From Deferrivibrio essentukiensis (lineage in GTDB: Bacteria; Chrysiogenota; Deferribacteres; Deferribacterales; Deferrivibrionaceae), in assembly GCF_020480685.1 (NCBI RefSeq), contig NZ_JAJAFU010000005.1:62001-126000 (forward strand): a DNA stretch of 64,000 nt. Reading direction: 5' to 3'. The position numbers and the translations under genes were made by a program. Below, piece by piece: positions 1 through 64,000 of this stretch (positions within the stretch are counted from its first letter, which is position 1; every line of letters begins with the position of its first letter). The notes under the pieces are model-generated. The model did no database searches. It was not told where the DNA came from and worked only from the letters and a program-made list of their open reading frames with translations.

Positions 1-75
1 TAAAAATAGTAGAGCTAAATATTTTAGTATATTTTTATTTTTGCCTGTAGTGATATTTTTACCGTTATTATCCAT
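1..75 (-). CDS. Start of an unidentified protein, cut by the window edge
   Basis: Only the first 25 codons are in the window. An ATG at 75 overlaps the TAA of the ExeA-like ATPase gene in the arrangement TAATG, which suggests translational coupling. The visible peptide is a polar, Lys/Asn-rich stretch (MDNNGKNITTGK) followed by the beginning of a hydrophobic run (ILKYLALLFL). This would fit a protein with an N-terminal membrane anchor and a short cytoplasmic tail. Such a partner would be expected next to an ExeA/GspA-type ATPase, but the family cannot be named from this fragment. Confidence 0.6.
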   Translation of the reverse strand, partial: MDNNGKNITTGKNKNILKYLALLFL

Positions 76-884
76 TAAAGTCCAAGGTCAAGTGAGACCT
101 GTTCTATAAGTTTGCTGTCTATGGAATCATTTTTGATTAAATAGGCCTCAAACATCGCATTATCACATATGGTGTTAATTACTCTGGGGATGCCACCAGA
201 AAATCTATAAATTGTTTTTATGGCATCATCTGTGAAAAATACTTTTTTTGCACCTGCAATTTTCAATCTGTGCAAAATGTATGTCTTAACATCTTGTAAA
301 TCAAAAGGTTTTAGTATAAATCTCATTGCAACTCTCTGTCTAAGGGGTTCATCAAGTTTCAAATTATCTTCCAATTCCTGCAGCCCGAATAGAACAAAGT
401 TTATAAGTTTGCCTGTCTCATTTTCAAAGTTTAAAATGCCCCTTAGCTCTTCCATTACTTCTTTATTTTTGAGCATTTGTGCTTCATCAAAAATTATTAC
501 AACTTTTTTATTGGCTTCAGCCAGCTGACTTAGCCTTTCGTATAGTTTGCTTAACATTGCAGGTTTTTCTTTTGGAATTTCCTGAATTCCTAATTGCATA
601 AGTAATTTTTTTAGTATCCACTCCGATGTTACTTCAGAGTGAACAACAATTATCAAAGCAATTTCATAATTATCTGCATCAAATTCATCCAAAATCAATC
701 GAGCAAGTGTTGTTTTACCGGTACCAATTTGACCGATTACAATGGCAAGCCCTTTATTGTTTTCTATTGCATATTTTAACCTCTTGATAATCTCAGTATG
801 TTCTTTTGATTTGTAAAAAAACTTTATATCTGGTGAATTATTAAAAGGTAGTTCATTAAGCCCGAAAAAATCTTTTACACTCAT
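75..884 (-). CDS. ExeA/GspA-like AAA+ ATPase
   Basis: This 269-residue protein looks like the AAA ATPase of the ExeA/MshM type, which in other bacteria helps assemble secretion or pilus machinery through the cell wall. It has the short N-terminal segment typical of the family (FFGLNELPFNNSPD), a Walker A motif GQIGTGKTT at residues 51-59, and a Walker B motif VVIIFDEAQ near residue 130. The C-terminal part is the helical lid (GGIPRVINTICDNAM). There is no visible membrane segment or peptidoglycan-binding domain, so it is the short form. It follows a TPR-protein gene by 16 bases and overlaps the next gene by one base, so all three are probably one unit. The exact machine it serves is not shown here. 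Confidence 0.85.
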   Translation of the reverse strand: MSVKDFFGLNELPFNNSPDIKFFYKSKEHTEIIKRLKYAIENNKGLAIVIGQIGTGKTTLARLILDEFDADNYEIALIIVVHSEVTSEWILKKLLMQLGIQEIPKEKPAMLSKLYERLSQLAEANKKVVIIFDEAQMLKNKEVMEELRGILNFENETGKLINFVLFGLQELEDNLKLDEPLRQRVAMRFILKPFDLQDVKTYILHRLKIAGAKKVFFTDDAIKTIYRFSGGIPRVINTICDNAMFEAYLIKNDSIDSKLIEQVSLDLGL

Positions 885-900
885 TATAATAGCCCCTTAA

Positions 901-3150
901 TCATAAAAATGAAATTTTCTTTTTTTTCTTCTTCTCATCCCCTCCCCTATTCTCTTCAAATGAAATATCGGTACTTGCATTGTATTTGTCTTTAATATCT
1001 CTAAAATTTGGATCCAACCTGTATACTTTTTCAAAATAGTTAATTGCAGTTACAGGGTCATTTTTCATTTCTAATAACAATCCTATCTCATAAAGGGAAT
1101 TTAATAATTTTTCCTTTTCTTCATAATCGACAACTATCAATTTATGAACATTGACTGCATCATCTAAAAGTCCCATTCTTTTATAGCACTCCGCTAATAA
1201 AAAAAGGCTTTCATATTTTTTAGCTCCTGTTGCTGATTTTTTCAATTCGTTAACGGCATCTTCAAAAAGCTCCATTTCCATATATGCTATAGCAAGGTCA
1301 TAGTGAGTTTCATAATCATCTTCGCTTACCTGCTCGTTAATACTGGCTCTTATGTTATTTGCAATACTCTTAAATTCATAAGTAACTATCTCAGAAATAT
1401 CAGTTTTTTTATCGTTTTTATCAGATGCAAAATCGGTTTCAGCCAATATTAACTCTGCTGCAATGTTTTTAATGATTTCATTGTCAGGATAAAGTATGAT
1501 GAGTTGATCAACCTCAGTTCTGGCTTCTTGATATTTTTTATTTTTGATCAGACTTTTTACATATTCTATTTGTTTTGCAAAATTGTCCTCTTCTGGATAA
1601 TCAGTAGTGTCATCACGTTTTAGTTCAACATCATCAACATTGTCAAAAATGTCACCTATCTCAGTTTCATCGTTGACACCAAACTCATCTAAATTTATTT
1701 CTATATCAACATCATCTTTACTAAGTTCAATATCTTCCTTACTCAACTCAATATCATTAACCTCTTCAGGTTGAGAAAAATCGATGTCAATATCAATAGA
1801 ACTATCATCTACAGTGTTTTTATTCAGTTCAAGTTCTAATGTATCATTATCTTTTGTATCTAAATCCAAATCAAGTGCTACCTTTTCATCACTTGTATCA
1901 AATGAAGTAAGCTCAAGGTCAATATCTCCAAAATCTGTATCAGTATCAATATTTAAAATATTTTCACCTTCTGCAAAACTATCGTAAGTTGCCCCAAGCT
2001 CTATATCGTTAGATTTTTGATCAGAGTCTGTTGCAGAATATGTAAGCTCGTTAATATACTTCTCTATATTATTTGCTTTTACTGTATCACCTAATTCTTT
2101 ATAAATATCTGTCAGTTTTTTATAAATATTTAGTTGCAATTCTTTCATTGAACCTTTGGAAGCCAATACAACTAACATATCAAGTATTTCAGGGTCATTG
2201 ACTTTATCATAAAATACTTCTGCAAGCTTAGGTAAATTTTCTTTGAAATCATATTCAGGTAAGTTTACAATTTCATTAATTTCAAGTTTAAATTCATTCA
2301 AATCAAAATCGAGAAGGTAGGATAAAATTGGAAGGTAAATATCATAAGCTCTATATTTTGATTTAATTTTGTTGTAAAATTGAAGGTTAGATTCAAGAGG
2401 TTTTAATGTTAGATAATAGGAAAATACCTCGCGATCAAACTCTTCCAATAAAAATTCTTCGGCATATTTGACAAAAATATCGTTTTTTTCACTATTCTTT
2501 CTAAAGTAGTCTACTGTATATTTTAAATAGCTTTTAAATTCGCATTCTGATTCTATAGCAGCTTCACAAAAGAACTGCAACGCTTCCGAATCATTATTTT
2601 TATGGGCTAATTCAACGCAATAGTGCATAAACTTGCATATATCGTACTTTTTGCCAAACTGTTGTAACTTTTTGATAATCCTTTTGTAATTTAATATGCT
2701 GTTTCTATCTATTTCTGCAATCTCTTTTAAAATATCAATTGCTTTATCATCTAACCCTTTTTTCTCATAAATATCAGCCAAGTCATATAACACATCTAAT
2801 TGCTCAGCCTTTATATTCTTTTTTTCGAAAAGCTTAGAAAGCTTCCTGTACATATCGTATTGCTCTGGAAAAAGTCTGATAATTTTTTTTGTTACAGCGA
2901 TAGCTCTGTCAACGTATTTATCTTCTTCCATACTGGCAGCGAGTTGTTTGAATATTTCAAGAGATTTAGTTTTATCCCCCATTTTATAATAAATATCGCC
3001 AAGAAGATTGGTGGCGTCAAAATCGTTTTTCTCTTGTTCAAGATATTTTTTGCAGGAGGAAAGTGCAGCTTTATAATTTCCCTTAGCGTACAAAGCCTTA
3101 ACTTCTTGGATTGTTATATTTTTTTCCTTTTTTGAACCAAAAAAGATCAT
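901..3150 (-). CDS. Tetratricopeptide-repeat protein with a long acidic linker
   Basis: A 749-residue protein without signal peptide or clear membrane helix. Residues about 10-160 and 560-740 contain TPR-like helical repeats (for example AALSSCKKYL, DATNLLGDIYYKMGD, SLFLLAECYKRMG). Between them, at about residues 375-545, lies a low-complexity acidic region made of repeated DIDLEL/DIDIDF-type units. The C-terminus ends in a run of six lysines before ISFL. TPR proteins usually act as scaffolds; the acidic spacer recalls FimV-type proteins, but homology is not established. The start overlaps the stop of queE (ATGA), and an ExeA-like ATPase gene follows after 16 bases, suggesting a joint role in an envelope machine. 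Confidence 0.75.
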   Translation of the reverse strand: MIFFGSKKEKNITIQEVKALYAKGNYKAALSSCKKYLEQEKNDFDATNLLGDIYYKMGDKTKSLEIFKQLAASMEEDKYVDRAIAVTKKIIRLFPEQYDMYRKLSKLFEKKNIKAEQLDVLYDLADIYEKKGLDDKAIDILKEIAEIDRNSILNYKRIIKKLQQFGKKYDICKFMHYCVELAHKNNDSEALQFFCEAAIESECEFKSYLKYTVDYFRKNSEKNDIFVKYAEEFLLEEFDREVFSYYLTLKPLESNLQFYNKIKSKYRAYDIYLPILSYLLDFDLNEFKLEINEIVNLPEYDFKENLPKLAEVFYDKVNDPEILDMLVVLASKGSMKELQLNIYKKLTDIYKELGDTVKANNIEKYINELTYSATDSDQKSNDIELGATYDSFAEGENILNIDTDTDFGDIDLELTSFDTSDEKVALDLDLDTKDNDTLELELNKNTVDDSSIDIDIDFSQPEEVNDIELSKEDIELSKDDVDIEINLDEFGVNDETEIGDIFDNVDDVELKRDDTTDYPEEDNFAKQIEYVKSLIKNKKYQEARTEVDQLIILYPDNEIIKNIAAELILAETDFASDKNDKKTDISEIVTYEFKSIANNIRASINEQVSEDDYETHYDLAIAYMEMELFEDAVNELKKSATGAKKYESLFLLAECYKRMGLLDDAVNVHKLIVVDYEEKEKLLNSLYEIGLLLEMKNDPVTAINYFEKVYRLDPNFRDIKDKYNASTDISFEENRGGDEKKKKKKISFL

Positions 3151-3866
3151 TTTATTCCCACCATCTTATGCATTTGTGGAACGTAATAACAAGTTATACC
3201 ACTATTATAAAACATTTCCATTATATCACTTAATAATTTAAATTCAACTAAATTATTTTTAGAATGAAGGTAAATTTCATTGAAGTCTTTTTCTTTTAAT
3301 AACTTTATTACTTTTACCAATTCTTCACTTTTTGTTTTATCGCTAATCACCAGTTTAAAGTAAGATTTATTATTTTCAATAAATTCTGCTCTTTTTAAGT
3401 TATCAATATTGTCGTCTATTCCAAAAGTCGATTTTAGTTTTATATCGAGACTAACTATATCCAATTTGTCATATATTTTTTTTAAAATATCTAAATGAAA
3501 GCCACTTGTTTCAAGAAAATATTTGGTTTTATTGCCAATCCTATCAATAATAAATTCAACAGCTTCAGACCATAAAAGAGGTTCTCCACCTGTAAAAGAT
3601 ATACTGTGGATACCTTCCAAAATATCTTTATTATTTATTTTATTTACCAAAAAATCGGCACTTATAGGGTTTTTGTATTCTTCATCGATGAAATAAAAAT
3701 TATCTCTTAATGAATAGTCTGTATCACACCCTTTGCAGTTTATATCACAGCCTGAAAATCTGATAAACAGTTGCCTTGCACCAACATATTTACCCTCGCC
3801 TTGCAAAGAGATAAAGATTTCGGATATGTTTATATTATTCAAAATATTCAGCGGCGGCATTCTCAC
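3147..3866 (-). CDS. queE: 7-carboxy-7-deazaguanine synthase
   Basis: QueE is the radical SAM enzyme that turns 6-carboxytetrahydropterin into 7-carboxy-7-deazaguanine in queuosine precursor synthesis. The protein begins with the family pattern ISLQGEGKYVGARQLFIRF, followed by the cluster-binding cysteines C40, C44 and C47 (Cx3Cx2C). A GGEPL motif that helps bind S-adenosylmethionine lies near residue 93. Its 239 residues are normal for the family. The gene overlaps queD by 32 bases if the ATG at 3866 is used; a TTG at 3842 would reduce the overlap to 8 bases and start nearer the conserved core. The gene's stop overlaps the TPR gene start. Confidence 0.93.
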   Translation of the reverse strand: MRMPPLNILNNINISEIFISLQGEGKYVGARQLFIRFSGCDINCKGCDTDYSLRDNFYFIDEEYKNPISADFLVNKINNKDILEGIHSISFTGGEPLLWSEAVEFIIDRIGNKTKYFLETSGFHLDILKKIYDKLDIVSLDIKLKSTFGIDDNIDNLKRAEFIENNKSYFKLVISDKTKSEELVKVIKLLKEKDFNEIYLHSKNNLVEFKLLSDIMEMFYNSGITCYYVPQMHKMVGIK

Positions 3867-4194
3867 TTTCCCATACTATAACCTTAAACACCAATTCACC
3901 AAAATCCTTCTTAAGACGGTTAAATATATACTGTGCCATATTTTCACTGGTGGGATTAACATTTCTAAAATAGTCAATATCATTAAGGTATTTATGATCA
4001 AGCTCATCAAGTATATTTTTGAGAGTTTTTTTGAGTATTTTAAAATCAACCAGCATTCCTACGTTGTCAAGTTTATCCCCTTGCAGTATTGCTTCAACTT
4101 TCCAGTTGTGACCATGTAAATTTTCACAGTTACCATTATAATTCCTTAGATTATGTGCAGAAGAAAAATACATAAAAGTCTTTACTCTATACAT
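3835..4194 (-). CDS. queD: 6-carboxy-5,6,7,8-tetrahydropterin synthase
   Basis: QueD makes 6-carboxytetrahydropterin from dihydroneopterin triphosphate, the step before QueE. The 119-residue protein has the zinc-binding histidines H14 (SSAHNL), H27 and H29 (LHGHNW), the catalytic cysteine C23 (CENLHGH), the LDHKYLND segment and the PTSENMAQ motif. It is therefore the QueD/PTPS-I type rather than a folate-pathway homologue. It overlaps rluB by 8 bases upstream and queE downstream, so the two queuosine genes are translated together. Genes queC and queF are not in the window. Confidence 0.94.
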   Translation of the reverse strand: MYRVKTFMYFSSAHNLRNYNGNCENLHGHNWKVEAILQGDKLDNVGMLVDFKILKKTLKNILDELDHKYLNDIDYFRNVNPTSENMAQYIFNRLKKDFGELVFKVIVWESENAAAEYFE

Positions 4195-4876
4195 TAAAAT
4201 ACTCCTTTATAATATATTCAGGTATCTCTTTTATTTCACCCGGTTTAAGACCGTTCAATTTTAATTCCCCTATTCTAACTCTTTTCAAGTTTATAACTTT
4301 TATTCCAAAATAGTTAAACATATTTCTTATTTGCCTGTTTTTCCCCTCAGTCAGAATGACTCTATACTTTCCTTTTTCTATTTCAGTAATTTTGCATTTA
4401 CCATAGTTATACTCTACAGTTTTTAACCCATCTTCCAAAGTTAACCTTTCTTTTTCTTTTAAATTTTTACTGACTTCAACAATATATTCCTTTTCAACCT
4501 TAAATTTAGGAGTTTGTAACTTATAAATAAGTTCACCGTTGTTGGTAAATAAAATCAAACCTTCACTTTTGTAATCAAGCCTTCCAGAATAAGCTAAATT
4601 GTTTTTTTTGAAAAAGTCAAAATCTTTAAGACACTTCCTACCCCGGCTGTCATCATAGCTTGTCAGAACATTTATAGGTTTATAAAAAATGTAATATTTA
4701 TAATTTGTTAGAGATAAAATATTATCTTCTACTTTGACAATGTCTTTATCTTTTACTTCGTATCCAGGAGCAAGAATTATTTCATTATTCACTTTTACTT
4801 GCCCATTGAAGATTAACTCATCTGCTTTTCGTCTCGAGCAATATCCTGTAGAAGCTATAAACTTGTTAAGTCTCAT
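4187..4876 (-). CDS. rluB: RsuA/RluB-family pseudouridine synthase
   Basis: This 229-residue enzyme isomerises a uridine in rRNA. An S4 RNA-binding domain is at the N-terminus (MRLNKFIASTGYCSRRKADE), followed by the catalytic domain with the active-site aspartate D101 in the motif GRLDYKSEGLILFTNNGEL. The C-terminal EGKNRQIRNMF motif is also typical. RluB (23S U2605) is the likelier identity because of synteny with scpAB, which is common in many phyla; RsuA (16S U516) is the alternative. It overlaps scpB by 4 bases. Confidence 0.88.
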   Translation of the reverse strand: MRLNKFIASTGYCSRRKADELIFNGQVKVNNEIILAPGYEVKDKDIVKVEDNILSLTNYKYYIFYKPINVLTSYDDSRGRKCLKDFDFFKKNNLAYSGRLDYKSEGLILFTNNGELIYKLQTPKFKVEKEYIVEVSKNLKEKERLTLEDGLKTVEYNYGKCKITEIEKGKYRVILTEGKNRQIRNMFNYFGIKVINLKRVRIGELKLNGLKPGEIKEIPEYIIKEYFNV

Positions 4877-5397
4877 TTGTTATTTTTTAGTTCTTGCCAT
4901 TCTCTGAATGTGGGCAAATCTGATAGAGAGTTAAGCCCAAAATATTCAAGAAACTCTTTTGTAGTGCAGTAAAGAAGAGGTCTTCCGGGTACATCTTTTC
5001 TTCCAACAACCTTAATGAAGTTTCTGTCTAAAAGATTTTTTATAATACCTGAGCTATTAACACCCCTTAAATCTTCTATTTCATTTTTAGTTATGGGTTG
5101 TTTGTAGGCTATTGCTGCAAGTGTTTCAAGAGCTGCCCTTGATAGTGCTTCACCTTTTTCACCAAAAAATTCAGCAAGCTCATCAAAGATATTGCTTTCT
5201 GTTACCATTTGGTATCCATCAGAGACAGTTCTTATTCTCAAGCCAAGCTCAAGTTCGTTGAACTCTTTTATATATTCTGTAAGCCTATTTTCAAGATTGA
5301 TGGGATTGTCGGATATTTTGACAAAAAATGTCTTACTTAAAGGTTTTCCTGAAAGGAATAAACTCGCATAAAAAATCTTTTTTTCTTTATTGTCCAT
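4873..5397 (-). CDS. scpB: Segregation and condensation protein B
   Basis: ScpB is the winged-helix subunit of the SMC-ScpAB condensin that compacts and separates chromosomes. The conserved core is clear: ALETLAAIAYKQPITKNEIE near the middle, then RGVNSSGIIKNLLDRNFI and GRKDVPGRPLLYCTTKEFLEYFGL. It has 174 residues, a normal length. It lies between scpA and rluB with overlaps of 11 and 4 bases, the usual order of this cluster. Confidence 0.93.
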   Translation of the reverse strand: MDNKEKKIFYASLFLSGKPLSKTFFVKISDNPINLENRLTEYIKEFNELELGLRIRTVSDGYQMVTESNIFDELAEFFGEKGEALSRAALETLAAIAYKQPITKNEIEDLRGVNSSGIIKNLLDRNFIKVVGRKDVPGRPLLYCTTKEFLEYFGLNSLSDLPTFREWQELKNNK

Positions 5398-6097
5398 ATA
5401 ATGTTACCTTAATATCAGAAAAATTATCAGTTTGGAATACTTGAATAAGCTTAATTTTTACCATTTCCAATACCGCCATAAACAAAACAACTACTTCTTG
5501 CCTGTTCTTTGCAAACTTGATTATTTCCGTCCAAAAACATACTTTATTATTACTTAAAAATATTTTTAATTTATCTATCATAGTTTCTATATCAATTATA
5601 TCTTTTTTGATAGACACATCACTCTCTTTTATAGGCTTTTCAAGCAATTTAAACAGCATATTCGCCAATATATATGGATCTGCTTCTACTTTTTCAAGTC
5701 GTGGTAAAAGAATACTCTCCGTTCTTTTTAAAAATCTTCCTGAAAAAAATTCTTTTTCCCGTAATATTTCAGATACATCCTTATAAAAAGAATATTCTAT
5801 AATTTTTTGTGTTAACAAAAATTTTTCTTGTTCAGGGTCAATATCCTCTTCATCTGCAATACTGTTAGGAAGAAGCATTTTGGATTTTAAATATAAAAGA
5901 TATGAAGCCATTTGAATAAACTCTCCGGCAATGTTCATATCCAAAGTTTTCATATTTTCAACAGCTTCTACAAATTGGTCAGTAATAATAGATATTGATA
6001 TATCATAAATACTCATCTCATTTTTATAAATAAGATGAATTAGTAAATCTAATGGTCCTTCAAAATTTTCAAATTTTACTTCAAGAAAGCTATTCAT
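5387..6097 (-). CDS. scpA: Segregation and condensation protein A
   Basis: ScpA is the kleisin subunit that bridges the two SMC heads. The 236-residue protein begins with the hallmark FEGPLDLLIHLI segment (residues about 13-24), has the conserved MASYLLYLKSKMLLP helix, and ends in a winged-helix-like region (VVVLFMAVLEMVKIKLIQVFQ) that contacts the SMC head. The smc gene itself is not in the window. The gene overlaps trpS by 4 bases (ATGA) and scpB by 11. Confidence 0.93.
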   Translation of the reverse strand: MNSFLEVKFENFEGPLDLLIHLIYKNEMSIYDISISIITDQFVEAVENMKTLDMNIAGEFIQMASYLLYLKSKMLLPNSIADEEDIDPEQEKFLLTQKIIEYSFYKDVSEILREKEFFSGRFLKRTESILLPRLEKVEADPYILANMLFKLLEKPIKESDVSIKKDIIDIETMIDKLKIFLSNNKVCFWTEIIKFAKNRQEVVVLFMAVLEMVKIKLIQVFQTDNFSDIKVTLYGQ

Positions 6098-7074
6098 ATC
6101 CTTAGTATTTTTCGTGCCTTTTCAACCGTATCTTTTGCCACTTCGTTGGCTTTTTGCTGAGATTTGCTTAAAAAATCATCAACATCATCTATAATATTTT
6201 CAAATTCTTTTCGTTTATTCTGAATGGGTTCAAGAAAAGCAAGCAAGTTTTTTATAAGAATTTTTTTACAATCGATACAACCGATTCCTGCATTTTTACA
6301 ACCTTCTGTTACGTAAGATTTCTCTTCTTCATTTGAAAATACTTTATGATAATCGAAAACTGGGCAGATATCGGGGTTACCAGGATCTGTTCTTAATTTT
6401 CTATTTGTATCTGTCATCATTGTTTTGATTTTTTTCTCAATAGATTTAAAGTCTTCCGACAGCATAATTGCATTACCGTATGATTTACTCATCTTTCTGC
6501 CATCAGTCCCTAAGAGTTTTGGTACTTTTGTCAATAAACCTTCAGGCTCCACAAAGAGCTCACTTTTATATAGAAAATGAAACCTTCTTACAATTTCTCT
6601 TGAGATTTCAAGGTGGGGCAGTTGGTCAACCCCTACAGGTACGTATTTGGCATTATAAATAATAATATCAGCAGTTTGCAAAACAGGGTAACTTAAAAAA
6701 CCAAGATTTGACAGATCCTTATCTTTAACTTCATCACGAATTTCCTTATATGTCGGACATCTTTCAAGCCAGCTTACAGGGGTTATCATAGACAAAAGTA
6801 AAAAAAGTTCTGCATGATAAATATTTTTTGATTGTACGAAAAGTGTGGATTTATTTACATCAATCCCAACTGACAGCCAATCCAACAACATCTCTTTTCT
6901 AAGAGATACGATATCTTCCGGATTCTCATAATTAGTTGTAAGTGCATGCCAATCGGCTATGAAATAAAAACATTCATACTTATCTTGAAGAGAAACCCAG
7001 TTTTGTAAGGCGCCGAAGTAGTGCCCGATATGCAGTTTCCCCGTTGGCCTCATCCCGCTTAAGACTCTATCCAT
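6094..7074 (-). CDS. trpS: Tryptophanyl-tRNA synthetase with a predicted [4Fe-4S] motif
   Basis: A class I aminoacyl-tRNA synthetase that charges tRNA-Trp. The HIGH signature is at residues 15-18 (LHIGHYFGAL) and KMSKS at 194-198 (GRKMSKSYGNA). Four cysteines at 237, 259, 266 and 269 form C-x21-C-x6-C-x2-C in the anticodon-binding region. This is nearly the motif that binds a [4Fe-4S] cluster in Thermotoga maritima TrpRS (C-x22-C-x6-C-x2-C), so a cluster is inferred here. The length of 326 residues is normal. It is the first gene of a coupled run with scpA, scpB and rluB, and starts 9 bases after the M50 protease gene. Confidence 0.95.
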   Translation of the reverse strand: MDRVLSGMRPTGKLHIGHYFGALQNWVSLQDKYECFYFIADWHALTTNYENPEDIVSLRKEMLLDWLSVGIDVNKSTLFVQSKNIYHAELFLLLSMITPVSWLERCPTYKEIRDEVKDKDLSNLGFLSYPVLQTADIIIYNAKYVPVGVDQLPHLEISREIVRRFHFLYKSELFVEPEGLLTKVPKLLGTDGRKMSKSYGNAIMLSEDFKSIEKKIKTMMTDTNRKLRTDPGNPDICPVFDYHKVFSNEEEKSYVTEGCKNAGIGCIDCKKILIKNLLAFLEPIQNKRKEFENIIDDVDDFLSKSQQKANEVAKDTVEKARKILRI

Positions 7075-7083
7075 ATGCGCTCC

Positions 7084-7719
7084 TTAAATTAATAATCTTA
7101 TAACAAAATTTATTATTGGGAATATTAACTTATCAATAATATTTGTAATTAAAAGAAAAATTATAATCAAAAAACCATACCTTTCAGATTGAGAGTATTT
7201 GTAGGCAGCATTAAGGGGTAAAAACGATTGTAATATCCTTCCACCGTCAAGAGGCAGGATGGGAATTAAATTAAATATTCCAAGAGCTATATTTATTTGA
7301 ACAGAAAAAACTAACATCATAGCAACAGGTTTTATAACTTTTTCAAGGATTACAGGTGAAAAATAAACTGATGTCAATACATGAAATAAAATTGCAGAAA
7401 ATATGGCTAAGAAAAAATTTGATAATGGTCCGGCAAAAGCAACAACAGCAGGGCCGTATTTTCTATATTTGAGCCTTGTAAAATCTACGGGCACTGGTTT
7501 TGCCCACCCAAACAACCTTGTTACAAATAAGAAGATTAACCCAAATATATCAATATGTTTGATAGGGTTTAGAGTAAGCCTGCCATGCCTCTTAGCAGTG
7601 TCGTCACCTAAAAAATATGCAGCATATCCATGTGATGCTTCATGTATAGTGATAGCAAACAAAAATGGCAATGCCATTATAGATAAGTCTCTAAAAAAAG
7701 TATTTATATCAAATCCCAT
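7084..7719 (-). CDS. M50-family (site-2 protease type) membrane metalloprotease
   Basis: A 211-residue intramembrane zinc protease of the short, PDZ-less type (YwhC/SpoIVFB-like subgroup). The zinc motif HEASH is at residues 26-30 inside the first hydrophobic helix, and the second metal-ligand motif N150 to D158 (NLIPILPLDGG) lies in a later helix. Several other hydrophobic stretches make it a polytopic inner-membrane protein. Such proteins usually cleave membrane-bound regulatory proteins, but the substrate is unknown. It is commonly found just upstream of trpS and scpAB, as here. Confidence 0.9.
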   Translation of the reverse strand: MGFDINTFFRDLSIMALPFLFAITIHEASHGYAAYFLGDDTAKRHGRLTLNPIKHIDIFGLIFLFVTRLFGWAKPVPVDFTRLKYRKYGPAVVAFAGPLSNFFLAIFSAILFHVLTSVYFSPVILEKVIKPVAMMLVFSVQINIALGIFNLIPILPLDGGRILQSFLPLNAAYKYSQSERYGFLIIIFLLITNIIDKLIFPIINFVIRLLI

Positions 7720-7795
7720 AGGCAGTGAAATTAGCAGATTAGTTTAATCATGTCAAATTATTCATGCATGAGCATATCAACTACTTTTTTAGGTG

Positions 7796-9355
7796 CTAAT
7801 CTGTCTTAAATTCCTCCATTGCTATTCTTAAATCTTCTGCCATTTTTTGAATATTGGAAATTGTTTGTGCAATTTCATTTAAAGCTGATGTACTTTCTTC
7901 AATACCTGACGAAATAACCTGAGTATTGTCATTTATATTTTTAATTGCCAAGACTTGTTCATTTATTGAAGCAGATATATTAGAATTTGCTTCAAATATC
8001 TTGACAACGATTTGATATATATCTTCAAATATTTCCTCTGTTTTAGAGATTGAAATCGTACCTTCCTTAACCTTTTGATTTGCAACAACCATATCTTGAG
8101 AAGCATTATCAGATTCATGTTTAAGCGTATCTATTATTGTTTCAATGTCTTTAACAGCGTGCTGAGTCTTTTCAGCAAGTTTTCTTACTTCATCTGCAAC
8201 CACAGCAAATCCTCTACCATGCTCCCCTGCCCTCGCAGCCTCTATTGCAGCATTTAGTGCTAGTAAATTTGTCTGATCTGCAATATCATCAATTACAGAA
8301 AGTATATTATCAATTTCATCAGATGAGCTATTCAAATTTTCGATAGCTGAGCTTAATACTGTTACAATGCTTTCTATCTCTTTTATGCTTTTTACAGAGT
8401 CTTCTATCTGTTTTTTACCTTTCTTTACGCTCAGCTCTGATTCATTTGTCAAACTATTTACATCATTTAACCTTTGTAAAATTTCATCAGAAGTAACGGT
8501 AATCTCTTCAGTTGCAGAAGCAACAGACACTACCTGAGCCGATTGTTCATTAAAAGTTACAGTCAATTCTTCAGTAGCAGATGCTAATTGCGTATTTCCA
8601 GAAGCAACATTTTCTGCACTCACTTTAACTTTTGTGACTACATTGCTTAGTTTTTCTATAAAATTGTTAAAGTATACTGACATATCCCCGACTTCATCAT
8701 TAGAAATTTTTGGGATTTTAACGGTAAGGTCAGCACCTTTTTCAGAAGCATCTTTGAGAAATTCTTTCACAACATTAATCCCTTTTGATATTTTATTTGA
8801 AAAATAATAATTCAATACAATAACTATGAGCAAAATAATAAAAGCAGTTATAAAAACCTTAACAGAGATAGTTTTCCTTATAGAAGCTGTTGTTAAAATA
8901 ACTTTATTGGCTGTATCTTCAATATCATCCACATAAATTCCAGTGCCAAGCCACCAACCCCACTTTTCCAAAGGGATAACATAGGCATATTTTTCTACAT
9001 CTTTATTTTTAGATGGTTTTGGCCATAAATATTTATAAAAGCCACCACCTTTTTTAGCAATCTCTATTAGGTCTTTTATCAGGAATCTTCCCGATTTATC
9101 TTGAATATTAATCAAATTTTTACCTTCAAGTTCAGGTTTTGCAGGGTGAAGAATGTTTACTCCGTCAAAATTATAAATAAATATATAGCCGTCACCTTTA
9201 TCAAATCTAAAGCTTCTTAAAATTTCTTTAACTCTTTCCTGGTTGACTTCTGTCCTAATCGGGTCATCCATTTTATCGTTTTCGTATATCCTTTTGATTA
9301 AACCATAGGCTATATCAATATAATTTTTTAGCTCAATACTTTTTGAGTCATACAT
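7796..9355 (-). CDS. Methyl-accepting chemotaxis protein, Cache sensor, first membrane helix absent
   Basis: A 519-residue chemoreceptor. Residues 1-145 are a Cache-type ligand domain ([39 protein letters not shown]). A single membrane helix lies at about 165-185, followed by a HAMP region and a long cytoplasmic signalling domain with the conserved tip [20 protein letters not shown]. Family members normally have another membrane helix before the Cache domain to send it to the periplasm. Here the protein begins right after where that helix should end. In the same frame only 12 codons separate the ispD stop from this ATG, so no helix can be gained by a longer start. It may be a truncated or non-standard receptor. 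Confidence 0.88.
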
Positions 9356-9391
9356 CGCTTTTTCAAATTTCGCAATGATATAATAAAAGTA

Positions 9392-10081
9392 TTATATTTT
9401 GTAAACCCCTTTTTCGATAAGATATTTAAAATATAAAATATCTTCAGCTTGAGTTAACTTAATGTTAGTAAAATTAGATTGAGTTATGTATACATTGTAG
9501 CCAATCAATTCAATAGCCATTGCTTCATCGGTAATAAAGATATTATTTTCTCTTTGATACATTAAAGCCTTTTCTAAAAGTTTTTTTTCAAAAACTTGTG
9601 GCGTGTGGGTCAAAATAAGCTTATCTCTTTCTATGGTTTTATCTACCATGTAGTTTGTTATCTGTTTTACTGTGTCTCTTGGGGTAACACCGCATACTGC
9701 CGCTGAGTGTTTTTTCGCTACTTCAATACAGTTAATTACAATCTCCTTGGTTATAAAAGGTCTTACTGCATCATGAATCAGAACATACTTTCCTGAAGAT
9801 TCACATAGACAATTAAAAACGGTGTCAAACCTTTCTTTGCCACCCAAAACCAGCTTATAGTTATTTATATCCAAATCATTGCATACATTTTTTATAAACT
9901 CAAAATCATTTTTTTGTGCGCCAATATTATATTCAATAAAGGGAAAAGATAATTTTAAAGCTTTTAATGTGTAATAAAGTATTGGCTTATCATTAATTAA
10001 ATAAAACTGCTTTTTCTCTTTATCAGAAAATCGTTTACCAATACCAGCAGCCGGAATAATTGCTGAAACAGAGTTACTCAT
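9392..10081 (-). CDS. ispD: 2-C-methyl-D-erythritol 4-phosphate cytidylyltransferase
   Basis: IspD joins CTP to methylerythritol phosphate in the non-mevalonate isoprenoid pathway. The nucleotide-binding motif AAGIGKRF is at residues 11-18, and the conserved HDAVRPF and TPRDTVK segments are present. The C-terminal part has TDEAMAIE and the KLTQAEDI pattern of the family. The length of 229 residues is standard and there is no fused ispF. It overlaps the PIN/TRAM gene by 4 bases, a pairing also seen in Gram-positive bacteria, and its stop is in frame with the following chemoreceptor gene. Confidence 0.94.
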   Translation of the reverse strand: MSNSVSAIIPAAGIGKRFSDKEKKQFYLINDKPILYYTLKALKLSFPFIEYNIGAQKNDFEFIKNVCNDLDINNYKLVLGGKERFDTVFNCLCESSGKYVLIHDAVRPFITKEIVINCIEVAKKHSAAVCGVTPRDTVKQITNYMVDKTIERDKLILTHTPQVFEKKLLEKALMYQRENNIFITDEAMAIELIGYNVYITQSNFTNIKLTQAEDILYFKYLIEKGVYKI

Positions 10082-11046
10082 TTTAATTTGGTAAAAATTA
10101 TTCTTCCGGATTCTGTTTGCAATAAGCTTGAAACTACGACATCTACTTCACTTCCGATAAGAGTTCTTCCATTTTCTACTACAACCATTGTCCCGTCATC
10201 CAGATATCCGACACCCTGTGAATACTCTTTACCCTCTTTTTGAATTACAATATGGAGATTATCACCGGGTAAAACATTTTGTCTTAAAGCTAAAGCCAAT
10301 AAGTTAATATTAAGTGCCTTTATATCTTGAATTTCTGAAACTTGTATAAGATTAAAATCGGTAGTTATAATTTTCCCTTTAAGTTTTTTAGTTAACGCTA
10401 CAAGTTTTTCATCAACAGTGCCAATATTACTAAAATCTTCTTCACTTATTTCAATGGGGATCACTTTTTGCTCTTGCAATTTTTTCAAAACGTCAAGCCC
10501 TCTTCTCCCCTTTTGTCTTCTTAAGTGATCGTGAGAATCGGCAATATTTTGTAACTCTTTTAGTACAAAAGTCGGGATAACTATTTTACCCTCTATAAAA
10601 CCCGTATTTACTATGTCACTTATTCTTCCATCAATAAGTGTTGATGTATCAACAATTTTAGGTATTACAACATATCGTGTTTTAGTTTCTCTCTTTAATC
10701 TCTTTGAAAAAATATTTTCCAATAATGTGTAATTTTTATACCCTATAAGTATTCCAAGATACACTATTAGAAAATAAAAACCTAATTTTAAAGCTTCATT
10801 TGAAAATACGGTATCAAAAGCGTTTACTACAAAATAAGCAATTATAAGAAAAACAAAACCACCGATAAAACCCATGATAACTTTAAAACTTTTTAAATCG
10901 GATATAAATAACTCGATAAGATTAATAGACAATACAATGCCAAGTGCATAACTTATAGCATGATTGATATCTATTTCCAGTTGATTTCGAAAAAGCACAA
11001 AAGCAATAAAGATTGCAATTGAGTAAATAATTCTAAATATCCACAT
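10078..11046 (-). CDS. Membrane-anchored PIN/TRAM-domain protein (YacL-like)
   Basis: A 322-residue protein with about four N-terminal membrane helices (residues 1-105), then a PIN nuclease-like domain beginning at VDTSTLIDGRISDI with conserved acidic residues, and a C-terminal TRAM domain (LPGDNLHIVIQKEGKEYSQGVGYLDDGTMVV). PIN domains are RNases and TRAM domains bind RNA, so a membrane-bound RNA-processing role is likely; this is inferred from domains only. Overlaps ispD by 4 bases and follows the K+ channel gene by 7 bases. Confidence 0.87.
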   Translation of the reverse strand: MWIFRIIYSIAIFIAFVLFRNQLEIDINHAISYALGIVLSINLIELFISDLKSFKVIMGFIGGFVFLIIAYFVVNAFDTVFSNEALKLGFYFLIVYLGILIGYKNYTLLENIFSKRLKRETKTRYVVIPKIVDTSTLIDGRISDIVNTGFIEGKIVIPTFVLKELQNIADSHDHLRRQKGRRGLDVLKKLQEQKVIPIEISEEDFSNIGTVDEKLVALTKKLKGKIITTDFNLIQVSEIQDIKALNINLLALALRQNVLPGDNLHIVIQKEGKEYSQGVGYLDDGTMVVVENGRTLIGSEVDVVVSSLLQTESGRIIFTKLK

Positions 11047-11053
11047 CTTTACC

Positions 11054-11962
11054 TCATATCAAATTTTCTAACTGCTCAATAATATTTGACTGTCCCAATA
11101 CTATGATAGTATCACCCTCTTCAAAAACAGTATCAGGCCCGGGGTTATATATAAAATCCATAGTTTTTTTCTTGATAGCTACTACTATTATACCAATTTT
11201 CCTAATATTTGACTCCCTAATTTTTTTTCCAATCAATTTAGAAGAGCTTTTTAGAGCTATTTCACCCACTTCAATATTAAAGTTATTTTTACCCATCACA
11301 ATATCCATAAACTCCGTAACATTTGGCTTTAATATTGTATTGGCTATACTGACAGCTCCTATTGTGTATGGTGAAAAGACTTTATCTGCACCTGCCCAAA
11401 ACATTTTTGTAGCCGATTCTTCATCTGAGGATCTGGCTATTACAAAAAGATTTTTGCTAAACCCTTTGGCAGTGAGCACTATGTAAACATTTTCAGCATC
11501 GCTGCTGACAACTGCAATCAATCCTTTTGCCTCTAAAATATTTGCTTCCATGAGCACAGATTCCTTTGTGGCATCCCCAATTATGTATATTATCCCTTTT
11601 TCATTAAAGTAATCAATTTTAGAATTATCTTTATCAATAACAACAAAGGGCACCTTTTTTTTATCCATCTTTCTCCTGCCTAATATCTTTCTTATTTCCC
11701 CTGCTACTACAATTTCAATAGCTTGAGTTGCTGCAAATGCAATCGTACCAGCCCCTGTCAGAATTATAAATATTGTAAAATATTTACCTGTTGTTGACAA
11801 GGGGAAAACTTCGCTAAACCCTACCGTTGTAATAGTAATTACAGTCATATAAAACGAATCTAAAAAACTTACACCTTCAATATATTCATACCCGATTGTA
11901 CCTATTGCCAATATTGAAACAATAATTAAAAAGCTAATAACAATTTTTCTTAATGGATTCAT
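11054..11962 (-). CDS. Two-helix potassium channel with shortened RCK (TrkA) domain
   Basis: A 302-residue channel subunit. Two membrane helices (about 7-26 and 58-80) flank a pore with the filter TTVGFS, a variant seen in bacterial K+ channels instead of TVGYG. A TrkA-N/RCK region and a C-terminal TrkA-C domain (about 225-302, VGEIALKSSSKLIGKKIRES) follow. The RCK domain lacks its first beta strand and the GxGxxG loop: after GRRKMDKK at 96-102 the sequence goes straight to VPFVVIDKD, which in relatives comes about 30 residues later. The rest of the domain looks intact. Nucleotide binding is therefore doubtful. The gene overlaps the YggT gene by 4 bases with the next start. Confidence 0.85.
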   Translation of the reverse strand: MNPLRKIVISFLIIVSILAIGTIGYEYIEGVSFLDSFYMTVITITTVGFSEVFPLSTTGKYFTIFIILTGAGTIAFAATQAIEIVVAGEIRKILGRRKMDKKKVPFVVIDKDNSKIDYFNEKGIIYIIGDATKESVLMEANILEAKGLIAVVSSDAENVYIVLTAKGFSKNLFVIARSSDEESATKMFWAGADKVFSPYTIGAVSIANTILKPNVTEFMDIVMGKNNFNIEVGEIALKSSSKLIGKKIRESNIRKIGIIVVAIKKKTMDFIYNPGPDTVFEEGDTIIVLGQSNIIEQLENLI

Positions 11963-12774
11963 ACAAATATCAAACTTATTAGTCTTATTAGAAAAATTCT
12001 ACAAAATTCAATAATGAGCAGTGCAATAATCGGCGATAAGTCAATCATTCCAAATGGCGGTATTACCTTTCTAATTGGCTCAATAATAGGGTCAGTAATG
12101 GTTATAAGCATTTGTACAATAGGATTTCTTGGGTCAGGACTCACCCATGACATTAACGTCCTGATTATTATAAGCCATGTAATTATCCTAAAAACACCTA
12201 CAAATTCCATTAAGCCTGACTTTGTAGAGGTTTTAAGTAGAAATATAAAGTCAACCTTACCCCCCATTACGCTTACAGCACTTAATAAAAGTGTGTGAGT
12301 AATTACATAAGCAAGAAATATAACAATGATGGTAGGTAGTATAATTTTATTGCCTGAAATTTTTATAAATGTTCTGGTTAATTTTACCCAAAAAAGACCA
12401 ATTCTGTAAAAATAAGTAGTATATGCTCCTGCTGAATAAGTATTTACAAAACTACCTAAATAGACCGAAGCTATATAAAATAGCATTAAAAAACCTAAAA
12501 TATCACTAATACTTCTAATTAAAGATGAAATTAAATCTCCGTAAAAAAGTGCCATTAATAGTGCGTAAATAACTGTCAAAAAAATAATCAAGATTGGTAT
12601 AAGTTTATCAGTGCTGGCTTTTGTAAGCTTTTTAAAAAGTGTTGAAAATATAGGCTCAGTTGCAGCGGCTACAAACTTACCTGCCGGATTAAAGTATAAT
12701 TCCTGCCTTGTCATTACTCCCCGCAACATTAAAATAATAATATAAAATTTAATAAGTATTGAAATTAGTCCCAT
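11959..12774 (-). CDS. YggT-family membrane protein with two YGGT units
   Basis: A 271-residue polytopic membrane protein. Two YGGT-like units are visible; the second is the clearer, with WLIIIRTLMSWVSPDPRNPIVQMLI and DPIIEPIRKVIPPFGMIDLSP. Single-unit YggT proteins are about 90-190 residues, so this is the duplicated form. The function in most bacteria is unclear; a link to envelope stress, osmotic balance or cell division has been suggested. I place the start at the ATG at 12774, preceded by GGGG with a 5-base spacer, rather than at a TTG 18 bases upstream. It follows yggS directly, as in many genomes. Confidence 0.85.
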   Translation of the reverse strand: MGLISILIKFYIIILMLRGVMTRQELYFNPAGKFVAAATEPIFSTLFKKLTKASTDKLIPILIIFLTVIYALLMALFYGDLISSLIRSISDILGFLMLFYIASVYLGSFVNTYSAGAYTTYFYRIGLFWVKLTRTFIKISGNKIILPTIIVIFLAYVITHTLLLSAVSVMGGKVDFIFLLKTSTKSGLMEFVGVFRIITWLIIIRTLMSWVSPDPRNPIVQMLITITDPIIEPIRKVIPPFGMIDLSPIIALLIIEFCRIFLIRLISLIFV

Positions 12775-12775
12775 T

Positions 12776-13459
12776 TTATCCCCTTTTTCCAAAAATAGCA
12801 GAGCCTATTCTTACCATATTTGAGCCTTCTTGGATTGCAATCTCAAAATCATCACTCATACCCATAGAAAGATATTCAACCTTCTTAAGAGTATTTACCT
12901 TTTCAAAGAGTTCATACATTTTTCTAAAATATATTCTATTGTCTTCAGGATTATCAAGAAAAGGCGGAATCATCATTAGCCCTTTTAGATTTAAAAAATT
13001 ACTTTTTAGGACTTTATCAAGTAAAACATCAAAATCTTCAGGCAATACACCTGACTTTTGAGGCTCTTTTGCGACATTTACCTGAATAAGTATATCTTGG
13101 ATTCTATTAAGTTTTGAAAACCTTTTTTCCATCTCATTTACAAGTTCAATCCTATCTACTGAGTGAATAAGAGAAAAGTTATCCTTGAGATATTTCACTT
13201 TATTTGTTTGAAGATGCCCTATAAGATGAAATTTTATATCTTTATAATCTTTTAAAATCCCAATTTTATCAAGGGCTTCCTGAACCCTATTCTCTCCAAA
13301 AATATATTGACCGCAATTATAAGCTTCTATTATCTTTTCAGCAGGGTAAGTTTTACTGACTGCTACAAGGGTAATTGCATCTATTTTTCTGCCAGATTTT
13401 GATGCAGCTAATTCAATCCTTTCGTAAATATTTTCCAAATTCTTTTTTATTTCACTCAT
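12776..13459 (-). CDS. yggS: YggS-type pyridoxal phosphate homeostasis protein
   Basis: A 227-residue PLP-binding protein of the YggS/PROSC family, which keeps free pyridoxal phosphate in balance. The PLP lysine is K36 in TLVAVSKTYP, and further conserved segments are FGENRVQEAL, FHLIGHLQTNKVKYL, and SMGMSDDFEIAIQEGSNMVRIGSAIFG at the C-terminus. The gene overlaps yfiH by 8 bases and ends one base before the YggT start, so yfiH-yggS-yggT form one unit. Confidence 0.94.
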   Translation of the reverse strand: MSEIKKNLENIYERIELAASKSGRKIDAITLVAVSKTYPAEKIIEAYNCGQYIFGENRVQEALDKIGILKDYKDIKFHLIGHLQTNKVKYLKDNFSLIHSVDRIELVNEMEKRFSKLNRIQDILIQVNVAKEPQKSGVLPEDFDVLLDKVLKSNFLNLKGLMMIPPFLDNPEDNRIYFRKMYELFEKVNTLKKVEYLSMGMSDDFEIAIQEGSNMVRIGSAIFGKRG

Positions 13460-14201
13460 ACTTCATCAATATTGAAATCATTCTCCCTGTTTTATTAGAT
13501 TTCCTGTATGAATATAGGAAATCACTGCAATATGTGCAATAATTTAAATCTATAACATTATTAACAAAATTCTCAAGTTTTAATTTGATTATTTTTCTTA
13601 AATTAAGCAAGTAGTTATCACCTTTTATATGGAATATACTTTTTTCTCTAACTAAATCTGAAAATTTTATCGCCAAATCTTTGCCTACAGTATAGCAGTT
13701 TTCACATATTCCAGGTCCAATAACAGCATATTCTACAATATCTTCATTATCTGCAAAAATTTTCAAGCAGTTTTCAATAATACCTAAGTAAATACTCTTC
13801 CAACCGCAGTGGAGATTTGCAATATATTCCTTCCCTATTAATTGTACGTTAAAACAGTCTGCTGTCATTATACCAATTGGTAGATTAGTTTTTTTTGTAA
13901 TTAGACCATCACCTGTAAGGGCACCTGCAAAGGAATTTAAATTATCTGTATTATCCAAATTGATTATTGTATTTGAATGAATTTGTGTAAGTGTAATAAC
14001 CTTATCAAGCTTAAAAACTGTAGATAATTTGTCATAATTTTTTTCTACATCTAAAGGATTATCATCTACATGAAAGCCGAAATTTAATGAAGCGTATTCA
14101 GATTTGCTAAATCCGGTATGCCTTGTGGTAGTGATACTTAAAATATTTTCAGGCAAACCGTAAGGTTTTATATACATAATACCTTGTTTAGCTATTAACA
14201 T
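13452..14201 (-). CDS. pgeF: YfiH-family (multicopper/purine nucleoside-type) protein
   Basis: A 249-residue member of the YfiH/PgeF family, first described as polyphenol oxidases and later as purine nucleoside phosphorylase/adenosine deaminase enzymes and peptidoglycan editing factors. Conserved metal-site segments are seen: TADCFNVQLIG and NLHCGWKSIYLGI (usually HAGWRG, so one Ala is replaced by Cys), plus GPGICENCYTVG. I choose the ATG at 14201, which overlaps the stop of the radical SAM gene as TAATG; an ATG at 14177 is a possible alternative. The exact reaction in this organism is uncertain. Confidence 0.85.
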   Translation of the reverse strand: MLIAKQGIMYIKPYGLPENILSITTTRHTGFSKSEYASLNFGFHVDDNPLDVEKNYDKLSTVFKLDKVITLTQIHSNTIINLDNTDNLNSFAGALTGDGLITKKTNLPIGIMTADCFNVQLIGKEYIANLHCGWKSIYLGIIENCLKIFADNEDIVEYAVIGPGICENCYTVGKDLAIKFSDLVREKSIFHIKGDNYLLNLRKIIKLKLENFVNNVIDLNYCTYCSDFLYSYRKSNKTGRMISILMKYE

Positions 14202-15778
14202 TATGACCAATCCTCTAATATTTTTCTTGCCGTAGTAAATTCACGTTTTAATATATTTATATCAAAATTATGTGATATCAACTTTTCCCATACAAGTTGT
14301 TTATTTTCATCGAACTGTTCATATGCATTTGACTTAAAGTTTTTAAGTGCAGTTTTTATATCGTTAGACTCTAAAAATAATTGGTATAATTCATCTATAT
14401 TATCTTCAGCTCTTGATATCGTCGCCTGAAGATATGCCGTACTATGGGACATTATGCTAAACTTTAGATTTGGTATTTTACGAAGCTCTTTATTGAGAAG
14501 TTTAATTTTGTTATTTATGGATTTTTTATCTTCAAGGGGAAAATACTGCATAGGGGTAAAAGGTTTTGGAATAAATATATTTATAGATAGCTTGACTTTA
14601 CCAAGTCGTTTGAATTTTTCTGCCTGTTTTTTAGTAAAAATATCAACAATCTTTTCAACCCGCTTAATTAACAATTTTACATCATCTATTGTTTCCCCGG
14701 GCAATCCAATCATATAATATAATTTTAGATTCAAAATCCCGGAATGAGCAATAAGTTCTACTACATTATAAATATCTTCGTCTTTAATCTCTTTTTTTAT
14801 TATTTTTTTAAGTTTTTCCGAGACAGTTTCCTCTGCAATAGTTATTGACTTAACATTGCAATCTTTCAAAAGTGAAATCAAACTTTCGGTTAATGTGTCA
14901 ATTCTAAGTGAAGAGACAGAAATATTTTTCCCCATATTTTTTAACTTTTCCATATGAGTTTGTATGTCAGGCAAATCACCAAAAACAGCACTGATAATTC
15001 CAATGTCATCACTAAAAGAATAATTCTCAATTATTTCGTAAAATTTATTAAAATCCATTATCCTGTAAGGCCTGTAAATATATGATGCTGAGCAAAACCT
15101 GCAACCGTATTTGCAACCTATGCTGAGCTCCACAAGAAATTCGTTCGCAAATTCCCCACTTACTGTTTTTATAGATGAGCAGACTGGGGTCCTATCTTTC
15201 TTGTGTACTACTTTAGCCTTATCTTTACGCCCTGAAAAAACACTGTAATCTAATGTAGTTAAAAAAGATATTCTTTCGTTTTTACTGCTAAAATTTGTCA
15301 ACATTGAGATTATGTCATCTTTCATTGGCTCTAAATCACCAATTAATTGAATGTCAGCAACATTTAAAAGAAGCCTAGGGTTTAAAAATGTCAAAACACC
15401 GCCTGCAATAATTAGCGGCGTACTGTTGTCTCTTTCATAATTAAATGGCTTTATATGTTGAGCTTTTAAAAATCTTATAAGATTTAAAACATCTTCTTCA
15501 TAATTAATGCTAACAAAAATTACTTCAAATTCAGCAAAAAACTTTTGGGTTTCAATGGAGAGATTATCTTCGTAAAAGTCTAAAACAATCCTTTCGCATA
15601 CGACATCTTCAATTGAGTTTAAAAATTTGTATACCTCCTGAAAACCAAGATTTTGGGAGGCAATTTCATATTTATTTGGATATAGCGTTGCAACTTTTAT
15701 AGAGCCATTTTTAAGTATATATCCTTCTTCACTGTCCAATATATCTCTGTAATGTTTAATTACTGCCCATTTTTCCAT
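14201..15778 (-). CDS. B12-domain radical SAM protein of unknown substrate
   Basis: A 525-residue protein. The N-terminal 200 residues resemble a cobalamin-binding-like domain (IKVATLYPNKYEIASQNLGF, IIAGGVLTFLNPRLL). The radical SAM core has cluster cysteines C222, C226 and C229 (SIGCKYGCRFCSA). It matches the N-terminal part of a large uncharacterised radical SAM family often fused to a DUF2344 domain, which is absent here, so this is the unfused form. It overlaps the following gene and the preceding small gene as TAATG. Substrate and pathway are not known. Confidence 0.82.
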   Translation of the reverse strand: MEKWAVIKHYRDILDSEEGYILKNGSIKVATLYPNKYEIASQNLGFQEVYKFLNSIEDVVCERIVLDFYEDNLSIETQKFFAEFEVIFVSINYEEDVLNLIRFLKAQHIKPFNYERDNSTPLIIAGGVLTFLNPRLLLNVADIQLIGDLEPMKDDIISMLTNFSSKNERISFLTTLDYSVFSGRKDKAKVVHKKDRTPVCSSIKTVSGEFANEFLVELSIGCKYGCRFCSASYIYRPYRIMDFNKFYEIIENYSFSDDIGIISAVFGDLPDIQTHMEKLKNMGKNISVSSLRIDTLTESLISLLKDCNVKSITIAEETVSEKLKKIIKKEIKDEDIYNVVELIAHSGILNLKLYYMIGLPGETIDDVKLLIKRVEKIVDIFTKKQAEKFKRLGKVKLSINIFIPKPFTPMQYFPLEDKKSINNKIKLLNKELRKIPNLKFSIMSHSTAYLQATISRAEDNIDELYQLFLESNDIKTALKNFKSNAYEQFDENKQLVWEKLISHNFDINILKREFTTARKILEDWS

Positions 15779-16113
15779 TAAGATTTTTTGTCGTAACCAA
15801 GCTGATTGTTTTGATGATTATATTTTTTTTTGATATTTATCTTTTTGTTTTCCTTAATGATAGTGTTTCTCAATTCTTCTTTCTTATCTATCAGTATAGA
15901 TGCTACCTTTTCGTTAATCAAAATTACTTGTTTTAATTTTTCAAGGTCATCTTCAGATATTTTATCCAGATTGGTCGCTAACTGATTTAACTGTTTGAAA
16001 AAGTTTTGATAAATATTAAGTTGCTGTTCTAAGTTTGAAGGGTCAGCATCGTTAAGAATTTTTTCAGCAACCTTTACAAAATTTCCAAATATAATATCAA
16101 GGTTTTTGTCCAT
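15778..16113 (-). CDS. Small helical protein in the flagellar group, possibly a FlgN/FliT-type chaperone
   Basis: A 111-residue, highly charged and helix-prone protein (for example NLEQQLNIYQNFFKQLNQLA and EDLEKLKQVILINEKVAS in its middle). It is Lys- and Asn-rich at the C-terminus and has no membrane segment. Its size, helicity and position after fliD and fliS would fit a flagellar export chaperone of the FlgN/FliT kind, but no diagnostic motif is visible, so this is a positional guess. The stop codon overlaps the radical SAM start (TAATG). Confidence 0.6.
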   Translation of the reverse strand: MDKNLDIIFGNFVKVAEKILNDADPSNLEQQLNIYQNFFKQLNQLATNLDKISEDDLEKLKQVILINEKVASILIDKKEELRNTIIKENKKINIKKKYNHQNNQLGYDKKS

Positions 16114-16131
16114 TAAATGATGATAGTACAG

Positions 16132-16302
16132 TTAAGCATAAAAATCAATTTTATTAGTAGAATTTTTGACACTCGAGTTGATTAACTTTAGTATGTTATT
16201 TCCAGATGTTTCAGCTGATTCTTTGCTTTTTGCTGCAACCTTCATACTGTAGGCGTAGCTATATTGTGCTAATTTGTAACTACTTATCCCCTGAATATTC
16301 AT
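16132..16302 (-). CDS. 56-residue protein in the flagellar group
   Basis: A short open frame with a good ribosome binding site (AGGAG, then 5 bases, then ATG at 16302) and a TAA at 16132. The peptide begins MNIQGISSYKLAQYSYAYSM and continues with a Lys/Ser/Asn-rich helix ending KIDFYA. The start resembles the short 'putative motility protein' class (YjfB-like), which is about 60 residues and is found in flagellar regions; that is a weak similarity from memory. It sits 14 bases downstream of the preceding frame in the fliD-fliS unit, which supports a real gene. Confidence 0.6.
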   Translation of the reverse strand: MNIQGISSYKLAQYSYAYSMKVAAKSKESAETSGNNILKLINSSVKNSTNKIDFYA

Positions 16303-16316
16303 AAATACTCCTTTAG

Positions 16317-16652
16317 CTATTCAAAAGGGTAAAATTTCAATACCTTATCAGGGTCTACCTTACCATGCGCATTTATCAAAGATGATGCATCCTGTTTTTG
16401 AAAGGCGTCTTTTAGTTTGTTTAATACCTCATTGGCATCATCTTCCGACTTGAGCAAACTGTAAGAGTTGGCTGCCAATCGGTTTTCCCGTTTGATTTCA
16501 ACTATATCTGCAAACTTTTTGCTTTCAATATTTAGGTTAACATTATTTGCAGTTTTAGCCGAATTATCATTGGCAGAAGACTTCTTTTTGCTCACGCTGC
16601 CGGTAAGCTTGTCCCTAATATTAATTATAGAGTTATCAAAATTAATACTCAT
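16317..16652 (-). CDS. Unidentified 111-residue protein in the flagellar group
   Basis: The N-terminal half is Asn/Ser/Lys-rich and probably disordered (VSKKKSSANDNSAKTANN). The C-terminal half is helical with the segment SLLKSEDDANEVLNKLKDAF and a final NAHGKVDPDKVLKFYPFE. Short proteins with this layout occur next to flagellin or fliD genes. FlgM (anti-sigma-28) was considered because of size and place, but the usual FlgM C-terminal pattern is not seen. It begins 6 bases after fliS. Confidence 0.6.
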   Translation of the reverse strand: MSINFDNSIINIRDKLTGSVSKKKSSANDNSAKTANNVNLNIESKKFADIVEIKRENRLAANSYSLLKSEDDANEVLNKLKDAFQKQDASSLINAHGKVDPDKVLKFYPFE

Positions 16653-16658
16653 ATTACC

Positions 16659-17081
16659 TCACCCGGCAAAATTAACCGACCTCTTTTTATTTTCAGCTTC
16701 ACTTTCCACTTCTTGCTCTTTTTCAACTATTACTTTCCAAGCTTCTCTTAAATTAGTTAGTAATTTTATTACGGTATTTATTTTCTCACTATTTTTTTCT
16801 TTATTTGCTTCAATAAGCTGCCATACCATAAAGTCATAAAGCTTTAGTAAATTTTCTGCTATTTCACCTGCGTCCATATTTAAAGTAGACATTAGCTCGT
16901 AAATAATATTTTCGGCTTTTATAATATTTTGGTGTGCATTGGGAATATCTTTGAGCTCAATATATTTATTTGCTTGTCTTAAAAACTTTATTGCTCCATC
17001 GTATAAGAGCAAAATCAACTTCCCTTTTGTTGCACCTTCAATTTCATTTTTAAGATACGTTCTGTAAGGATTTGAAACCAT
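16659..17081 (-). CDS. fliS: Flagellar secretion chaperone
   Basis: FliS binds the C-terminus of flagellin in the cytoplasm and keeps it unfolded for export. The 140-residue protein has the family pattern NPYRTYLKNEIEGATKGKLILLLYDGAIKFLRQA and the later helices LMSTLNMDAGEIAENLLKLY and YDFMVWQLIEAN. It follows fliD by 12 bases, the usual order, and is probably transcribed from the sigma-28-like promoter ahead of fliD. The flagellin gene is not in the window. Confidence 0.94.
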   Translation of the reverse strand: MVSNPYRTYLKNEIEGATKGKLILLLYDGAIKFLRQANKYIELKDIPNAHQNIIKAENIIYELMSTLNMDAGEIAENLLKLYDFMVWQLIEANKEKNSEKINTVIKLLTNLREAWKVIVEKEQEVESEAENKKRSVNFAG

Positions 17082-17093
17082 TATTCCTCCTTA

Positions 17094-19715
17094 TTATTTT
17101 TGACTAGCCAAAAGCTGAGTCAAGTAGTTACCTTGTTCCTGAAGTTGAGCTATCTGTTTTTCCATGTTTGTAAACTGGCTCCAGACCCTTTCAAGATAAC
17201 TTGTTACTCTGGTCTGTTCGTCATCCATTCTGTCTGCGAGATTATAGAGTTGCCTATCAATTGTTCCAAACGGCTGTATTTTAAGAGATATCAACCCGCC
17301 GGTTGAAACATATTGATTAATAACGCTTTCATACTTTCTTGCCCACCCTGTGGCAGTTGAAGAATTTTCGGAAAACAGTTTATACACATCATCAGGATTT
17401 TCTGATAATGCATTTAAAAATGTTTCATTATTTTTTAATTCACTCAATATTTCATCATAGTCGGTGCTGTCTTTTACCAACATACCTTTCTTTATAACGC
17501 TTAAATCTCCATCGCCGGCAATACTAATTCCTATTTCGCTTAAACTTTTATAAGCTCCGGTTATTCCGGTCGCTTCACTTAAGAGGTTGCTTCTCAAAGA
17601 ATTCTTGAGCAAACGGAGTTCAGAACTTTTTGAAATTATGTTATAAGTAGTATAAGTCTTCCACTTTTCTTCGTAATCGGTCACCTCCTCACTTGTCATA
17701 TTATTTTTTTCATCCTCTGTTAGAGGAGTTAAATATTGTTCATCCTCATCATCAATTTCTGGTGGAGAAAGTTTTTCAATCATCTGATTGTAATGCTGAA
17801 CAAATTTTGCAAAGTATTCTACTGCCTTTGTTGTATCGGTTGAAATATCTATAGTAGTATACTCATCACTCGCATTTTTAATATTTAAAGTAACACCTGA
17901 AATTATATCATCTATTTTGTTTGTATCTCTAATATAATTAATACCATCAACATTCAGTATTGCATATTGACCAGCTACTCCAAATTCAGATGAGGTAGTA
18001 GTATCATCTGTTAAATTAAGTGCTTCAAGAAATGAACTTGTATCATTGGATGACCCTAATAGAATCTTATCTATACTATCTTTTGACCTTAAGGTGACTT
18101 TATCTGCAACTTCATCATAACTCAACTCAACATTAGCACCGGAATTGTTTACTTTATAAATAACATCATTTAACGTATCTACACTTGCATCTACATAAAT
18201 CGAAACACCATTAATAGTAAAAATACCGCTTGTAACTGTCTTGGTAAAACCGGCTGAGCTTAATTTTACAGTAGGGTCAACTGAGCCACTACTTGAGCCT
18301 GTAGTTTTTGTGGCACCGTCTGCAGAAGTAAGCTTTAATACGCTTAAAATGTCACTTGTATCTGAAAAGTCGCCTAATGTTATATTTTCAGCACCTGCAG
18401 TGTTTGACTGCAATACTATTTTATCCTCTGTGGAGTCATAACTTGCAGTTACTCCTGCACCTGATGAATTTATTTTTGCTATTAAATCGTTTACTGATAA
18501 AGCTGTATAATCATCGATTGTTATAGAAACACCATTTATTGTAAAAGTGCCATTTGTAGATGTAGATGGAGTTTTTGAAAAGCCTGCATTTTGAAGTCCG
18601 GTTACTGATGTATCAAGACCTAAACCTGTAGAAACCGTAGCACCAGTGACCTTAGAATAAGACTCGGCTTTTACATTTAAAGATGAATCTTGAGCGATTT
18701 TAAAGCTGCCATCTGACAATGAAGAATCCGCAGTAAGAGTCACCCCTGGAATAAGACCTGCAGTAGTATCATTTAATTTTGTCAACAAGTTAGCATAACT
18801 ATCAGACACATGATATTTTGAAATTTTTGTAGTAACAGATTTTGTTGTGGTTGAGGAAGTACCATTATGTAATCCAAGGCTTTGACTTATACTGTCACTT
18901 TGAGCTTCAATAGTTAAGCTTTCAAGGGAAGTATCATATATTGCCATATTCCAACTTCCGCTTGTACTGTTAAAGTCAGCCCTGACAGCTAAATAATTTT
19001 TATTAGTAGTACTATTTGCACTATTTAATTGACTATTGAGGGAATCTTCTATTGATTTTGTTACTTTATTTATATCGTCCCCAGTTACAGCTGAAACTGA
19101 TACTGAATAAACAGTAGAATTAATGCTTATAGTAAAATTGCCAGATAAATCGGAAGTTAACTCCCCTTTTGTATCAACAATACTTAATGAAGAGCCGGAA
19201 TATTTATTAAGCTGTCCTAAATTGTTTGGAGAAAATTCATCTTTTGATATATAATAATCTGTTGCTGAAATTGTAGCAGTTGAAATTGTAACATTATGAA
19301 TACCTTCTAAAAAATCATTAGGGCGACCACTGATACTTGAAACACCTGCACCTTTTTCACTAAGAGCAACATTGGTAAATTGACTATAGGTATATGAATT
19401 TCTTGCAGTTTGTGAAACTTTTATAGTGTGTGAGCCGTTTTTCGCAGATATTGATGCGGTAGCACTTAATATGGAAGAATTTGAAACAGAAACATTTTTA
19501 GATTTAAAAGTAGACTCAAGCTTTAAGTTTAGCAAATCTGCTTTTATGGATACAAGATCGGTGCTTATTGACTGATATACATTTTTTTCAAGAGTTTTAT
19601 TAGCATATTTTTGTTCTAATGAGTAATATGTCTGCTTAGCCTGTTGAGTCAGGGTCTCTACGATCCCATTTGTATCAAGGCCTGAAATAATTCCACCTAT
19701 CCTTAGTGCATCCAT
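17094..19715 (-). CDS. fliD: Flagellar hook-associated protein 2 (filament cap), enlarged form
   Basis: FliD caps the growing filament and guides flagellin into place. The N-terminus has the FliD_N pattern (ISGLDTNGIVETLTQQAK, then KNVYQSISTDLVSIKADLLNL) and the C-terminal FliD_C domain ends in a coiled coil (WSQFTNMEKQIAQLQEQGNYL). At 873 residues it is longer than the usual 400-700. The extra length includes two related FTINGVSI-containing units at about residues 375-465 and 486-570. I start at the ATG at 19715 because GGAGG lies 7 bases before it; a TTG 6 bases upstream is too close to that site. Composition is rich in Ser, Thr and Asn, as in surface-exposed flagellar proteins. Confidence 0.93.
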   Translation of the reverse strand: MDALRIGGIISGLDTNGIVETLTQQAKQTYYSLEQKYANKTLEKNVYQSISTDLVSIKADLLNLKLESTFKSKNVSVSNSSILSATASISAKNGSHTIKVSQTARNSYTYSQFTNVALSEKGAGVSSISGRPNDFLEGIHNVTISTATISATDYYISKDEFSPNNLGQLNKYSGSSLSIVDTKGELTSDLSGNFTISINSTVYSVSVSAVTGDDINKVTKSIEDSLNSQLNSANSTTNKNYLAVRADFNSTSGSWNMAIYDTSLESLTIEAQSDSISQSLGLHNGTSSTTTKSVTTKISKYHVSDSYANLLTKLNDTTAGLIPGVTLTADSSLSDGSFKIAQDSSLNVKAESYSKVTGATVSTGLGLDTSVTGLQNAGFSKTPSTSTNGTFTINGVSITIDDYTALSVNDLIAKINSSGAGVTASYDSTEDKIVLQSNTAGAENITLGDFSDTSDILSVLKLTSADGATKTTGSSSGSVDPTVKLSSAGFTKTVTSGIFTINGVSIYVDASVDTLNDVIYKVNNSGANVELSYDEVADKVTLRSKDSIDKILLGSSNDTSSFLEALNLTDDTTTSSEFGVAGQYAILNVDGINYIRDTNKIDDIISGVTLNIKNASDEYTTIDISTDTTKAVEYFAKFVQHYNQMIEKLSPPEIDDEDEQYLTPLTEDEKNNMTSEEVTDYEEKWKTYTTYNIISKSSELRLLKNSLRSNLLSEATGITGAYKSLSEIGISIAGDGDLSVIKKGMLVKDSTDYDEILSELKNNETFLNALSENPDDVYKLFSENSSTATGWARKYESVINQYVSTGGLISLKIQPFGTIDRQLYNLADRMDDEQTRVTSYLERVWSQFTNMEKQIAQLQEQGNYLTQLLASQK
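18000..18593 (-). repeat. Two tandem hook-IN-like repeat units within fliD
   Basis: The two encoded units lie at about 18325-18593 and 18000-18258. Each begins with AGF(S/T)KT, then FTINGVSI, then a segment of the type LNDVIYKVNNSGA, then SYD...DKV(T/V)L and a DTSD/DTSS-containing end. By eye they are roughly half identical at protein level and clearly less so in DNA, so the duplication is not recent. FTINGVSI is typical of flagellin hook IN motifs. Confidence 0.7.
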
Positions 19716-19743
19716 AAGCAAACCTCCGTGTCGCTCAACTACA

Positions 19744-19770
19744 ATATCGTACTTGACAGCAAAAACTTTA
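19744..19770 (-). promoter_or_regulatory. Sigma-28 (FliA) type promoter for fliD
   Basis: Read on the minus strand the sequence is TAAA, 15 bases, TACGATAT. The enteric sigma-28 consensus is TAAA-N15-GCCGATAA, so the -35 and spacer match fully and the -10 matches at 5 of 8 positions. It lies 28 bases before the fliD ATG. This would place fliD, fliS and the small downstream genes in the late flagellar class. Confidence 0.65.
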
Positions 19771-19828
19771 GAAAAAAGTTGAAAAAAAGATCAAAAAATG
19801 TGAGATTAAAAAATAAAAACGGTGGGTT

Positions 19829-20443
19829 ATGAAAGAATTAATAATTTACGACTGTGATGGTGTACTGTTTAACAGTAAAAAGGCAGTTCTTGCTTATTAT
19901 GACTTTGTGTGTGACACTTTTGGGTTAACTAAAATAGATAGGACTAATGAAGAACTTGTTAATATGGCGATGATGAAAACAAATGAGGAAATCTTATCTT
20001 TTTTAACTGACTCAAAAGAAAAGTTAAATGAAATGCTCGAATTTGCTAAAAATATGAATTTTTCAAAATTTCTCGACTTAATGGAGCCGGAAGAAAAGCT
20101 TATTGAAACCTTACCTAAATTAAAGGAAAAAAATTATAAACTCTCTATATTTACGAATAGAGGCTACTCTTTACACTATCTTTTGGAACACTTTAATATT
20201 GACATATACTTTGATTTTAAAGTTACATCCTTAGATGTCACAAACGCTAAGCCAAATCCTGAAGGGCTTTACAAGATTTTTGAATATTTTAACGTTGTAC
20301 CTGAAAAAACAATATATATAGGTGACTCGGAAACTGATTACTTGGCCGCAAAATCTTCAGGGACACCATTTTTAGGGTATAAAAGAAAATTTGAAAATTT
20401 GGATTTTATAAAAAGTCACGATGAAATTTTTTCTTTTATATAA
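19829..20443 (+). CDS. HAD-family phosphatase
   Basis: A 204-residue haloacid-dehalogenase-type phosphohydrolase of the phosphoglycolate phosphatase-like group. Motif I is YDCDGVLFNS (residues 5-14) with the nucleophile aspartate, motif II is the Thr in SIFTNRG, and motifs III/IV are in KPNPEGLYKIF and YIGDSETDYLAA. The substrate cannot be told. It starts with a GGTGGG ribosome binding site, is divergent from fliD, and its 3' end overlaps convergently with murI by 8 bases, so the two transcripts are antisense at their ends. Confidence 0.88.
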   Translation: MKELIIYDCDGVLFNSKKAVLAYYDFVCDTFGLTKIDRTNEELVNMAMMKTNEEILSFLTDSKEKLNEMLEFAKNMNFSKFLDLMEPEEKLIETLPKLKEKNYKLSIFTNRGYSLHYLLEHFNIDIYFDFKVTSLDVTNAKPNPEGLYKIFEYFNVVPEKTIYIGDSETDYLAAKSSGTPFLGYKRKFENLDFIKSHDEIFSFI

Positions 20444-21215
20444 TTTCTTTTAAATCAACTTTCTGAAGTTTTATATCCCCAACAAGCCTGTGTTTTAGTG
20501 CGTTAAATGCCTCTGTCTCATCTGTAGTCAATATTAGTCTTTTCCCCTCTTCCCTTTTATCTGTAGGCAAACATGAAACTATGTAAGGAATAATAGCCTC
20601 ACTGGAATCAACGAGCTTTAAATTAGGATATATTTTTTCTATTATATTTTTTAAAACAGGATAATGTGTACAACCTAATACAAGGGTGTCTATACCTTTT
20701 TCAACGAGAGGTGCAATATATTCTTTCACAGCAAGTCTTGTGATTTCATGCTCAATTCTCCCCTCTTCTACTAAAGGTACAAGAAGTGGTGATTGGTTTT
20801 GATAGATTTCAATTTTGTTATCTATTTTTTTTATTGCGTTGTAGTATGAATTACTTTTTATTGTACCTATTGTTCCGATAATTCCTACTTTTTTGTTTTC
20901 AGTAAACTTTGCTGCAAGTTGTGCCCCGGGCTCAACTACTCCTATTACGGGTATATTTAGTTTGGATTTCAAAAAATCCAGTGCAAAGGATGAGGCAGTG
21001 TTACAAGCAATAACCAGACAATCTATTTGATAGTTATTAATCAAAAAATTTGAACATTCCAAACTGTATCTGCAAATTGTGTCTTTTGACTTGTTGCCGT
21101 ATGGCACCCTTGCTGTATCCCCGAGATAATACAAGTCTGTATCTTTAAAATTTTTAATTATTGTTCTAAAAACAGTTAAGCCACCGATTCCTGAATCAAA
21201 GACACCTATAGCCAT
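20436..21215 (-). CDS. murI: Glutamate racemase
   Basis: MurI makes D-glutamate for peptidoglycan. The protein begins AIGVFDSGIGGLTVFR and has both catalytic cysteines, in VIACNTASSFAL and in LVLGCTHYPVLK. I place the start at the ATG at 21215, preceded by AAGAG with a 6-base gap, giving 259 residues; a TTG at 21221 that overlaps the zapE stop is the alternative. It follows zapE and ends convergently with the HAD gene. Confidence 0.94.
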   Translation of the reverse strand: MAIGVFDSGIGGLTVFRTIIKNFKDTDLYYLGDTARVPYGNKSKDTICRYSLECSNFLINNYQIDCLVIACNTASSFALDFLKSKLNIPVIGVVEPGAQLAAKFTENKKVGIIGTIGTIKSNSYYNAIKKIDNKIEIYQNQSPLLVPLVEEGRIEHEITRLAVKEYIAPLVEKGIDTLVLGCTHYPVLKNIIEKIYPNLKLVDSSEAIIPYIVSCLPTDKREEGKRLILTTDETEAFNALKHRLVGDIKLQKVDLKEII

Positions 21216-21217
21216 AA

Positions 21218-22264
21218 TCAACTCTTAAAAAATATGGCAAGCTCATCAAGTCTTGACAAACATCTTTGAAATTTTTTACTAAAGCATGATTCAATGATTT
21301 CAGGTTTGAAAAATTTGTCCAAATCATATTCTGATCTGATAAAAATCTTTGTATTATAGTAATAACAATGGTCTACTAGGTGAGTAAATCTTAGAGCATT
21401 ATTAAGCTGCTCAAATGGAGCAACACCATCTATAAAAATAGCCTCACAAGTTGATGGGATTACAAAATATTTAAAAGGGTGATTGTCAATTAATGTTTCC
21501 ATTAAGTTTTTATACGTAGTAAGCATCTTAGCTGTTTTTGACACCTTATAGTCTCTAAAAGTGTCAAGAAAAGATTTGGATGCAATCCTTTGGTTTAATA
21601 TTTTATTCTTTTTTCTATAATCTATACCCTCTACCACAACAGTTTTGAAAGCACCGGAAATAATCCCCATCTCTCTTTGAAATTCATCAACCTGAAATTT
21701 TAATTTTCCTAAATCTGAAGGGAGTGTGTTTGAAGTAGTAATTATAAGGGTATTTTTATTTATTAAAAGAAAAAACTTTGCCATCATTCTTGTAGTGGCA
21801 GGATCATCAAGTTCAAATTCATCGAGCAAGAGAAGTTTTAGTTTTGAAAATTCTTCAGCGGTCTTTTCAAGCCCTATATAGTTAAAAAAGTAGCACAATT
21901 CACCAAAACTTAAAAAGGCTTTATTCACATTAGCAGTGTTGTAACAAGCACTTAATAGGTGGGTTTTACCTACACCGTAACCACCATCGATGTATAAATT
22001 GTTTAGTTTTTTATTATTGACCTCTTTGGCAGATTTTCTTAGAAAATTAAAAAACCCTTTTTTATTCTTAGTTTCTGTAGGCTCTTCATTGAGCTTTTTA
22101 ATCTTATTTATTAACGTTTCTTTAATATAAAATTGAGACGGGTATTTTTCATCAGGGATATAATTCTCAAAAGTGCAATGAGAAAATTTCGGATGTGGTT
22201 TTAAATTTACAAAGCAATCCTCAACTGAAATGTTAAAATTGATATCTTTTATATCAATAATCAT
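21218..22264 (-). CDS. zapE: ZapE/AFG1-like ATPase
   Basis: A 348-residue AAA-type ATPase of the AFG1/ZapE family. Walker A is GGYGVGKTH at about residues 94-102, and Walker B is LLLLDEFELDDP. The following TTRMMAKFFLL and TTSNTLPSDLG segments are family hallmarks. In E. coli ZapE works at the division ring; in mitochondria the homologue supports membrane-protein quality control. The role in this organism is inferred only. It has an AGGAAT ribosome binding site and precedes murI. Confidence 0.85.
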   Translation of the reverse strand: MIIDIKDINFNISVEDCFVNLKPHPKFSHCTFENYIPDEKYPSQFYIKETLINKIKKLNEEPTETKNKKGFFNFLRKSAKEVNNKKLNNLYIDGGYGVGKTHLLSACYNTANVNKAFLSFGELCYFFNYIGLEKTAEEFSKLKLLLLDEFELDDPATTRMMAKFFLLINKNTLIITTSNTLPSDLGKLKFQVDEFQREMGIISGAFKTVVVEGIDYRKKNKILNQRIASKSFLDTFRDYKVSKTAKMLTTYKNLMETLIDNHPFKYFVIPSTCEAIFIDGVAPFEQLNNALRFTHLVDHCYYYNTKIFIRSEYDLDKFFKPEIIESCFSKKFQRCLSRLDELAIFFKS

Positions 22265-22376
22265 TATTTTATTCCTTTGACTATATAAATCACAAGCGTT
22301 TGACTTTTATATAATTTTTTGTGAAATTGCAAGAAGATTCTACTTTTCGTTTCACACTGTAGCTACAATTGCATTG

Positions 22377-24257
22377 TTACCGCACCTGTCTTCCCCCTTT
22401 AATTTGACGCTTATGCAAATACATATTTTCATCCGCCTTTTTAGTAGCTTCGGTAATCTCTTTTTCGCTTTTTGCTATTGAAAACCCAACAGCCATGGAA
22501 ACTTTATTTTCAAGGTTTTGATTTACTTTTTCCTGAGTATCTAAAATTCTCTGATAAAGACTTTTTGCTGCATTTTCATTTGCCCTTTGTATGATTATAG
22601 CAAATTCATCCCCTCCTATTCTTGCAAGACAGTCTTCACTTCTGACAGAATTTTTTAGAATTTTTGCTGCATTTACAATAAGTTCATCACCGGCAGCATG
22701 CCCAATTTTATCATTTATAACTTTTAAATCATTTACATCAATAATAAAAATGCCAAGTGGAAAATTTCTTCCTTTTTTTACCCTTTCAATTTCAGTTTCA
22801 AAATATGCTCTATTGTAAATTCCGGTTAACTTATCGTGTGTGCTTGCATATTTAAGATTTTCGTCAGCCTTTTTCTGCAAAATTGCAGATGTAATAATAT
22901 TTGATAAAATTTTAAGAAGCTCTACTTCCCTGATACTCCATATATTTTGCTCACACCTTTTTTCATATATTATAAATCCAAACATTTTTCCTTGTTGCAA
23001 CATAGGATAGGCAACAACAGAAGCAAGTTCTTTGATGTGTGAATACGAATTTAAAAGGTTGTCATCTGTTTCACCGCTTAAAATAATAATCCCCTCATCT
23101 TCAACTTTAATAAATATGGCTGACAAGCTGTCAGGTTTGATATTATTTGATATCTTGTCTGTATTCCATGAGTATATTTTATTAATTTCCTTATTTTCAC
23201 GCTCATAAACGGAAATCTCAGTTAATTTCAAATATTCTCCTATTTTTGAAAGGCTATTTGAAATACTTAAATCCAAATCGCTCCCTTTGTATATTTCTTG
23301 CAGAAGGTCTGATATAAATTTTTCAACCTCATAATCTTTTTTTGCTTTTGAGATAATTTCATTAAATTCGGTAATGTCTTTAAATAGTATTGAGGCACCC
23401 ACAATTTCCTCATCGTTAATTACAGGTGTGGCAATAACTTCATAGCTTTTTAACTCATTATTGACAAATAACTCCAATGTATCTTCAAATTTACCTTTCT
23501 TAAAGATATTGTCATAAGCCTTAGATATTATATTAATAATTTCTATATTTTTAAATTCTGTTAATTCATTTAAAGAGAATATGTCCAAAGAGTGGGCATC
23601 AATAAGGTAGTTTATTAAAAAATTATTTGCATAGACGATTTTGTTATCAATCACTACACACAAAAAATCTTTATCATGGCAACTTAGTATGGCATCTATA
23701 ATATTATCATTATTAACAAATTTTTCATCATCTAAAAATACTGACAGTATATTTGCTATCTTTTCTACAGCTATAATTGAATCATCATTATAATCTACAG
23801 TAGAATTGGCTAAAGCAATTATACCTGCCACTTTCCCATTTTTTATTACAGGGACAGACATAAAATTTGTAATTTTAATGTGTCCTTCAGGGATATTTTT
23901 GAGATATTTCGAATAATCTATTATATTGGTATAAAAAGGTTTACCAGTTTTGATAGAAACTTCATACAGATATCCAATTTCCTCAAGTGGATTAATAAGC
24001 TTAAAGCTATCCTTATTTTTGACCTTACATGATTTAAGATAATCGAAAGTAGGTACAAAAAGAGTATTATCTTTCTCAATAATACCTATAAATCCCTGAA
24101 AACTTTCAGTTTCTCTTTTACATATATCAAGTAATTTATCAAGAATTCTCCCTTTTTCACCCGCAGAAATGGATTCAAAAAGTTCGAAATAAGGTTGAAT
24201 GGTATTGACCACCCGTTTAAGTCTTATATTTTCTTGTTTTAAATATCTTATATCCAT
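22377..24257 (-). CDS. Diguanylate cyclase with GAF and PAS sensor domains
   Basis: A 626-residue cytoplasmic signalling protein. A GAF-like domain is at about residues 25-180, a PAS-like domain at about 190-310, a second GAF-like domain at about 315-460, and a GGDEF domain at 460-626. The active site is the canonical GGDEF (ARIGGDEFAII). An RSED sequence five residues before it is an intact inhibitory I-site (RxxD), so product feedback is likely. It should make cyclic di-GMP in response to a bound ligand. There is no membrane helix. It is divergent from deaD. Confidence 0.9.
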   Translation of the reverse strand: MDIRYLKQENIRLKRVVNTIQPYFELFESISAGEKGRILDKLLDICKRETESFQGFIGIIEKDNTLFVPTFDYLKSCKVKNKDSFKLINPLEEIGYLYEVSIKTGKPFYTNIIDYSKYLKNIPEGHIKITNFMSVPVIKNGKVAGIIALANSTVDYNDDSIIAVEKIANILSVFLDDEKFVNNDNIIDAILSCHDKDFLCVVIDNKIVYANNFLINYLIDAHSLDIFSLNELTEFKNIEIINIISKAYDNIFKKGKFEDTLELFVNNELKSYEVIATPVINDEEIVGASILFKDITEFNEIISKAKKDYEVEKFISDLLQEIYKGSDLDLSISNSLSKIGEYLKLTEISVYERENKEINKIYSWNTDKISNNIKPDSLSAIFIKVEDEGIIILSGETDDNLLNSYSHIKELASVVAYPMLQQGKMFGFIIYEKRCEQNIWSIREVELLKILSNIITSAILQKKADENLKYASTHDKLTGIYNRAYFETEIERVKKGRNFPLGIFIIDVNDLKVINDKIGHAAGDELIVNAAKILKNSVRSEDCLARIGGDEFAIIIQRANENAAKSLYQRILDTQEKVNQNLENKVSMAVGFSIAKSEKEITEATKKADENMYLHKRQIKGGRQVR

Positions 24258-24301
24258 ATGCTACTTTATTACAATAATTTAGTATTAATCAAGAATAATT
24301 G

Positions 24302-24329
24302 TTGCTAAATTACAAAATAAATATATAAT
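24302..24329 (+). promoter_or_regulatory. Sigma-70 type promoter for deaD-rlmL
   Basis: TTGCTA, 16 bases, TATAAT. The -10 is perfect and the -35 matches at 4 of 6. It lies about 60 bases before the deaD ATG, leaving a leader of roughly 55 bases. The rest of the 132-base divergent region is plain AT-rich sequence with only a weak candidate for the opposite gene. Confidence 0.6.
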
Positions 24330-24389
24330 CTTAATGTTTGACTCAGAAAACCTGAATAACCAGACAAAAAATAATAACAGAGGTAGTGA

Positions 24390-25985
24390 ATGAACACACT
24401 TGAAAAATTCAGAGAATTAGGAATATCTGAAAACATTTTAACATCAATAAAAAAGAAAGGATTTGAAGCACCATCACCTATACAAGCTAAGATAATCCCA
24501 GAAATTTTTAATTCCACTGACGACCTTATAGGTCAAGCACAAACCGGTACGGGAAAAACTGCAGCATTTGGAATACCAATAATTCAACTGTTATCAGAAG
24601 AAAGAAACAAGGTTAAAGCATTGATTTTAACTCCTACAAGAGAATTATGTTTGCAAGTTGCTGAAGAATTAAACACTCTTAAAGGGAAAAAGAAAACTAA
24701 AATTATACCTGTTTACGGTGGGCAATCTATCGATTTGCAAATTAGAAGACTTCAAGAAGGTGTGGATATTGTTGTAGGGACACCGGGCAGAATTATAGAC
24801 CACTTAAAAAGAAAAACGCTTAATTTATCCCATATAGAATTTTTAGTACTTGATGAGGCGGATGAAATGCTCAATATGGGTTTTATAGAGGATATTGAGT
24901 ATATTTTAAAAAATACAAATTCAACTAAAAGGACTCTTCTGTTTTCGGCAACTATGCCTAAAGAGATTAAGCAAATTGCTCAAAAGTACATGAAAAACCA
25001 AAGAGTTGTCGCTGTAGAAAACAAAACATTGACTACCGATTTAACTGATCAAATTTACTTTGAAGTCAATGAAGACGATAAATTTGAAGCACTTTGTAGA
25101 ATAAGGGATATTGTGCCGGATTTTTATGGTATTGTCTTTTGCAGGACTAAAGTAGACGTAGATAATGTTGCCAATAAGCTTATTGATAGAGGCTACAGTG
25201 CCGAAGCTCTACACGGGGATATTTCCCAATATCAAAGGGAAAGGATTTTAAAAAAATTTAAAAACAAGCAAATTAATATATTGGTAGCCACAGATGTTGC
25301 CGCAAGAGGAATTGATATTTCCGACTTAACACACGTAATAAATTACTCATTGCCCCAAGACCCTGAGTCTTATGTGCATAGAATCGGCCGAACAGGAAGA
25401 GCCGGTAAAGAAGGCACAGCAATTACATTTGTAACCCCTGACGAATACAGAAGATTGGTATACATAATGAGAATTGCAAAAGCAAAAATTAAAAAAGGTG
25501 ATCTTCCTAAAGTAGAAGATATTATTGAGACAAAAAAGGCTAAGATTATTGAAGAGATAAAAGCAACTGCAGAAACAGTTGATTATGAAAAAAACAGACA
25601 TATAGATGAACTCTCAAAAGAGCTATTAGGCCAGCTTACACCGGAGCAGATTGTGAAGGCATTACTATCTATGAATTATGGGGATGAGTTTGATGAATCT
25701 TCATACTCTGAAATAAGGGATACTAAATCTGTAAACAGAAAAGGTAAGGCAAGACTGTTTGTATCCATGGGGAAAGAAAACAATGCAACACCTAAAAGTT
25801 TGGCTGACTTTATTTATGAGAAAACGGGTGTAGAGCAAAGACTTTTGAGAGAGATTAAAGTATTTGATAAATTTTCTTTTGTAACCGTACCATATGAAGA
25901 GGCTGAGGTTATTTTAACATATTTTAAAAAGAATAAGCGCGGTAAAAGGCCAATGGTTGAGATAGCAAAGGAAAAGAAAAACTAA
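24390..25985 (+). CDS. deaD: DEAD-box RNA helicase
   Basis: A 531-residue ATP-dependent RNA helicase of the DeaD/CshA type, acting in ribosome assembly, cold adaptation and RNA decay. All core motifs are present: Q motif with PSPIQAKIIP, motif I AQTGTGKTAA, Ia PTRELCLQV, Ib VGTPGRIIDHL, II LDEADEML, III FSATMP, and VI HRIGRTGRAG. A C-terminal DbpA-like RNA-binding domain (about 445-520, KARLFVSMGKENNATPKSLA) is present, as in DeaD. Ribosome binding site GAGGT. The stop is directly followed by the ATG of the rRNA methylase gene, so the two are coupled. Confidence 0.93.
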   Translation: MNTLEKFRELGISENILTSIKKKGFEAPSPIQAKIIPEIFNSTDDLIGQAQTGTGKTAAFGIPIIQLLSEERNKVKALILTPTRELCLQVAEELNTLKGKKKTKIIPVYGGQSIDLQIRRLQEGVDIVVGTPGRIIDHLKRKTLNLSHIEFLVLDEADEMLNMGFIEDIEYILKNTNSTKRTLLFSATMPKEIKQIAQKYMKNQRVVAVENKTLTTDLTDQIYFEVNEDDKFEALCRIRDIVPDFYGIVFCRTKVDVDNVANKLIDRGYSAEALHGDISQYQRERILKKFKNKQINILVATDVAARGIDISDLTHVINYSLPQDPESYVHRIGRTGRAGKEGTAITFVTPDEYRRLVYIMRIAKAKIKKGDLPKVEDIIETKKAKIIEEIKATAETVDYEKNRHIDELSKELLGQLTPEQIVKALLSMNYGDEFDESSYSEIRDTKSVNRKGKARLFVSMGKENNATPKSLADFIYEKTGVEQRLLREIKVFDKFSFVTVPYEEAEVILTYFKKNKRGKRPMVEIAKEKKN

Positions 25986-27125
25986 ATGTACAAATATCTT
26001 AAAACTAACAGATATTTTGCCGCTGTTCTTGATAATTTGGAACAGGTCGCAGCAGAAGAGCTTGATGAACTTGGAGCAGCGGAGATAAATACAAAATACA
26101 GAGGGGTTTCTTTTACTGCCAGTAAAGAAACCCTTTACAAAATTGTATATTGTTCAAAAATTCCTACGAGAATATTAGCACCGATTATTACATTTGATTG
26201 TCACAGTACAAAATACCTATATAAAACTGCCAAAAGTATCAAATGGGATGATTTTTTACCATTAAATAAGACATTTGCTATATTTTCATCAGTATCAAAT
26301 AGTTTAATCACTCATTCTCAATATGCCTCACTTTGTCTTAAAGATGCAATTGCTGACTATTTTAGGGACAAATATGGAGAAAGACCAAATGTAAAACCCA
26401 AGACTCCTGACGTATGGTTTAATCTTTATATAAATGACAATAAAGCTACCATTAGTCTGGAGTTAACTGGTGGCTCTCTTCATAGAAGAGGTTACAGAAA
26501 AAATAGTCTTGAAGCACCTATCATGGAAAATCTTGCTGCTGGAATAATAAGAATTTCAAAATGGAATGGGGAAACCAATCTATATGACCCATTCTGCGGC
26601 TCAGGTACAATATTAGCTGAAGCTTTACTGAAAGTTTGTGATATACCTTCTTGCTATAACAGAGAAAATCTTGGTATTTTTTATATGCCTGACTTTAATC
26701 GTAACACGTTTGATTATGTAAGAAAATGTTCCCTTGAAAGTATTAAACCTCTTCCAAATAATTTAATTTCCGGAAGCGATATAGATAAAAGAGCAATTCA
26801 GATTGCAAAAGAAAATTTAAAACTGATTCCTCACGGTGATAAGGTTAAACTGGCAGTTACCGATTTTTCAAAAATAAAAAGTATAGAAAATTCAACAATT
26901 ATAACCAATCCTCCTTATGGGAAGAGGCTTGGTGAAAAAAATGAGGTGAGTCGTCTTATTACAAGTTTTGGAGACTTCTTAAAAAATAACTGTAAAGGTA
27001 GCAAAGCATTTGTTTACTTCGGCAATAGAGAATTAATTAAAAAGGTAGGCTTAAAAACTTCTATGAAAATGCCACTTAAAAATGGCGGACTTGATGGAAG
27101 ATTAACCTGCTATGAAATCTACTAA
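25986..27125 (+). CDS. rlmL: THUMP-domain 23S rRNA guanine-N2 methyltransferase (RlmL N-part type)
   Basis: A 379-residue methylase. The N-terminus is a ferredoxin-like plus THUMP RNA-binding region (residues about 5-160), and the C-terminal part is a UPF0020 methylase domain with DPFCGSGTILAEALL (AdoMet binding), SGSDIDKRAIQIAKENL, and the catalytic NPPYGKRLG motif. It corresponds to the RlmL half that methylates G2445 of 23S rRNA, without the RlmK half found in E. coli. The exact target is inferred. It begins at the base after the deaD stop. Confidence 0.87.
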   Translation: MYKYLKTNRYFAAVLDNLEQVAAEELDELGAAEINTKYRGVSFTASKETLYKIVYCSKIPTRILAPIITFDCHSTKYLYKTAKSIKWDDFLPLNKTFAIFSSVSNSLITHSQYASLCLKDAIADYFRDKYGERPNVKPKTPDVWFNLYINDNKATISLELTGGSLHRRGYRKNSLEAPIMENLAAGIIRISKWNGETNLYDPFCGSGTILAEALLKVCDIPSCYNRENLGIFYMPDFNRNTFDYVRKCSLESIKPLPNNLISGSDIDKRAIQIAKENLKLIPHGDKVKLAVTDFSKIKSIENSTIITNPPYGKRLGEKNEVSRLITSFGDFLKNNCKGSKAFVYFGNRELIKKVGLKTSMKMPLKNGGLDGRLTCYEIY

Positions 27126-27229
27126 GTTTATTATTTGAATTTTTATTAGACAAGTTAAAATCTTAAATAATTTTAATTGAAATTTATAATAAAAAATCTT
27201 ATCCTTACTTGATTGTTACGGAGGTACAT

Positions 27230-28180
27230 ATGATTAAAATTTATGCTAAAGATAAAAATAATAAAATAAAGATTGTAGATAATATAGATGCTCTGATGCC
27301 CGATTTAAAAGAATTATTGTGGATAGACATGATAAAGCCTTCTTCTGAAGAGTTTAAGGTAATTTCTACCATTTACAATGTTGAATTTCCTACAAAACAG
27401 GAAACTGAAGAGATTGAGATTTCGTCAAGATATTGGGAGACATCAAAAGATATTACCGTAAACACATATTTTTTTACACTTATTGACAATACACCTCACA
27501 ATGAAACAGTATCTTTTATTTTACAGGATAATTTTTTGGTAACGATACGCTATCGTGAATTAAGGACATTTGATGAATGTATAAAGAAAATAATTTCTTT
27601 ACCTAACCTTTTTAACTCCGGTTTTTATATTTTTAGCAATATACTTGAAATGAGAATTGATATGGATGCGGATATTCTTGAAAATATTGCTAAAGGAATT
27701 TCTAATTTAAGAAAAAACCTTTTAAATGAAGATATGGACAGTGAAGATTTGTTGGAATCAATATCTATGAATGAGGACCATAATACAAGACTAAGAGAAA
27801 GTTTAATTGATAAACAAAGGCTTCTATCTGCAATTCTAAAATCTCCCAAACTTCCCTCTAACTTGGAAAATAATTTCAAAATAATGATTAAAGACGTCAA
27901 TTCTCTAATCGATTATACAAGGTTTAATTTTGACAGGCTTGATTACATACAAAACATATTCCTTGGTCAGTTAGGTATAGAGCAAAATAATATTATAAAA
28001 ATATTTACAATTGTGAATGTTATTTTTCTTCCCCCTACCCTTGTGGCAAGTATTTATGGAATGAACTTCAAATTCTTCCCTGAGTTGGATTGGCACTTTG
28101 GGTATCCTTTTTCTTTAATATTGATGCTGATTTCATCTATTTTACCGATATTAATTTTCAAAAAGAAAGGTTGGATGTAA
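27230..28180 (+). CDS. corA: CorA-type divalent cation transporter
   Basis: A 316-residue inner-membrane transporter of the CorA family for Mg2+ (possibly Co2+ or Ni2+). The long N-terminal cytoplasmic domain ends in two C-terminal membrane helices, with the signature YGMNF in the loop between them (LVASIYGMNFKFFPELDW) and a basic end (FKKKGWM). The ATG at 27230 has GGAGG five bases upstream; a TTG 21 bases earlier is not a likely start. An intrinsic terminator follows at once. Confidence 0.92.
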   Translation: MIKIYAKDKNNKIKIVDNIDALMPDLKELLWIDMIKPSSEEFKVISTIYNVEFPTKQETEEIEISSRYWETSKDITVNTYFFTLIDNTPHNETVSFILQDNFLVTIRYRELRTFDECIKKIISLPNLFNSGFYIFSNILEMRIDMDADILENIAKGISNLRKNLLNEDMDSEDLLESISMNEDHNTRLRESLIDKQRLLSAILKSPKLPSNLENNFKIMIKDVNSLIDYTRFNFDRLDYIQNIFLGQLGIEQNNIIKIFTIVNVIFLPPTLVASIYGMNFKFFPELDWHFGYPFSLILMLISSILPILIFKKKGWM

Positions 28181-28206
28181 AAAAGCCCTGAAATCAGGGC
28201 TTTTTT
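28181..28206. terminator. Bidirectional intrinsic terminator between corA and hflC
   Basis: A hairpin with arms AAAAGCCCTG and CAGGGCTTTT, a 4-base AAAT loop, and T-runs on both strands. It lies directly after the corA stop and just after the convergent hflC stop, so it can end both transcripts. Confidence 0.92.
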
Positions 28207-28208
28207 AA

Positions 28209-29075
28209 TTATTCTGTATCACCTTTATTTAGCAGCTTTAAGAGTTTTGTATTAGTAGAAAGGAAATATTTACTATCTTTGGTTAATACATCTGAATATA
28301 CGTCTAATGTCTTAATAAATTCAAAAAAGTTAGGGTCTTGTTTAAATGCATCAGCATAGATTTTTACAACTTTAGCATCAGTGGCACCTTTAATTTCCTG
28401 AACTTTTTTATAAGCTTCAGCCAAAATTATTTTCTTTTCCTTTTCAGTTTTAGCTTTTATCTTTCTACCTTCTTCAATACCTTCAGAGCGATATTGTTTT
28501 GCAATTCTTACCCTTTCAGCTCTCATCCTTTCATATACAGCTTTTTCGTTTTCCGGCGGTAAGTCTGCTCGCTTTATCCTGATATCGTGTATATCTATTC
28601 CGTATACTTTAGCTTTCTCTTTAGCCGCTTTTGTAACATTAGCCATAATTTCATTTCTGTTTATGCTTACAACTTCGGTTAATGTATGTTGTCCTAACTC
28701 AATTCTCATTTCTGAATATATTATGTCGTCAATTCTTGACATAGCGCCATATACATCTCTTACACTAAGATAAAATTTTAAAGGATCATTAATTTTCCAT
28801 CTGCAATAATTATCGAGCAAAAGTGTTTTTTTATCTTTAGTCAATATTTCTGAAACAGGTGCATCATATTCTAACAACATTTTACTTAAATAAGAAACAT
28901 TATATAAAAATGGTACTTTTACATATAGCCCTGGCTTGTCAATAACCTTAACAACCTTCCCGAGGTAAGTAACTATAGCCTGCTCGTTAACCTTAACTGT
29001 ATAAAAAACTCCTGTAAAAGGAGCAACGATTAAAATAGCAAAAATAATTGCTACCACTATAAAAACTTTTTTCAT
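28209..29075 (-). CDS. hflC: HflC, membrane protease modulator
   Basis: A 288-residue stomatin/prohibitin-like (SPFH) protein with an N-terminal signal anchor (VFIVVAIIFAILIVAPF). The SPFH domain has VNEQAIVTYLGKVVKV and DPLKFYLSV; the C-terminal helix has ERVRIAKQYRSEGIEEGRKI, typical of HflC. With HflK it forms the large periplasmic assembly that surrounds and restrains the FtsH protease. The start overlaps the hflK stop by 4 bases. A terminator follows. Confidence 0.93.
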   Translation of the reverse strand: MKKVFIVVAIIFAILIVAPFTGVFYTVKVNEQAIVTYLGKVVKVIDKPGLYVKVPFLYNVSYLSKMLLEYDAPVSEILTKDKKTLLLDNYCRWKINDPLKFYLSVRDVYGAMSRIDDIIYSEMRIELGQHTLTEVVSINRNEIMANVTKAAKEKAKVYGIDIHDIRIKRADLPPENEKAVYERMRAERVRIAKQYRSEGIEEGRKIKAKTEKEKKIILAEAYKKVQEIKGATDAKVVKIYADAFKQDPNFFEFIKTLDVYSDVLTKDSKYFLSTNTKLLKLLNKGDTE

Positions 29076-30046
29076 TTTGCATCCCCTTTTATCATTCCGT
29101 CAAGACCCATAAATGGACTTATGTTTTTAATATTTTCGTCAAAAATAAATATTTGACCACCTTTCAAAATCTCTGCCATTTTTTCAAGATATAATCTTTT
29201 TTTAGTGATATTTGGCGCCATTTTATAACTTTCGTAAATATTTAAAAATCTTGTAGTCTCACCTTTGGCTCTCTGAATCTTTTCAACCTCATATGCTTCT
29301 GCATCCAGTATCATTTCAGCTGCCTCAGCTCTTGCTTTTGGTATTACTTCGTTTCTATACGCTTCGGCCTCATTGATAAATCTATTTTTATCTTCTTTTG
29401 CACTGGCAACATCTTTAAAAGCGGCAACGACAGCTTTAGGAGGCTCAACATCCTGCAATTGAACCGCTACAATATCAATTCCGGAATTGTAAAAATTAAG
29501 AATATCTTGCAAAATTACCTGGGTTTCCTGCTGTATTCTGCTTTTGCCTGTAGTTAAAATATCATCAATTTTCTCTTTACCAGCTATCTCTCTGATAGCT
29601 GATTCTGCTGCATCTTTTATTACTTTTTCTACATTTAATACATTATAAAGATATTTTACTATATCACCTATTTTATATTGCACAATAAGGTCAATGCTTA
29701 CAATATTTTCATCACCCGTTAACATTAAAGCCTCTTTAGGCACAGACTTTATATTACCATCTTTTCCTGTCCTAAAACCAATCTCTATTCTGTGAATTTT
29801 AGTAACTTCTGCCTTATCAATTCTTTCAATAGGAAAAGGTAAATGGAAATGAGGACCAGCTCCAACTACATTAACAATTTTTCCAAACCTCATTACTACT
29901 GCCTGCTCGTTTGCCTTAACGATGTAAAAACCACTTAAGATCCATAATAGTAACAATATGATAAAAATAATTGTTCCGGATACTTGAATTTTAAATTTTG
30001 GTAATTTGACATTTAGCTTTTGATCGCCCCACGGATTGTTTTCCAC
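29072..30046 (-). CDS. hflK: HflK, membrane protease modulator
   Basis: A 324-residue SPFH protein, partner of HflC. The N-terminus has the short hallmark PWGDQ, then a membrane helix (TIIFIILLLLWILSGFY) and the SPFH domain with VKANEQAVVMRFGK and GPHFHLPFPIE. The C-terminal helix has the INEAEAYRNEVIPKARAEA pattern. The start codon is GTG, set by a strong AGGAGG five bases upstream. The Gly/Gln-rich N-terminal region of enterobacterial HflK is absent. Confidence 0.93.
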   Translation of the reverse strand: MENNPWGDQKLNVKLPKFKIQVSGTIIFIILLLLWILSGFYIVKANEQAVVMRFGKIVNVVGAGPHFHLPFPIERIDKAEVTKIHRIEIGFRTGKDGNIKSVPKEALMLTGDENIVSIDLIVQYKIGDIVKYLYNVLNVEKVIKDAAESAIREIAGKEKIDDILTTGKSRIQQETQVILQDILNFYNSGIDIVAVQLQDVEPPKAVVAAFKDVASAKEDKNRFINEAEAYRNEVIPKARAEAAEMILDAEAYEVEKIQRAKGETTRFLNIYESYKMAPNITKKRLYLEKMAEILKGGQIFIFDENIKNISPFMGLDGMIKGDAK

Positions 30047-30165
30047 TTAATCCTCCTTATAATTTACTTAGGAAAAGTCCATTAATTAAAAGTTAATATT
30101 TAGGTAAATACATACAGTTGTTATAAGGCAGATAGAAAAAAAAATAAAGATTTTTCTACAAATGA

Positions 30166-30194
30166 TTGAAAATGATAATTTTATTTGTTAGAAT
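30166..30194 (+). promoter_or_regulatory. Sigma-70 type promoter for the EF-G-like gene
   Basis: TTGAAA, 17 bases, TAGAAT, ending 27 bases before the ATG. Spacer length is ideal and each box matches the consensus at 5 of 6 or better. The 175-base divergent region holds nothing else I can support apart from the hflK ribosome binding site. Confidence 0.65.
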
Positions 30195-30221
30195 TACTTA
30201 AATCAAAGATGGAGGGCGTCT

Positions 30222-32303
30222 ATGAATGTAACTGATATCAACAAAATACGCAATGTTGCTTTTATTTCACATGGTGGTGCAGGAAAAACCAGTCTTATTG
30301 AGGCAATACTTTTTAATGCCAAAGTAACAAAAAAGATAGGTAGTGTTGATGCAGGAACAAGCGTTATGGATTTTGACCCGGTAGAAATTGAAAGAAAAAT
30401 ATCTATTAACAGTAAAGTTTGTTCTGTTGAATGGAATAAATATTCGCTAAATATTGTTGATACTCCAGGATATTCAAACTTTTTACATGAAACTAAAGCT
30501 GCACTTTCTGCTGTTGGTGGAGCTGTTGTTATCGCCAGTGCTATTACTGGTGTTAAGGCAGAAACAGAAAGAGTTTGGAAATTTGCTGATCAATATGACC
30601 TTGCTAAAATTATTTTTGTCAACAAAATGGATAAAGAGAGAGCTGATTTCTACAGATCACTTTCAGATATTGAAAAATCATTTGGTATCAATCCTGTACC
30701 TATATTTCTCCCGATTGGTAAAGAAGATAACTTTAGAGGGTTGATAGATTTAATCAAAATGAAAGCTTATCTTTACCCAAGTGATGCTACTGCTGAGTTT
30801 CAGGTAGAAGATATTCCGGCTGATATGTTAGATGAAGCTGAAGAATATAGAAACAAGCTGCTTGAAGCTATAAGTGAAACTGATGACAGTTTAATTGAAA
30901 AATTTCTTGAAGGTGAAGAGTTTACCGAGGAAGAAATCTTAAAAGGTGTGAGAGAAGGTACAATTTCAAAGAGATTTATACCCGTAATCTGCGGTTCAGC
31001 AACTAAAAATATAGGTTCTAAACTTTTACTTGAAGCTATAATTAATTATCTCCCTTCACCACTTCAAAGGGAAAGAAGGGAAGCGATAGATAAAAAAACA
31101 GGTGAAACAATATTTATTGATCCTCAAGATAAAGAGTTAGTGGGGTTTGTTTTTAAAACTTTTATAGACCCTTTTGCAGGAAAACTTTCTATTATCAGAT
31201 TGTATTCAGGTGAGCTAACATGTGATAGCGAAATATATAATGTTAATAAAAATGAAACCGAAAAAATAAATCAACTTTATTTGTTACAAGGTAAAAATTT
31301 TGTAAAAGTAGACAAATTAATTGCAGGTCAAATAGGTATGGTTAATAAATTAAAGTATACGGAATCTTTTGATACCTTTACCAGTAATAAAAAATATCAG
31401 GTTGAAGTTACACCGGTTGATTTACCTGAACCTGTACTTGCTTTTTCACTTGTACCAAAATCAAAAGATGATGAAGATAAAGTAAGTAGCGGGCTGCATA
31501 GACTGATGGAAGAAGATCCGGGGATTAGAGTATCCAGAGATGAACAAACCGGGGAGCTTTTGTTAAACGGTATGGGGCAGATGCATATCGAAGTTGTAGT
31601 GGAAAAACTTAAGAAAAAATTTAATGTAGAAGTTGACTTAAAAACTCCAAAAGTTCCATATAAAGAAACAATTAAAGGGAAAGCTAGTGGACAAGGGAAG
31701 TATAAAAAACAATCCGGTGGCAGAGGTCAGTATGGAGATGTTTGGATTACAGTTGAGCCTTTACCAAGGGGGGAAGGTTTTGAATTTGTAGACCAAATAG
31801 TTGGAGGAGCTATCCCAAAACAATATATTCCAGCTGTAGAAAAAGGGATAAGAGAAGCAGCATTAGAAGGGGTTATTGCGGGTTATCCAATGGTAGATTT
31901 TAAAGTTACACTGTATGACGGTTCTTATCACTCAGTTGACTCTTCAGAAATGGCATTTAAAATTGCTGCATCTATGGCTTACAAAAAGGTGGCAATGGAT
32001 GCCAAGCCTGTTCTTTTGGAACCTATTATGAATATGGACATATTTGTACCAGAGGATTCAGTAGGTAATGTTATAGGAGATCTTAATTCAAGAAGAGGAA
32101 GAATATTAAATGTCGAACCTCAGACAAACGGCCAACATATTTCAGCTCAAGTACCTATGGCTGAAATACTTAAGTATGCTCCTGATTTAAGAAGTATGAC
32201 AGGTGGTAGAGGCGTATTTACTATGGAATTCAGCCACTATGAAGAATTACCGAGTCATCTTGCAGATAAAGTTATTCAAGAAAATAAAAAGGATGAAGAT
32301 TAA
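30222..32303 (+). CDS. Elongation factor G-like GTPase (EF-G2 type paralogue)
   Basis: A 693-residue translational GTPase with all five EF-G domains. G1 is HGGAGKTSL (residues 17-25) where classic EF-G has HIDAGKTT; G3 is DTPGY; G4 is NKMD. The switch I end is EIERKISI in place of the EF-G hallmark ERGITI, and the segment before it is shortened. These changes place it with the EF-G-like paralogues (for example Thermus EF-G-2) rather than the main factor, which is usually beside tuf and the rps genes. The role of such paralogues is not settled; some support ribosome recycling or translocation in special conditions. Strong ribosome binding site GGAGGG. Confidence 0.87.
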   Translation: MNVTDINKIRNVAFISHGGAGKTSLIEAILFNAKVTKKIGSVDAGTSVMDFDPVEIERKISINSKVCSVEWNKYSLNIVDTPGYSNFLHETKAALSAVGGAVVIASAITGVKAETERVWKFADQYDLAKIIFVNKMDKERADFYRSLSDIEKSFGINPVPIFLPIGKEDNFRGLIDLIKMKAYLYPSDATAEFQVEDIPADMLDEAEEYRNKLLEAISETDDSLIEKFLEGEEFTEEEILKGVREGTISKRFIPVICGSATKNIGSKLLLEAIINYLPSPLQRERREAIDKKTGETIFIDPQDKELVGFVFKTFIDPFAGKLSIIRLYSGELTCDSEIYNVNKNETEKINQLYLLQGKNFVKVDKLIAGQIGMVNKLKYTESFDTFTSNKKYQVEVTPVDLPEPVLAFSLVPKSKDDEDKVSSGLHRLMEEDPGIRVSRDEQTGELLLNGMGQMHIEVVVEKLKKKFNVEVDLKTPKVPYKETIKGKASGQGKYKKQSGGRGQYGDVWITVEPLPRGEGFEFVDQIVGGAIPKQYIPAVEKGIREAALEGVIAGYPMVDFKVTLYDGSYHSVDSSEMAFKIAASMAYKKVAMDAKPVLLEPIMNMDIFVPEDSVGNVIGDLNSRRGRILNVEPQTNGQHISAQVPMAEILKYAPDLRSMTGGRGVFTMEFSHYEELPSHLADKVIQENKKDED

Positions 32304-32311
32304 CTTTAAGA

Positions 32312-32333
32312 GGGGTGTAACCCACCCCTTTTT
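32312..32333 (+). terminator. Intrinsic terminator after the EF-G-like gene
   Basis: Hairpin GGGGTG, loop TAACC, CACCCC, then TTTTT. It begins 9 bases after the stop codon. The following gene starts only 9 bases after the T-run, so that gene depends on read-through or on a promoter inside this gene end. Confidence 0.8.
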
Positions 32334-32341
32334 ATATTGTA

Positions 32342-33223
32342 ATGATTGAAATCAACCTATTAAAATATTTAAATAAAAGCTTTTCTGAAATTTATGAAAT
32401 TGAGCATTCGGTAGAAGTACAGCCTCATAAAAAGAAAAAGTTTAGTTTATTCACGATATATTTAATTTCAGGCTCCATACTGCTAATAGGAGCGATTATT
32501 GTAACGACTATGCTTATTTTAAGAGAGCCTAAAGGTGAAGAAAAAGTTAAAACATTTCCCGGAAATATTATTGTGGATAATACAAGCAAAAAAGATAAGG
32601 CTGTTTCAGAATATAAAGTTATAGGCACAATAAATATAAATGATAATATTTCAACAAATGAGGCAAATACAGCCAAAACACATACTGAAGCAACAAAAAG
32701 TGAACCTAAAACAACTAACAAAGACAAAATAATAAATAGCAAAGCAGTTCAACCTCTTCAAAATGTTAAAACCGCTCCTAAGGCAAAACCTCACGTAAAA
32801 AATATATCTGAGCAGAAACAGGATAAAAATACGACTAAACCTTTTTATACAATTTCAATAGAAAATATTGATTATAAAACGTATAACCTGTTATTAAAAA
32901 ACATTAAAGGAAAAACCATAAAAATTACAAAGAGATGGACTATAAATACTAAAACATGGGATGTTTATGTTCAAGAAAATGGCACTAAAGAGTATATCGG
33001 CGGACACGAAGTCAAGAAAATCAAAACATTTAAAAGTAAAGACGAAGCGATAATATTTGCAAAAAAGTTATCTCAAAAAGTTATAATTAAAAGTAAAGAC
33101 GCTAAAATCAATTACTTTAACATAGAAATATCTAATTTTAATAGTGTAGATGAAGCTAAAATATACGCCAGAAATATAAATATAAGTGGTAAAGTATTAA
33201 AAATATTGAAAAAAAGTAATTAA
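32342..33223 (+). CDS. Single-pass membrane protein with SPOR-like repeats
   Basis: A 293-residue protein. A short cytoplasmic N-terminus is followed by one membrane helix (about 40-60, FTIYLISGSILLIGAIIVTT), a Lys/Thr/Asn-rich linker (about 70-165), and a C-terminal region (about 170-293) with two SPOR-like halves, seen in FYTISIENIDYKTYNLL and YFNIEISNFNSVDEAKIYAR. SPOR domains bind bare glycan strands at the septum, so a periplasmic cell-wall role is possible; it is an inference from weak similarity. No clear ribosome binding site precedes the ATG. Confidence 0.68.
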   Translation: MIEINLLKYLNKSFSEIYEIEHSVEVQPHKKKKFSLFTIYLISGSILLIGAIIVTTMLILREPKGEEKVKTFPGNIIVDNTSKKDKAVSEYKVIGTININDNISTNEANTAKTHTEATKSEPKTTNKDKIINSKAVQPLQNVKTAPKAKPHVKNISEQKQDKNTTKPFYTISIENIDYKTYNLLLKNIKGKTIKITKRWTINTKTWDVYVQENGTKEYIGGHEVKKIKTFKSKDEAIIFAKKLSQKVIIKSKDAKINYFNIEISNFNSVDEAKIYARNINISGKVLKILKKSN

Positions 33224-33227
33224 AATG

Positions 33228-33256
33228 TTGACGATAAAAAAAAAATGCTTTAAAAT
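33228..33256 (+). promoter_or_regulatory. Sigma-70 type promoter for the IHF-like gene
   Basis: TTGACG, 17 bases, TAAAAT, ending 23 bases before the ATG at 33280. The -35 and -10 each match the consensus at 5 of 6, and the spacer is ideal. An AT-rich tract fills the spacer. Confidence 0.75.
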
Positions 33257-33279
33257 TTAAAATAATACGGGGGTGCATT

Positions 33280-33555
33280 ATGACAAAGGCTGATATAGTT
33301 GAAAAGATTTATGAAGGTTTAGGTATTACCAAAAAAGATATTTCTACGGTAGTTGACAGGGTATTTGAAATAATGAGGGATGAAATTCTATCTAAAAATA
33401 ACATCAAGATATCAGGATTTGGTAATTTTGATGTTAAAACAAGAGGCAGAAGGATTGGTAGAAACCCTAAAACAGGTGAAGAAAAAGTTATTGAACCTAG
33501 AACAGTAGTGGTTTTCAGACCTAGCCAACTCTTTAAAGAAGAGGTAAATGCATAG
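33280..33555 (+). CDS. ihfA: Integration host factor alpha/HU-family DNA-bending protein
   Basis: A 91-residue histone-like protein. It begins MTKADIVEKIYEGLG, and has the conserved ISGFGNFDVKTRGRRIGRNP followed by KTGEEKVIEPRTVVVFRPSQ, with the intercalating proline in the RNP beta-arm tip. The sequence is nearer IHF-alpha than HU. It bends DNA and shapes promoters and recombination sites. Ribosome binding site GGGGGTG. It overlaps a merR gene by 8 bases, an order (ihfA-merR) shared by many bacteria. Confidence 0.87.
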   Translation: MTKADIVEKIYEGLGITKKDISTVVDRVFEIMRDEILSKNNIKISGFGNFDVKTRGRRIGRNPKTGEEKVIEPRTVVVFRPSQLFKEEVNA

Positions 33556-33871
33556 TAATAAAATTTACTATAAAATAAGTGAAGTTTGTGAAATCACTGA
33601 CTTAAAGCCTTCTGTTTTGAGGTTTTGGGAAAAAGAGTTTAAAGAGATTAGACCCTTTAAGACTACTTCAAAAAGAAGGCTTTATACTCAGAAAAATATC
33701 GAAGCTATCAATAAGATAAAAGACCTATTGTATAATAAACGGATGACAATTGAGGGGGCAAAACGTTTTCTTAAAGAAGAAAACGTAAGTGAACCAAGTT
33801 CTAAGGAATTAGATTTGGAATTTTTGAAAGAAGAGTTAAGTGAAATTGTGAAAAAATTAAGGGAAATATAA
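33548..33871 (+). CDS. MerR-family regulator
   Basis: A 107-residue protein with an N-terminal winged-helix MerR domain (YYKISEVCEITDLKPSVLRF, then WEKEFKEIRP and KRRLYTQKNIEAI) and a short coiled-coil tail. It has no C-terminal effector domain or cysteine cluster, so it is the short type usually found next to ihfA. The effector is unknown. Its end overlaps the convergent PilS-like gene by 15 bases. Confidence 0.87.
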   Translation: MHSNKIYYKISEVCEITDLKPSVLRFWEKEFKEIRPFKTTSKRRLYTQKNIEAINKIKDLLYNKRMTIEGAKRFLKEENVSEPSSKELDLEFLKEELSEIVKKLREI

Positions 33872-35356
33872 TTCCAGTTTAAACCCTACCCCAGTAACAC
33901 TAATATCATATATTTTTATCTTTATATCATATTTTTCACAGATTGAATTTACTACATAAAGACCGAGTCCGGTGCCTGATTTTTTGGTAGTGAAAAAAGG
34001 TTTGAAAACATTGTCAGCAATCTCACTACTTATACCAGGACCGTTATCTTCATAAACCAATAGGATAGAAGATTCTATGTCCTTTAGTGTAATATTGATG
34101 ATCGCATCACTTTTAGCTTGAAAACTGTTAATTATAAGATTCCAAATAATTTGTCTAACTTCTACTGTAGATATTACAACATTAGGGTTATTGGCTTGGC
34201 ATTTATAATTTATCTTTAAATCGTCAAAAAGCCCGTAATAGTTAATTTCTTCAATAAATTCACTAATTGTACAATTTAAATCAATTTTGTCATTTGTAAT
34301 TTTAGACTCTTTTACAACCATAAGTAAGTTATTTAATATATTGTCAAGTCTACTTATTTCTCTTTCCATGATATTAAAAAGTTTAGACTTCGGATGCTCA
34401 TCTTTTTTAATAATTTGCAAGCTCCCTTTTATTGCACCAAGGGGATTTCTAATTTCATGTGCAATTATTGTTGAAAATTGTCCAAGTATTGCAAGCCTTT
34501 GCTGTTCATGAAGTTTTGATTTTAGATTTTCTTTTTCAGTAACATCTTGAAATATAAAAAGCTCGCCAGATAAGTTTGTATCGTATACAAATGGTTGAAA
34601 TTTATATCCCAAATACTTGTTTTTATAAATTATTATTTCATCCTCAGCTTTAATAGATAAAATATCACTTAACTTTTTACCTATAATGCTTTCGCTAAAT
34701 CCAAGAATTTTGAGTCCAGCAATATTACAAGATATTATAATCCCCTTTTTACTCATTAAAATTATGCCGATGTCAATGTTGTCTAATATACTTTTATACA
34801 GCTTTTCCAGGTATTTAAATCTTTCTTCAATGTCTTCCTTTTCCTTGTTTTTTACAGAATAAATTTTATGAAGATACGAAGTCAGCATCACAATTATAAT
34901 AAATGAGAATCCATATTGAAATGCTCTTAAAATAAACTCATTGATATTAACATGATTACTTTTATGGTAAATAGTTATAGAAAATGCTGAGAAAGTCATA
35001 AGAAAAATAAATATTGTAAATATCCCAGCTTTAAATCCATCAAAAAAACACATATAAATTATTACAATAGAGTAAAAAACAATATAAGGGCTGTCAAAAA
35101 AGCCTGTTATCATAACTAAATAGGAAATTATACATAAGTCTAAAAGACCTTGAACATAAAGTAATATCACTTGGCTAATGAAATTTTGACCAATAAAAAT
35201 CATTAGAGAAAATACTGTTATTACTATGGAGAGATTTAAAAAGAAAGGTGTTGTGGCACTTGAATAATTTCCCAAAAAAATGTTAATAAAAACGATTAAA
35301 AAAAATAAAAACAACCTTATCAAAAGGATAAGGTTGTTTGTTTTACTGTTTATCAT
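33857..35356 (-). CDS. pilS: PilS-like membrane sensor histidine kinase
   Basis: A 499-residue two-component kinase. About six membrane helices fill residues 8-165, followed by a PAS-like domain (about 185-270), a HisKA domain with the phospho-acceptor His in AHEIRNPLGAIKGSL, and an HATPase domain (IIWNLIINSFQA, DNGPGISSEIAD, GTGLGLYVV). The place directly after pilC, and the six-helix layout, point to PilS, which controls pilin transcription together with the NtrC-type PilR. A strong terminator hairpin overlaps codons 6-19, so expression may be limited by read-through. Confidence 0.85.
   Translation of the reverse strand: MINSKTNNLILLIRLFLFFLIVFINIFLGNYSSATTPFFLNLSIVITVFSLMIFIGQNFISQVILLYVQGLLDLCIISYLVMITGFFDSPYIVFYSIVIIYMCFFDGFKAGIFTIFIFLMTFSAFSITIYHKSNHVNINEFILRAFQYGFSFIIIVMLTSYLHKIYSVKNKEKEDIEERFKYLEKLYKSILDNIDIGIILMSKKGIIISCNIAGLKILGFSESIIGKKLSDILSIKAEDEIIIYKNKYLGYKFQPFVYDTNLSGELFIFQDVTEKENLKSKLHEQQRLAILGQFSTIIAHEIRNPLGAIKGSLQIIKKDEHPKSKLFNIMEREISRLDNILNNLLMVVKESKITNDKIDLNCTISEFIEEINYYGLFDDLKINYKCQANNPNVVISTVEVRQIIWNLIINSFQAKSDAIINITLKDIESSILLVYEDNGPGISSEIADNVFKPFFTTKKSGTGLGLYVVNSICEKYDIKIKIYDISVTGVGFKLELYFP
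35291..35339 (-). terminator. Intrinsic terminator after pilC, inside the start of the PilS-like gene
   Basis: On the minus strand a perfect 13-base-pair stem (AAACAACCTTATC with its complement, 35309-35321 and 35327-35339) with a 5-base loop is followed by a T-rich run (TTATTTTTTTTAATCG). It lies 35 bases after the pilC stop and 17 bases into the next coding frame. All features of a rho-independent terminator are present. Confidence 0.85.
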
Positions 35357-35373
35357 ATATTTTGTTCCAAAGT

Positions 35374-36582
35374 TTATTGGACAACATCACCAAGTTTGAA
35401 GATTGGTAAATACATTGCAATAATAATAAAACCAACTGAGCCACCGACAACTAACATAAGCATAGGTTCAATCATCTTAGTGAGTCCTTCAACTGCTCTA
35501 TCTACCTCATCATCATAAAAATCAGCAATCTTTGACAACATCTGGTCAAGAGCACCGGTCTCTTCTCCGACAGAAATCATTTGCGTTACCATAGGCGGGA
35601 AAATGCCTGATTTTTCCAGAGGGTAAACAATATTTTTTCCTTGCTCAATGTCTGATTTACTTTTTATTAAATGTTTTTCTATATATTTGTTTCCACTTGT
35701 TTTTGCAACAATGTCCAAAGCTTCAAGAATAGGTACACCGCTATTTAAAAGTGTACCAAACGTTCTTGAAAATTTTGCTACAGCCACTTTCCTAAGTAAA
35801 TCACCAATTTTTGGAATCCTCAATAACATTCTATCAATTACTAATTTTCCTTTTTCAGTCCTTTTATAAAGGGTACTTATAGTAACTGAAGCAATCACAA
35901 TGACCGCAAGGATAACGCCACCACCGTACCAACTACCTAAAAATTCACTTAGATTTATCGTAAATTGAGTTAGTGCAGGCAAAGAGCCGCCAAACCCTTC
36001 GTACATTTCTTTAAATTTAGGAATAATAAATACAAGTAGACCCCATACAACAGCAACTGCAACAATAAGCACTATCGACGGATACATCATAGCGGCTTTG
36101 ACTTTTCTCTTTAACGATATGGCCTTTTCCATGTAAATTGCAAGCCTATCAAGGACGTTGTCTAAAAGTCCACCAGCTTCACCAGCTGCAACCATGTTAA
36201 TGTATAAATCACCAAACACCCTTTTATATTTTTGTAATGCTCTATTAAATTGTGCACCCTGCTCAATTTGATTTTTAATATCTTCAAACATGTTGCGCAT
36301 TTTCTTCTTAGATGATTGGGACGCAAGTATATCAAGTGCTTTTACAAGTGAAAGACCTGCACTAATCATTGTGGCAAGCTGCCTAGTAGCAATAACTAAA
36401 TCTTCATCAGTAATTTTTTCTCCAAAGGAAAGTTCCACATGTTTCCAGTCATACTTTAATTCTTGTACATTTACTCTTCTGCTTTTTAGTGTGCTTAGAG
36501 CCTCCTCTTTGTTGGTTGCTTCAATAACTCCATCGACAAAATTCCCCTTATCATCCTTACCCTTATATAGATACTTTCCCAT
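35374..36582 (-). CDS. pilC: Type IV pilus inner-membrane platform protein
   Basis: PilC is the membrane platform on which the pilus motor ATPases work. The 402-residue protein has two GspF/PilC domains (about 65-190 and 270-395) with hallmarks such as ATMISAGLSLVKALDIL, VAAGEAGGLLDNVLDRLA and GSVGFIIIAMYLPIF, and three membrane helices. The ATG at 36582 has AGGAGG five bases upstream and overlaps the pilT stop (TGATG). Confidence 0.94.
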   Translation of the reverse strand: MGKYLYKGKDDKGNFVDGVIEATNKEEALSTLKSRRVNVQELKYDWKHVELSFGEKITDEDLVIATRQLATMISAGLSLVKALDILASQSSKKKMRNMFEDIKNQIEQGAQFNRALQKYKRVFGDLYINMVAAGEAGGLLDNVLDRLAIYMEKAISLKRKVKAAMMYPSIVLIVAVAVVWGLLVFIIPKFKEMYEGFGGSLPALTQFTINLSEFLGSWYGGGVILAVIVIASVTISTLYKRTEKGKLVIDRMLLRIPKIGDLLRKVAVAKFSRTFGTLLNSGVPILEALDIVAKTSGNKYIEKHLIKSKSDIEQGKNIVYPLEKSGIFPPMVTQMISVGEETGALDQMLSKIADFYDDEVDRAVEGLTKMIEPMLMLVVGGSVGFIIIAMYLPIFKLGDVVQ

Positions 36583-37676
36583 CAAATCCTCCTGGTTTTC
36601 CCTCTATTCAGTCCTGCTCTATCAATCATTTGCCTTACCTCATCAGGATAAACAGCTTTATTAATCGCATCATCATAAGTTATAAGACCTTTTGAATAGA
36701 GATTAAACAATGACTGACTCATTGTTATCATACCGTGCTCACTTTGCCCTGACTGCATCATAGAATAAATTTGATGAAGTTTGTCCTCTCTAATTAAATT
36801 TCTTATTGCAGAATTGGGAATCATAACTTCACATGCTACAACTCTTCCTTGGTTATCTGCCCTTTGAATAAGTTGCTGACAAACAATTCCTTCCAATACA
36901 AATGAGAGCTGAGCTCTAATCTGCGACTGTTGGTGAGGAGGAAAAACATCAACAATCCTGTTAATAGTTTGTATAGCACTGTTAGTATGCAGTGTACCAA
37001 AAGTTAAGTGACCTGTTTCTGAAACTGTTAGGGCTGCCTCAATAGTCTCTAAGTCTCTCATCTCACCAATCAAAACGACATCAGGGTCTTGTCTCAATAT
37101 ATATTTTAATGCAGTTGTAAATGTTCTGGTGTCAGCTTTGACCTCTCTTTGGTTGACCATAGCCATTTTATGGTGATGTAAATATTCAATAGGGTCTTCT
37201 ATAGTAATAATGTGAACTTTTTTTTCACTATTTATTTTATCAATCATAGCAGCTAAAGTAGTTGACTTACCACTACCTGTTGGCCCTGTAACCAATACCA
37301 TACCACGAGGTTTGTCACATAAGGTAGATATTATTTCTGGTAGCCCAAGTTCACTGAAACCCAATACTTCATAAGGGATTTTTCTGAATGCTGCAGCAAC
37401 AGCTCCTCTTTGCATGAAAAAGTTTGCCCTAAACCTGCTTATCCCTTTTATCCCAAAAGATGAATCAAGCTCTAGCTCTTCTTCAAATCTCTTTTTTTGA
37501 GCTTCACTCATAATGCTATAACACATACTTTTAATTATATTTGGTGTAAGTTTCTCCCCTTCAATTTTCACCAATTCCCCATTCACCCTAAATACAGGCG
37601 GTGTACCAACGGTAAGGTGCAAGTCACTGGCGTTCATCTCAATCATCTTTTGCAATAAATCCTGTAATGAATACAT
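36582..37676 (-). CDS. pilT: Type IV pilus retraction ATPase
   Basis: PilT is the hexameric ATPase that pulls pili back and powers twitching motility. The 364-residue protein has Walker A TGPTGSGKSTTL, the Asp box TIEDPIEY, Walker B DPDVVLIGEMRDLETIEAAL, the His box TFGTLHTNSA, and the C-terminal GLNRG region. The AIRNLIREDK motif near the C-terminus is also typical of PilT. It lies between pilB and pilC with an 11-base gap and a coupled stop. Confidence 0.95.
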   Translation of the reverse strand: MYSLQDLLQKMIEMNASDLHLTVGTPPVFRVNGELVKIEGEKLTPNIIKSMCYSIMSEAQKKRFEEELELDSSFGIKGISRFRANFFMQRGAVAAAFRKIPYEVLGFSELGLPEIISTLCDKPRGMVLVTGPTGSGKSTTLAAMIDKINSEKKVHIITIEDPIEYLHHHKMAMVNQREVKADTRTFTTALKYILRQDPDVVLIGEMRDLETIEAALTVSETGHLTFGTLHTNSAIQTINRIVDVFPPHQQSQIRAQLSFVLEGIVCQQLIQRADNQGRVVACEVMIPNSAIRNLIREDKLHQIYSMMQSGQSEHGMITMSQSLFNLYSKGLITYDDAINKAVYPDEVRQMIDRAGLNRGKTRRI

Positions 37677-37687
37677 ATTACCCCCTT

Positions 37688-39382
37688 CTAATCTGCAAAT
37701 GTTACCCTTACTACTTCCTCTATGGAAGTAAGCCCTGTCTTCACTTTTTCAAGACCACTTCTTCTGAGAGTCAGCATCCCCTCTTTTACTGCTTGTTCTT
37801 TTATTTCTGCTGCTGTAGCGCCTCTTAAAATTAATTCTTTTATGGAGTCTGTTACACCCATTACCTCATAAAGTGCTACCCTTCCTTTATACCCTGTGCC
37901 GTTGCATGCATCACACCCTTTACCTCTGTATGGCGTAAAATCATTTAGTTCTTCTTTTTTGAAACCAACTGTCAAAAGTGCTTCTTGAGGAAGCTTAATT
38001 TTTTCGGCACAATTTTTACATATTTTTCTTGCAAGCCTTTGGGCTAATATTACTACAGTGGATGAAGCTACCAAGAATGGCTCTATTCCCATATTCAACA
38101 ATCTGTTTATTGTACTTGGTGCATCATTGGTGTGCAGTGTTGATAAAACCAAGTGTCCTGTCAAAGCAGCTTTAATTGCTATTTCTGCTGTTTCATAGTC
38201 CCTTATCTCCCCCACCATAATAATATCAGGGTCTTGTCTTAAAAAGCTTCTAAGAGCAGCAGCAAAGTTAAGTCCTATCTCTTCTTTCATCTGTACCTGG
38301 TTAATCCCAAATATATTATATTCAACAGGGTCTTCAGCAGTCATAATATTTGTATCTTCCTTATTAAGTCTGCTTAAAGCAGAATAAAGAGTAGTAGACT
38401 TACCACTACCCGTTGGCCCTGTAACCAAAACCATACCGTATGGACTTTCAATACCTTTTAAAAAGACTTTTAAAGATTCAGGCTCAAAACCAAGCTTTTC
38501 CAAATCAAGTTGTAGGTTTGATTTATCAAGAATCCTCAAAACGACTTTTTCCCCGTAAAGCACAGGCAGGGTTGATACCCTCATATCTATAGTCTTATTT
38601 GATAGCTTTATTTTTATCCTACCGTCTTGTGGCAGACGTCTTTCGGCAATATCAAGCTCTGCCAAAATTTTAAGCCTTGATGTAAGTGCATCTTTAATAT
38701 TTTTGGGAGGTCTTATAAATTCATGCATTACGCCGTCAATCCTAAACCTTACCCTAAAATCCTTTTCATATGGTTCAACGTGGATATCCGAAGCCCCTCT
38801 TTTCACAGCTTCAGTTAAAATATAATTGACAAGCTTAACTATTGGAGCGTCTTCTACCTCTTTTTTTAGCTCTGTCAGGCTAACCTCTTCTTCAGTTTCA
38901 TCAAATTCAAGGTCACTAATATCAAGATCATCAAATTCTGACAAAACTTTCTCTTCAGCATCAACTTGTTTATCCAAAAACTCCCTTATACTTGACTCAA
39001 CAGCAACATAAGCTCTAACATTAAACCCTGAAACAAATCTTAATTCTTCCAATGCGTAGACATTTGATGGGTCAGCAATAGCAACCTTAATTGTCTGCCC
39101 TTCCCTGTCAAATGGTACCACTAAAAACTTTCTGCACAAATCTTTAGGGATTAAGTTAAGTATTTTTGGCTCAACATGGACAGTTGATAAATCAACATAA
39201 GGGACACTATACTGTTTACTTAGAAACTCAGCTATCTTTTTTTCATCCACATAGCCAAGTTTAATAAGGATAGAACCCAACCTTCCACCCTCTTTCTTCT
39301 GTACTTCAAGTGCCTTCTCCAACTGCTCTTGTGTAATGAGATTTTCACTTAATAAAATTGCACCAATTTTAGAAGAAATCAT
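37688..39382 (-). CDS. pilB: Type IV pilus extension ATPase with MshEN domain
   Basis: PilB drives pilus assembly. The 564-residue protein has an N-terminal MshEN region with two 24-residue motifs at 5-28 and 34-57, separated by five residues; the second (RLGSILIKLGYVDEKKIAEF) fits the c-di-GMP-binding consensus fully, the first with three changes. The ATPase core has TGPTGSGKSTTLYSAL, the Asp box TAEDPVEY, DPDIIMVGEIRDYETAEIA and LSTLHTNDAPST. Two CxxC pairs (KICKNCAEK and GCDACNGTGYKGR) make a zinc site near residues 475-515. It leads the pilB-pilT-pilC set. Confidence 0.95.
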   Translation of the reverse strand: MISSKIGAILLSENLITQEQLEKALEVQKKEGGRLGSILIKLGYVDEKKIAEFLSKQYSVPYVDLSTVHVEPKILNLIPKDLCRKFLVVPFDREGQTIKVAIADPSNVYALEELRFVSGFNVRAYVAVESSIREFLDKQVDAEEKVLSEFDDLDISDLEFDETEEEVSLTELKKEVEDAPIVKLVNYILTEAVKRGASDIHVEPYEKDFRVRFRIDGVMHEFIRPPKNIKDALTSRLKILAELDIAERRLPQDGRIKIKLSNKTIDMRVSTLPVLYGEKVVLRILDKSNLQLDLEKLGFEPESLKVFLKGIESPYGMVLVTGPTGSGKSTTLYSALSRLNKEDTNIMTAEDPVEYNIFGINQVQMKEEIGLNFAAALRSFLRQDPDIIMVGEIRDYETAEIAIKAALTGHLVLSTLHTNDAPSTINRLLNMGIEPFLVASSTVVILAQRLARKICKNCAEKIKLPQEALLTVGFKKEELNDFTPYRGKGCDACNGTGYKGRVALYEVMGVTDSIKELILRGATAAEIKEQAVKEGMLTLRRSGLEKVKTGLTSIEEVVRVTFAD

Positions 39383-39390
39383 TTATCCAC

Positions 39391-40206
39391 CTAACCTTTC
39401 TTTAAAATAAATTTTTTTAATTCATTTATATCAATTTCCAATTTAACATCATTAAACAATCCAAAAGCTTTCAAACCTTGATAAATCAGCATCAAAAGTC
39501 CATCAGTATATTTTGGTACACTGTTTTTATAAATATCTAAAAAGGGTGTGCAGCCATCTATTGAATACTGAAAATCAAATGCAAACTCTCCACAATCAAT
39601 ATGGCTCATATCAAAAAACTCCTTTTTATCTATCCCCACTGATGTGGTATTTACAATTATATCATAATAATTATTTTTTTTCAAAAAAAGTAAATCAAAA
39701 TTATTAAAATTATATATTTCTAATTGCTCTAAAACCGTTTCTGTATTTTTAACTGTCCTATTTACGATATCAACATATGCATTTTTATCTTTTAAAAAAT
39801 AAAAAAGAGGTTTTGCGGCTCCTCCAGAGCCTAATATTAAGATTTTCTTTTTAAAAATTTCAATATTAAAATCTTCGAATGTTTTTTCTATCCCAAACAA
39901 ATCAGTGTTATACCCAAACAATTTACCATCGATAATTTTTACAGTATTTACAGCGTTAATCTTTGAAGCCTGAAATTCTACTTCATCCAAAAAATCAATA
40001 ATATCTGTTTTGTAGGGCAATGTAACGTTAAACCCTTTAAAGTAAAACTTTTTCATTATATGAATAATTTGGGCAATTTCACTTTTGTCAACATCAAAAC
40101 AACAGTAACCGCCATTTATTCTTGACTTATGATAGAAATAATTATGAATTAAAGGGGAAATACTATGACTTAAAGGGTGTCCTATAAGGCCGGCATTATG
40201 GTACAT
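39391..40206 (-). CDS. aroE: Shikimate dehydrogenase
   Basis: AroE reduces 3-dehydroshikimate to shikimate in aromatic amino acid synthesis. The 271-residue protein has GLIGHPLSHSISPLIHN (substrate site with SxS), FNVTLPYKTDII with the catalytic lysine, NAVNTV, and the NADP-binding loop ILGSGGAAKPLFYFL. The C-terminal DGLLMLIYQGLKAF is also standard. It overlaps the DUF502 gene by 11 bases and precedes pilB by 8 bases. Confidence 0.94.
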   Translation of the reverse strand: MYHNAGLIGHPLSHSISPLIHNYFYHKSRINGGYCCFDVDKSEIAQIIHIMKKFYFKGFNVTLPYKTDIIDFLDEVEFQASKINAVNTVKIIDGKLFGYNTDLFGIEKTFEDFNIEIFKKKILILGSGGAAKPLFYFLKDKNAYVDIVNRTVKNTETVLEQLEIYNFNNFDLLFLKKNNYYDIIVNTTSVGIDKKEFFDMSHIDCGEFAFDFQYSIDGCTPFLDIYKNSVPKYTDGLLMLIYQGLKAFGLFNDVKLEIDINELKKFILKKG

Positions 40207-40864
40207 TTTTTTCGACTTCTTTATTTTTTGAAAGCTCCTCCCTTATTTTTTCGGGAGAAAGCAAACCAGCAGAAATTACAAATTTCACACCCTCTTCAAC
40301 GGTAAGATCTAATTCAACCAAATCTTCATTCGGTATAATCAAAATAAAGCCGGACGTGGGATTTGGAGTGGTAGGTATAAAAACATTTGAGCATTTTTTC
40401 CCTATTTTTGAATTATAAAAGTTGGAAGATTCCTTTGTAACAAATCCTATAGAGTATATCCCTCTTCGTGGGTATTCAACCAAAACCACTTTTTTAAAAT
40501 TAGAGCCAGTCGGGGATTGAAAAGTATCTATAATCTGTCTTGTGGCAGAATATATCCCTCTGATTAATGGAATTTTAGAAAGTATCATTTCAAAAAATTT
40601 AATAATTTGCTTTCCAAAATAATTTTTGGCAAATAGCCCAATAAAAAATATTGCTATGATTAGTAAAGATAATGAAAGTAATGCTTTTTGAGCTTCAGTC
40701 AAATAAAACTCAAAGTAGTCTGATGCTAAATCAAGATAGGGAACCAAAAACCCGGTTAATTTTTTAAATATAAAACTTAAAAAGAAGTATGTTACAATGA
40801 CAGGCAATACTGTGAGTATGCCTGCCAAAAAAACATTTCTAATATATACCCTAAATTTTTTCAT
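40196..40864 (-). CDS. DUF502-family membrane protein
   Basis: A 222-residue protein with two N-terminal membrane helices (about 12-35 and 60-80) and a conserved cytoplasmic or periplasmic part. Family hallmarks are KIPLIRGIYSATRQIIDTF, VVLVEYPRRGIYSIGFVT and FIPTTPNPTSGFILIIP. DUF502 proteins are widespread but have no known function. It lies between upp and aroE, overlapping aroE by 11 bases. Confidence 0.9.
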   Translation of the reverse strand: MKKFRVYIRNVFLAGILTVLPVIVTYFFLSFIFKKLTGFLVPYLDLASDYFEFYLTEAQKALLSLSLLIIAIFFIGLFAKNYFGKQIIKFFEMILSKIPLIRGIYSATRQIIDTFQSPTGSNFKKVVLVEYPRRGIYSIGFVTKESSNFYNSKIGKKCSNVFIPTTPNPTSGFILIIPNEDLVELDLTVEEGVKFVISAGLLSPEKIREELSKNKEVEKNVP

Positions 40865-40870
40865 ATATAC

Positions 40871-41509
40871 CTATTTTGTGCCGAATAATCTATCCCCTGC
40901 ATCCCCTAGACCGGGTACAATATAACCTTTTTCGTTTAACTTTTCGTCCAAGGCTGCAGCAAAAACTTTTATATCAGGGTGAGCAGTGCAAAATTTTTCC
41001 ACACCTTCAGGAGCAGCTATAAGACACATAAATTTTATACTTTTAGCACCTGCATCCTTAAGCATATTTGCCGCATAAACGGCTGAGCCACCTGTAGCAA
41101 GCATAGGATCTATTAATATAAAATCCCTATCTTCACAGTTGGATGGGATTTTAAAATAGTAAGATACAGGTTTCAAAGTAGTTTCATCTCTATAAAGACC
41201 TATATGACCCACTCTGGCTGAAGGCACTAATTTCAAAATTCCATCAACCATGCCAATACCTGCCCTAAGGATTGGAACAAGGACAAGCTTTTTACCTGCC
41301 AATACCTTAGATACTGTTTTGCATATAGGAGTCTCAATCTCAACCTCTTCAAGAGGCATATCTTTTGTAATTTCATAAGCCATTAACATAGCCACTTCAT
41401 TTACAAGCTCTTTAAATTCCTTTTTACTCGTTTTGATATCTCTAATGTAAGTCAATTTGTGTTCAATTAGAGGGTGTGTTACTACCTGAAAATTCTCCGG
41501 TAATTTCAT
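40871..41509 (-). CDS. upp: Uracil phosphoribosyltransferase
   Basis: Upp converts uracil and PRPP to UMP. The 212-residue protein has the PRPP loop [14 protein letters not shown], the substrate region [19 protein letters not shown], and the C-terminal [17 protein letters not shown] that binds uracil. Its start overlaps the uraA stop (ATGA), so import and salvage of uracil are coupled. Confidence 0.96.
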
Positions 41510-42741
41510 CTTTCATCTCCTGGAAGAATAATATTTAACACAATTCCTACCAAACCTGCAAGACCTATACCACCTAAACTGACTTTGCCTATTGAGATAA
41601 CCATATCACCAATACCTATAACTAAAACTACTGAAGCTATTACAAGATTTCTTGATTTGGCCATATCTACCTTGTTCCTGACAAGGGAGCCTATACCGAT
41701 AGCAGCTATCATACCAAAAAGCAAAATCAATATTCCGCCCATTACAGGCACAGGAATTGTTTTTAATACAGCACCTAATTTCCCTACAAAAGCAAGAATT
41801 ATTGCAGTAATTGCAGCAATTCGCATATAAATTACATCAGTTGCCTTTGTTAATGCAACGGCACCTGTGACTTCTGAATATGTAGTATTAGGGGGCCCTC
41901 CTAAAATTCCTGCTACAGAGGTTGCTATACCATCTCCAAGCAAGGTTCTGTGTAAGCCCGGATCTTTTAAGTAATTTTTACCTGTAACTGATGAGATTGC
42001 CAAAATATCTCCAACATGTTCAATAGCCGGAGCAATTGCAACCGGAAATATAAACATAATTGCAGCCAAATCAAAAGTCGGAATTGCAAAACTTCCCGAC
42101 TTCATTGCCTCAACCCAAGGGATAGAAAACCATTTAGCTTGTACTATAGGGTCAAATGAAACAACACCTAATATTAGTGAAAGTAAATACCCAACAATAA
42201 TTCCGCTAAGTATAGGGATCAGGCTTAAAACTCTACGTCCGTACATTACAACAAGTATTGCTGTTATCAAAGACACCATAGAGATTAGAACAGCTTTGCC
42301 ATCCATATTTCCTGAGCCGTCAAAGCTCTTGGCCATATTTACAGCAACAGGAGCTAACTTTAAACCTATTACCATAATAACCGGGCCGGTAACTATTGGT
42401 GGGAGATACTTTTCAATTGCCCTAACGCCACCTTTTTTGACAAGTAGACTAAATATGACATATGCAAAGCCGGTACAAAATAATGCACCCAATGTTTTGG
42501 ATACTCCGAAGTTTTTCATTCCGTATTGAATAGGAGCGATAAAAGCAAAAGAGCTGGCAAGAAAAACAGGTACTTGAGATTTAGTGATAAACTGAAAGAC
42601 CAATGTTCCCAAACCGGCAGTAAAAAGTGCAATAGAAGGGTCTAAACCGGTGAGTAAAGGTACTAAAACAAGAGCACCAAATGCGACAAAGAGCATTTGC
42701 ACTCCCAAAATTACTTTCTTAAAACCCGTGACTTCAGTCAT
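41506..42741 (-). CDS. uraA: Uracil/xanthine permease family transporter
   Basis: A 411-residue nucleobase-cation symporter (NCS2 family) with about 12-14 membrane segments. Seen hallmarks include [19 protein letters not shown] at the start, the substrate motif [16 protein letters not shown], and [21 protein letters not shown]. The pairing with upp marks uracil as the likely substrate. No PyrR-binding leader or attenuator was found upstream. Confidence 0.93.
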
Positions 42742-42757
42742 TGTTCACCTCATTGAT

Positions 42758-43678
42758 TTAGTTGTCTTTATGTTTAAAAATTTGTCTTTCTAACAATCTA
42801 TCGTAGCTACTCCAACCTGTTTGTACTTTATCTTTTTCAAACAATATACCAAAATTATTAATTTTTGCGTCCAAATCATCAATATGGTGTAGTATTAAAG
42901 CTTCGTAGGTTTTTGGTTTTTTGATAGCTCCAAATTCAATATAACCATGATGACTTGCAACAAGATGCAGTATAAGATTAGCTTTACTTTCAGGAAAACT
43001 CTCGATTTTTGAAATATATCCTCTTACCAAATCTATTCCTAATATTAAATGTCCAAGAAGCTTTCCTGAGTCGGTATAATCAAACCCTTTGGTAATATCA
43101 AGCTCATAAATCTTTCCTAAATCGTGAAAAATAGCTCCTGCAATTAAAATATTTTTATCCACTTGCTCACAGTAATAATCCGATAAAATGATAGCAAGCT
43201 TTACTACAGATAAAGTATGTTCCAAGAGTCCGCCTACATATGCGTGATGGACATTTTTAGCTGCAGGATGTTTTATAAATTGTCTTATTGTAGCGTCATC
43301 ATTAAAAAACATATCCATTAACTTTATCGTATACTCGCAATCCAAGTTTTTATAAACAATATCCATCAATTCGTTGAGCATTAAGTCAGGGTCATATTTT
43401 GACTTAGGTAAAAAGTCGTAAAGATCATCTATTGAGCCTTTTAACATATTGTTAATTTTTATTTGCATTTGTCCATTATAGTTTTGTAAACTGCCACTTA
43501 TTTCTACAATGTCCCCTTTTTCAGGCTCAAAATCTAATTTATTGCTGTCAAACATTATTCCATTATATTGTTCCCCTTTTGAATCTAAAAGTACGACTCT
43601 TATATAAGGTCTATCATCTTTTGTAAAACTTTTAACAAGCTCAAATATCAAATATTTCTTATTAATACTTAATTCCAT
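42758..43678 (-). CDS. YhaM-like OB/HD-domain 3'-5' exoribonuclease
   Basis: A 306-residue protein with an N-terminal OB-fold (residues about 15-90, IVEISGSLQNYNGQMQIKIN) and an HD phosphohydrolase domain (about 140-300) with the metal-binding HH and HD pairs in HHAYVGGLLEHTLSVVKLA, IFHDLGKIYEL and LVASHHGYIEFGA. This matches YhaM/CbpM-type exoribonucleases from Bacillus and Staphylococcus. It would act in RNA turnover. It is 16 bases upstream of the DUF4911-like gene's end and precedes uraA. Confidence 0.85.
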   Translation of the reverse strand: MELSINKKYLIFELVKSFTKDDRPYIRVVLLDSKGEQYNGIMFDSNKLDFEPEKGDIVEISGSLQNYNGQMQIKINNMLKGSIDDLYDFLPKSKYDPDLMLNELMDIVYKNLDCEYTIKLMDMFFNDDATIRQFIKHPAAKNVHHAYVGGLLEHTLSVVKLAIILSDYYCEQVDKNILIAGAIFHDLGKIYELDITKGFDYTDSGKLLGHLILGIDLVRGYISKIESFPESKANLILHLVASHHGYIEFGAIKKPKTYEALILHHIDDLDAKINNFGILFEKDKVQTGWSSYDRLLERQIFKHKDN

Positions 43679-43687
43679 CCTTACTCC

Positions 43688-43939
43688 TTACCATTTATCA
43701 ACACACTCGGTTTTTTCTTCTTCAATATTATCAATACTAAACCCCTCAGCTTTCAAAGCATCCAAGATATCATACATATATTTCTTCATAAACTCATTTG
43801 TATAAACAGCTACCAGACCCATATCAGGATCAATAGTTCTAACAATACCGACACCCTCATATGAATCAATTATACTGTTTATATACACAATGTCTTTGAT
43901 ATTTATTTTAAATTTTATCTTTACAGTTTCAAAGTTCAT
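43688..43939 (-). CDS. DUF4911-like small protein
   Basis: An 83-residue protein with a pattern seen in DUF4911 proteins: an amphipathic first part, then YINSIIDSYEGVGIVRTIDP and DMGLVAVYTNEFMKKYMYDI. The function of this family is unknown; the fold looks like a small alpha/beta regulatory domain. It shares one base with the following gene start, and 9 bases separate it from the YhaM gene. The family name is from memory. Confidence 0.7.
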   Translation of the reverse strand: MNFETVKIKFKINIKDIVYINSIIDSYEGVGIVRTIDPDMGLVAVYTNEFMKKYMYDILDALKAEGFSIDNIEEEKTECVDKW

Positions 43940-44322
43940 TAAACAAACTCCAATAAATAAACGTCTTTATTTATAAAATTAAGAAAATCATTATTTAGCA
44001 AATCGCTATGTTCAAAATAGACTGAATCGCTTTTCAAGGAATTTATGAAATTTATAATTGAACTATGCGTATTTACATTTTTAAAATCGATTAAAAAAAA
44101 TCCTTCAGGCAAAAAAAAACTTTGCTTTTTTATGAAAACAGGCTCAGTTATTTTTTCAAAGGAATTTATAGTATCATAAACAAAATTACTATAAAAAATA
44201 TCCAAAAGAATAGAAAGACCTCTTGGTATTCTTTTTTGAAAATCGTAATCAATAAAAACAGGAAACTCATTTAAAGGTTTAATTGGAGAAAAATCAACCT
44301 TATAGATTTCCTTTAAGTTCAT
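43939..44322 (-). CDS. Unidentified 127-residue protein
   Basis: I do not recognise this protein. It is Phe/Asn-rich and mixed alpha/beta in look, with no membrane helix, signal peptide or cysteine motif. Segments such as PVFIDYDFQKRIPRGLSILL and SFFLPEGFFLIDFKNV are visible. The start overlaps the nusB stop by 4 bases and its stop shares a base with the DUF4911-like gene, so it is translated within this operon and is unlikely to be a chance frame. Confidence 0.65.
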   Translation of the reverse strand: MNLKEIYKVDFSPIKPLNEFPVFIDYDFQKRIPRGLSILLDIFYSNFVYDTINSFEKITEPVFIKKQSFFLPEGFFLIDFKNVNTHSSIINFINSLKSDSVYFEHSDLLNNDFLNFINKDVYLLEFV

Positions 44323-44744
44323 TTATTCTTCACCTTTTCCTCTTCTTCAACGGCAGCAATTATCCCTCTTATAAATGATGCTATCTTATCATCAGTATAA
44401 TTTTTTGCAATCTGGCCATAGTCATTATTTATTGCATAGATAGGCGTTTTAGTATTGAGAAGTTCATATAGAGCTGCCCTCAATATACATTTTTCGATAA
44501 TCCCGATCCTTTCAAAAGTCCAGCCGTCTTTTAACTTATCTTTGTACAGGTTATCCAATAAATCTTTATTTTTAGCTATGTTTAAGAAGAGTTCATTAGC
44601 TTCATTTACAACATTCTTATTATTTTCTTCTTCACTTAACCAATAGGTTTTAGGCACAGTATTATAGCTATCACCTAAAAGCTCATATTGATAAATCATT
44701 TTAAATACATGTTCCCTAATTATGGTTCTAAATTGTTTTTTCAC
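44319..44744 (-). CDS. nusB: Transcription antitermination factor NusB
   Basis: NusB binds boxA RNA with NusE (S10) and keeps rRNA transcription processive. The 141-residue, all-helical protein has REHVFKMIYQYELLG at the start and the conserved EKCILRAALYELLNTKTP region, with NDYGQIAKNYTDDKIASFI near the end. It follows ribH by 3 bases, as in many bacteria. Confidence 0.92.
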   Translation of the reverse strand: MKKQFRTIIREHVFKMIYQYELLGDSYNTVPKTYWLSEEENNKNVVNEANELFLNIAKNKDLLDNLYKDKLKDGWTFERIGIIEKCILRAALYELLNTKTPIYAINNDYGQIAKNYTDDKIASFIRGIIAAVEEEEKVKNK

Positions 44745-44747
44745 GTT

Positions 44748-45221
44748 TTATAAACTCTCATCCTTTAATAAATTTACAAATTCAAGAGCAGACATAGCTG
44801 CTTCAGCACCTTTATTCCCCGCTTTTGTACCTGCCCTTTCAACAGCTTGCTCTATTGTATCAGTAGTTAATACTCCGAAAATAACAGGTACGCCTGTATC
44901 GTATCCGGCCTTAGCTACCCCTTTTGCAACTTCAGAGGAAACATACTCAAAGTGTGGAGTCGAGCCTCTTATTACCGCACCAACAGCAATAACAGCATCA
45001 AACCTTTTTGTATCGGCCAATTTTTTGCACATCAAAGGTATTTCAAATGCCCCTGGAACTTTATATACACAAATATCTTCAGGGTTTACTTCGTGTCTTA
45101 TCAATGCGTCATACGCTCCTGAAACCAAACTTTTTACAATAAAATCATTAAATCTTGAGCAAACAATCGCAAATTTAAACCCTTTTCCGTTATAATTTCC
45201 TTCTTTTATTAAGTAACTCAT
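44748..45221 (-). CDS. ribH: 6,7-dimethyl-8-ribityllumazine synthase
   Basis: RibH joins the pyrimidine and the four-carbon unit in riboflavin synthesis and forms icosahedral or pentameric shells. The 157-residue protein has [42 protein letters not shown] (with the active-site His) and [20 protein letters not shown]. It is the last of ribD-ribE-ribBA-ribH and leads into nusB. Confidence 0.96.
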
Positions 45222-45247
45222 AACCTACTCTCCTATTAGTGTTATAT

Positions 45248-46456
45248 TTATATTTCATGCCCCATTTTTTCCACTTTTGTTTTTATATAACGTTCATTTT
45301 CCGGTCTTACGCCACAAACTACAGGTACACGTTCGACAACTTCAAGCCCATACCCTGACAAACAATGTATCTTTTTGGGATTATTTGTTAAGAGTCTAAG
45401 CTTTTTTATCCCTAAAAACTTTAAAATCTGTGCCCCAAATCCATAATCTCTAAGGTCTGCACCAAATCCAAGATGCAAATTTGCCTCAACTGTGTCATAT
45501 CCTTCTTCCTGAAGCTTATATGCTTTAATTTTATTGAGTATTCCAATACCTCTTCCTTCCTGAAACATGTATAAGATTACTCCAACACCTTCTTTTTCAA
45601 TCATCTCCATAGAAGCTTGTAGCTGATCCCTGCAGTCACATCTTAAAGAGCCAAAAACTTCCCCTGTTAAACATTGTGAGTGGACTCTCACCATAACCTT
45701 ATCCACAGATTTAAGATCACCTTTAATAAGTGCTACAGCTTCCTGTCCATCAACTTTACTTTTGAAGCCCTTAATATTAAATTCACCAAAAAGGGTGGGC
45801 ATCTTGGCTACAGCAACCTCTTCCACAATAGTTTCATGATCTGTCCGATAAGCAATTAAATCTGCAATAGTTAAGATTTTTATATCATGTTTTTTCGCGA
45901 ATTCTTCCAATTGAGGCATTCTGGCCATAGAGCCGTCATCGTTCATAATTTCACAAATAACTGCAGCTGGTGTAAGTCCAGCCATCTTTGCAAGATCTAC
46001 AGAACCTTCAGTTTGTCCTGCTCTTACAAGCACACCGCCATTTCTTGCTCTCAATGGGAAAATATGGCCCGGTCTTGCAAGATCTTCAGGTTTGGAATTA
46101 GGGTTGATGGCAACCTTAATAGTGTGTGCCCTATCATAAGCGGAGATGCCGGTGGTAACCCCTTCTTTAGCTTCAATTGAAACAGTAAAAGCAGTGCCAA
46201 ACCTTGCTGAATTACTTCTATTATCAACCATTAAAGGTAAATCAAGTCTGTCACACATCTCTTCAGACATACTAAGACAAATTAGACCTCTACCATATTT
46301 TGCCATAAAATTAATAGCTTCGGCAGTTACAAAATCAGCTGCAATAACTAAATCACCTTCATTCTCTCTATCCTCATCATCTACCAAAATAATCATTTTT
46401 CCTTTTTTAAAATCTTCAATCGCTTCTTCTACCGAATATCTGACGCTTCTATCCAT
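45248..46456 (-). CDS. ribBA: Bifunctional DHBP synthase / GTP cyclohydrolase II
   Basis: A 402-residue fusion that supplies both starting branches of riboflavin synthesis. The N-terminal RibB half has [15 protein letters not shown], the [20 protein letters not shown] segment and the acidic metal site. The C-terminal RibA half has [20 protein letters not shown] with the zinc cysteines, [14 protein letters not shown] and LLTNNPKKI. Both active sites look complete. It is 80 bases downstream of ribE; the gap has no obvious riboswitch. Confidence 0.96.
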
Positions 46457-46536
46457 AAAATCTCCCTAAAATTATAATTTATTCTTGTTAAACTATCTTT
46501 ATTATTCGAAACTATCAAGTAAAAAATTTGGCATAA

Positions 46537-47175
46537 TTAATCTAAATTCAACCCAAAAAGCCCATCCTTTAAATTACTGTTATAATCACTTTTATTCATC
46601 AATTTTTCCAGATATCTTGCAATTACATCTACTTCTAAATTTATTAAATCACCTACTCTTTTGAATTTAAGATTTGTATTTTCAAAGGTGTGTGGAATAA
46701 CTGCAACACTAAGGACATTATTTTTTATATTCGAGACTGTTAGACTGATACCATCCAAAGTAACAGAGCCTTTTAAGGCAATAAATTTGTCAACTTCTTT
46801 ACTGTAAGAAACTTTTAATTCATAGGAATCACCTTTCCTGTCTATTCCCGCTATTTTTCCCACACAGTCCACATGACCGGACACAATATGTCCGCCAAGC
46901 CTTGTACTTAAAGTTAATGCTCTCTCAAGGTTTACAAAATTTGAAGGTTTTAAGTTTTGTAACGAGCTCTTGTTTAAAGTTTCAAAACTTAAATCCGCCC
47001 AAAACATATTTTTATCCATTTTAACTACTGTCAAACAAACTCCGTTAACAGCTATAGAATCACCTATTTTTGTACCTTCAATCACTTTTAAAGCTTCAAT
47101 ACAAATAACAGCGTCCCTACCCTTAACACTCAGATTTTTAATTTTACCAAGCTCTTCTATAATCCCTGTGAACAT
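46537..47175 (-). CDS. ribE: Riboflavin synthase alpha subunit
   Basis: A 212-residue enzyme that forms riboflavin by dismutation of two lumazine molecules. It begins with the hallmark MFTGIIEELGKI and consists of two similar barrels, seen in GDSIAVNGVCLTVV and KGSVTLDGISLTVS. The catalytic region GHIVSGHVDCVGKI is present. It overlaps ribD by 19 bases. The symbol ribE is used here for the alpha subunit; other schemes call it ribC. Confidence 0.95.
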   Translation of the reverse strand: MFTGIIEELGKIKNLSVKGRDAVICIEALKVIEGTKIGDSIAVNGVCLTVVKMDKNMFWADLSFETLNKSSLQNLKPSNFVNLERALTLSTRLGGHIVSGHVDCVGKIAGIDRKGDSYELKVSYSKEVDKFIALKGSVTLDGISLTVSNIKNNVLSVAVIPHTFENTNLKFKRVGDLINLEVDVIARYLEKLMNKSDYNSNLKDGLFGLNLD

Positions 47176-48308
47176 CTGTTTCTTACCCTTTCAGTTAGCT
47201 CAAGCACATCTTTTTTAAAGTCAGAAAGATTTGCTGATATCAATATGTCATTTTCAAATTGCTTTTGAGTATAGTTATCAATTTTAATACAATCAGCGAT
47301 ATTGCTAAAGCTCACACCCTGAATTGAGCTAATCCCATCCCCTATTATTAATGGCGCTACAAAAAGGTTTAGCTTATCGGCACATTTTTCTCTTATAAAA
47401 CTGCCAAAAATTTTAGAGCCACCCTCTACAAGAACATTCATAATATTTAAATCGAGAAGTTGCCTTGAAATAGTTTTAAGGTTTAATCCGCTATCCATAG
47501 TGTCGCAAGGAAAAATCTGTACCCCTAAGTCTGTTAGAATCCTACATTTCTCAAAGTTTAAGCTCTCTTCTTTGGTAAATATCACAAGATTTTTTGAAAA
47601 TTTCGTCACAAGTTCACTTTCTAAAGGGATTTTAAGGTTTGAATCAAGTATTATTTTTGTAGGCTCATTATCAGTAGGTAACAGCCTTACATTCAAACTT
47701 GGATTATCTTTTATTACGGTATCAATCCCTACAAGTACTGCATCTGAAATACTTCTTAGATAATGGGAATAAATCCTTGAAGATTCACTGGTAATCCATT
47801 TTGATGCTCCGTTTTTTGTGGCAATTTTGCCATCAAGACTCTGGGCAATTTTTAATGTATAGAATGGCTCTTTTGCATAAACAGTTTTAGCAAAATCTTC
47901 AATTAATGAAGCACACAAATTTTCAGCAAAACCTACAAAAACTTCGATACCGTTATTGATAAGCTCATTAATTCCATTGCCAGCATTTTTTGGGTTTGGG
48001 TCAACAACACCAATAAACACCCGCTTAATCCCCGATTCAATAATCATTTTTGTACAAGGGGGCGTTTTCCCATAATGAGAGCAAGGCTCAAGTGTCACAT
48101 ATAGGTCAGCTCCTTTGACACTTTCAGGTGCGTTATCAATAGCTTCGACTTCGGCGTGAGGATTACCATAGCCTGTATGATAGCCTCTTGATATTATTTT
48201 AGAATCTTTGACAACACATGCACCTACAACAGGGTTAGTTTTATTATAACCTTTCCCGAGTAATGCAAGTTTTGCAGCTTCTTCCATTATTTTATGAGGA
48301 TTAACCAA
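47157..48308 (-). CDS. ribD: Bifunctional riboflavin deaminase / reductase
   Basis: A 383-residue fusion of a pyrimidine deaminase and a reductase. The deaminase half has the zinc ligands in NPHAEVEAI and LEPCSHYGKTPPCTK and the NPVVGACVVKD start region. The reductase half has KIAQSLDGKIATKNGASKWIT and VEGGSKIFGSFI. The start at 48308 is a TTG preceded by GGAGAG with a 4-6 base gap and overlaps the plsY stop; an ATG seven codons on is the alternative. No FMN riboswitch was seen ahead of it. Confidence 0.94.
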   Translation of the reverse strand: MVNPHKIMEEAAKLALLGKGYNKTNPVVGACVVKDSKIISRGYHTGYGNPHAEVEAIDNAPESVKGADLYVTLEPCSHYGKTPPCTKMIIESGIKRVFIGVVDPNPKNAGNGINELINNGIEVFVGFAENLCASLIEDFAKTVYAKEPFYTLKIAQSLDGKIATKNGASKWITSESSRIYSHYLRSISDAVLVGIDTVIKDNPSLNVRLLPTDNEPTKIILDSNLKIPLESELVTKFSKNLVIFTKEESLNFEKCRILTDLGVQIFPCDTMDSGLNLKTISRQLLDLNIMNVLVEGGSKIFGSFIREKCADKLNLFVAPLIIGDGISSIQGVSFSNIADCIKIDNYTQKQFENDILISANLSDFKKDVLELTERVRNRCSQGL

Positions 48309-48897
48309 CTTTCTCTCCTATTCTTTTCTCTGTACCATTAAGTATTCTTTTAATATTATCTTTGTGTTTATATATGACAAAAACAGCAATTATAAATGTG
48401 AATATTTTAAAATTAGCATTACTCTCTGTGAAAATAACAGTAATTAAAAGAGTTATTGCAGCTGAAACAGAACCTAATGAAACCATCCTAAAAATACTTA
48501 CCATCACAAGAAACACAATAAGTGCTAATATTATACTTTTCGGGCTAAGTGCCAGAAAAATCCCAAGCCCCGTTGCAACCCCTTTTCCACCTTTAAAGCT
48601 TAAAAATATTGTATATGTATGACCTATAATTAAAGCCAAAGCACATATTAGCAGAAAGTTCATATCGTAGTGGAAGAAGTTTTTTAGCATTAGTAAGGGT
48701 AAAAATGCTTTAAACATATCCAACAAAAAAGCCGAAATAAAGCCCCATTTGCCAAGCACACGCCCGGCATTAGTAGCACCTACATTTCCGCTCCCCACAG
48801 TCCTTAAGTCAATCCCTTTAACTAACTTTACAATAATATAAGAAAAGGGTATTGCACCTAAAAAATAGCAAGATAAAGGTATTAAAATCTTAATCAT
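48301..48897 (-). CDS. plsY: Glycerol-3-phosphate acyltransferase PlsY
   Basis: PlsY acylates glycerol-3-phosphate with acyl-phosphate in phospholipid synthesis. The 198-residue membrane protein has five helices and the conserved loops LGAIPFSYIIVKLVKGIDLR, GSGNVGATNAGRVLGKWG and SFKGGKGVATGLG. The ATG at 48897 is used because it starts the family core and follows a TTG by two codons. It overlaps both neighbours (8 bases each). Confidence 0.95.
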   Translation of the reverse strand: MIKILIPLSCYFLGAIPFSYIIVKLVKGIDLRTVGSGNVGATNAGRVLGKWGFISAFLLDMFKAFLPLLMLKNFFHYDMNFLLICALALIIGHTYTIFLSFKGGKGVATGLGIFLALSPKSIILALIVFLVMVSIFRMVSLGSVSAAITLLITVIFTESNANFKIFTFIIAVFVIYKHKDNIKRILNGTEKRIGEKVG

Positions 48898-49975
48898 TGA
48901 CAATTATCCTATGTAAAAATGACCTTTTTAAATCTATGGCACCCGACTCACAAACTTCATGACAACAAAAGCACTCTATACATTTACTTTTATCAATTAT
49001 TACACGTTTATTTGACGTGCTTTTAATAGCATACACAGGGCAACTCTTCAAGCACAATAAACATCCTATGCAATTTTCATTAACCTCTGGTTTTACATAA
49101 ATATTTTTTGCTACCATGCTTTTTAAAAATTTGGGCGGACTAAACATTCGCTTAGATATGGGGAGTTTTATTTTTCTTTTAGAAACATTTTCAGTCAATT
49201 TAAAATTCACATTATAACCTTTTTTAATGGCAGAGCAATTAGTTAAACATATTTCCCTATCAAGATCCAATATATCGCAAATTGCCATATCTAATGACAC
49301 AGCATCTGTTGCAGCAGCAACAAGGTTTAGGCTGACAGGTGTCCCTCTTGACGGTCCATCCCCTTCATGTGCAATTATTCCATCAAGTATGTGTATGGTT
49401 TTATCTTTTACCAAATCATAAATTTTGAAAATAGAATCTGCTAAATCAGTATCTACAGGATTTTTGCGGTGATAATTAACTTTATTAGTACCTGGGATAA
49501 GTCCGAACAGATTTTTTACGGCTAAAGTTAAGCCTGTTAGTGAATGAGTTTTAAGCTTTGGAAGGTTGATTATTAAATCGACATTCTCAAACACAGAGGA
49601 TATAACCATATCATCAATATTTAGTGGCTTATAACTTTCTATACTTATTATCTCAATATTCTCGTCTTTACAAACTTTTTTAATGCCGGTAACTTCCAAA
49701 ACCTTTTCGTAATTTTTAAAATTTGCTCCTGGACTATCGCCTAACAATATCTGAAAATCACCATTTTTTTTAAGCGCCTTAATAACTGCACGAATAAACT
49801 CAGGATGTGTCGTCACTCCATTTTCAGGGGGGCTGGCTTGCAATATGTTTGGCTTCAAAAGTATAGTTTTAATATCATTAAAAATTAGTTTATTATCATT
49901 AAAAAATTTTTCAATGAATGCACAGAGTTCATCATCAAAGTAAGAGTTAATATCTTTTACGTAGACCTTATTCAT
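48890..49975 (-). CDS. DUF362-domain protein with two 4Fe-4S clusters
   Basis: A 361-residue protein. Residues 1-270 are a DUF362 domain (LLKPNILQASPPENGVTTHP, GDSPGANFKNYEKVL, NLPKLKTHSLTGLTLAVKNL). The C-terminus is a ferredoxin-like domain with CIGCLLCLKSCP and CIECFCCHEVCESG, i.e. two CxxCxxCxxxC(P) sets. No signal peptide is visible, so it is probably cytoplasmic. The function of DUF362 ferredoxins is unknown; an electron-transfer or iron-sulfur role is inferred. The ATG at 49975 overlaps the pgsA end by 8 bases. Confidence 0.88.
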   Translation of the reverse strand: MNKVYVKDINSYFDDELCAFIEKFFNDNKLIFNDIKTILLKPNILQASPPENGVTTHPEFIRAVIKALKKNGDFQILLGDSPGANFKNYEKVLEVTGIKKVCKDENIEIISIESYKPLNIDDMVISSVFENVDLIINLPKLKTHSLTGLTLAVKNLFGLIPGTNKVNYHRKNPVDTDLADSIFKIYDLVKDKTIHILDGIIAHEGDGPSRGTPVSLNLVAAATDAVSLDMAICDILDLDREICLTNCSAIKKGYNVNFKLTENVSKRKIKLPISKRMFSPPKFLKSMVAKNIYVKPEVNENCIGCLLCLKSCPVYAIKSTSNKRVIIDKSKCIECFCCHEVCESGAIDLKRSFLHRIIVND

Positions 49976-50525
49976 TAATTTTTGCAAAAAACTTTATATA
50001 GTATTCCACACCTGAATAAATTGACAACACCACAGACAGATAAATTAATATTTTGCCGATAAAGAAGATATCTATACCTATGAGATTATTTTTATATATG
50101 AGAAATCCAACTGCTATCATTTGAAAAACAGTTTTTAATTTCCCGGAAAAGCCGGCTGCAATAATTTTGCCTTTACTTGCAGATAAATCTCTCAGTGCAC
50201 CAACCGCAAAATCCCTTGACAACAATAAAATAACAACCACCCCTTCAACTCTGCCAAGCTCCATGAGGGCTATTAATGACGAGGCTACCAATATTTTATC
50301 AGCAACAGGGTCTAAAATTTTTCCAATGTCAGTTACTATATTGTATTTTCTTGCAAGATATCCGTCAACAAAGTCTGTCAATGATGCAACAGCAAAAATT
50401 ACTGCGGCAATTACGTTTGTCACGTATGTGTCAAAATATAAAAAGATTAAAAATGCAGGTATTAGGATTACTCTCAATATGGTTAACTGATTGGGAAGAT
50501 TAAAAAAATTCTTATTTAACATCAT
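49968..50525 (-). CDS. pgsA: CDP-diacylglycerol-glycerol-3-phosphate 3-phosphatidyltransferase
   Basis: PgsA makes phosphatidylglycerol phosphate. The 185-residue membrane protein begins FNLPNQLTILRVILIPAFL and has the full CDP-alcohol transferase motif DFVDGYLAR...GKILDPVADK, that is Dx2DGx2ARx8Gx3Dx3D. Several membrane helices follow. It overlaps the NtrC-type gene by 14 bases. The neighbours plsY and pgsA both act in phospholipid synthesis. Confidence 0.94.
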   Translation of the reverse strand: MMLNKNFFNLPNQLTILRVILIPAFLIFLYFDTYVTNVIAAVIFAVASLTDFVDGYLARKYNIVTDIGKILDPVADKILVASSLIALMELGRVEGVVVILLLSRDFAVGALRDLSASKGKIIAAGFSGKLKTVFQMIAVGFLIYKNNLIGIDIFFIGKILIYLSVVLSIYSGVEYYIKFFAKINE

Positions 50526-51858
50526 ATTTACTCATCTTATATCTAAATGTTCTTAAAGTAAGCCCTAAAAGTTTTGCTCCTTTACTTTGATTATTTTGAG
50601 CTACTTCAAGTGCCTTCTTTATATACTTTTCTTCTAATTTTTCAACCAAACTTTCCAAATTTACAGGCAAAGTTATTTCAGACACTTCTGTTATATCGTA
50701 TTTGTCTTCAAAAATATGTTCAGAAATACTTGTAGGTAAAAGTTTATTTGATTTTTCAACTACTACTGCTCTTTCTATGATATTTTCTAATTCCCTAACA
50801 TTACCGGGATAATCATATCTTTTTAGCATTTCCATTACAGCAAAAGATATATCATTTATCTCTTTATTAAGCAGTCGGCTATATTTTTCTAAAAAATGTT
50901 TTGCCAAGTAAGGGATATCGACCTTTCTGTCCCTTAGTGGAGGTATAAAAATATTAACAACATTAAGCCTATAGAAAAGATCTTTTCTGAAATTATTTTT
51001 TTCTATCTCTTCCAACAAATCTTTATTTGAAGCTGCAATCACTCTGACATCAATGTCTATGTAATTTGTGCCACCTATCGGCAATATTTTTCGCTCCTGC
51101 AACACTCTCAATAATTTAACCTGAAGAAATAAAGGCATATCGCCTATTTCATCGAGAAAAATAGTCCCATGATTGGCAATTTCAAAGAGCCCCTTTTTTT
51201 CAGATACGGCGCCTGTAAAAGAGCCTTTTTTATATCCAAAAAGTTCGGCTTCCAAAAGGTCTGAAGGGATTGCTCCGCAGTTTATCGCAACAAATTCATA
51301 TTTATTCCTATTACTTAATTTATGAATTGCTCTTGCAACTACCTCTTTACCTGTACCGCTTTCACCTGAAATCAAAACAGTAGAATCAGTCCCGGCTACA
51401 TCTATAATACTTTTTTTAACCTTTATAATACAGTCACTTACACCAACAATCTCTTTTAATTCATCACAACATTCACTAACTTCACTCTGAGTGTTTTCGT
51501 GTAATATGTTTTTGATTGTATCTACTAGCTTTTGCGTATCAAATGGCTTTGTCACATAATCTACAACACCTAACCTTATAGACTCCAGAGCTGTTTCAGT
51601 GTTTGCGTATGCAGTCATTAAAATAAAAGGAATATTTATACCTATTTCCGATGCTAACCTTGGTATTTGTAAACCGTCTTCATTACCAAGCATCAGATCA
51701 AAAAGGACAAGATCAACCTTTTCATTTTTTAGAATTTCAACGGCAGTAGAAATTGACTTTGCAGTAAATACAGAAAAACCTTCATCGAGGAAAAGAATCT
51801 CTAAAAACTCCCTGAAAGACTTTTCATCATCTACTACAAGTATTGAATATTTAGGCAT
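50512..51858 (-). CDS. NtrC-family sigma-54-dependent response regulator
   Basis: A 448-residue transcription activator. The receiver domain (1-120) has the acidic pair VVDDE, the phospho-acceptor in VLFDLMLGNEDG, and a lysine in VTKPFD. The AAA+ domain has GESGTGKEVVARAIH, the sigma-54 contact loop GSFTGA (a common variant of GAFTGA), DEIGDMPLFLQVKLL, and the arginine-finger region. A Fis-type helix-turn-helix closes it (GAKLLGLTLRTFRYKMSKY). It may be PilR, the partner of the PilS-like kinase in this window, but no adjacent kinase proves it. Overlaps greA by 8 bases. Confidence 0.9.
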   Translation of the reverse strand: MPKYSILVVDDEKSFREFLEILFLDEGFSVFTAKSISTAVEILKNEKVDLVLFDLMLGNEDGLQIPRLASEIGINIPFILMTAYANTETALESIRLGVVDYVTKPFDTQKLVDTIKNILHENTQSEVSECCDELKEIVGVSDCIIKVKKSIIDVAGTDSTVLISGESGTGKEVVARAIHKLSNRNKYEFVAINCGAIPSDLLEAELFGYKKGSFTGAVSEKKGLFEIANHGTIFLDEIGDMPLFLQVKLLRVLQERKILPIGGTNYIDIDVRVIAASNKDLLEEIEKNNFRKDLFYRLNVVNIFIPPLRDRKVDIPYLAKHFLEKYSRLLNKEINDISFAVMEMLKRYDYPGNVRELENIIERAVVVEKSNKLLPTSISEHIFEDKYDITEVSEITLPVNLESLVEKLEEKYIKKALEVAQNNQSKGAKLLGLTLRTFRYKMSKYDVK

Positions 51859-52327
51859 CCTTTGTAATATTTATTATTTCGTATTCTATTTCACCACCGG
51901 GGGCATTTACCACTACTTCATCCCCGACTTTTTTACCTATTAAAGCCCTTGCAATTGGAGAAAATACAGAAATATAACCTCTTGAAATATCACTTTCATC
52001 GGGGCCAACAATTCTGTATTTCTTTATTTCATCACTTTCAACATTTTCTATTTCTACATACACACCAAAGACAACTTTATCCGTAGTCAAATTATCTGTA
52101 TCGATTATTTCAAACTTACCCATTTTGCTTTCGAGCTCGGCAATCTTTGCCTCAATCATCCCCTGCCTCTCTTTGGCAGCGTCATATTCTGCATTTTCAC
52201 TCAAATCTCCGTGTCCTCTTGCCTCTTTTATTGCTTCTACTACAGCTCGCCTTTCAACAGTCTTTAGCCTCTCAAGCTCAGATTTTATTTTTTGGTACCC
52301 TTCTTTTGTAATAGGTATCCTGTCCAT
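51851..52327 (-). CDS. greA: Transcription elongation factor GreA
   Basis: GreA restarts arrested RNA polymerase by stimulating RNA cleavage. The 158-residue protein has an N-terminal coiled coil with the acidic tip DLSENAEYDAAKERQ and the C-terminal FKBP-like domain (VVFGVYVEIENV, YISVFSPIARALIGKKVGDE). The length is standard. It overlaps the NtrC-type gene and begins 18 bases after xseA. Confidence 0.96.
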   Translation of the reverse strand: MDRIPITKEGYQKIKSELERLKTVERRAVVEAIKEARGHGDLSENAEYDAAKERQGMIEAKIAELESKMGKFEIIDTDNLTTDKVVFGVYVEIENVESDEIKKYRIVGPDESDISRGYISVFSPIARALIGKKVGDEVVVNAPGGEIEYEIINITKDA

Positions 52328-52345
52328 TTAATTCCTCCGAAAACT

Positions 52346-53680
52346 TTAATCTTTTTTCACCTTTTTCCCTGTAACAAAGACGCTAGTATATCCATCTTTG
52401 AATTGAATTTCAAGATAATCTTCCAAATTTACGTCGTTTAGACTTCCTACAGGTATTTTGTTTTTATAAACAATACTATATCCTCTTTCAAGAATATTTT
52501 CTGGATTAAGAAGTTTAAGTTTTTGATTTAAAATATCTAACGAAAACTTGCATTTTTCAATTTTATTATTTATTGAGCTTGATAATAAACTGTCAATATG
52601 CCTTACTTTGCTTTTTAATTCGTTTACAATATTTATTGGATTTTTTTTCTCTACTATATACAGTTTTTCATTTAATATTAAATACTTATTTTTAATTTTT
52701 AAACCTATGCCAGAAGTAATATCCGATAAATATTTATCAACTATTTCTTTCTTGTTTTTTATGATATTCTTTGGATTTTTATAAGAAACCAATGAGAGAA
52801 ATTTATCCAGCAGTTGATAATTCTTATCAAGCTTAATCTGGGACATTCTAATAATTTTATTAATATTATCCCTTATTCTATTTCTTAATTCCAGATAAGG
52901 TTTACTAAGTGTTTCAGCTGCAGCAGTAGGGGTAGATACCCTAAGATCTGCGACAAAATCACATATGGAAAAATCTCTTTCATGACCAATCGCGGATATT
53001 GTAGGTATTTTCAATTTAAAAAATTCTCGAGCCAACGTTTCATCATTAAAAATTATCAGGTCTTCAAGAGAACCACCGCCACGCATAAGAATAACTACGT
53101 CATAAATACCTACATACCTATCAAGAACTTGCATTTTTGAAATAATATCCTTTATAGCTTGAGCCCCTTGCACCTGAACAGGCCATATATCGATATTTAA
53201 CCCAACCCTATTTAACTTTAATGTCTGTATAAAATCTTTTATTGCGGCACCTGTTGGAGAAGTAAGGACAGCTACATTCTTTACAATCAAAGGGATATCC
53301 TTTTTTTTATCTTTATCGAATAAACCCTCTTTTTCTAAAATACGTTTAGTTTCCTCAAACCTTTTGTAAAAATCTCCTGCAGAGTCATATACAACCTTAC
53401 GAGCTATAATCTGATACAAACCATCACTTTCATATACGGACAAATCACCTATCACTTCTACCTTATCACCCTGGTTAAGCTTGTAAGTATTGGCCATTCT
53501 GTAACGCTTAAAGAATACCACCTTAATTTGAGCAGACTCATCCTTAAGAGTAAAATAGATATGCCCGGATGGTGACACAGAAAGGTTTGATATTTCCCCT
53601 ACAACACACACAGGGCTATTGAAATTGCTTTCAAGTAAAAACTTAATTTTTTTAGTTATTTCCGTTACTGTCAGTTTCAT
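52346..53680 (-). CDS. xseA: Exodeoxyribonuclease VII large subunit
   Basis: XseA with XseB degrades single-stranded DNA. The 444-residue protein has an OB fold at the start (VCVVGEISNLSVSPSGHIYF, TLKDESAQIKVVFFK), the catalytic core (AVLTSPTGAAIKDFIQ, DVVILMRGGGSLEDLIIFND, PTISAIGHERDF, ADLRVSTPTAAAE), and a long coiled-coil tail. The start is set at MKLTVTEITKKIK at 53680, matching the family start; ATG or TTG codons 6-9 bases earlier are possible. It overlaps the FtsB-like gene by about 29 bases. xseB is not adjacent. Confidence 0.94.
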   Translation of the reverse strand: MKLTVTEITKKIKFLLESNFNSPVCVVGEISNLSVSPSGHIYFTLKDESAQIKVVFFKRYRMANTYKLNQGDKVEVIGDLSVYESDGLYQIIARKVVYDSAGDFYKRFEETKRILEKEGLFDKDKKKDIPLIVKNVAVLTSPTGAAIKDFIQTLKLNRVGLNIDIWPVQVQGAQAIKDIISKMQVLDRYVGIYDVVILMRGGGSLEDLIIFNDETLAREFFKLKIPTISAIGHERDFSICDFVADLRVSTPTAAAETLSKPYLELRNRIRDNINKIIRMSQIKLDKNYQLLDKFLSLVSYKNPKNIIKNKKEIVDKYLSDITSGIGLKIKNKYLILNEKLYIVEKKNPINIVNELKSKVRHIDSLLSSSINNKIEKCKFSLDILNQKLKLLNPENILERGYSIVYKNKIPVGSLNDVNLEDYLEIQFKDGYTSVFVTGKKVKKD

Positions 53681-53948
53681 TATCATCAAGTATTATATAC
53701 AAATCCTCATTCGGTTTTGCCATATTCAACTCTTTTTTTATTGTTTCTTCAAGATAATCTTTATCCCTTTTTAATAATTCTATCCTCTTCTCAAGGTCAT
53801 TAATTTTTTCTTCAAGTTCAACTATCTGACGCTCATAAGATTCTTTTATCTCAAGCAGGTCATTATATTTCAATAACCCATTGCTGCCAAATATAAAATA
53901 AATAAGAAGTATCAGAATAATAAAAATATACAAAATATTATTTTTCAT
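53652..53948 (-). CDS. FtsB/DivIC-like septum protein
   Basis: A 98-residue protein with an N-terminal membrane helix (ILYIFIILILLIYFIFG) and a leucine-zipper-like coiled coil (about 40-80, ELEEKINDLEKRIELLKRDK, with the ELNMAKPNE tail typical of FtsB/DivIC). Such proteins bridge FtsQ and FtsL in the division complex. Its 3' end overlaps xseA and it follows the HEAT-like protein gene by four shared bases. Confidence 0.85.
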   Translation of the reverse strand: MKNNILYIFIILILLIYFIFGSNGLLKYNDLLEIKESYERQIVELEEKINDLEKRIELLKRDKDYLEETIKKELNMAKPNEDLYIILDDNETDSNGNN

Positions 53949-55114
53949 TTATTACCCGTCTTTACTTTAAGTAATCTGATAGCTTGATTTTTTAAATTTG
54001 CAGGCACATCTCTTGATTTTGAGAGTTTTTCCAAATCGGTAACAAAAAGTCTGTTCATAAAGGTCATACTTATATTTAATGGTGTCTTTGGGTGAAAAAC
54101 AATCTCTCTTAGTATATTATAGTCTTTTATAAATGCACTTGTCCTTGCAACCTCTCTGATAATATGCTCCCCTGTTGCCTTATTTTTTAGAATAAACTCA
54201 ATCTCCTGCTCGGTAATCTTTGGATTTTTTAAAACATTTAAAGAAACTTGTTTATTAGGGTCTCTTATCAAAAGCATTCTGGCTGTTTTATTCCCTTTTA
54301 GTGCCAATTTAATTTTCTCTGCCATATTCATTTTATTAATTTTATTATAAATATTTTCATTTACTTTTTTTTCTATAAAACTTTCTTTGACATCAATATT
54401 TTGATCAATTGTTATCAAATCTTTAATTTCTTCGTTTGTAACTTCATCTTCACTTTCACTTTCAACTTTTTCTTGCAAAGATTTAAAGGTTTCAGCCTTA
54501 TCTATCATTATCTGTTTCATTAGAGTTATAGTTTCATCTGGGGAAAAAGGGTTGAATAAAATCTTTTTTATTAACTCATCATCATTTTCTACTATATGTC
54601 TGATATTACCAACCCTAAAAAGCACTTCTGGCTCGCTACTTTCAGCAAAAATGGAGAGTACATTTTTGTCATACTTTTTAAGTTGAACAACAATTGAAAA
54701 AAATCTCACATCATTTTTCATCAAACGACAAAGATAAATAAAATAGTTGCTATCAAATAAGGCATCATTGATAATAGATTTTAAACCACTGTCTGAAATT
54801 TTTACGAGAAATTGATATAGCTCCTTTATCAGTCCCCTGTAATTTTTTAGTACGCCAAAAGCTATTACTGGATATGCAGATTCTTTTATAGGAAGATTTA
54901 AGGAAAGTATTGTTTTGACTTGCTCTTCAGTAGATTTTTTTAAAACTATATCAGAGGTAATTGTGTCTAAAATATCAAATTTTTTGAATAAATCTATGTG
55001 GTCTTCTATATTAAATTCAATAAGCAAGGTTTTTTTGAGCAATAATATTTTTTCTTTATCAGGTTTATCAACTTTCTTTAAATCTTCAAGAAATGCAGTA
55101 ATATTAGTGCTCAC
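53945..55114 (-). CDS. Conserved helical-repeat protein of unknown function
   Basis: A 389-residue, all-helical protein. The C-terminal half has a conserved core NMAEKIKLALKGNKTARMLL, IRDPNKQVSLNVLKNPKITE, and KSRDVPANLKNQAIRLL, a pattern I know from uncharacterised proteins of deltaproteobacteria and relatives. The alternating N-terminal helices suggest HEAT or LRV-type repeats. It has no membrane helix. The start overlaps the GGDEF gene by 11 bases and the stop overlaps the FtsB-like gene, so it may share a role with the cyclase. Function unknown. Confidence 0.75.
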   Translation of the reverse strand: MSTNITAFLEDLKKVDKPDKEKILLLKKTLLIEFNIEDHIDLFKKFDILDTITSDIVLKKSTEEQVKTILSLNLPIKESAYPVIAFGVLKNYRGLIKELYQFLVKISDSGLKSIINDALFDSNYFIYLCRLMKNDVRFFSIVVQLKKYDKNVLSIFAESSEPEVLFRVGNIRHIVENDDELIKKILFNPFSPDETITLMKQIMIDKAETFKSLQEKVESESEDEVTNEEIKDLITIDQNIDVKESFIEKKVNENIYNKINKMNMAEKIKLALKGNKTARMLLIRDPNKQVSLNVLKNPKITEQEIEFILKNKATGEHIIREVARTSAFIKDYNILREIVFHPKTPLNISMTFMNRLFVTDLEKLSKSRDVPANLKNQAIRLLKVKTGNK

Positions 55115-56315
55115 TAACTACCCTGTTTTTACCTGATGATTTGGCTTCTAACATTTTTTTGTCTGCTTCTTCAACAATCATTGTCGAGGTGTAACCCTCT
55201 TTCATCTCTTCCACGCCTATACTTGCAGTAAGCTTGATATCGATATTTTTATATTTAAAAACAGTTTTTCTTAAATCCGCTAATATCCTTTCGGCCACAA
55301 TCGTTGCGTTTTTGATACAAGTGTTAGGCATTACTATGACAAACTCTTCACCGCCATATCTAAAAGCAAAATCAACCTTCCTAATATTCCTTTTTAAAAT
55401 ATTAGCCAAATATTTCAATACAAAATCTCCGACTACATGTCCGTAATTATCATTAACCGATTTAAAATCATCTATATCTATAAAAATAATACTAAATGTT
55501 TTCCCATATCTTTCATATTCCTCTGCCACCCTCTCGACAACCTCATCAAAATATTGACGATTGTAAAGCCCTGTCAAATAATCACGTATTATCTGTGCCT
55601 TGTAGGTTTCAAGTTCATCTTTAATTTTCTCAAGTATATTATTGTTCATATTTATTTTGGCTTTCATACCTTTTATTTGCTGTTTTTTTTCAGTCAATTC
55701 TGTTACAAACTTCTCTTTCATTAAAACTTTATCCTTTATTAGCTCGCTTAAGTTATTAAGTTGATTCACGATATACCCAAGGACGTCTTCTAAAGATTCT
55801 TTCTTAGATACTTCCTCAGCGGTAAGGCTAAGCTCAATTATCAATTTTTTATCAGTATTAATATCATCTGAAATTATACTTAACTTGTCATTGTAAGACT
55901 CATCTATAAGAGCAGCTGTTTTATCTATACCAGCAACAATATCATATATAACAGATTTTATCCTATCAAAAGCACCATAACTTTTTTCAAGTCTATCAAC
56001 AATAATTGTTATAAGCTCAATTATAACCTGCTTTTTCTCATCATATGACCCACCTCTAAGAATTTCTGCAAAATGATTAATTAAGTCGTTAGGGATGACT
56101 CCATATAATTTATCAAAAAAAGTCAAAAACTTCTGAGCAAACTCATCCATACAGTCATTACATTCCAACTTTCTTAGAAGAAGATTAAATCTCTGATTGT
56201 TACTTAAATAATCTCTAAAATTTTCTTTAGACAATACTTCATTTTTTGCTCTTAATTGCTTTAGTATTTCAATAATTATTTCACCAAACTCAACTAAGAA
56301 AGTTTGCCTATCCAT
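55104..56315 (-). CDS. Diguanylate cyclase (GGEEF) with helical N-terminus
   Basis: A 403-residue protein. The N-terminal 225 residues are helical with no recognised sensor fold; the last part is a coiled coil that links to a GGDEF domain at about 235-403. The active site reads GGEEF (FRYGGEEFVIV), an allowed variant, and RKVD five residues before it is an I-site, so it should be an active, feedback-controlled c-di-GMP synthase. It is probably cytoplasmic. It overlaps the DUF4416 gene by 8 bases upstream and the helical-repeat gene downstream. Confidence 0.88.
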   Translation of the reverse strand: MDRQTFLVEFGEIIIEILKQLRAKNEVLSKENFRDYLSNNQRFNLLLRKLECNDCMDEFAQKFLTFFDKLYGVIPNDLINHFAEILRGGSYDEKKQVIIELITIIVDRLEKSYGAFDRIKSVIYDIVAGIDKTAALIDESYNDKLSIISDDINTDKKLIIELSLTAEEVSKKESLEDVLGYIVNQLNNLSELIKDKVLMKEKFVTELTEKKQQIKGMKAKINMNNNILEKIKDELETYKAQIIRDYLTGLYNRQYFDEVVERVAEEYERYGKTFSIIFIDIDDFKSVNDNYGHVVGDFVLKYLANILKRNIRKVDFAFRYGGEEFVIVMPNTCIKNATIVAERILADLRKTVFKYKNIDIKLTASIGVEEMKEGYTSTMIVEEADKKMLEAKSSGKNRVVSEH

Positions 56316-56838
56316 CCAAATGCCCTTTTAATAGTTTTCTCATATCCTCAAAAAAACTCAAAGCTGTTTCAAGTGTATAATCGTAAAAAGTCCAAGGCAG
56401 TTTTTCAAAAGTATTACCCTTTCTCATTAATTGTACATCACCATATATAGAGTTTGCAATATAAATTCTATGAGTAAAGTTTTTAGTGCTTGCAGCGACC
56501 ACCTTTTCGAGAGCGACATAGCCGGGGTCGATATTAATCATTCTTTTACCGTTTTTCAGATATTTATCTTCTATTTCAACGGCTTTTAGTTTTAGAGAAA
56601 CTATTTCATCAGGTAACATAAAGTATTTAAACCCCGCAAAATACTTATAAAGAGACTCCCCCATTTCCGGCACATAATACGTCGTGTGGGAAAAAGGGAA
56701 AATTTCAGATTTAATATAAATTTTTCCGAAATTTTCCTCTAATATTTTGTCAGGGTTACTTATTTCATTTTCATTATAAAGAACAGCACAAAATAGAACA
56801 ACCTCAAGCGGCCTTCTTACCCCTCCGCCAAAAACCAT
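56308..56838 (-). CDS. DUF4416-family protein
   Basis: A 176-residue protein matching the DUF4416 pattern: FPFSHTTYYVPEMGESLYKY, KRMINIDPGYVALEKVVAAS, NFTHRIYIANSIYGDVQL and LPWTFYDYTLETALSFFE. Family members are about this long and found mostly in deltaproteobacteria, Aquificota and similar groups; annotation as GTP-binding protein in databases is not supported by any P-loop here. Function unknown. It sits between hfq (3-base gap) and the GGEEF cyclase. Confidence 0.82.
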   Translation of the reverse strand: MVFGGGVRRPLEVVLFCAVLYNENEISNPDKILEENFGKIYIKSEIFPFSHTTYYVPEMGESLYKYFAGFKYFMLPDEIVSLKLKAVEIEDKYLKNGKRMINIDPGYVALEKVVAASTKNFTHRIYIANSIYGDVQLMRKGNTFEKLPWTFYDYTLETALSFFEDMRKLLKGHLDG

Positions 56839-56841
56839 AAA

Positions 56842-57066
56842 CTATTCTACTTCAATTTCAGGTATTTCTTCTGAAGGCTCAATAGTAGATATAGCGTGCT
56901 TGTAAATCATTTTTTGATTTTCATCTTTTAAAACAATCACAAAATTATCAAACCCTTTAACAAGCCCTTCAAGTTTGACACCATTCATAAGATAAACGGT
57001 AACCGGTATCCTTTTTCTCCTCACATGATTAAGAAACAAATCTTGAATATTCAGCTTTTTACTCAT
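56842..57066 (-). CDS. hfq: RNA chaperone Hfq
   Basis: Hfq is the hexameric Sm-like protein that helps small RNAs pair with mRNAs. The 74-residue protein has Sm1 ([19 protein letters not shown]), Sm2 with the hallmark YKHAIST, and the N-terminal [19 protein letters not shown]. The short acidic tail ends EIEVE. A ribosome binding site GAGGGG is 9 bases upstream and a sigma-70 promoter lies at 57111-57139. miaA, its usual neighbour, is 1.2 kb upstream, separated by insertion-element remains. Confidence 0.95.
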
Positions 57067-57110
57067 AAAAACTATCCCCTCACTTCTTATTTTAAAACAA
57101 CTACTTTCTT

Positions 57111-57139
57111 ATTGTATAATATACTTATGATTATTTCAA
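57111..57139 (-). promoter_or_regulatory. Sigma-70 type promoter for hfq
   Basis: On the minus strand TTGAAA, 17 bases, TACAAT, about 45 bases before the hfq start. Both boxes match at 5 of 6. A second -35-like TTGACG lies a little upstream (57149-57154) but has no fitting -10. Confidence 0.65.
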
Positions 57140-57258
57140 GATTATTTGCACGTCAACACATTTTTTAACAATAAACTATAATTAAAAATAAAAACACATT
57201 GAATAGCAAAAAAATAATATAACATTTTAGTTACTATATATTGGGGGCAAGTTGGTAT

Positions 57259-57441
57259 ATGACATTAATTTCATTTCTATCGAATAAGATAATTTCCTTT
57301 CTACCATTAATTATAACTTTAACAATAGTAGGAGTGACTATTTGGAGTAGCCATAAAATTCTAATTGCAAAAAACAGCGACATTGGAAGTGACAAGCTTT
57401 TCCCTAAACAGATTATTGAGGCCTTTGTTGCCACTCTTTAA
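57259..57441 (+). pseudogene. Truncated membrane-protein gene, cut by an insertion element
   Basis: An ATG at 57259 opens a frame of 60 codons. The first 53 residues (MTLISFLSNKIISFLPLIIT, then LTIVGVTIWSSHKILIAKNS) form one strong membrane helix and a short charged part ending DKLFPKQII. The DNA at 57419 then changes to the antisense of an IS256 transposase, so the last codons to the stop at 57441 are not native. It looks like the N-terminus of a polytopic membrane protein; a small-conductance mechanosensitive channel is one possible source, from weak likeness only. The 3' part is lost. Confidence 0.55.
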
Positions 57442-57887
57442 CCTTATCTATTATCTTATCTGTAATTTCACTAATTGCCACAGGGGATATGTTTATCCCA
57501 TATAATTCTGTTATATGCGATGAAATATCTTTATAGCTCATACCTAAGCCATACATAGCCAATATTTTACCCTCTATTTCATCACTAATGTCATCTAATG
57601 TTTTTTGACTATCTGAGGCTCAAATTCACCATCCCTATGGAGTACTTAATTCAAAACTACCTGCTGAGCTTTTTATTGTCTTTTTATTGTAGCCATTACT
57701 GCGATTTTTTCTTGTCTTCAGACTATTCAGCATTTAAATGCATGCTTATTTCTGCTTCAAGAGCTGTTTCCACCAATTCTTTAATCAAAGAACTTAGAAT
57801 ACCATCTTTACCTGTTAATTTCTTGCCTGATAATAAATCTTCTAATTCTTTTTCAAAATTAAATTTCTTTTCCATGTCAAGATTCAT
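57419..57887 (-). pseudogene. Decayed IS256-family transposase, N-terminal part
   Basis: Read on the minus strand from the ATG at 57887 (or 57875) the frame gives MEKKFNFEKELEDLLSGKKL, then TGKDGILSSLIKELVETALE and MHLNAE before a stop. In shifted frames it goes on with NRSNGYNKKTIKSSAGSFEL, RDGEFEPQIVKK and GKILAMYGLGMSYKDISSHI, then SPVAISEITDKIIDKVKEWQ. These are the standard N-terminal blocks of Mutator/IS256 transposases. At least three frameshifts and a stop break it, and it ends at KEWQQRP before the catalytic core. It cannot make an active enzyme. Confidence 0.9.
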
Positions 57888-57911
57888 CCTAATTTATTCT
57901 TCTTTATAATA

Positions 57912-57938
57912 CCTTGACACGGAATTTTGAACAGTCTC
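57912..57938 (-). repeat. Left terminal inverted repeat of the IS256-type element
   Basis: On the minus strand the sequence begins GAGACTGTTCAAAATT and continues to CCGTGTCAAGG, 25 bases before the transposase ATG region. A GAGACTGTTCAAA start is common in this family. The partner repeat is absent from the window. Confidence 0.65.
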
Positions 57939-57953
57939 TTTTAAAAGCCTTAA

Positions 57954-58172
57954 TTATAAGTATATTTCATGCTTAGAGCGGCACTTGCTGCACTCTATGT
58001 ACAATTTTCTTCTATTGTAGTTTTTTTCAAATGAGCAATAAAGCTCTCTATGCGGGGTACTCCCTTCACATTTTTCACAATAATAAGTAGTTTTACCGAC
58101 ATCACACCCGTTGATAAAGCAAAATAGGAGAAGACCAACTACAAATATAAGATACATTAATAAATGAATCAT
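57954..58172 (-). CDS. Small membrane protein with a two-CxxC zinc-ribbon
   Basis: A 72-residue protein with an N-terminal membrane helix or lipoprotein-like signal (MIHLLMYLIFVVGLLLFCFI) followed by a soluble part with two CxxC pairs, YCEKCEG and ECSKCRS, about 25 residues apart, as in a zinc ribbon. A GAAGGG ribosome binding site precedes the ATG. A cysteine within the signal (NGC) might allow lipidation, but no clear lipobox is seen. The function is unknown. The insertion element ends 16 bases after its stop, so the gene itself is intact. Confidence 0.65.
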   Translation of the reverse strand: MIHLLMYLIFVVGLLLFCFINGCDVGKTTYYCEKCEGSTPHRELYCSFEKNYNRRKLYIECSKCRSKHEIYL

Positions 58173-58248
58173 AAGCCCTTCTTCTCATAGGAAACCTAAC
58201 TTACAGGCCCTATAATAAAATATTGTATATATAATTTGTTTTAATTAC

Positions 58249-58276
58249 AATTTACACCATATACTATAGGTGTCAA
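58249..58276 (-). promoter_or_regulatory. Sigma-70 type promoter for the small zinc-ribbon gene
   Basis: On the minus strand TTGACA (perfect), 16 bases, TAAATT. The -35 lies 3 bases after the miaA stop. It is about 77 bases before the ATG at 58172, so a leader of some 70 bases is expected. Confidence 0.55.
58254..58273. promoter_or_regulatory. Operator-like inverted repeat over the promoter spacer
   Basis: ACACC, 10 bases, GGTGT, with a partly symmetric AT centre (ATATACTATA). It fills the spacer between the -35 and -10 boxes, where a repressor or MerR-type activator would bind. No known regulator site is recognised. Confidence 0.4.
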
Positions 58277-58278
58277 GA

Positions 58279-59202
58279 TTAATTAACTTCAGGCTTATAA
58301 TTATTTGTAAATTCTCTAAAAAATGCATCTCTGTCAATAATTGAAAAGTTTAAAAACCTCACATTTTTCATATGTCTAAACCATGTAAGCTGCCTTTTGG
58401 CAAAATTTCTCGTTTTCTTCTTTATGTCTGAAATAATACTTTCAATATCGCCACCATATCTTAAAAAAGCAGCCAACTCTCTGTAACCAATAGCTTTAAA
58501 ACCGGGAGAATTTTCATCATACCCTAAACTTAGCAGGTATTTTACCTCGTCAATCCACCCTAACTCAATCATCTTATCGACCCTTTTGTTTATTTTCTCA
58601 TAAAGTAAATCCCTATCATTGTTAAAAATATACACATCAAAATCATATGGAAGCTTTTTATGATATTTTTTGTGCATCTTACTAAAGGGGATACCCAATA
58701 CATAGTATGCCTCAAGAGCTCTTAAAGTCCTCTTTTTATCATTTTTAGAAATTTTTTGAGCATACTCTGGGTCAATATTTGACAGTCTGTTATACATTGC
58801 ATCAAGTCCTATTTTTTCACACTCAACATTCAAATTACTAAAAATTTTTTCATCCCTACCACTAACCTGACAAAGCCCTTCTACTAATGACTCCACATAA
58901 AGGCCTGTACCGCCTACAACCACTGGAAGCCTTCCTTTAGACATTATATCCGGTATAAGTTTCTCACAGTGCGCAAAAAACTCCCCTACATTGTATTGAA
59001 TATCGGGGGTTATAATATCTACCAAATGATGTTTGCACTTTTTCAATTCGATAGCACTCGGCTTTGCAGTCCCGATATCCATAAATTTGTAGACCTGAAA
59101 AGCGTCTGCATTTATAATTTCGATATCTAAAAGCTCAGCCACTTCTAACACAAAATCTGACTTACCGGTTGCTGTTGGGCCTGTGATAATTGGAATCTTC
59201 AT
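58279..59202 (-). CDS. miaA: tRNA dimethylallyltransferase
   Basis: MiaA adds an isopentenyl group to A37 of tRNAs that read codons starting with U. The 307-residue protein has the P-loop GPTATGKSDF at residues 8-17, the conserved NADAFQVYKFMDIGTAKPS, DIITPDIQYNVGEFF, VGGTGLYVESLVEGL and the C-terminal RNFAKRQLTWFRHM. The normal serine of DSxQVY is Ala here (DAFQVY), a conservative change. It overlaps mutL by 4 bases. Confidence 0.95.
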   Translation of the reverse strand: MKIPIITGPTATGKSDFVLEVAELLDIEIINADAFQVYKFMDIGTAKPSAIELKKCKHHLVDIITPDIQYNVGEFFAHCEKLIPDIMSKGRLPVVVGGTGLYVESLVEGLCQVSGRDEKIFSNLNVECEKIGLDAMYNRLSNIDPEYAQKISKNDKKRTLRALEAYYVLGIPFSKMHKKYHKKLPYDFDVYIFNNDRDLLYEKINKRVDKMIELGWIDEVKYLLSLGYDENSPGFKAIGYRELAAFLRYGGDIESIISDIKKKTRNFAKRQLTWFRHMKNVRFLNFSIIDRDAFFREFTNNYKPEVN

Positions 59203-60875
59203 AGCCTATGAAACTTCTTGTAAATCTCTTCCTTACTCATTTTATAAACTATAGGCCTGCCGTGAGGGCAGGTGTATGGATTTTTTGTTTCAAAAAGATC
59301 TTTGACAATTTTACTCATTTCATAATCGGTAAGTTTTTCCCCTGCCTTTATGGCAGTCTTGCATGCCATAGTCAAAGATAATGAATCAAGGAAGTTATCA
59401 CTTTTATTGTTATTAAACTCATTCAAAAGCTCTACAAACTCATTTTCTATATTTTTATGAACAATACTTGTAGGTACACTCAGAATAGAAATAAAATTAC
59501 CGCCAAAATCTTCTAACTCAAATCCAAGCCTTAAAAAGTTATTTAAATTATTTAATACAATATCTTTATCATTATCACTCAATTCTACAATAATAGGCTC
59601 TACAAGCTTTATTTTTGTGACAAAATTATTAGTATTTGAAATAAATTTTTCATATAATACCCTTTCATGGGCAATATGCTGGTCAATAAAATAAACTTCA
59701 CCATCCTTTTCTACTAATATTACAGAATCAAAAACTTGACCTATTACCTTTATTTCATCCTTTTCCTCAAAAGTGTCAGAATACGATGATGTTACTAACT
59801 CATCAACACTTGAAGAATAATTTATAATGTTCTCTTTCACGAAATAGTTTGTCTGAATATTATCAAGTCGATAGACAACGCTACCGCTATTACTTAACTG
59901 TTGCTTTCCGAGATTAGATGAAATAATTTTGTTAACTGCTGAAAATACATCTCTATCATTTAAAAATTTAACATTCATCTTTGTGGGATGCACATTCACA
60001 TCAACTGCATCAGGATTAATTTTTATGGATACTACGCCTGCAGGATATTTATTTTGAGGCAATTTTCTAAAATATGCCTGAACAACTGCCTGAGTTAAAG
60101 CAAAATCTTTTATTACTCTATTATTAAGACCAACAAAAATATAGTCTTTCCTATTTCTTTGAACATTTGGCAGTGACAAAACTGCTTCAATTTTAATATT
60201 ATTATGATTATCATTAATATAAAATACGTTATTTAAACCAAAAGATGAAATAAATCTATCTTTCATGCTGTCATATTTTGAGAAAGTAATCACATTCTTT
60301 TCATCAACAAAAAGCTCTACCTCGATATTATGATTAATTGAGCTAAAGATTTTAACAAATCTTATAATTTCTCTCTGTTCAGCAGAAATAGATTTAATAA
60401 ATTTTCTTCTTGCAGGGACATTTTCAAAAAGATTTTTTACGGTGACAGTTGTTCCATTTTGGATTTTACCTGGTTTTGTCTCCCCTACTCTTCCAAAATA
60501 TACTTGCAATTCTGCCGCTTCATACCCTTCCCTTTTAGACTCAATTTTAAAATCACTTACGGAAGATATTGCGGCTAAGGCTTCCCCTCTAAAACCAAAA
60601 GTATTAATTCTGTATACATCTTCTATGTTAGATATTTTACTGGTAGAATATCTTAAGACAGCATTCTTTAAATCTTCGGGTAAAATACCTCTGCCATTAT
60701 CGGTTACCTTTATAAGTCCAAGACCACCGTCAAATATGTCTATTCGTATAAAAGTTGCACCGGCATCGACAGCGTTTTCAACAAGCTCTTTTACCACATT
60801 AAAGGGGCGCTCTACGACTTCCCCTGCTGCAATTTTATTAGCAATCTTTTGATCTAAGATTTTTATTTCAGACAC
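59199..60875 (-). CDS. mutL: DNA mismatch repair protein MutL, endonuclease type
   Basis: A 558-residue GHKL ATPase that acts after MutS finds a mismatch. The N-terminal ATPase has KIAAGEVVERPFNVVKELVE, NAVDAGA, DNGRGI and TFGFRGEALAAISSV. The C-terminal domain has the metal-binding endonuclease motif DQHIAHERVLYE, i.e. DQHAx2Ex4E with Ala to Ile, plus the CPHGRP motif. This means strand nicking by MutL itself, as in bacteria without MutH. It overlaps miaA by 4 bases and lies 2 bases after accA. Confidence 0.94.
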   Translation of the reverse strand: MSEIKILDQKIANKIAAGEVVERPFNVVKELVENAVDAGATFIRIDIFDGGLGLIKVTDNGRGILPEDLKNAVLRYSTSKISNIEDVYRINTFGFRGEALAAISSVSDFKIESKREGYEAAELQVYFGRVGETKPGKIQNGTTVTVKNLFENVPARRKFIKSISAEQREIIRFVKIFSSINHNIEVELFVDEKNVITFSKYDSMKDRFISSFGLNNVFYINDNHNNIKIEAVLSLPNVQRNRKDYIFVGLNNRVIKDFALTQAVVQAYFRKLPQNKYPAGVVSIKINPDAVDVNVHPTKMNVKFLNDRDVFSAVNKIISSNLGKQQLSNSGSVVYRLDNIQTNYFVKENIINYSSSVDELVTSSYSDTFEEKDEIKVIGQVFDSVILVEKDGEVYFIDQHIAHERVLYEKFISNTNNFVTKIKLVEPIIVELSDNDKDIVLNNLNNFLRLGFELEDFGGNFISILSVPTSIVHKNIENEFVELLNEFNNNKSDNFLDSLSLTMACKTAIKAGEKLTDYEMSKIVKDLFETKNPYTCPHGRPIVYKMSKEEIYKKFHRL

Positions 60876-60877
60876 AA

Positions 60878-61834
60878 CTAACCGGCAAAAACACCCATTT
60901 TTCTGAATTTTTCATATCTATGTTCAAAAAGTCGTTGTGGAGACATAGATTTTAACTCTTGCAGACTTTTGAATATCGCCTTTCTTACATTTGATGCGGT
61001 CTGCACGTGGTCTCTGTGACTTCCCCCTAATGGTTCAGGAATAATTTCATCAATTATATTAAATTTAATTAAATCTTGTGCCGTCAACTTTAAAGCCTCT
61101 GCTGCTCTTTTGGCGTAAGATGGGTCTTTCCAAAGAATAGAAGCGCACCCTTCAGGGCTTATTACAGCATAAATTGAATGCTCAAGCATCAATACTTTAT
61201 TCCCAACAGCTATTCCAAGGGCGCCACCACTCCCCCCTTCGCCGGAAATAACGGTAATAATTGGTACAGTCAAACCTGCCATTTCAAAGAGGTTTCTTGC
61301 AATGGCCTCAGCCTGCCCTCTTTCCTCGGCACCAATTCCGGGATATGCCCCGGGTGTATCAACAAAGGTTATTATCGGTCTTTTGAATTTTTCAGCCATA
61401 TGAAAAATTCTGAGAGCCTTTCTATAACCTTCCGGATTTGCCATACCAAAGTTTCTTACAATATTTTCTTTGGTATTTCTTCCTTTTTGATGCCCAACCA
61501 CAACCACAGGCTCACCTTCAAATTTTGCCACACCAGCCACAATGGCAGGGTCATCTCTAAAAAGCCTGTCCCCATGAAGCTCACAAAAATCCGTAAAGAT
61601 TAGCTTTATATAATCCATTGTGTAAGGTCTGTTAGGATGCCTTGCCACAAGGACCTTTTGTGCCGGAGTTAAGTTTTTATAAACAGATGCCTTAACCTTT
61701 TCCAGCTTCTTTTCCAAAGACTGAATTTCACTTTTGAAATCATCATCTGCTATATTTGATAAATTTTTAAGCTCTTCTATTTTTGTCTCAAGTTCATAAA
61801 TCTGAGATTCAAATTCTAAAGGTTGTACTGTCAT
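60878..61834 (-). CDS. accA: Acetyl-CoA carboxylase carboxyltransferase subunit alpha
   Basis: AccA is half of the carboxyltransferase that makes malonyl-CoA for fatty acid synthesis. The 318-residue protein has an N-terminal coiled coil ([16 protein letters not shown]), and the core segments [60 protein letters not shown] and [13 protein letters not shown]. The ATG at 61834 is preceded by GGGAG with a 9-base gap; a TTG 9 bases upstream lies too close to that site. accD is not in the window. Confidence 0.95.
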
Positions 61835-61997
61835 AATAATCAACTCCCAAGCTAATTTAATATATCTTTAATAGATAACACATATCAAATAATTTGGCAA
61901 AATAATTTTCTGAATCTGCCCTCATTTGATCTGAAGATGTCAATTTCATATAAAATATCAGAAACATTGCATAAAAAATACTATATTCGTTTTATTA

Positions 61998-62026
61998 TTT
62001 ACAAGCACTGTCTTTAGTGTTATTAT
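61998..62026 (+). promoter_or_regulatory. Sigma-70 type promoter for ald
   Basis: TTTACA, 17 bases, TATTAT, about 60 bases before the ald ATG. The boxes match the consensus at 5 of 6 each with an ideal spacer. Further upstream, 61844-61997 is AT-rich and holds only weak candidates for accA promoters on the other strand. Confidence 0.65.
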
Positions 62027-62031
62027 GAATT

Positions 62032-62074
62032 TTTAGTTTAACTAAACTTAAAAATATACTTTATAACTAAACTT
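62032..62074. promoter_or_regulatory. Operator-like palindrome and direct repeat ahead of ald
   Basis: TTTAGTT, one base, AACTAAA (62032-62046) is a perfect 7-1-7 inverted repeat starting 6 bases after the -10 box, near the expected transcription start. The sequence AACTAAACTT occurs at 62040-62049 and again at 62065-62074, 25 bases apart. This looks like a regulator binding region in the leader; alanine dehydrogenase genes are often controlled by Lrp-type proteins, but no match to a known site is claimed. Confidence 0.45.
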
Positions 62075-62084
62075 GGAGGAAACA

Positions 62085-63197
62085 ATGATAGTAGGCGTAC
62101 CAAAGGAAATTAAAAACAATGAGAACAGAGTAAGTATGACACCTGCAGGCGTGCATCAGTTTGTTGCGGCCGGCCACGAGGTATTGATTCAAAAAGGTGC
62201 TGGGCTTGGAAGCGGTATTACTGATGAGGAATATATCAAAGAGGGTGCAAAAATTCTTGATACAGCAAAGGAAATTTTTGACAGTGCGGAAATGATTGTC
62301 AAAGTAAAAGAGCCTCAGGCTGTTGAAATTGAAATGCTCAAAGAGGGTCAAATTTTATACACATATCTCCATCTTGCCCCTGACAAGCCTCAAACAATAG
62401 GACTTATTGAGAAAAAGGTCGTAGGTATCGCATACGAAACAATAGAGGTAAACAGAAAGCTCCCTCTACTTGAGCCTATGAGCGAGGTTGCAGGTAAAAT
62501 GGCGTCAATGATGGCAGCACATTTTCTTGCCAAGCCATACGGTGGCAGAGGTATGCTTGCCGGCGGTGTGGCAGGCACTCATAGTGCAAAATTTGTAATA
62601 TTGGGCGGAGGGACTGCTGGTATTAACGCAGCAAAGATAGCAGCTGGGCTTGGAGCAAAGGTAGTTGTAATGGATGTAAATTTGGAAAGGATGAGATATC
62701 TTGAAGATGTATTGCCCAAAAACTGCGAAACAATTATGTCAAACAGGTATAACATAATGAATGAAATAAAAGATGCCGATGCTGTTATCGGTACGGTTTT
62801 AATTCCGGGTGCAAAAGCACCTCACCTCATTACGAGGGATATGCTTAAACTTATGCAGCCCGGAGCTGTAATTGTAGATGTATCTATTGACCAGGGTGGA
62901 TGCGTGGAAACCTCAAGGCCGACTACACATCAAGACCCTGTGTATGAAGTCGATGGAATTATTCACTATTGTGTTGCAAATATGCCCGGAGCTTACGCGA
63001 GGACATCTACATTTGCACTTACAAATGCTACACTTTCATATGGTCTTGAAATAGCTAACAAAGGATGGAAAAAAGCTGCCCTTGAAAATCCTGCAATTTT
63101 TAAAGGGGTAAATGTTTACGACGGGCATGTTACTTGCAAGCCTGTAGCTGAAGCTCACGAATTACCTTATACTGACCTTTCCCTTTTAATACAGTAA
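62085..63197 (+). CDS. ald: Alanine dehydrogenase
   Basis: Ald interconverts L-alanine and pyruvate plus ammonia with NAD. The 370-residue protein begins IVGVPKEIKNNENRVSMTP, has KVKEPQAVE with a catalytic lysine, the NAD loop ILGGGTAGINAAKIAAGLGA, and VDVSIDQGGCVETSRPTTHQ. The ATG at 62085 has GGAGG six bases upstream, so the TTG 12 bases earlier, which lies in that site, is rejected. It is a monocistronic gene with promoter, leader palindrome and terminator. Base composition is slightly richer in GC than nearby genes, as common for highly expressed enzymes. Confidence 0.96.
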   Translation: MIVGVPKEIKNNENRVSMTPAGVHQFVAAGHEVLIQKGAGLGSGITDEEYIKEGAKILDTAKEIFDSAEMIVKVKEPQAVEIEMLKEGQILYTYLHLAPDKPQTIGLIEKKVVGIAYETIEVNRKLPLLEPMSEVAGKMASMMAAHFLAKPYGGRGMLAGGVAGTHSAKFVILGGGTAGINAAKIAAGLGAKVVVMDVNLERMRYLEDVLPKNCETIMSNRYNIMNEIKDADAVIGTVLIPGAKAPHLITRDMLKLMQPGAVIVDVSIDQGGCVETSRPTTHQDPVYEVDGIIHYCVANMPGAYARTSTFALTNATLSYGLEIANKGWKKAALENPAIFKGVNVYDGHVTCKPVAEAHELPYTDLSLLIQ

Positions 63198-63223
63198 AAA
63201 AATCCCCTATATGGGGATTTTTT
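63197..63223 (+). terminator. Intrinsic terminator after ald
   Basis: AAAAAATCCCC, loop TATAT, GGGGATTTTTT, starting inside the ald stop codon. The symmetric A and T runs mean it could work on both strands. Confidence 0.92.
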
Positions 63224-63283
63224 CTTATTATATTAATCATATATTTCTAAAAACAAGTTCAGACCAATCTTTCATATCCACAC

Positions 63284-63312
63284 TTGACACAATATGAAAA
63301 CTGTATTATCTT
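63284..63312 (+). promoter_or_regulatory. Sigma-70 type promoter for lexA
   Basis: TTGACA (perfect), 17 bases, TATCTT. The -10 is weak (4 of 6). The LexA box begins 5 bases after the -10, over the expected transcription start. Confidence 0.55.
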
Positions 63313-63316
63313 CAGA

Positions 63317-63332
63317 GAGAACAAATGTTCTC
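63317..63332 (+). promoter_or_regulatory. LexA (SOS) box of the Bacillus type
   Basis: GAGAACAAATGTTCTC is a 16-base inverted repeat with 7-base arms. Its core GAAC-N4-GTTC matches the LexA box of Gram-positive bacteria rather than the enterobacterial CTGT-N8-ACAG. It lies in front of the lexA ATG, so lexA is probably self-repressed. Confidence 0.8.
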
Positions 63333-63347
63333 AAAAGGTATTATGTT

Positions 63348-63935
63348 ATGACAAAAGAAGAAAGAAAAAATATAATCTTAAATTTTGTTGATAATTTCTT
63401 AGCAGATAATGGCTACCCTCCTTCTATAAGAGAAATTTGTAGGGGCACAGGAATAAATTCTACATCTGTAGTTAAAAAAATTTTAGACCAGCTAAAAGAT
63501 GAAGGGAAAATAAAAAAAGCAAACCAATTAGCAAGAGGGATACTGTTAAACCGAGAAATACCTATATTGGGGAAGATAAAGGCAGGTACCCCTGTTATTT
63601 CTGAAGAGAATATTGAAGGCTATGTTAACCTCGATACTCTTACAAATATACAAAATTCTTTTTTCCTAAAAATAGAAGGGGACAGTATGAAAAATATAAA
63701 CATACTGGATGGAGATTTAGCCCTTATAAGACAGCAAAATATATTAAACAATAATGAAATAGGCGCATTTAGGATAAATGGTGAAGTGACATTAAAAAGG
63801 ATTAAAATAGATAAAAATAAAATTATTCTAAGACCTGAAAACGAAAATTATGAAGATATAATAATTAACGAGACAGATAACTTTGAAGTCATAGGCAAAC
63901 TTATATATGTACTAAAAGATTTCAGGGATAAGTAA
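63348..63935 (+). CDS. lexA: SOS repressor LexA
   Basis: LexA represses DNA-damage genes and cleaves itself when bound to RecA filaments. Starting at the ATG at 63348 it has 195 residues: a winged helix (NFLADNGYPPSIREICRGTG, INSTSVVKKILDQL) and a peptidase S24 domain. The cleavage bond A79-G80 (KIKAGTP), catalytic Ser113 (GDSMKNINILDGD) and Lys150 (EVTLKR) are all present. An in-frame ATG at 63294 is rejected because it would place the LexA box inside the coding part. A second gene begins one base after the stop. Confidence 0.93.
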   Translation: MTKEERKNIILNFVDNFLADNGYPPSIREICRGTGINSTSVVKKILDQLKDEGKIKKANQLARGILLNREIPILGKIKAGTPVISEENIEGYVNLDTLTNIQNSFFLKIEGDSMKNINILDGDLALIRQQNILNNNEIGAFRINGEVTLKRIKIDKNKIILRPENENYEDIIINETDNFEVIGKLIYVLKDFRDK

Positions 63936-64000
63936 ATGATAACTAATATAAATAAAGAAATAGAAGCCGGTATAATTTTCAAAAATGGTACACCTACCCC
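63936..64000 (+). CDS. Start of an unidentified gene following lexA
   Basis: An ATG directly follows the lexA TAA (TAAATG). The visible 21 codons give MITNINKEIEAGIIFKNGTP and then TP, open to the window edge. The direct junction implies co-transcription and SOS control with lexA. The family cannot be told from this fragment. Confidence 0.5.
   Translation, partial: MITNINKEIEAGIIFKNGTPT

Follow-up and report, generated by a model that had tools for sequence, protein, structure and literature searches.

Based on comparison with orthologs and more distant homologs, we propose that a two-helix potassium channel gene of Deferrivibrio essentukiensis has recently suffered an 81-bp lesion and now encodes a channel that is unregulated or inactive and is being lost, a reading we hold to be probable by a modest measure. 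The gene lies in a 64,000-nucleotide stretch of genomic DNA, hereafter the window, and is of the MthK type, with two helices, a pore loop and one RCK domain. The gap is a real feature of the assembly, found in a single genome and probably recent, in an otherwise known kind of channel. The gene and its parts are arranged as follows.

11054..11962, minus strand: two-helix, single-RCK K+ channel gene of 302 aa with an 81-bp in-frame deletion (ORF from ATG, with Pfam Ion_trans_2, TrkA_N and TrkA_C)
11708..11926, minus strand: pore domain, Ion_trans_2, residues 13-85 (Pfam)
11810..11827, minus strand: selectivity filter, residues 46-51, reading TVGFSE where the ortholog of the same genus has TVGYGE
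11673..11677, minus strand: AGGAG, Shine-Dalgarno-like, within the channel gene, 4 nt 5' of Met99
11666..11668, minus strand: Met99 codon, analogue of MthK Met107 and putative internal start for a soluble RCK subunit (Met in 16/17 aligned homologs)
11654..11662, minus strand: deletion joint at codons 101-103, which read Lys-Lys-Lys in an A8 run (placed by comparing DNA and protein to the ortholog at locus L002)
11060..11263, minus strand: TrkA-C domain, residues 234-301, intact (Pfam)
11959..12792, minus strand: YGGT-family gene 5' of the channel, its stop overlapping the channel ATG by 4 nt

The two-helix pore is recognised by Ion_trans_2 with 54.8 bits over residues 13-85 (cut-off 22.5), and the RCK remainder is followed by TrkA_C, matched over residues 234-301 with 68.1 bits. 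The complete TrkA-C and the open frame, a 302-aa ORF from ATG, agree with a preliminary description of this DNA. The 4-nt overlap with the YGGT-family gene suggests coupled translation; 3' of the channel gene lie a PIN-domain protein and IspD.

The extent of the gap is defined by the same-genus ortholog of Deferrivibrio metallireducens V6Fe1 (329 aa, L002:1159-2145). At the joint, where RRKMDKK of the window channel is followed directly by KVPFVV, the ortholog has 27 extra residues, IKNLKDHYIVCGFGRIGKIVCEQLLDK, comprising the first strand, the GxGxxG loop and the first helix. The in-frame loss of the GxGxxG strand, as initially described, is hence borne out in the assembly, with its size corrected from about 30 residues and 90 bases to 27 residues and 81 bp. 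The eight-A run noted earlier at the joint is also present, A8 in the gene and T8 on the plus strand at 11655-11662. The two deletion ends correspond in the ortholog to a pair of A-rich DKK stretches that resemble each other, MDKKI and LDKKV, separated by about 84 nt. This is consistent with a short-homology deletion, the exact homology being legible only from the ancestral bases. The RCK N-lobe is accordingly incomplete at the first TrkA_N strand, with 27 residues absent: the Pfam match covers profile positions 16-116 of 116 in the window channel (residues 98-198) and 1-116 in the ortholog, and the score against an ortholog profile falls from 341.6 to 294.9 bits. Replacement of the lost strand by the end of the second helix was considered, as NCBIfam profiles start at residue 84, but was rejected, because the ortholog profile gains nothing before Met99 (294.9 vs 294.7 bits). 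A single-sequence AlphaFold2 model of the channel had a mean pLDDT of 35.8 and was discarded, and we therefore infer the loss of the fold.

The closest solved structure is that of MthK, the Ca2+-gated K+ channel of Methanothermobacter (1LNQ; E 3e-32 for the window channel and 3.1e-41 for the intact ortholog), which likewise combines two helices with one RCK domain. Unlike MthK, the window channel is without the first RCK strand and helix, the lost segment aligning to MthK residues of about 116-138, where the MthK RCK domain begins. Further differences concern the filter, TVGFSE in the window channel and TVGYGD in MthK, and the GxGxxG motif, carried by most intact relatives of the window channel. 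The Ca2+ site is not preserved: D184, E210 and E212 of MthK, the acidic residues of site 1, align to V, R and S in the window channel (phmmer). The regulatory type of the intact Deferribacterales orthologs is likely that of the Geobacter channel GsuK (4GX0), whose RCK domain has GxGxxG and, according to the accessible text of the GsuK study, binds ADP/NAD+ (PMC3510474). GsuK has two RCK domains per chain, whereas the window channel has one, with GxGxxG deleted. The soluble RCK proteins KtrA and TrkA have TrkA_N and TrkA_C in common with the window channel, but are separate transporter subunits, unfused to a pore, and are intact in this genome. No paper on an RCK channel without its first strand was found by title or abstract start in the open-licence literature, and the accessible portions of two papers describe the RCK architecture and the two-subunit TrkA ring, with first-strand loss absent from those portions (PMC2920069, PMC4380455).

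Of 50 genomes in the phylum, 18 encode the channel at E<=1e-25. The segment was assessed in 16 aligned homologs, i.e. apart from the window channel, genome G002, in which the segment is unassembled, and G055, which is outside the phylum. All 16 retain the 27 residues, and 13 carry GxGxxG within them. A subfamily sharing the short form throughout, raised beforehand as a case against the initial interpretation, was sought, and the short form occurs in none of these 16. A scan of genome contigs gave a single weak match, to the pore over 61 residues, in an Omnitrophota bin; it was set aside, and the viral contigs scanned contained no match.

Selection on the gene constrains the age of the event. 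Against D. metallireducens, dN/dS is 0.083 for the whole gene, within the span of 0.005-0.26 for the 59 window ORFs compared, and by region 0.175 for the pore, 0.034 for codons 103-200 and 0.046 for codons 201-302. Codons 103-302 differ from the ortholog by six replacements, two assigned to the window branch, three to D. metallireducens and one unassigned, so that the window branch has at most three; about 100 would be expected on a neutral branch by our own arithmetic (Ks about 0.43, about 473 nonsynonymous sites). A long-standing decayed pseudogene is thereby ruled out. Because so few replacements accumulated in the RCK remainder, either the deletion happened recently or selection still acts on the short form, and the data do not tell these two apart. 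If function was abolished, the deletion falls within about the final 8% of the branch or a still shorter part.

We propose that short A-rich repeats recombined or slipped, which would have caused the recent 81-bp in-frame loss. The segment removed would represent the core of the RCK N-lobe together with its nucleotide site. The first strand forms the centre of the Rossmann sheet. As the lost strand is central, the N-lobe, and with it the gating ring that it builds, probably fails to form, and gating by nucleotides would be lost. In the accessible text on GsuK, the N-lobe from the first strand to helix F is described as the Rossmann fold forming the ring core (PMC3510474). The preliminary description held that the channel no longer binds NAD(H) or its usual ligand and may be ligand-independent or controlled through TrkA-C alone. 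Its former half stands for the nucleotide, since loss of binding via the GxGxxG loop would follow directly from the sequence; the latter half is only one possibility, inactivity being at least as likely as constitutive activity, and misfolding or degradation at least as likely as an unregulated open pore. Loss of the channel would be tolerable because the genome encodes KtrAB, TrkA and a six-helix K+ channel with TVGYGD (named from their sequences), and because many relatives are without this channel. If the lesion is indeed recent, the gene captures a K+ channel in the course of its loss.

Alternatively, the strain may have the full gene, with 81 bp dropped at the A-rich repeats during assembly, which we regard as unlikely but deserving of attention. 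The genome is a 64-contig draft, the gap falls on an A-run, and the channel gene is also broken in two other drafts. In G002, the third genome of the genus, it begins at a contig end, with its upstream neighbour ending on another contig, and contains a different in-frame gap of about 44 residues around the crossover helix, equivalent to window residues 195-238 (L017, G002:C47, about 50353-50735). In G018, another draft genome of the order, it is interrupted by a 236-base N-run (L015:1263-1498). We read both as draft problems that advise caution for the window deletion too, and given its position at a contig end the G002 gap was kept as such a caution and rejected as independent support. Against an artefact, the joint preserves the frame, the shared repeats are a few bases long, far below usual assembly words, and the rest of the aligned window is without a comparable coding indel. 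Most of the window aligns to D. metallireducens at about 89% identity, and no coding indel in the aligned part exceeds the 81-bp gap; the next in size measure 19 bp, close to the 3' end of one ORF (58289), and 12 bp. The aligned part leaves out about 0.6 kb, around 57.4-58.0 and 63.2 kb, unaligned to that genome. Separately, a synteny break is located at window positions 57417-57953, where the interval between the flanking matches is about 13 kb longer in D. metallireducens.

It is also conceivable, if improbable, that the channel remains functional in the absence of the first RCK strand, being constitutive or gated by TrkA-C. TrkA-C alone is not known to gate a pore. The kept frame and the dN/dS of 0.083 would equally suit a working short form, a point that counts against a recent lesion, and the RCK remainder is strongly constrained on the window branch. 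In addition, PMC7717905 describes channel activity in MthK pores from which trypsin had removed the RCK. The constraint may however predate a young deletion, the central strand is gone with no substitute in the adjacent residues as judged by the ortholog profile, and no other homolog among the 16 shares the form. A more specific version, in which a ring of eight shortened subunits from two starts in one gene works while locked in one state, its remainder under selection, appears very unlikely. If real and working, such a channel would show that the core strand can be lost without disabling an RCK ring, a point relevant to the way in which these rings drive pores. Least plausible, to the point of being nearly discounted, is that the nucleotide-binding lobe now missing is contributed by a separate RCK protein, KtrA or TrkA. 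Intact GxGxxG proteins of both kinds are available in the genome, but they are distant from the channel (24-25% identity), KtrA adjoins its own KtrB, and a sheet is not easily completed from inside by a partner. We retain the recent lesion as our preferred reading.

The recent lesion would extend to every product of the gene. In MthK, soluble RCK subunits arise from an internal start at Met107, as stated in the accessible part of PMC9440719, and the GsuK paper treats internal-start soluble RCK subunits as a general feature of most prokaryotic channels with a single RCK (PMC3510474). The counterpart in the window channel is Met99, the codon conserved in 16 of 17 aligned homologs, from which soluble RCK subunits should also be produced, as in MthK. 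GGAG or GAGG is found 5' of Met99 in 16/16, as compared to 31% expected from the local codon use of each genome. Pairing with the 16S tail is strongest at Met99 in 14 of 16 proteins, with a mean of -7.1 kcal/mol vs -1.9 kcal/mol for 135 other internal Met codons. The genus-averaged pairing energy was matched by 0 of 5000 synonymous samples, and when each genus was represented by a single drawn genome, 16 of 5000 reached the same strength; these statistics are approximate, as the genomes are related and the codon tables come from short loci for most. Single-genome synonymous p-values for the site range from 0.018 to 0.83, the window itself having 0.38. We predict that Met99 is a conserved start within the gene, used across this order to make soluble RCK subunits. 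As Met99 is positioned upstream of the gap, both products would be without the strand and all eight RCK domains of a ring would share the lesion; an intact RCK subunit cannot arise from this gene.

The preliminary description also considered the pore complete, which the filter does not bear out. The sequence TVGFSE departs from canonical TVG(Y/F)G at the second glycine, present in the ortholog's TVGYGE. According to PMC3283738, a paper on protozoan channels, mutation of the second filter glycine was shown to abolish K+ selectivity and function, and proteins of this kind are possibly non-selective. The K+ selectivity of the window channel is hence doubtful even with the deletion set aside. The filter change is no sign of decay by itself, and was ruled out as proof of it, because the second glycine is absent in 6 of 17 aligned homologs, including otherwise intact ones, in which E, R and S recur. 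Beyond this one gene, the internal start for soluble RCK subunits would be conserved across the order, while the second filter glycine has been lost repeatedly. It is replaced by S in the window channel and G003, by E in G009 and G016, and by R in G010 and G018, the variants other than that of the window being located at L003, L004, L011, L015 and L018.
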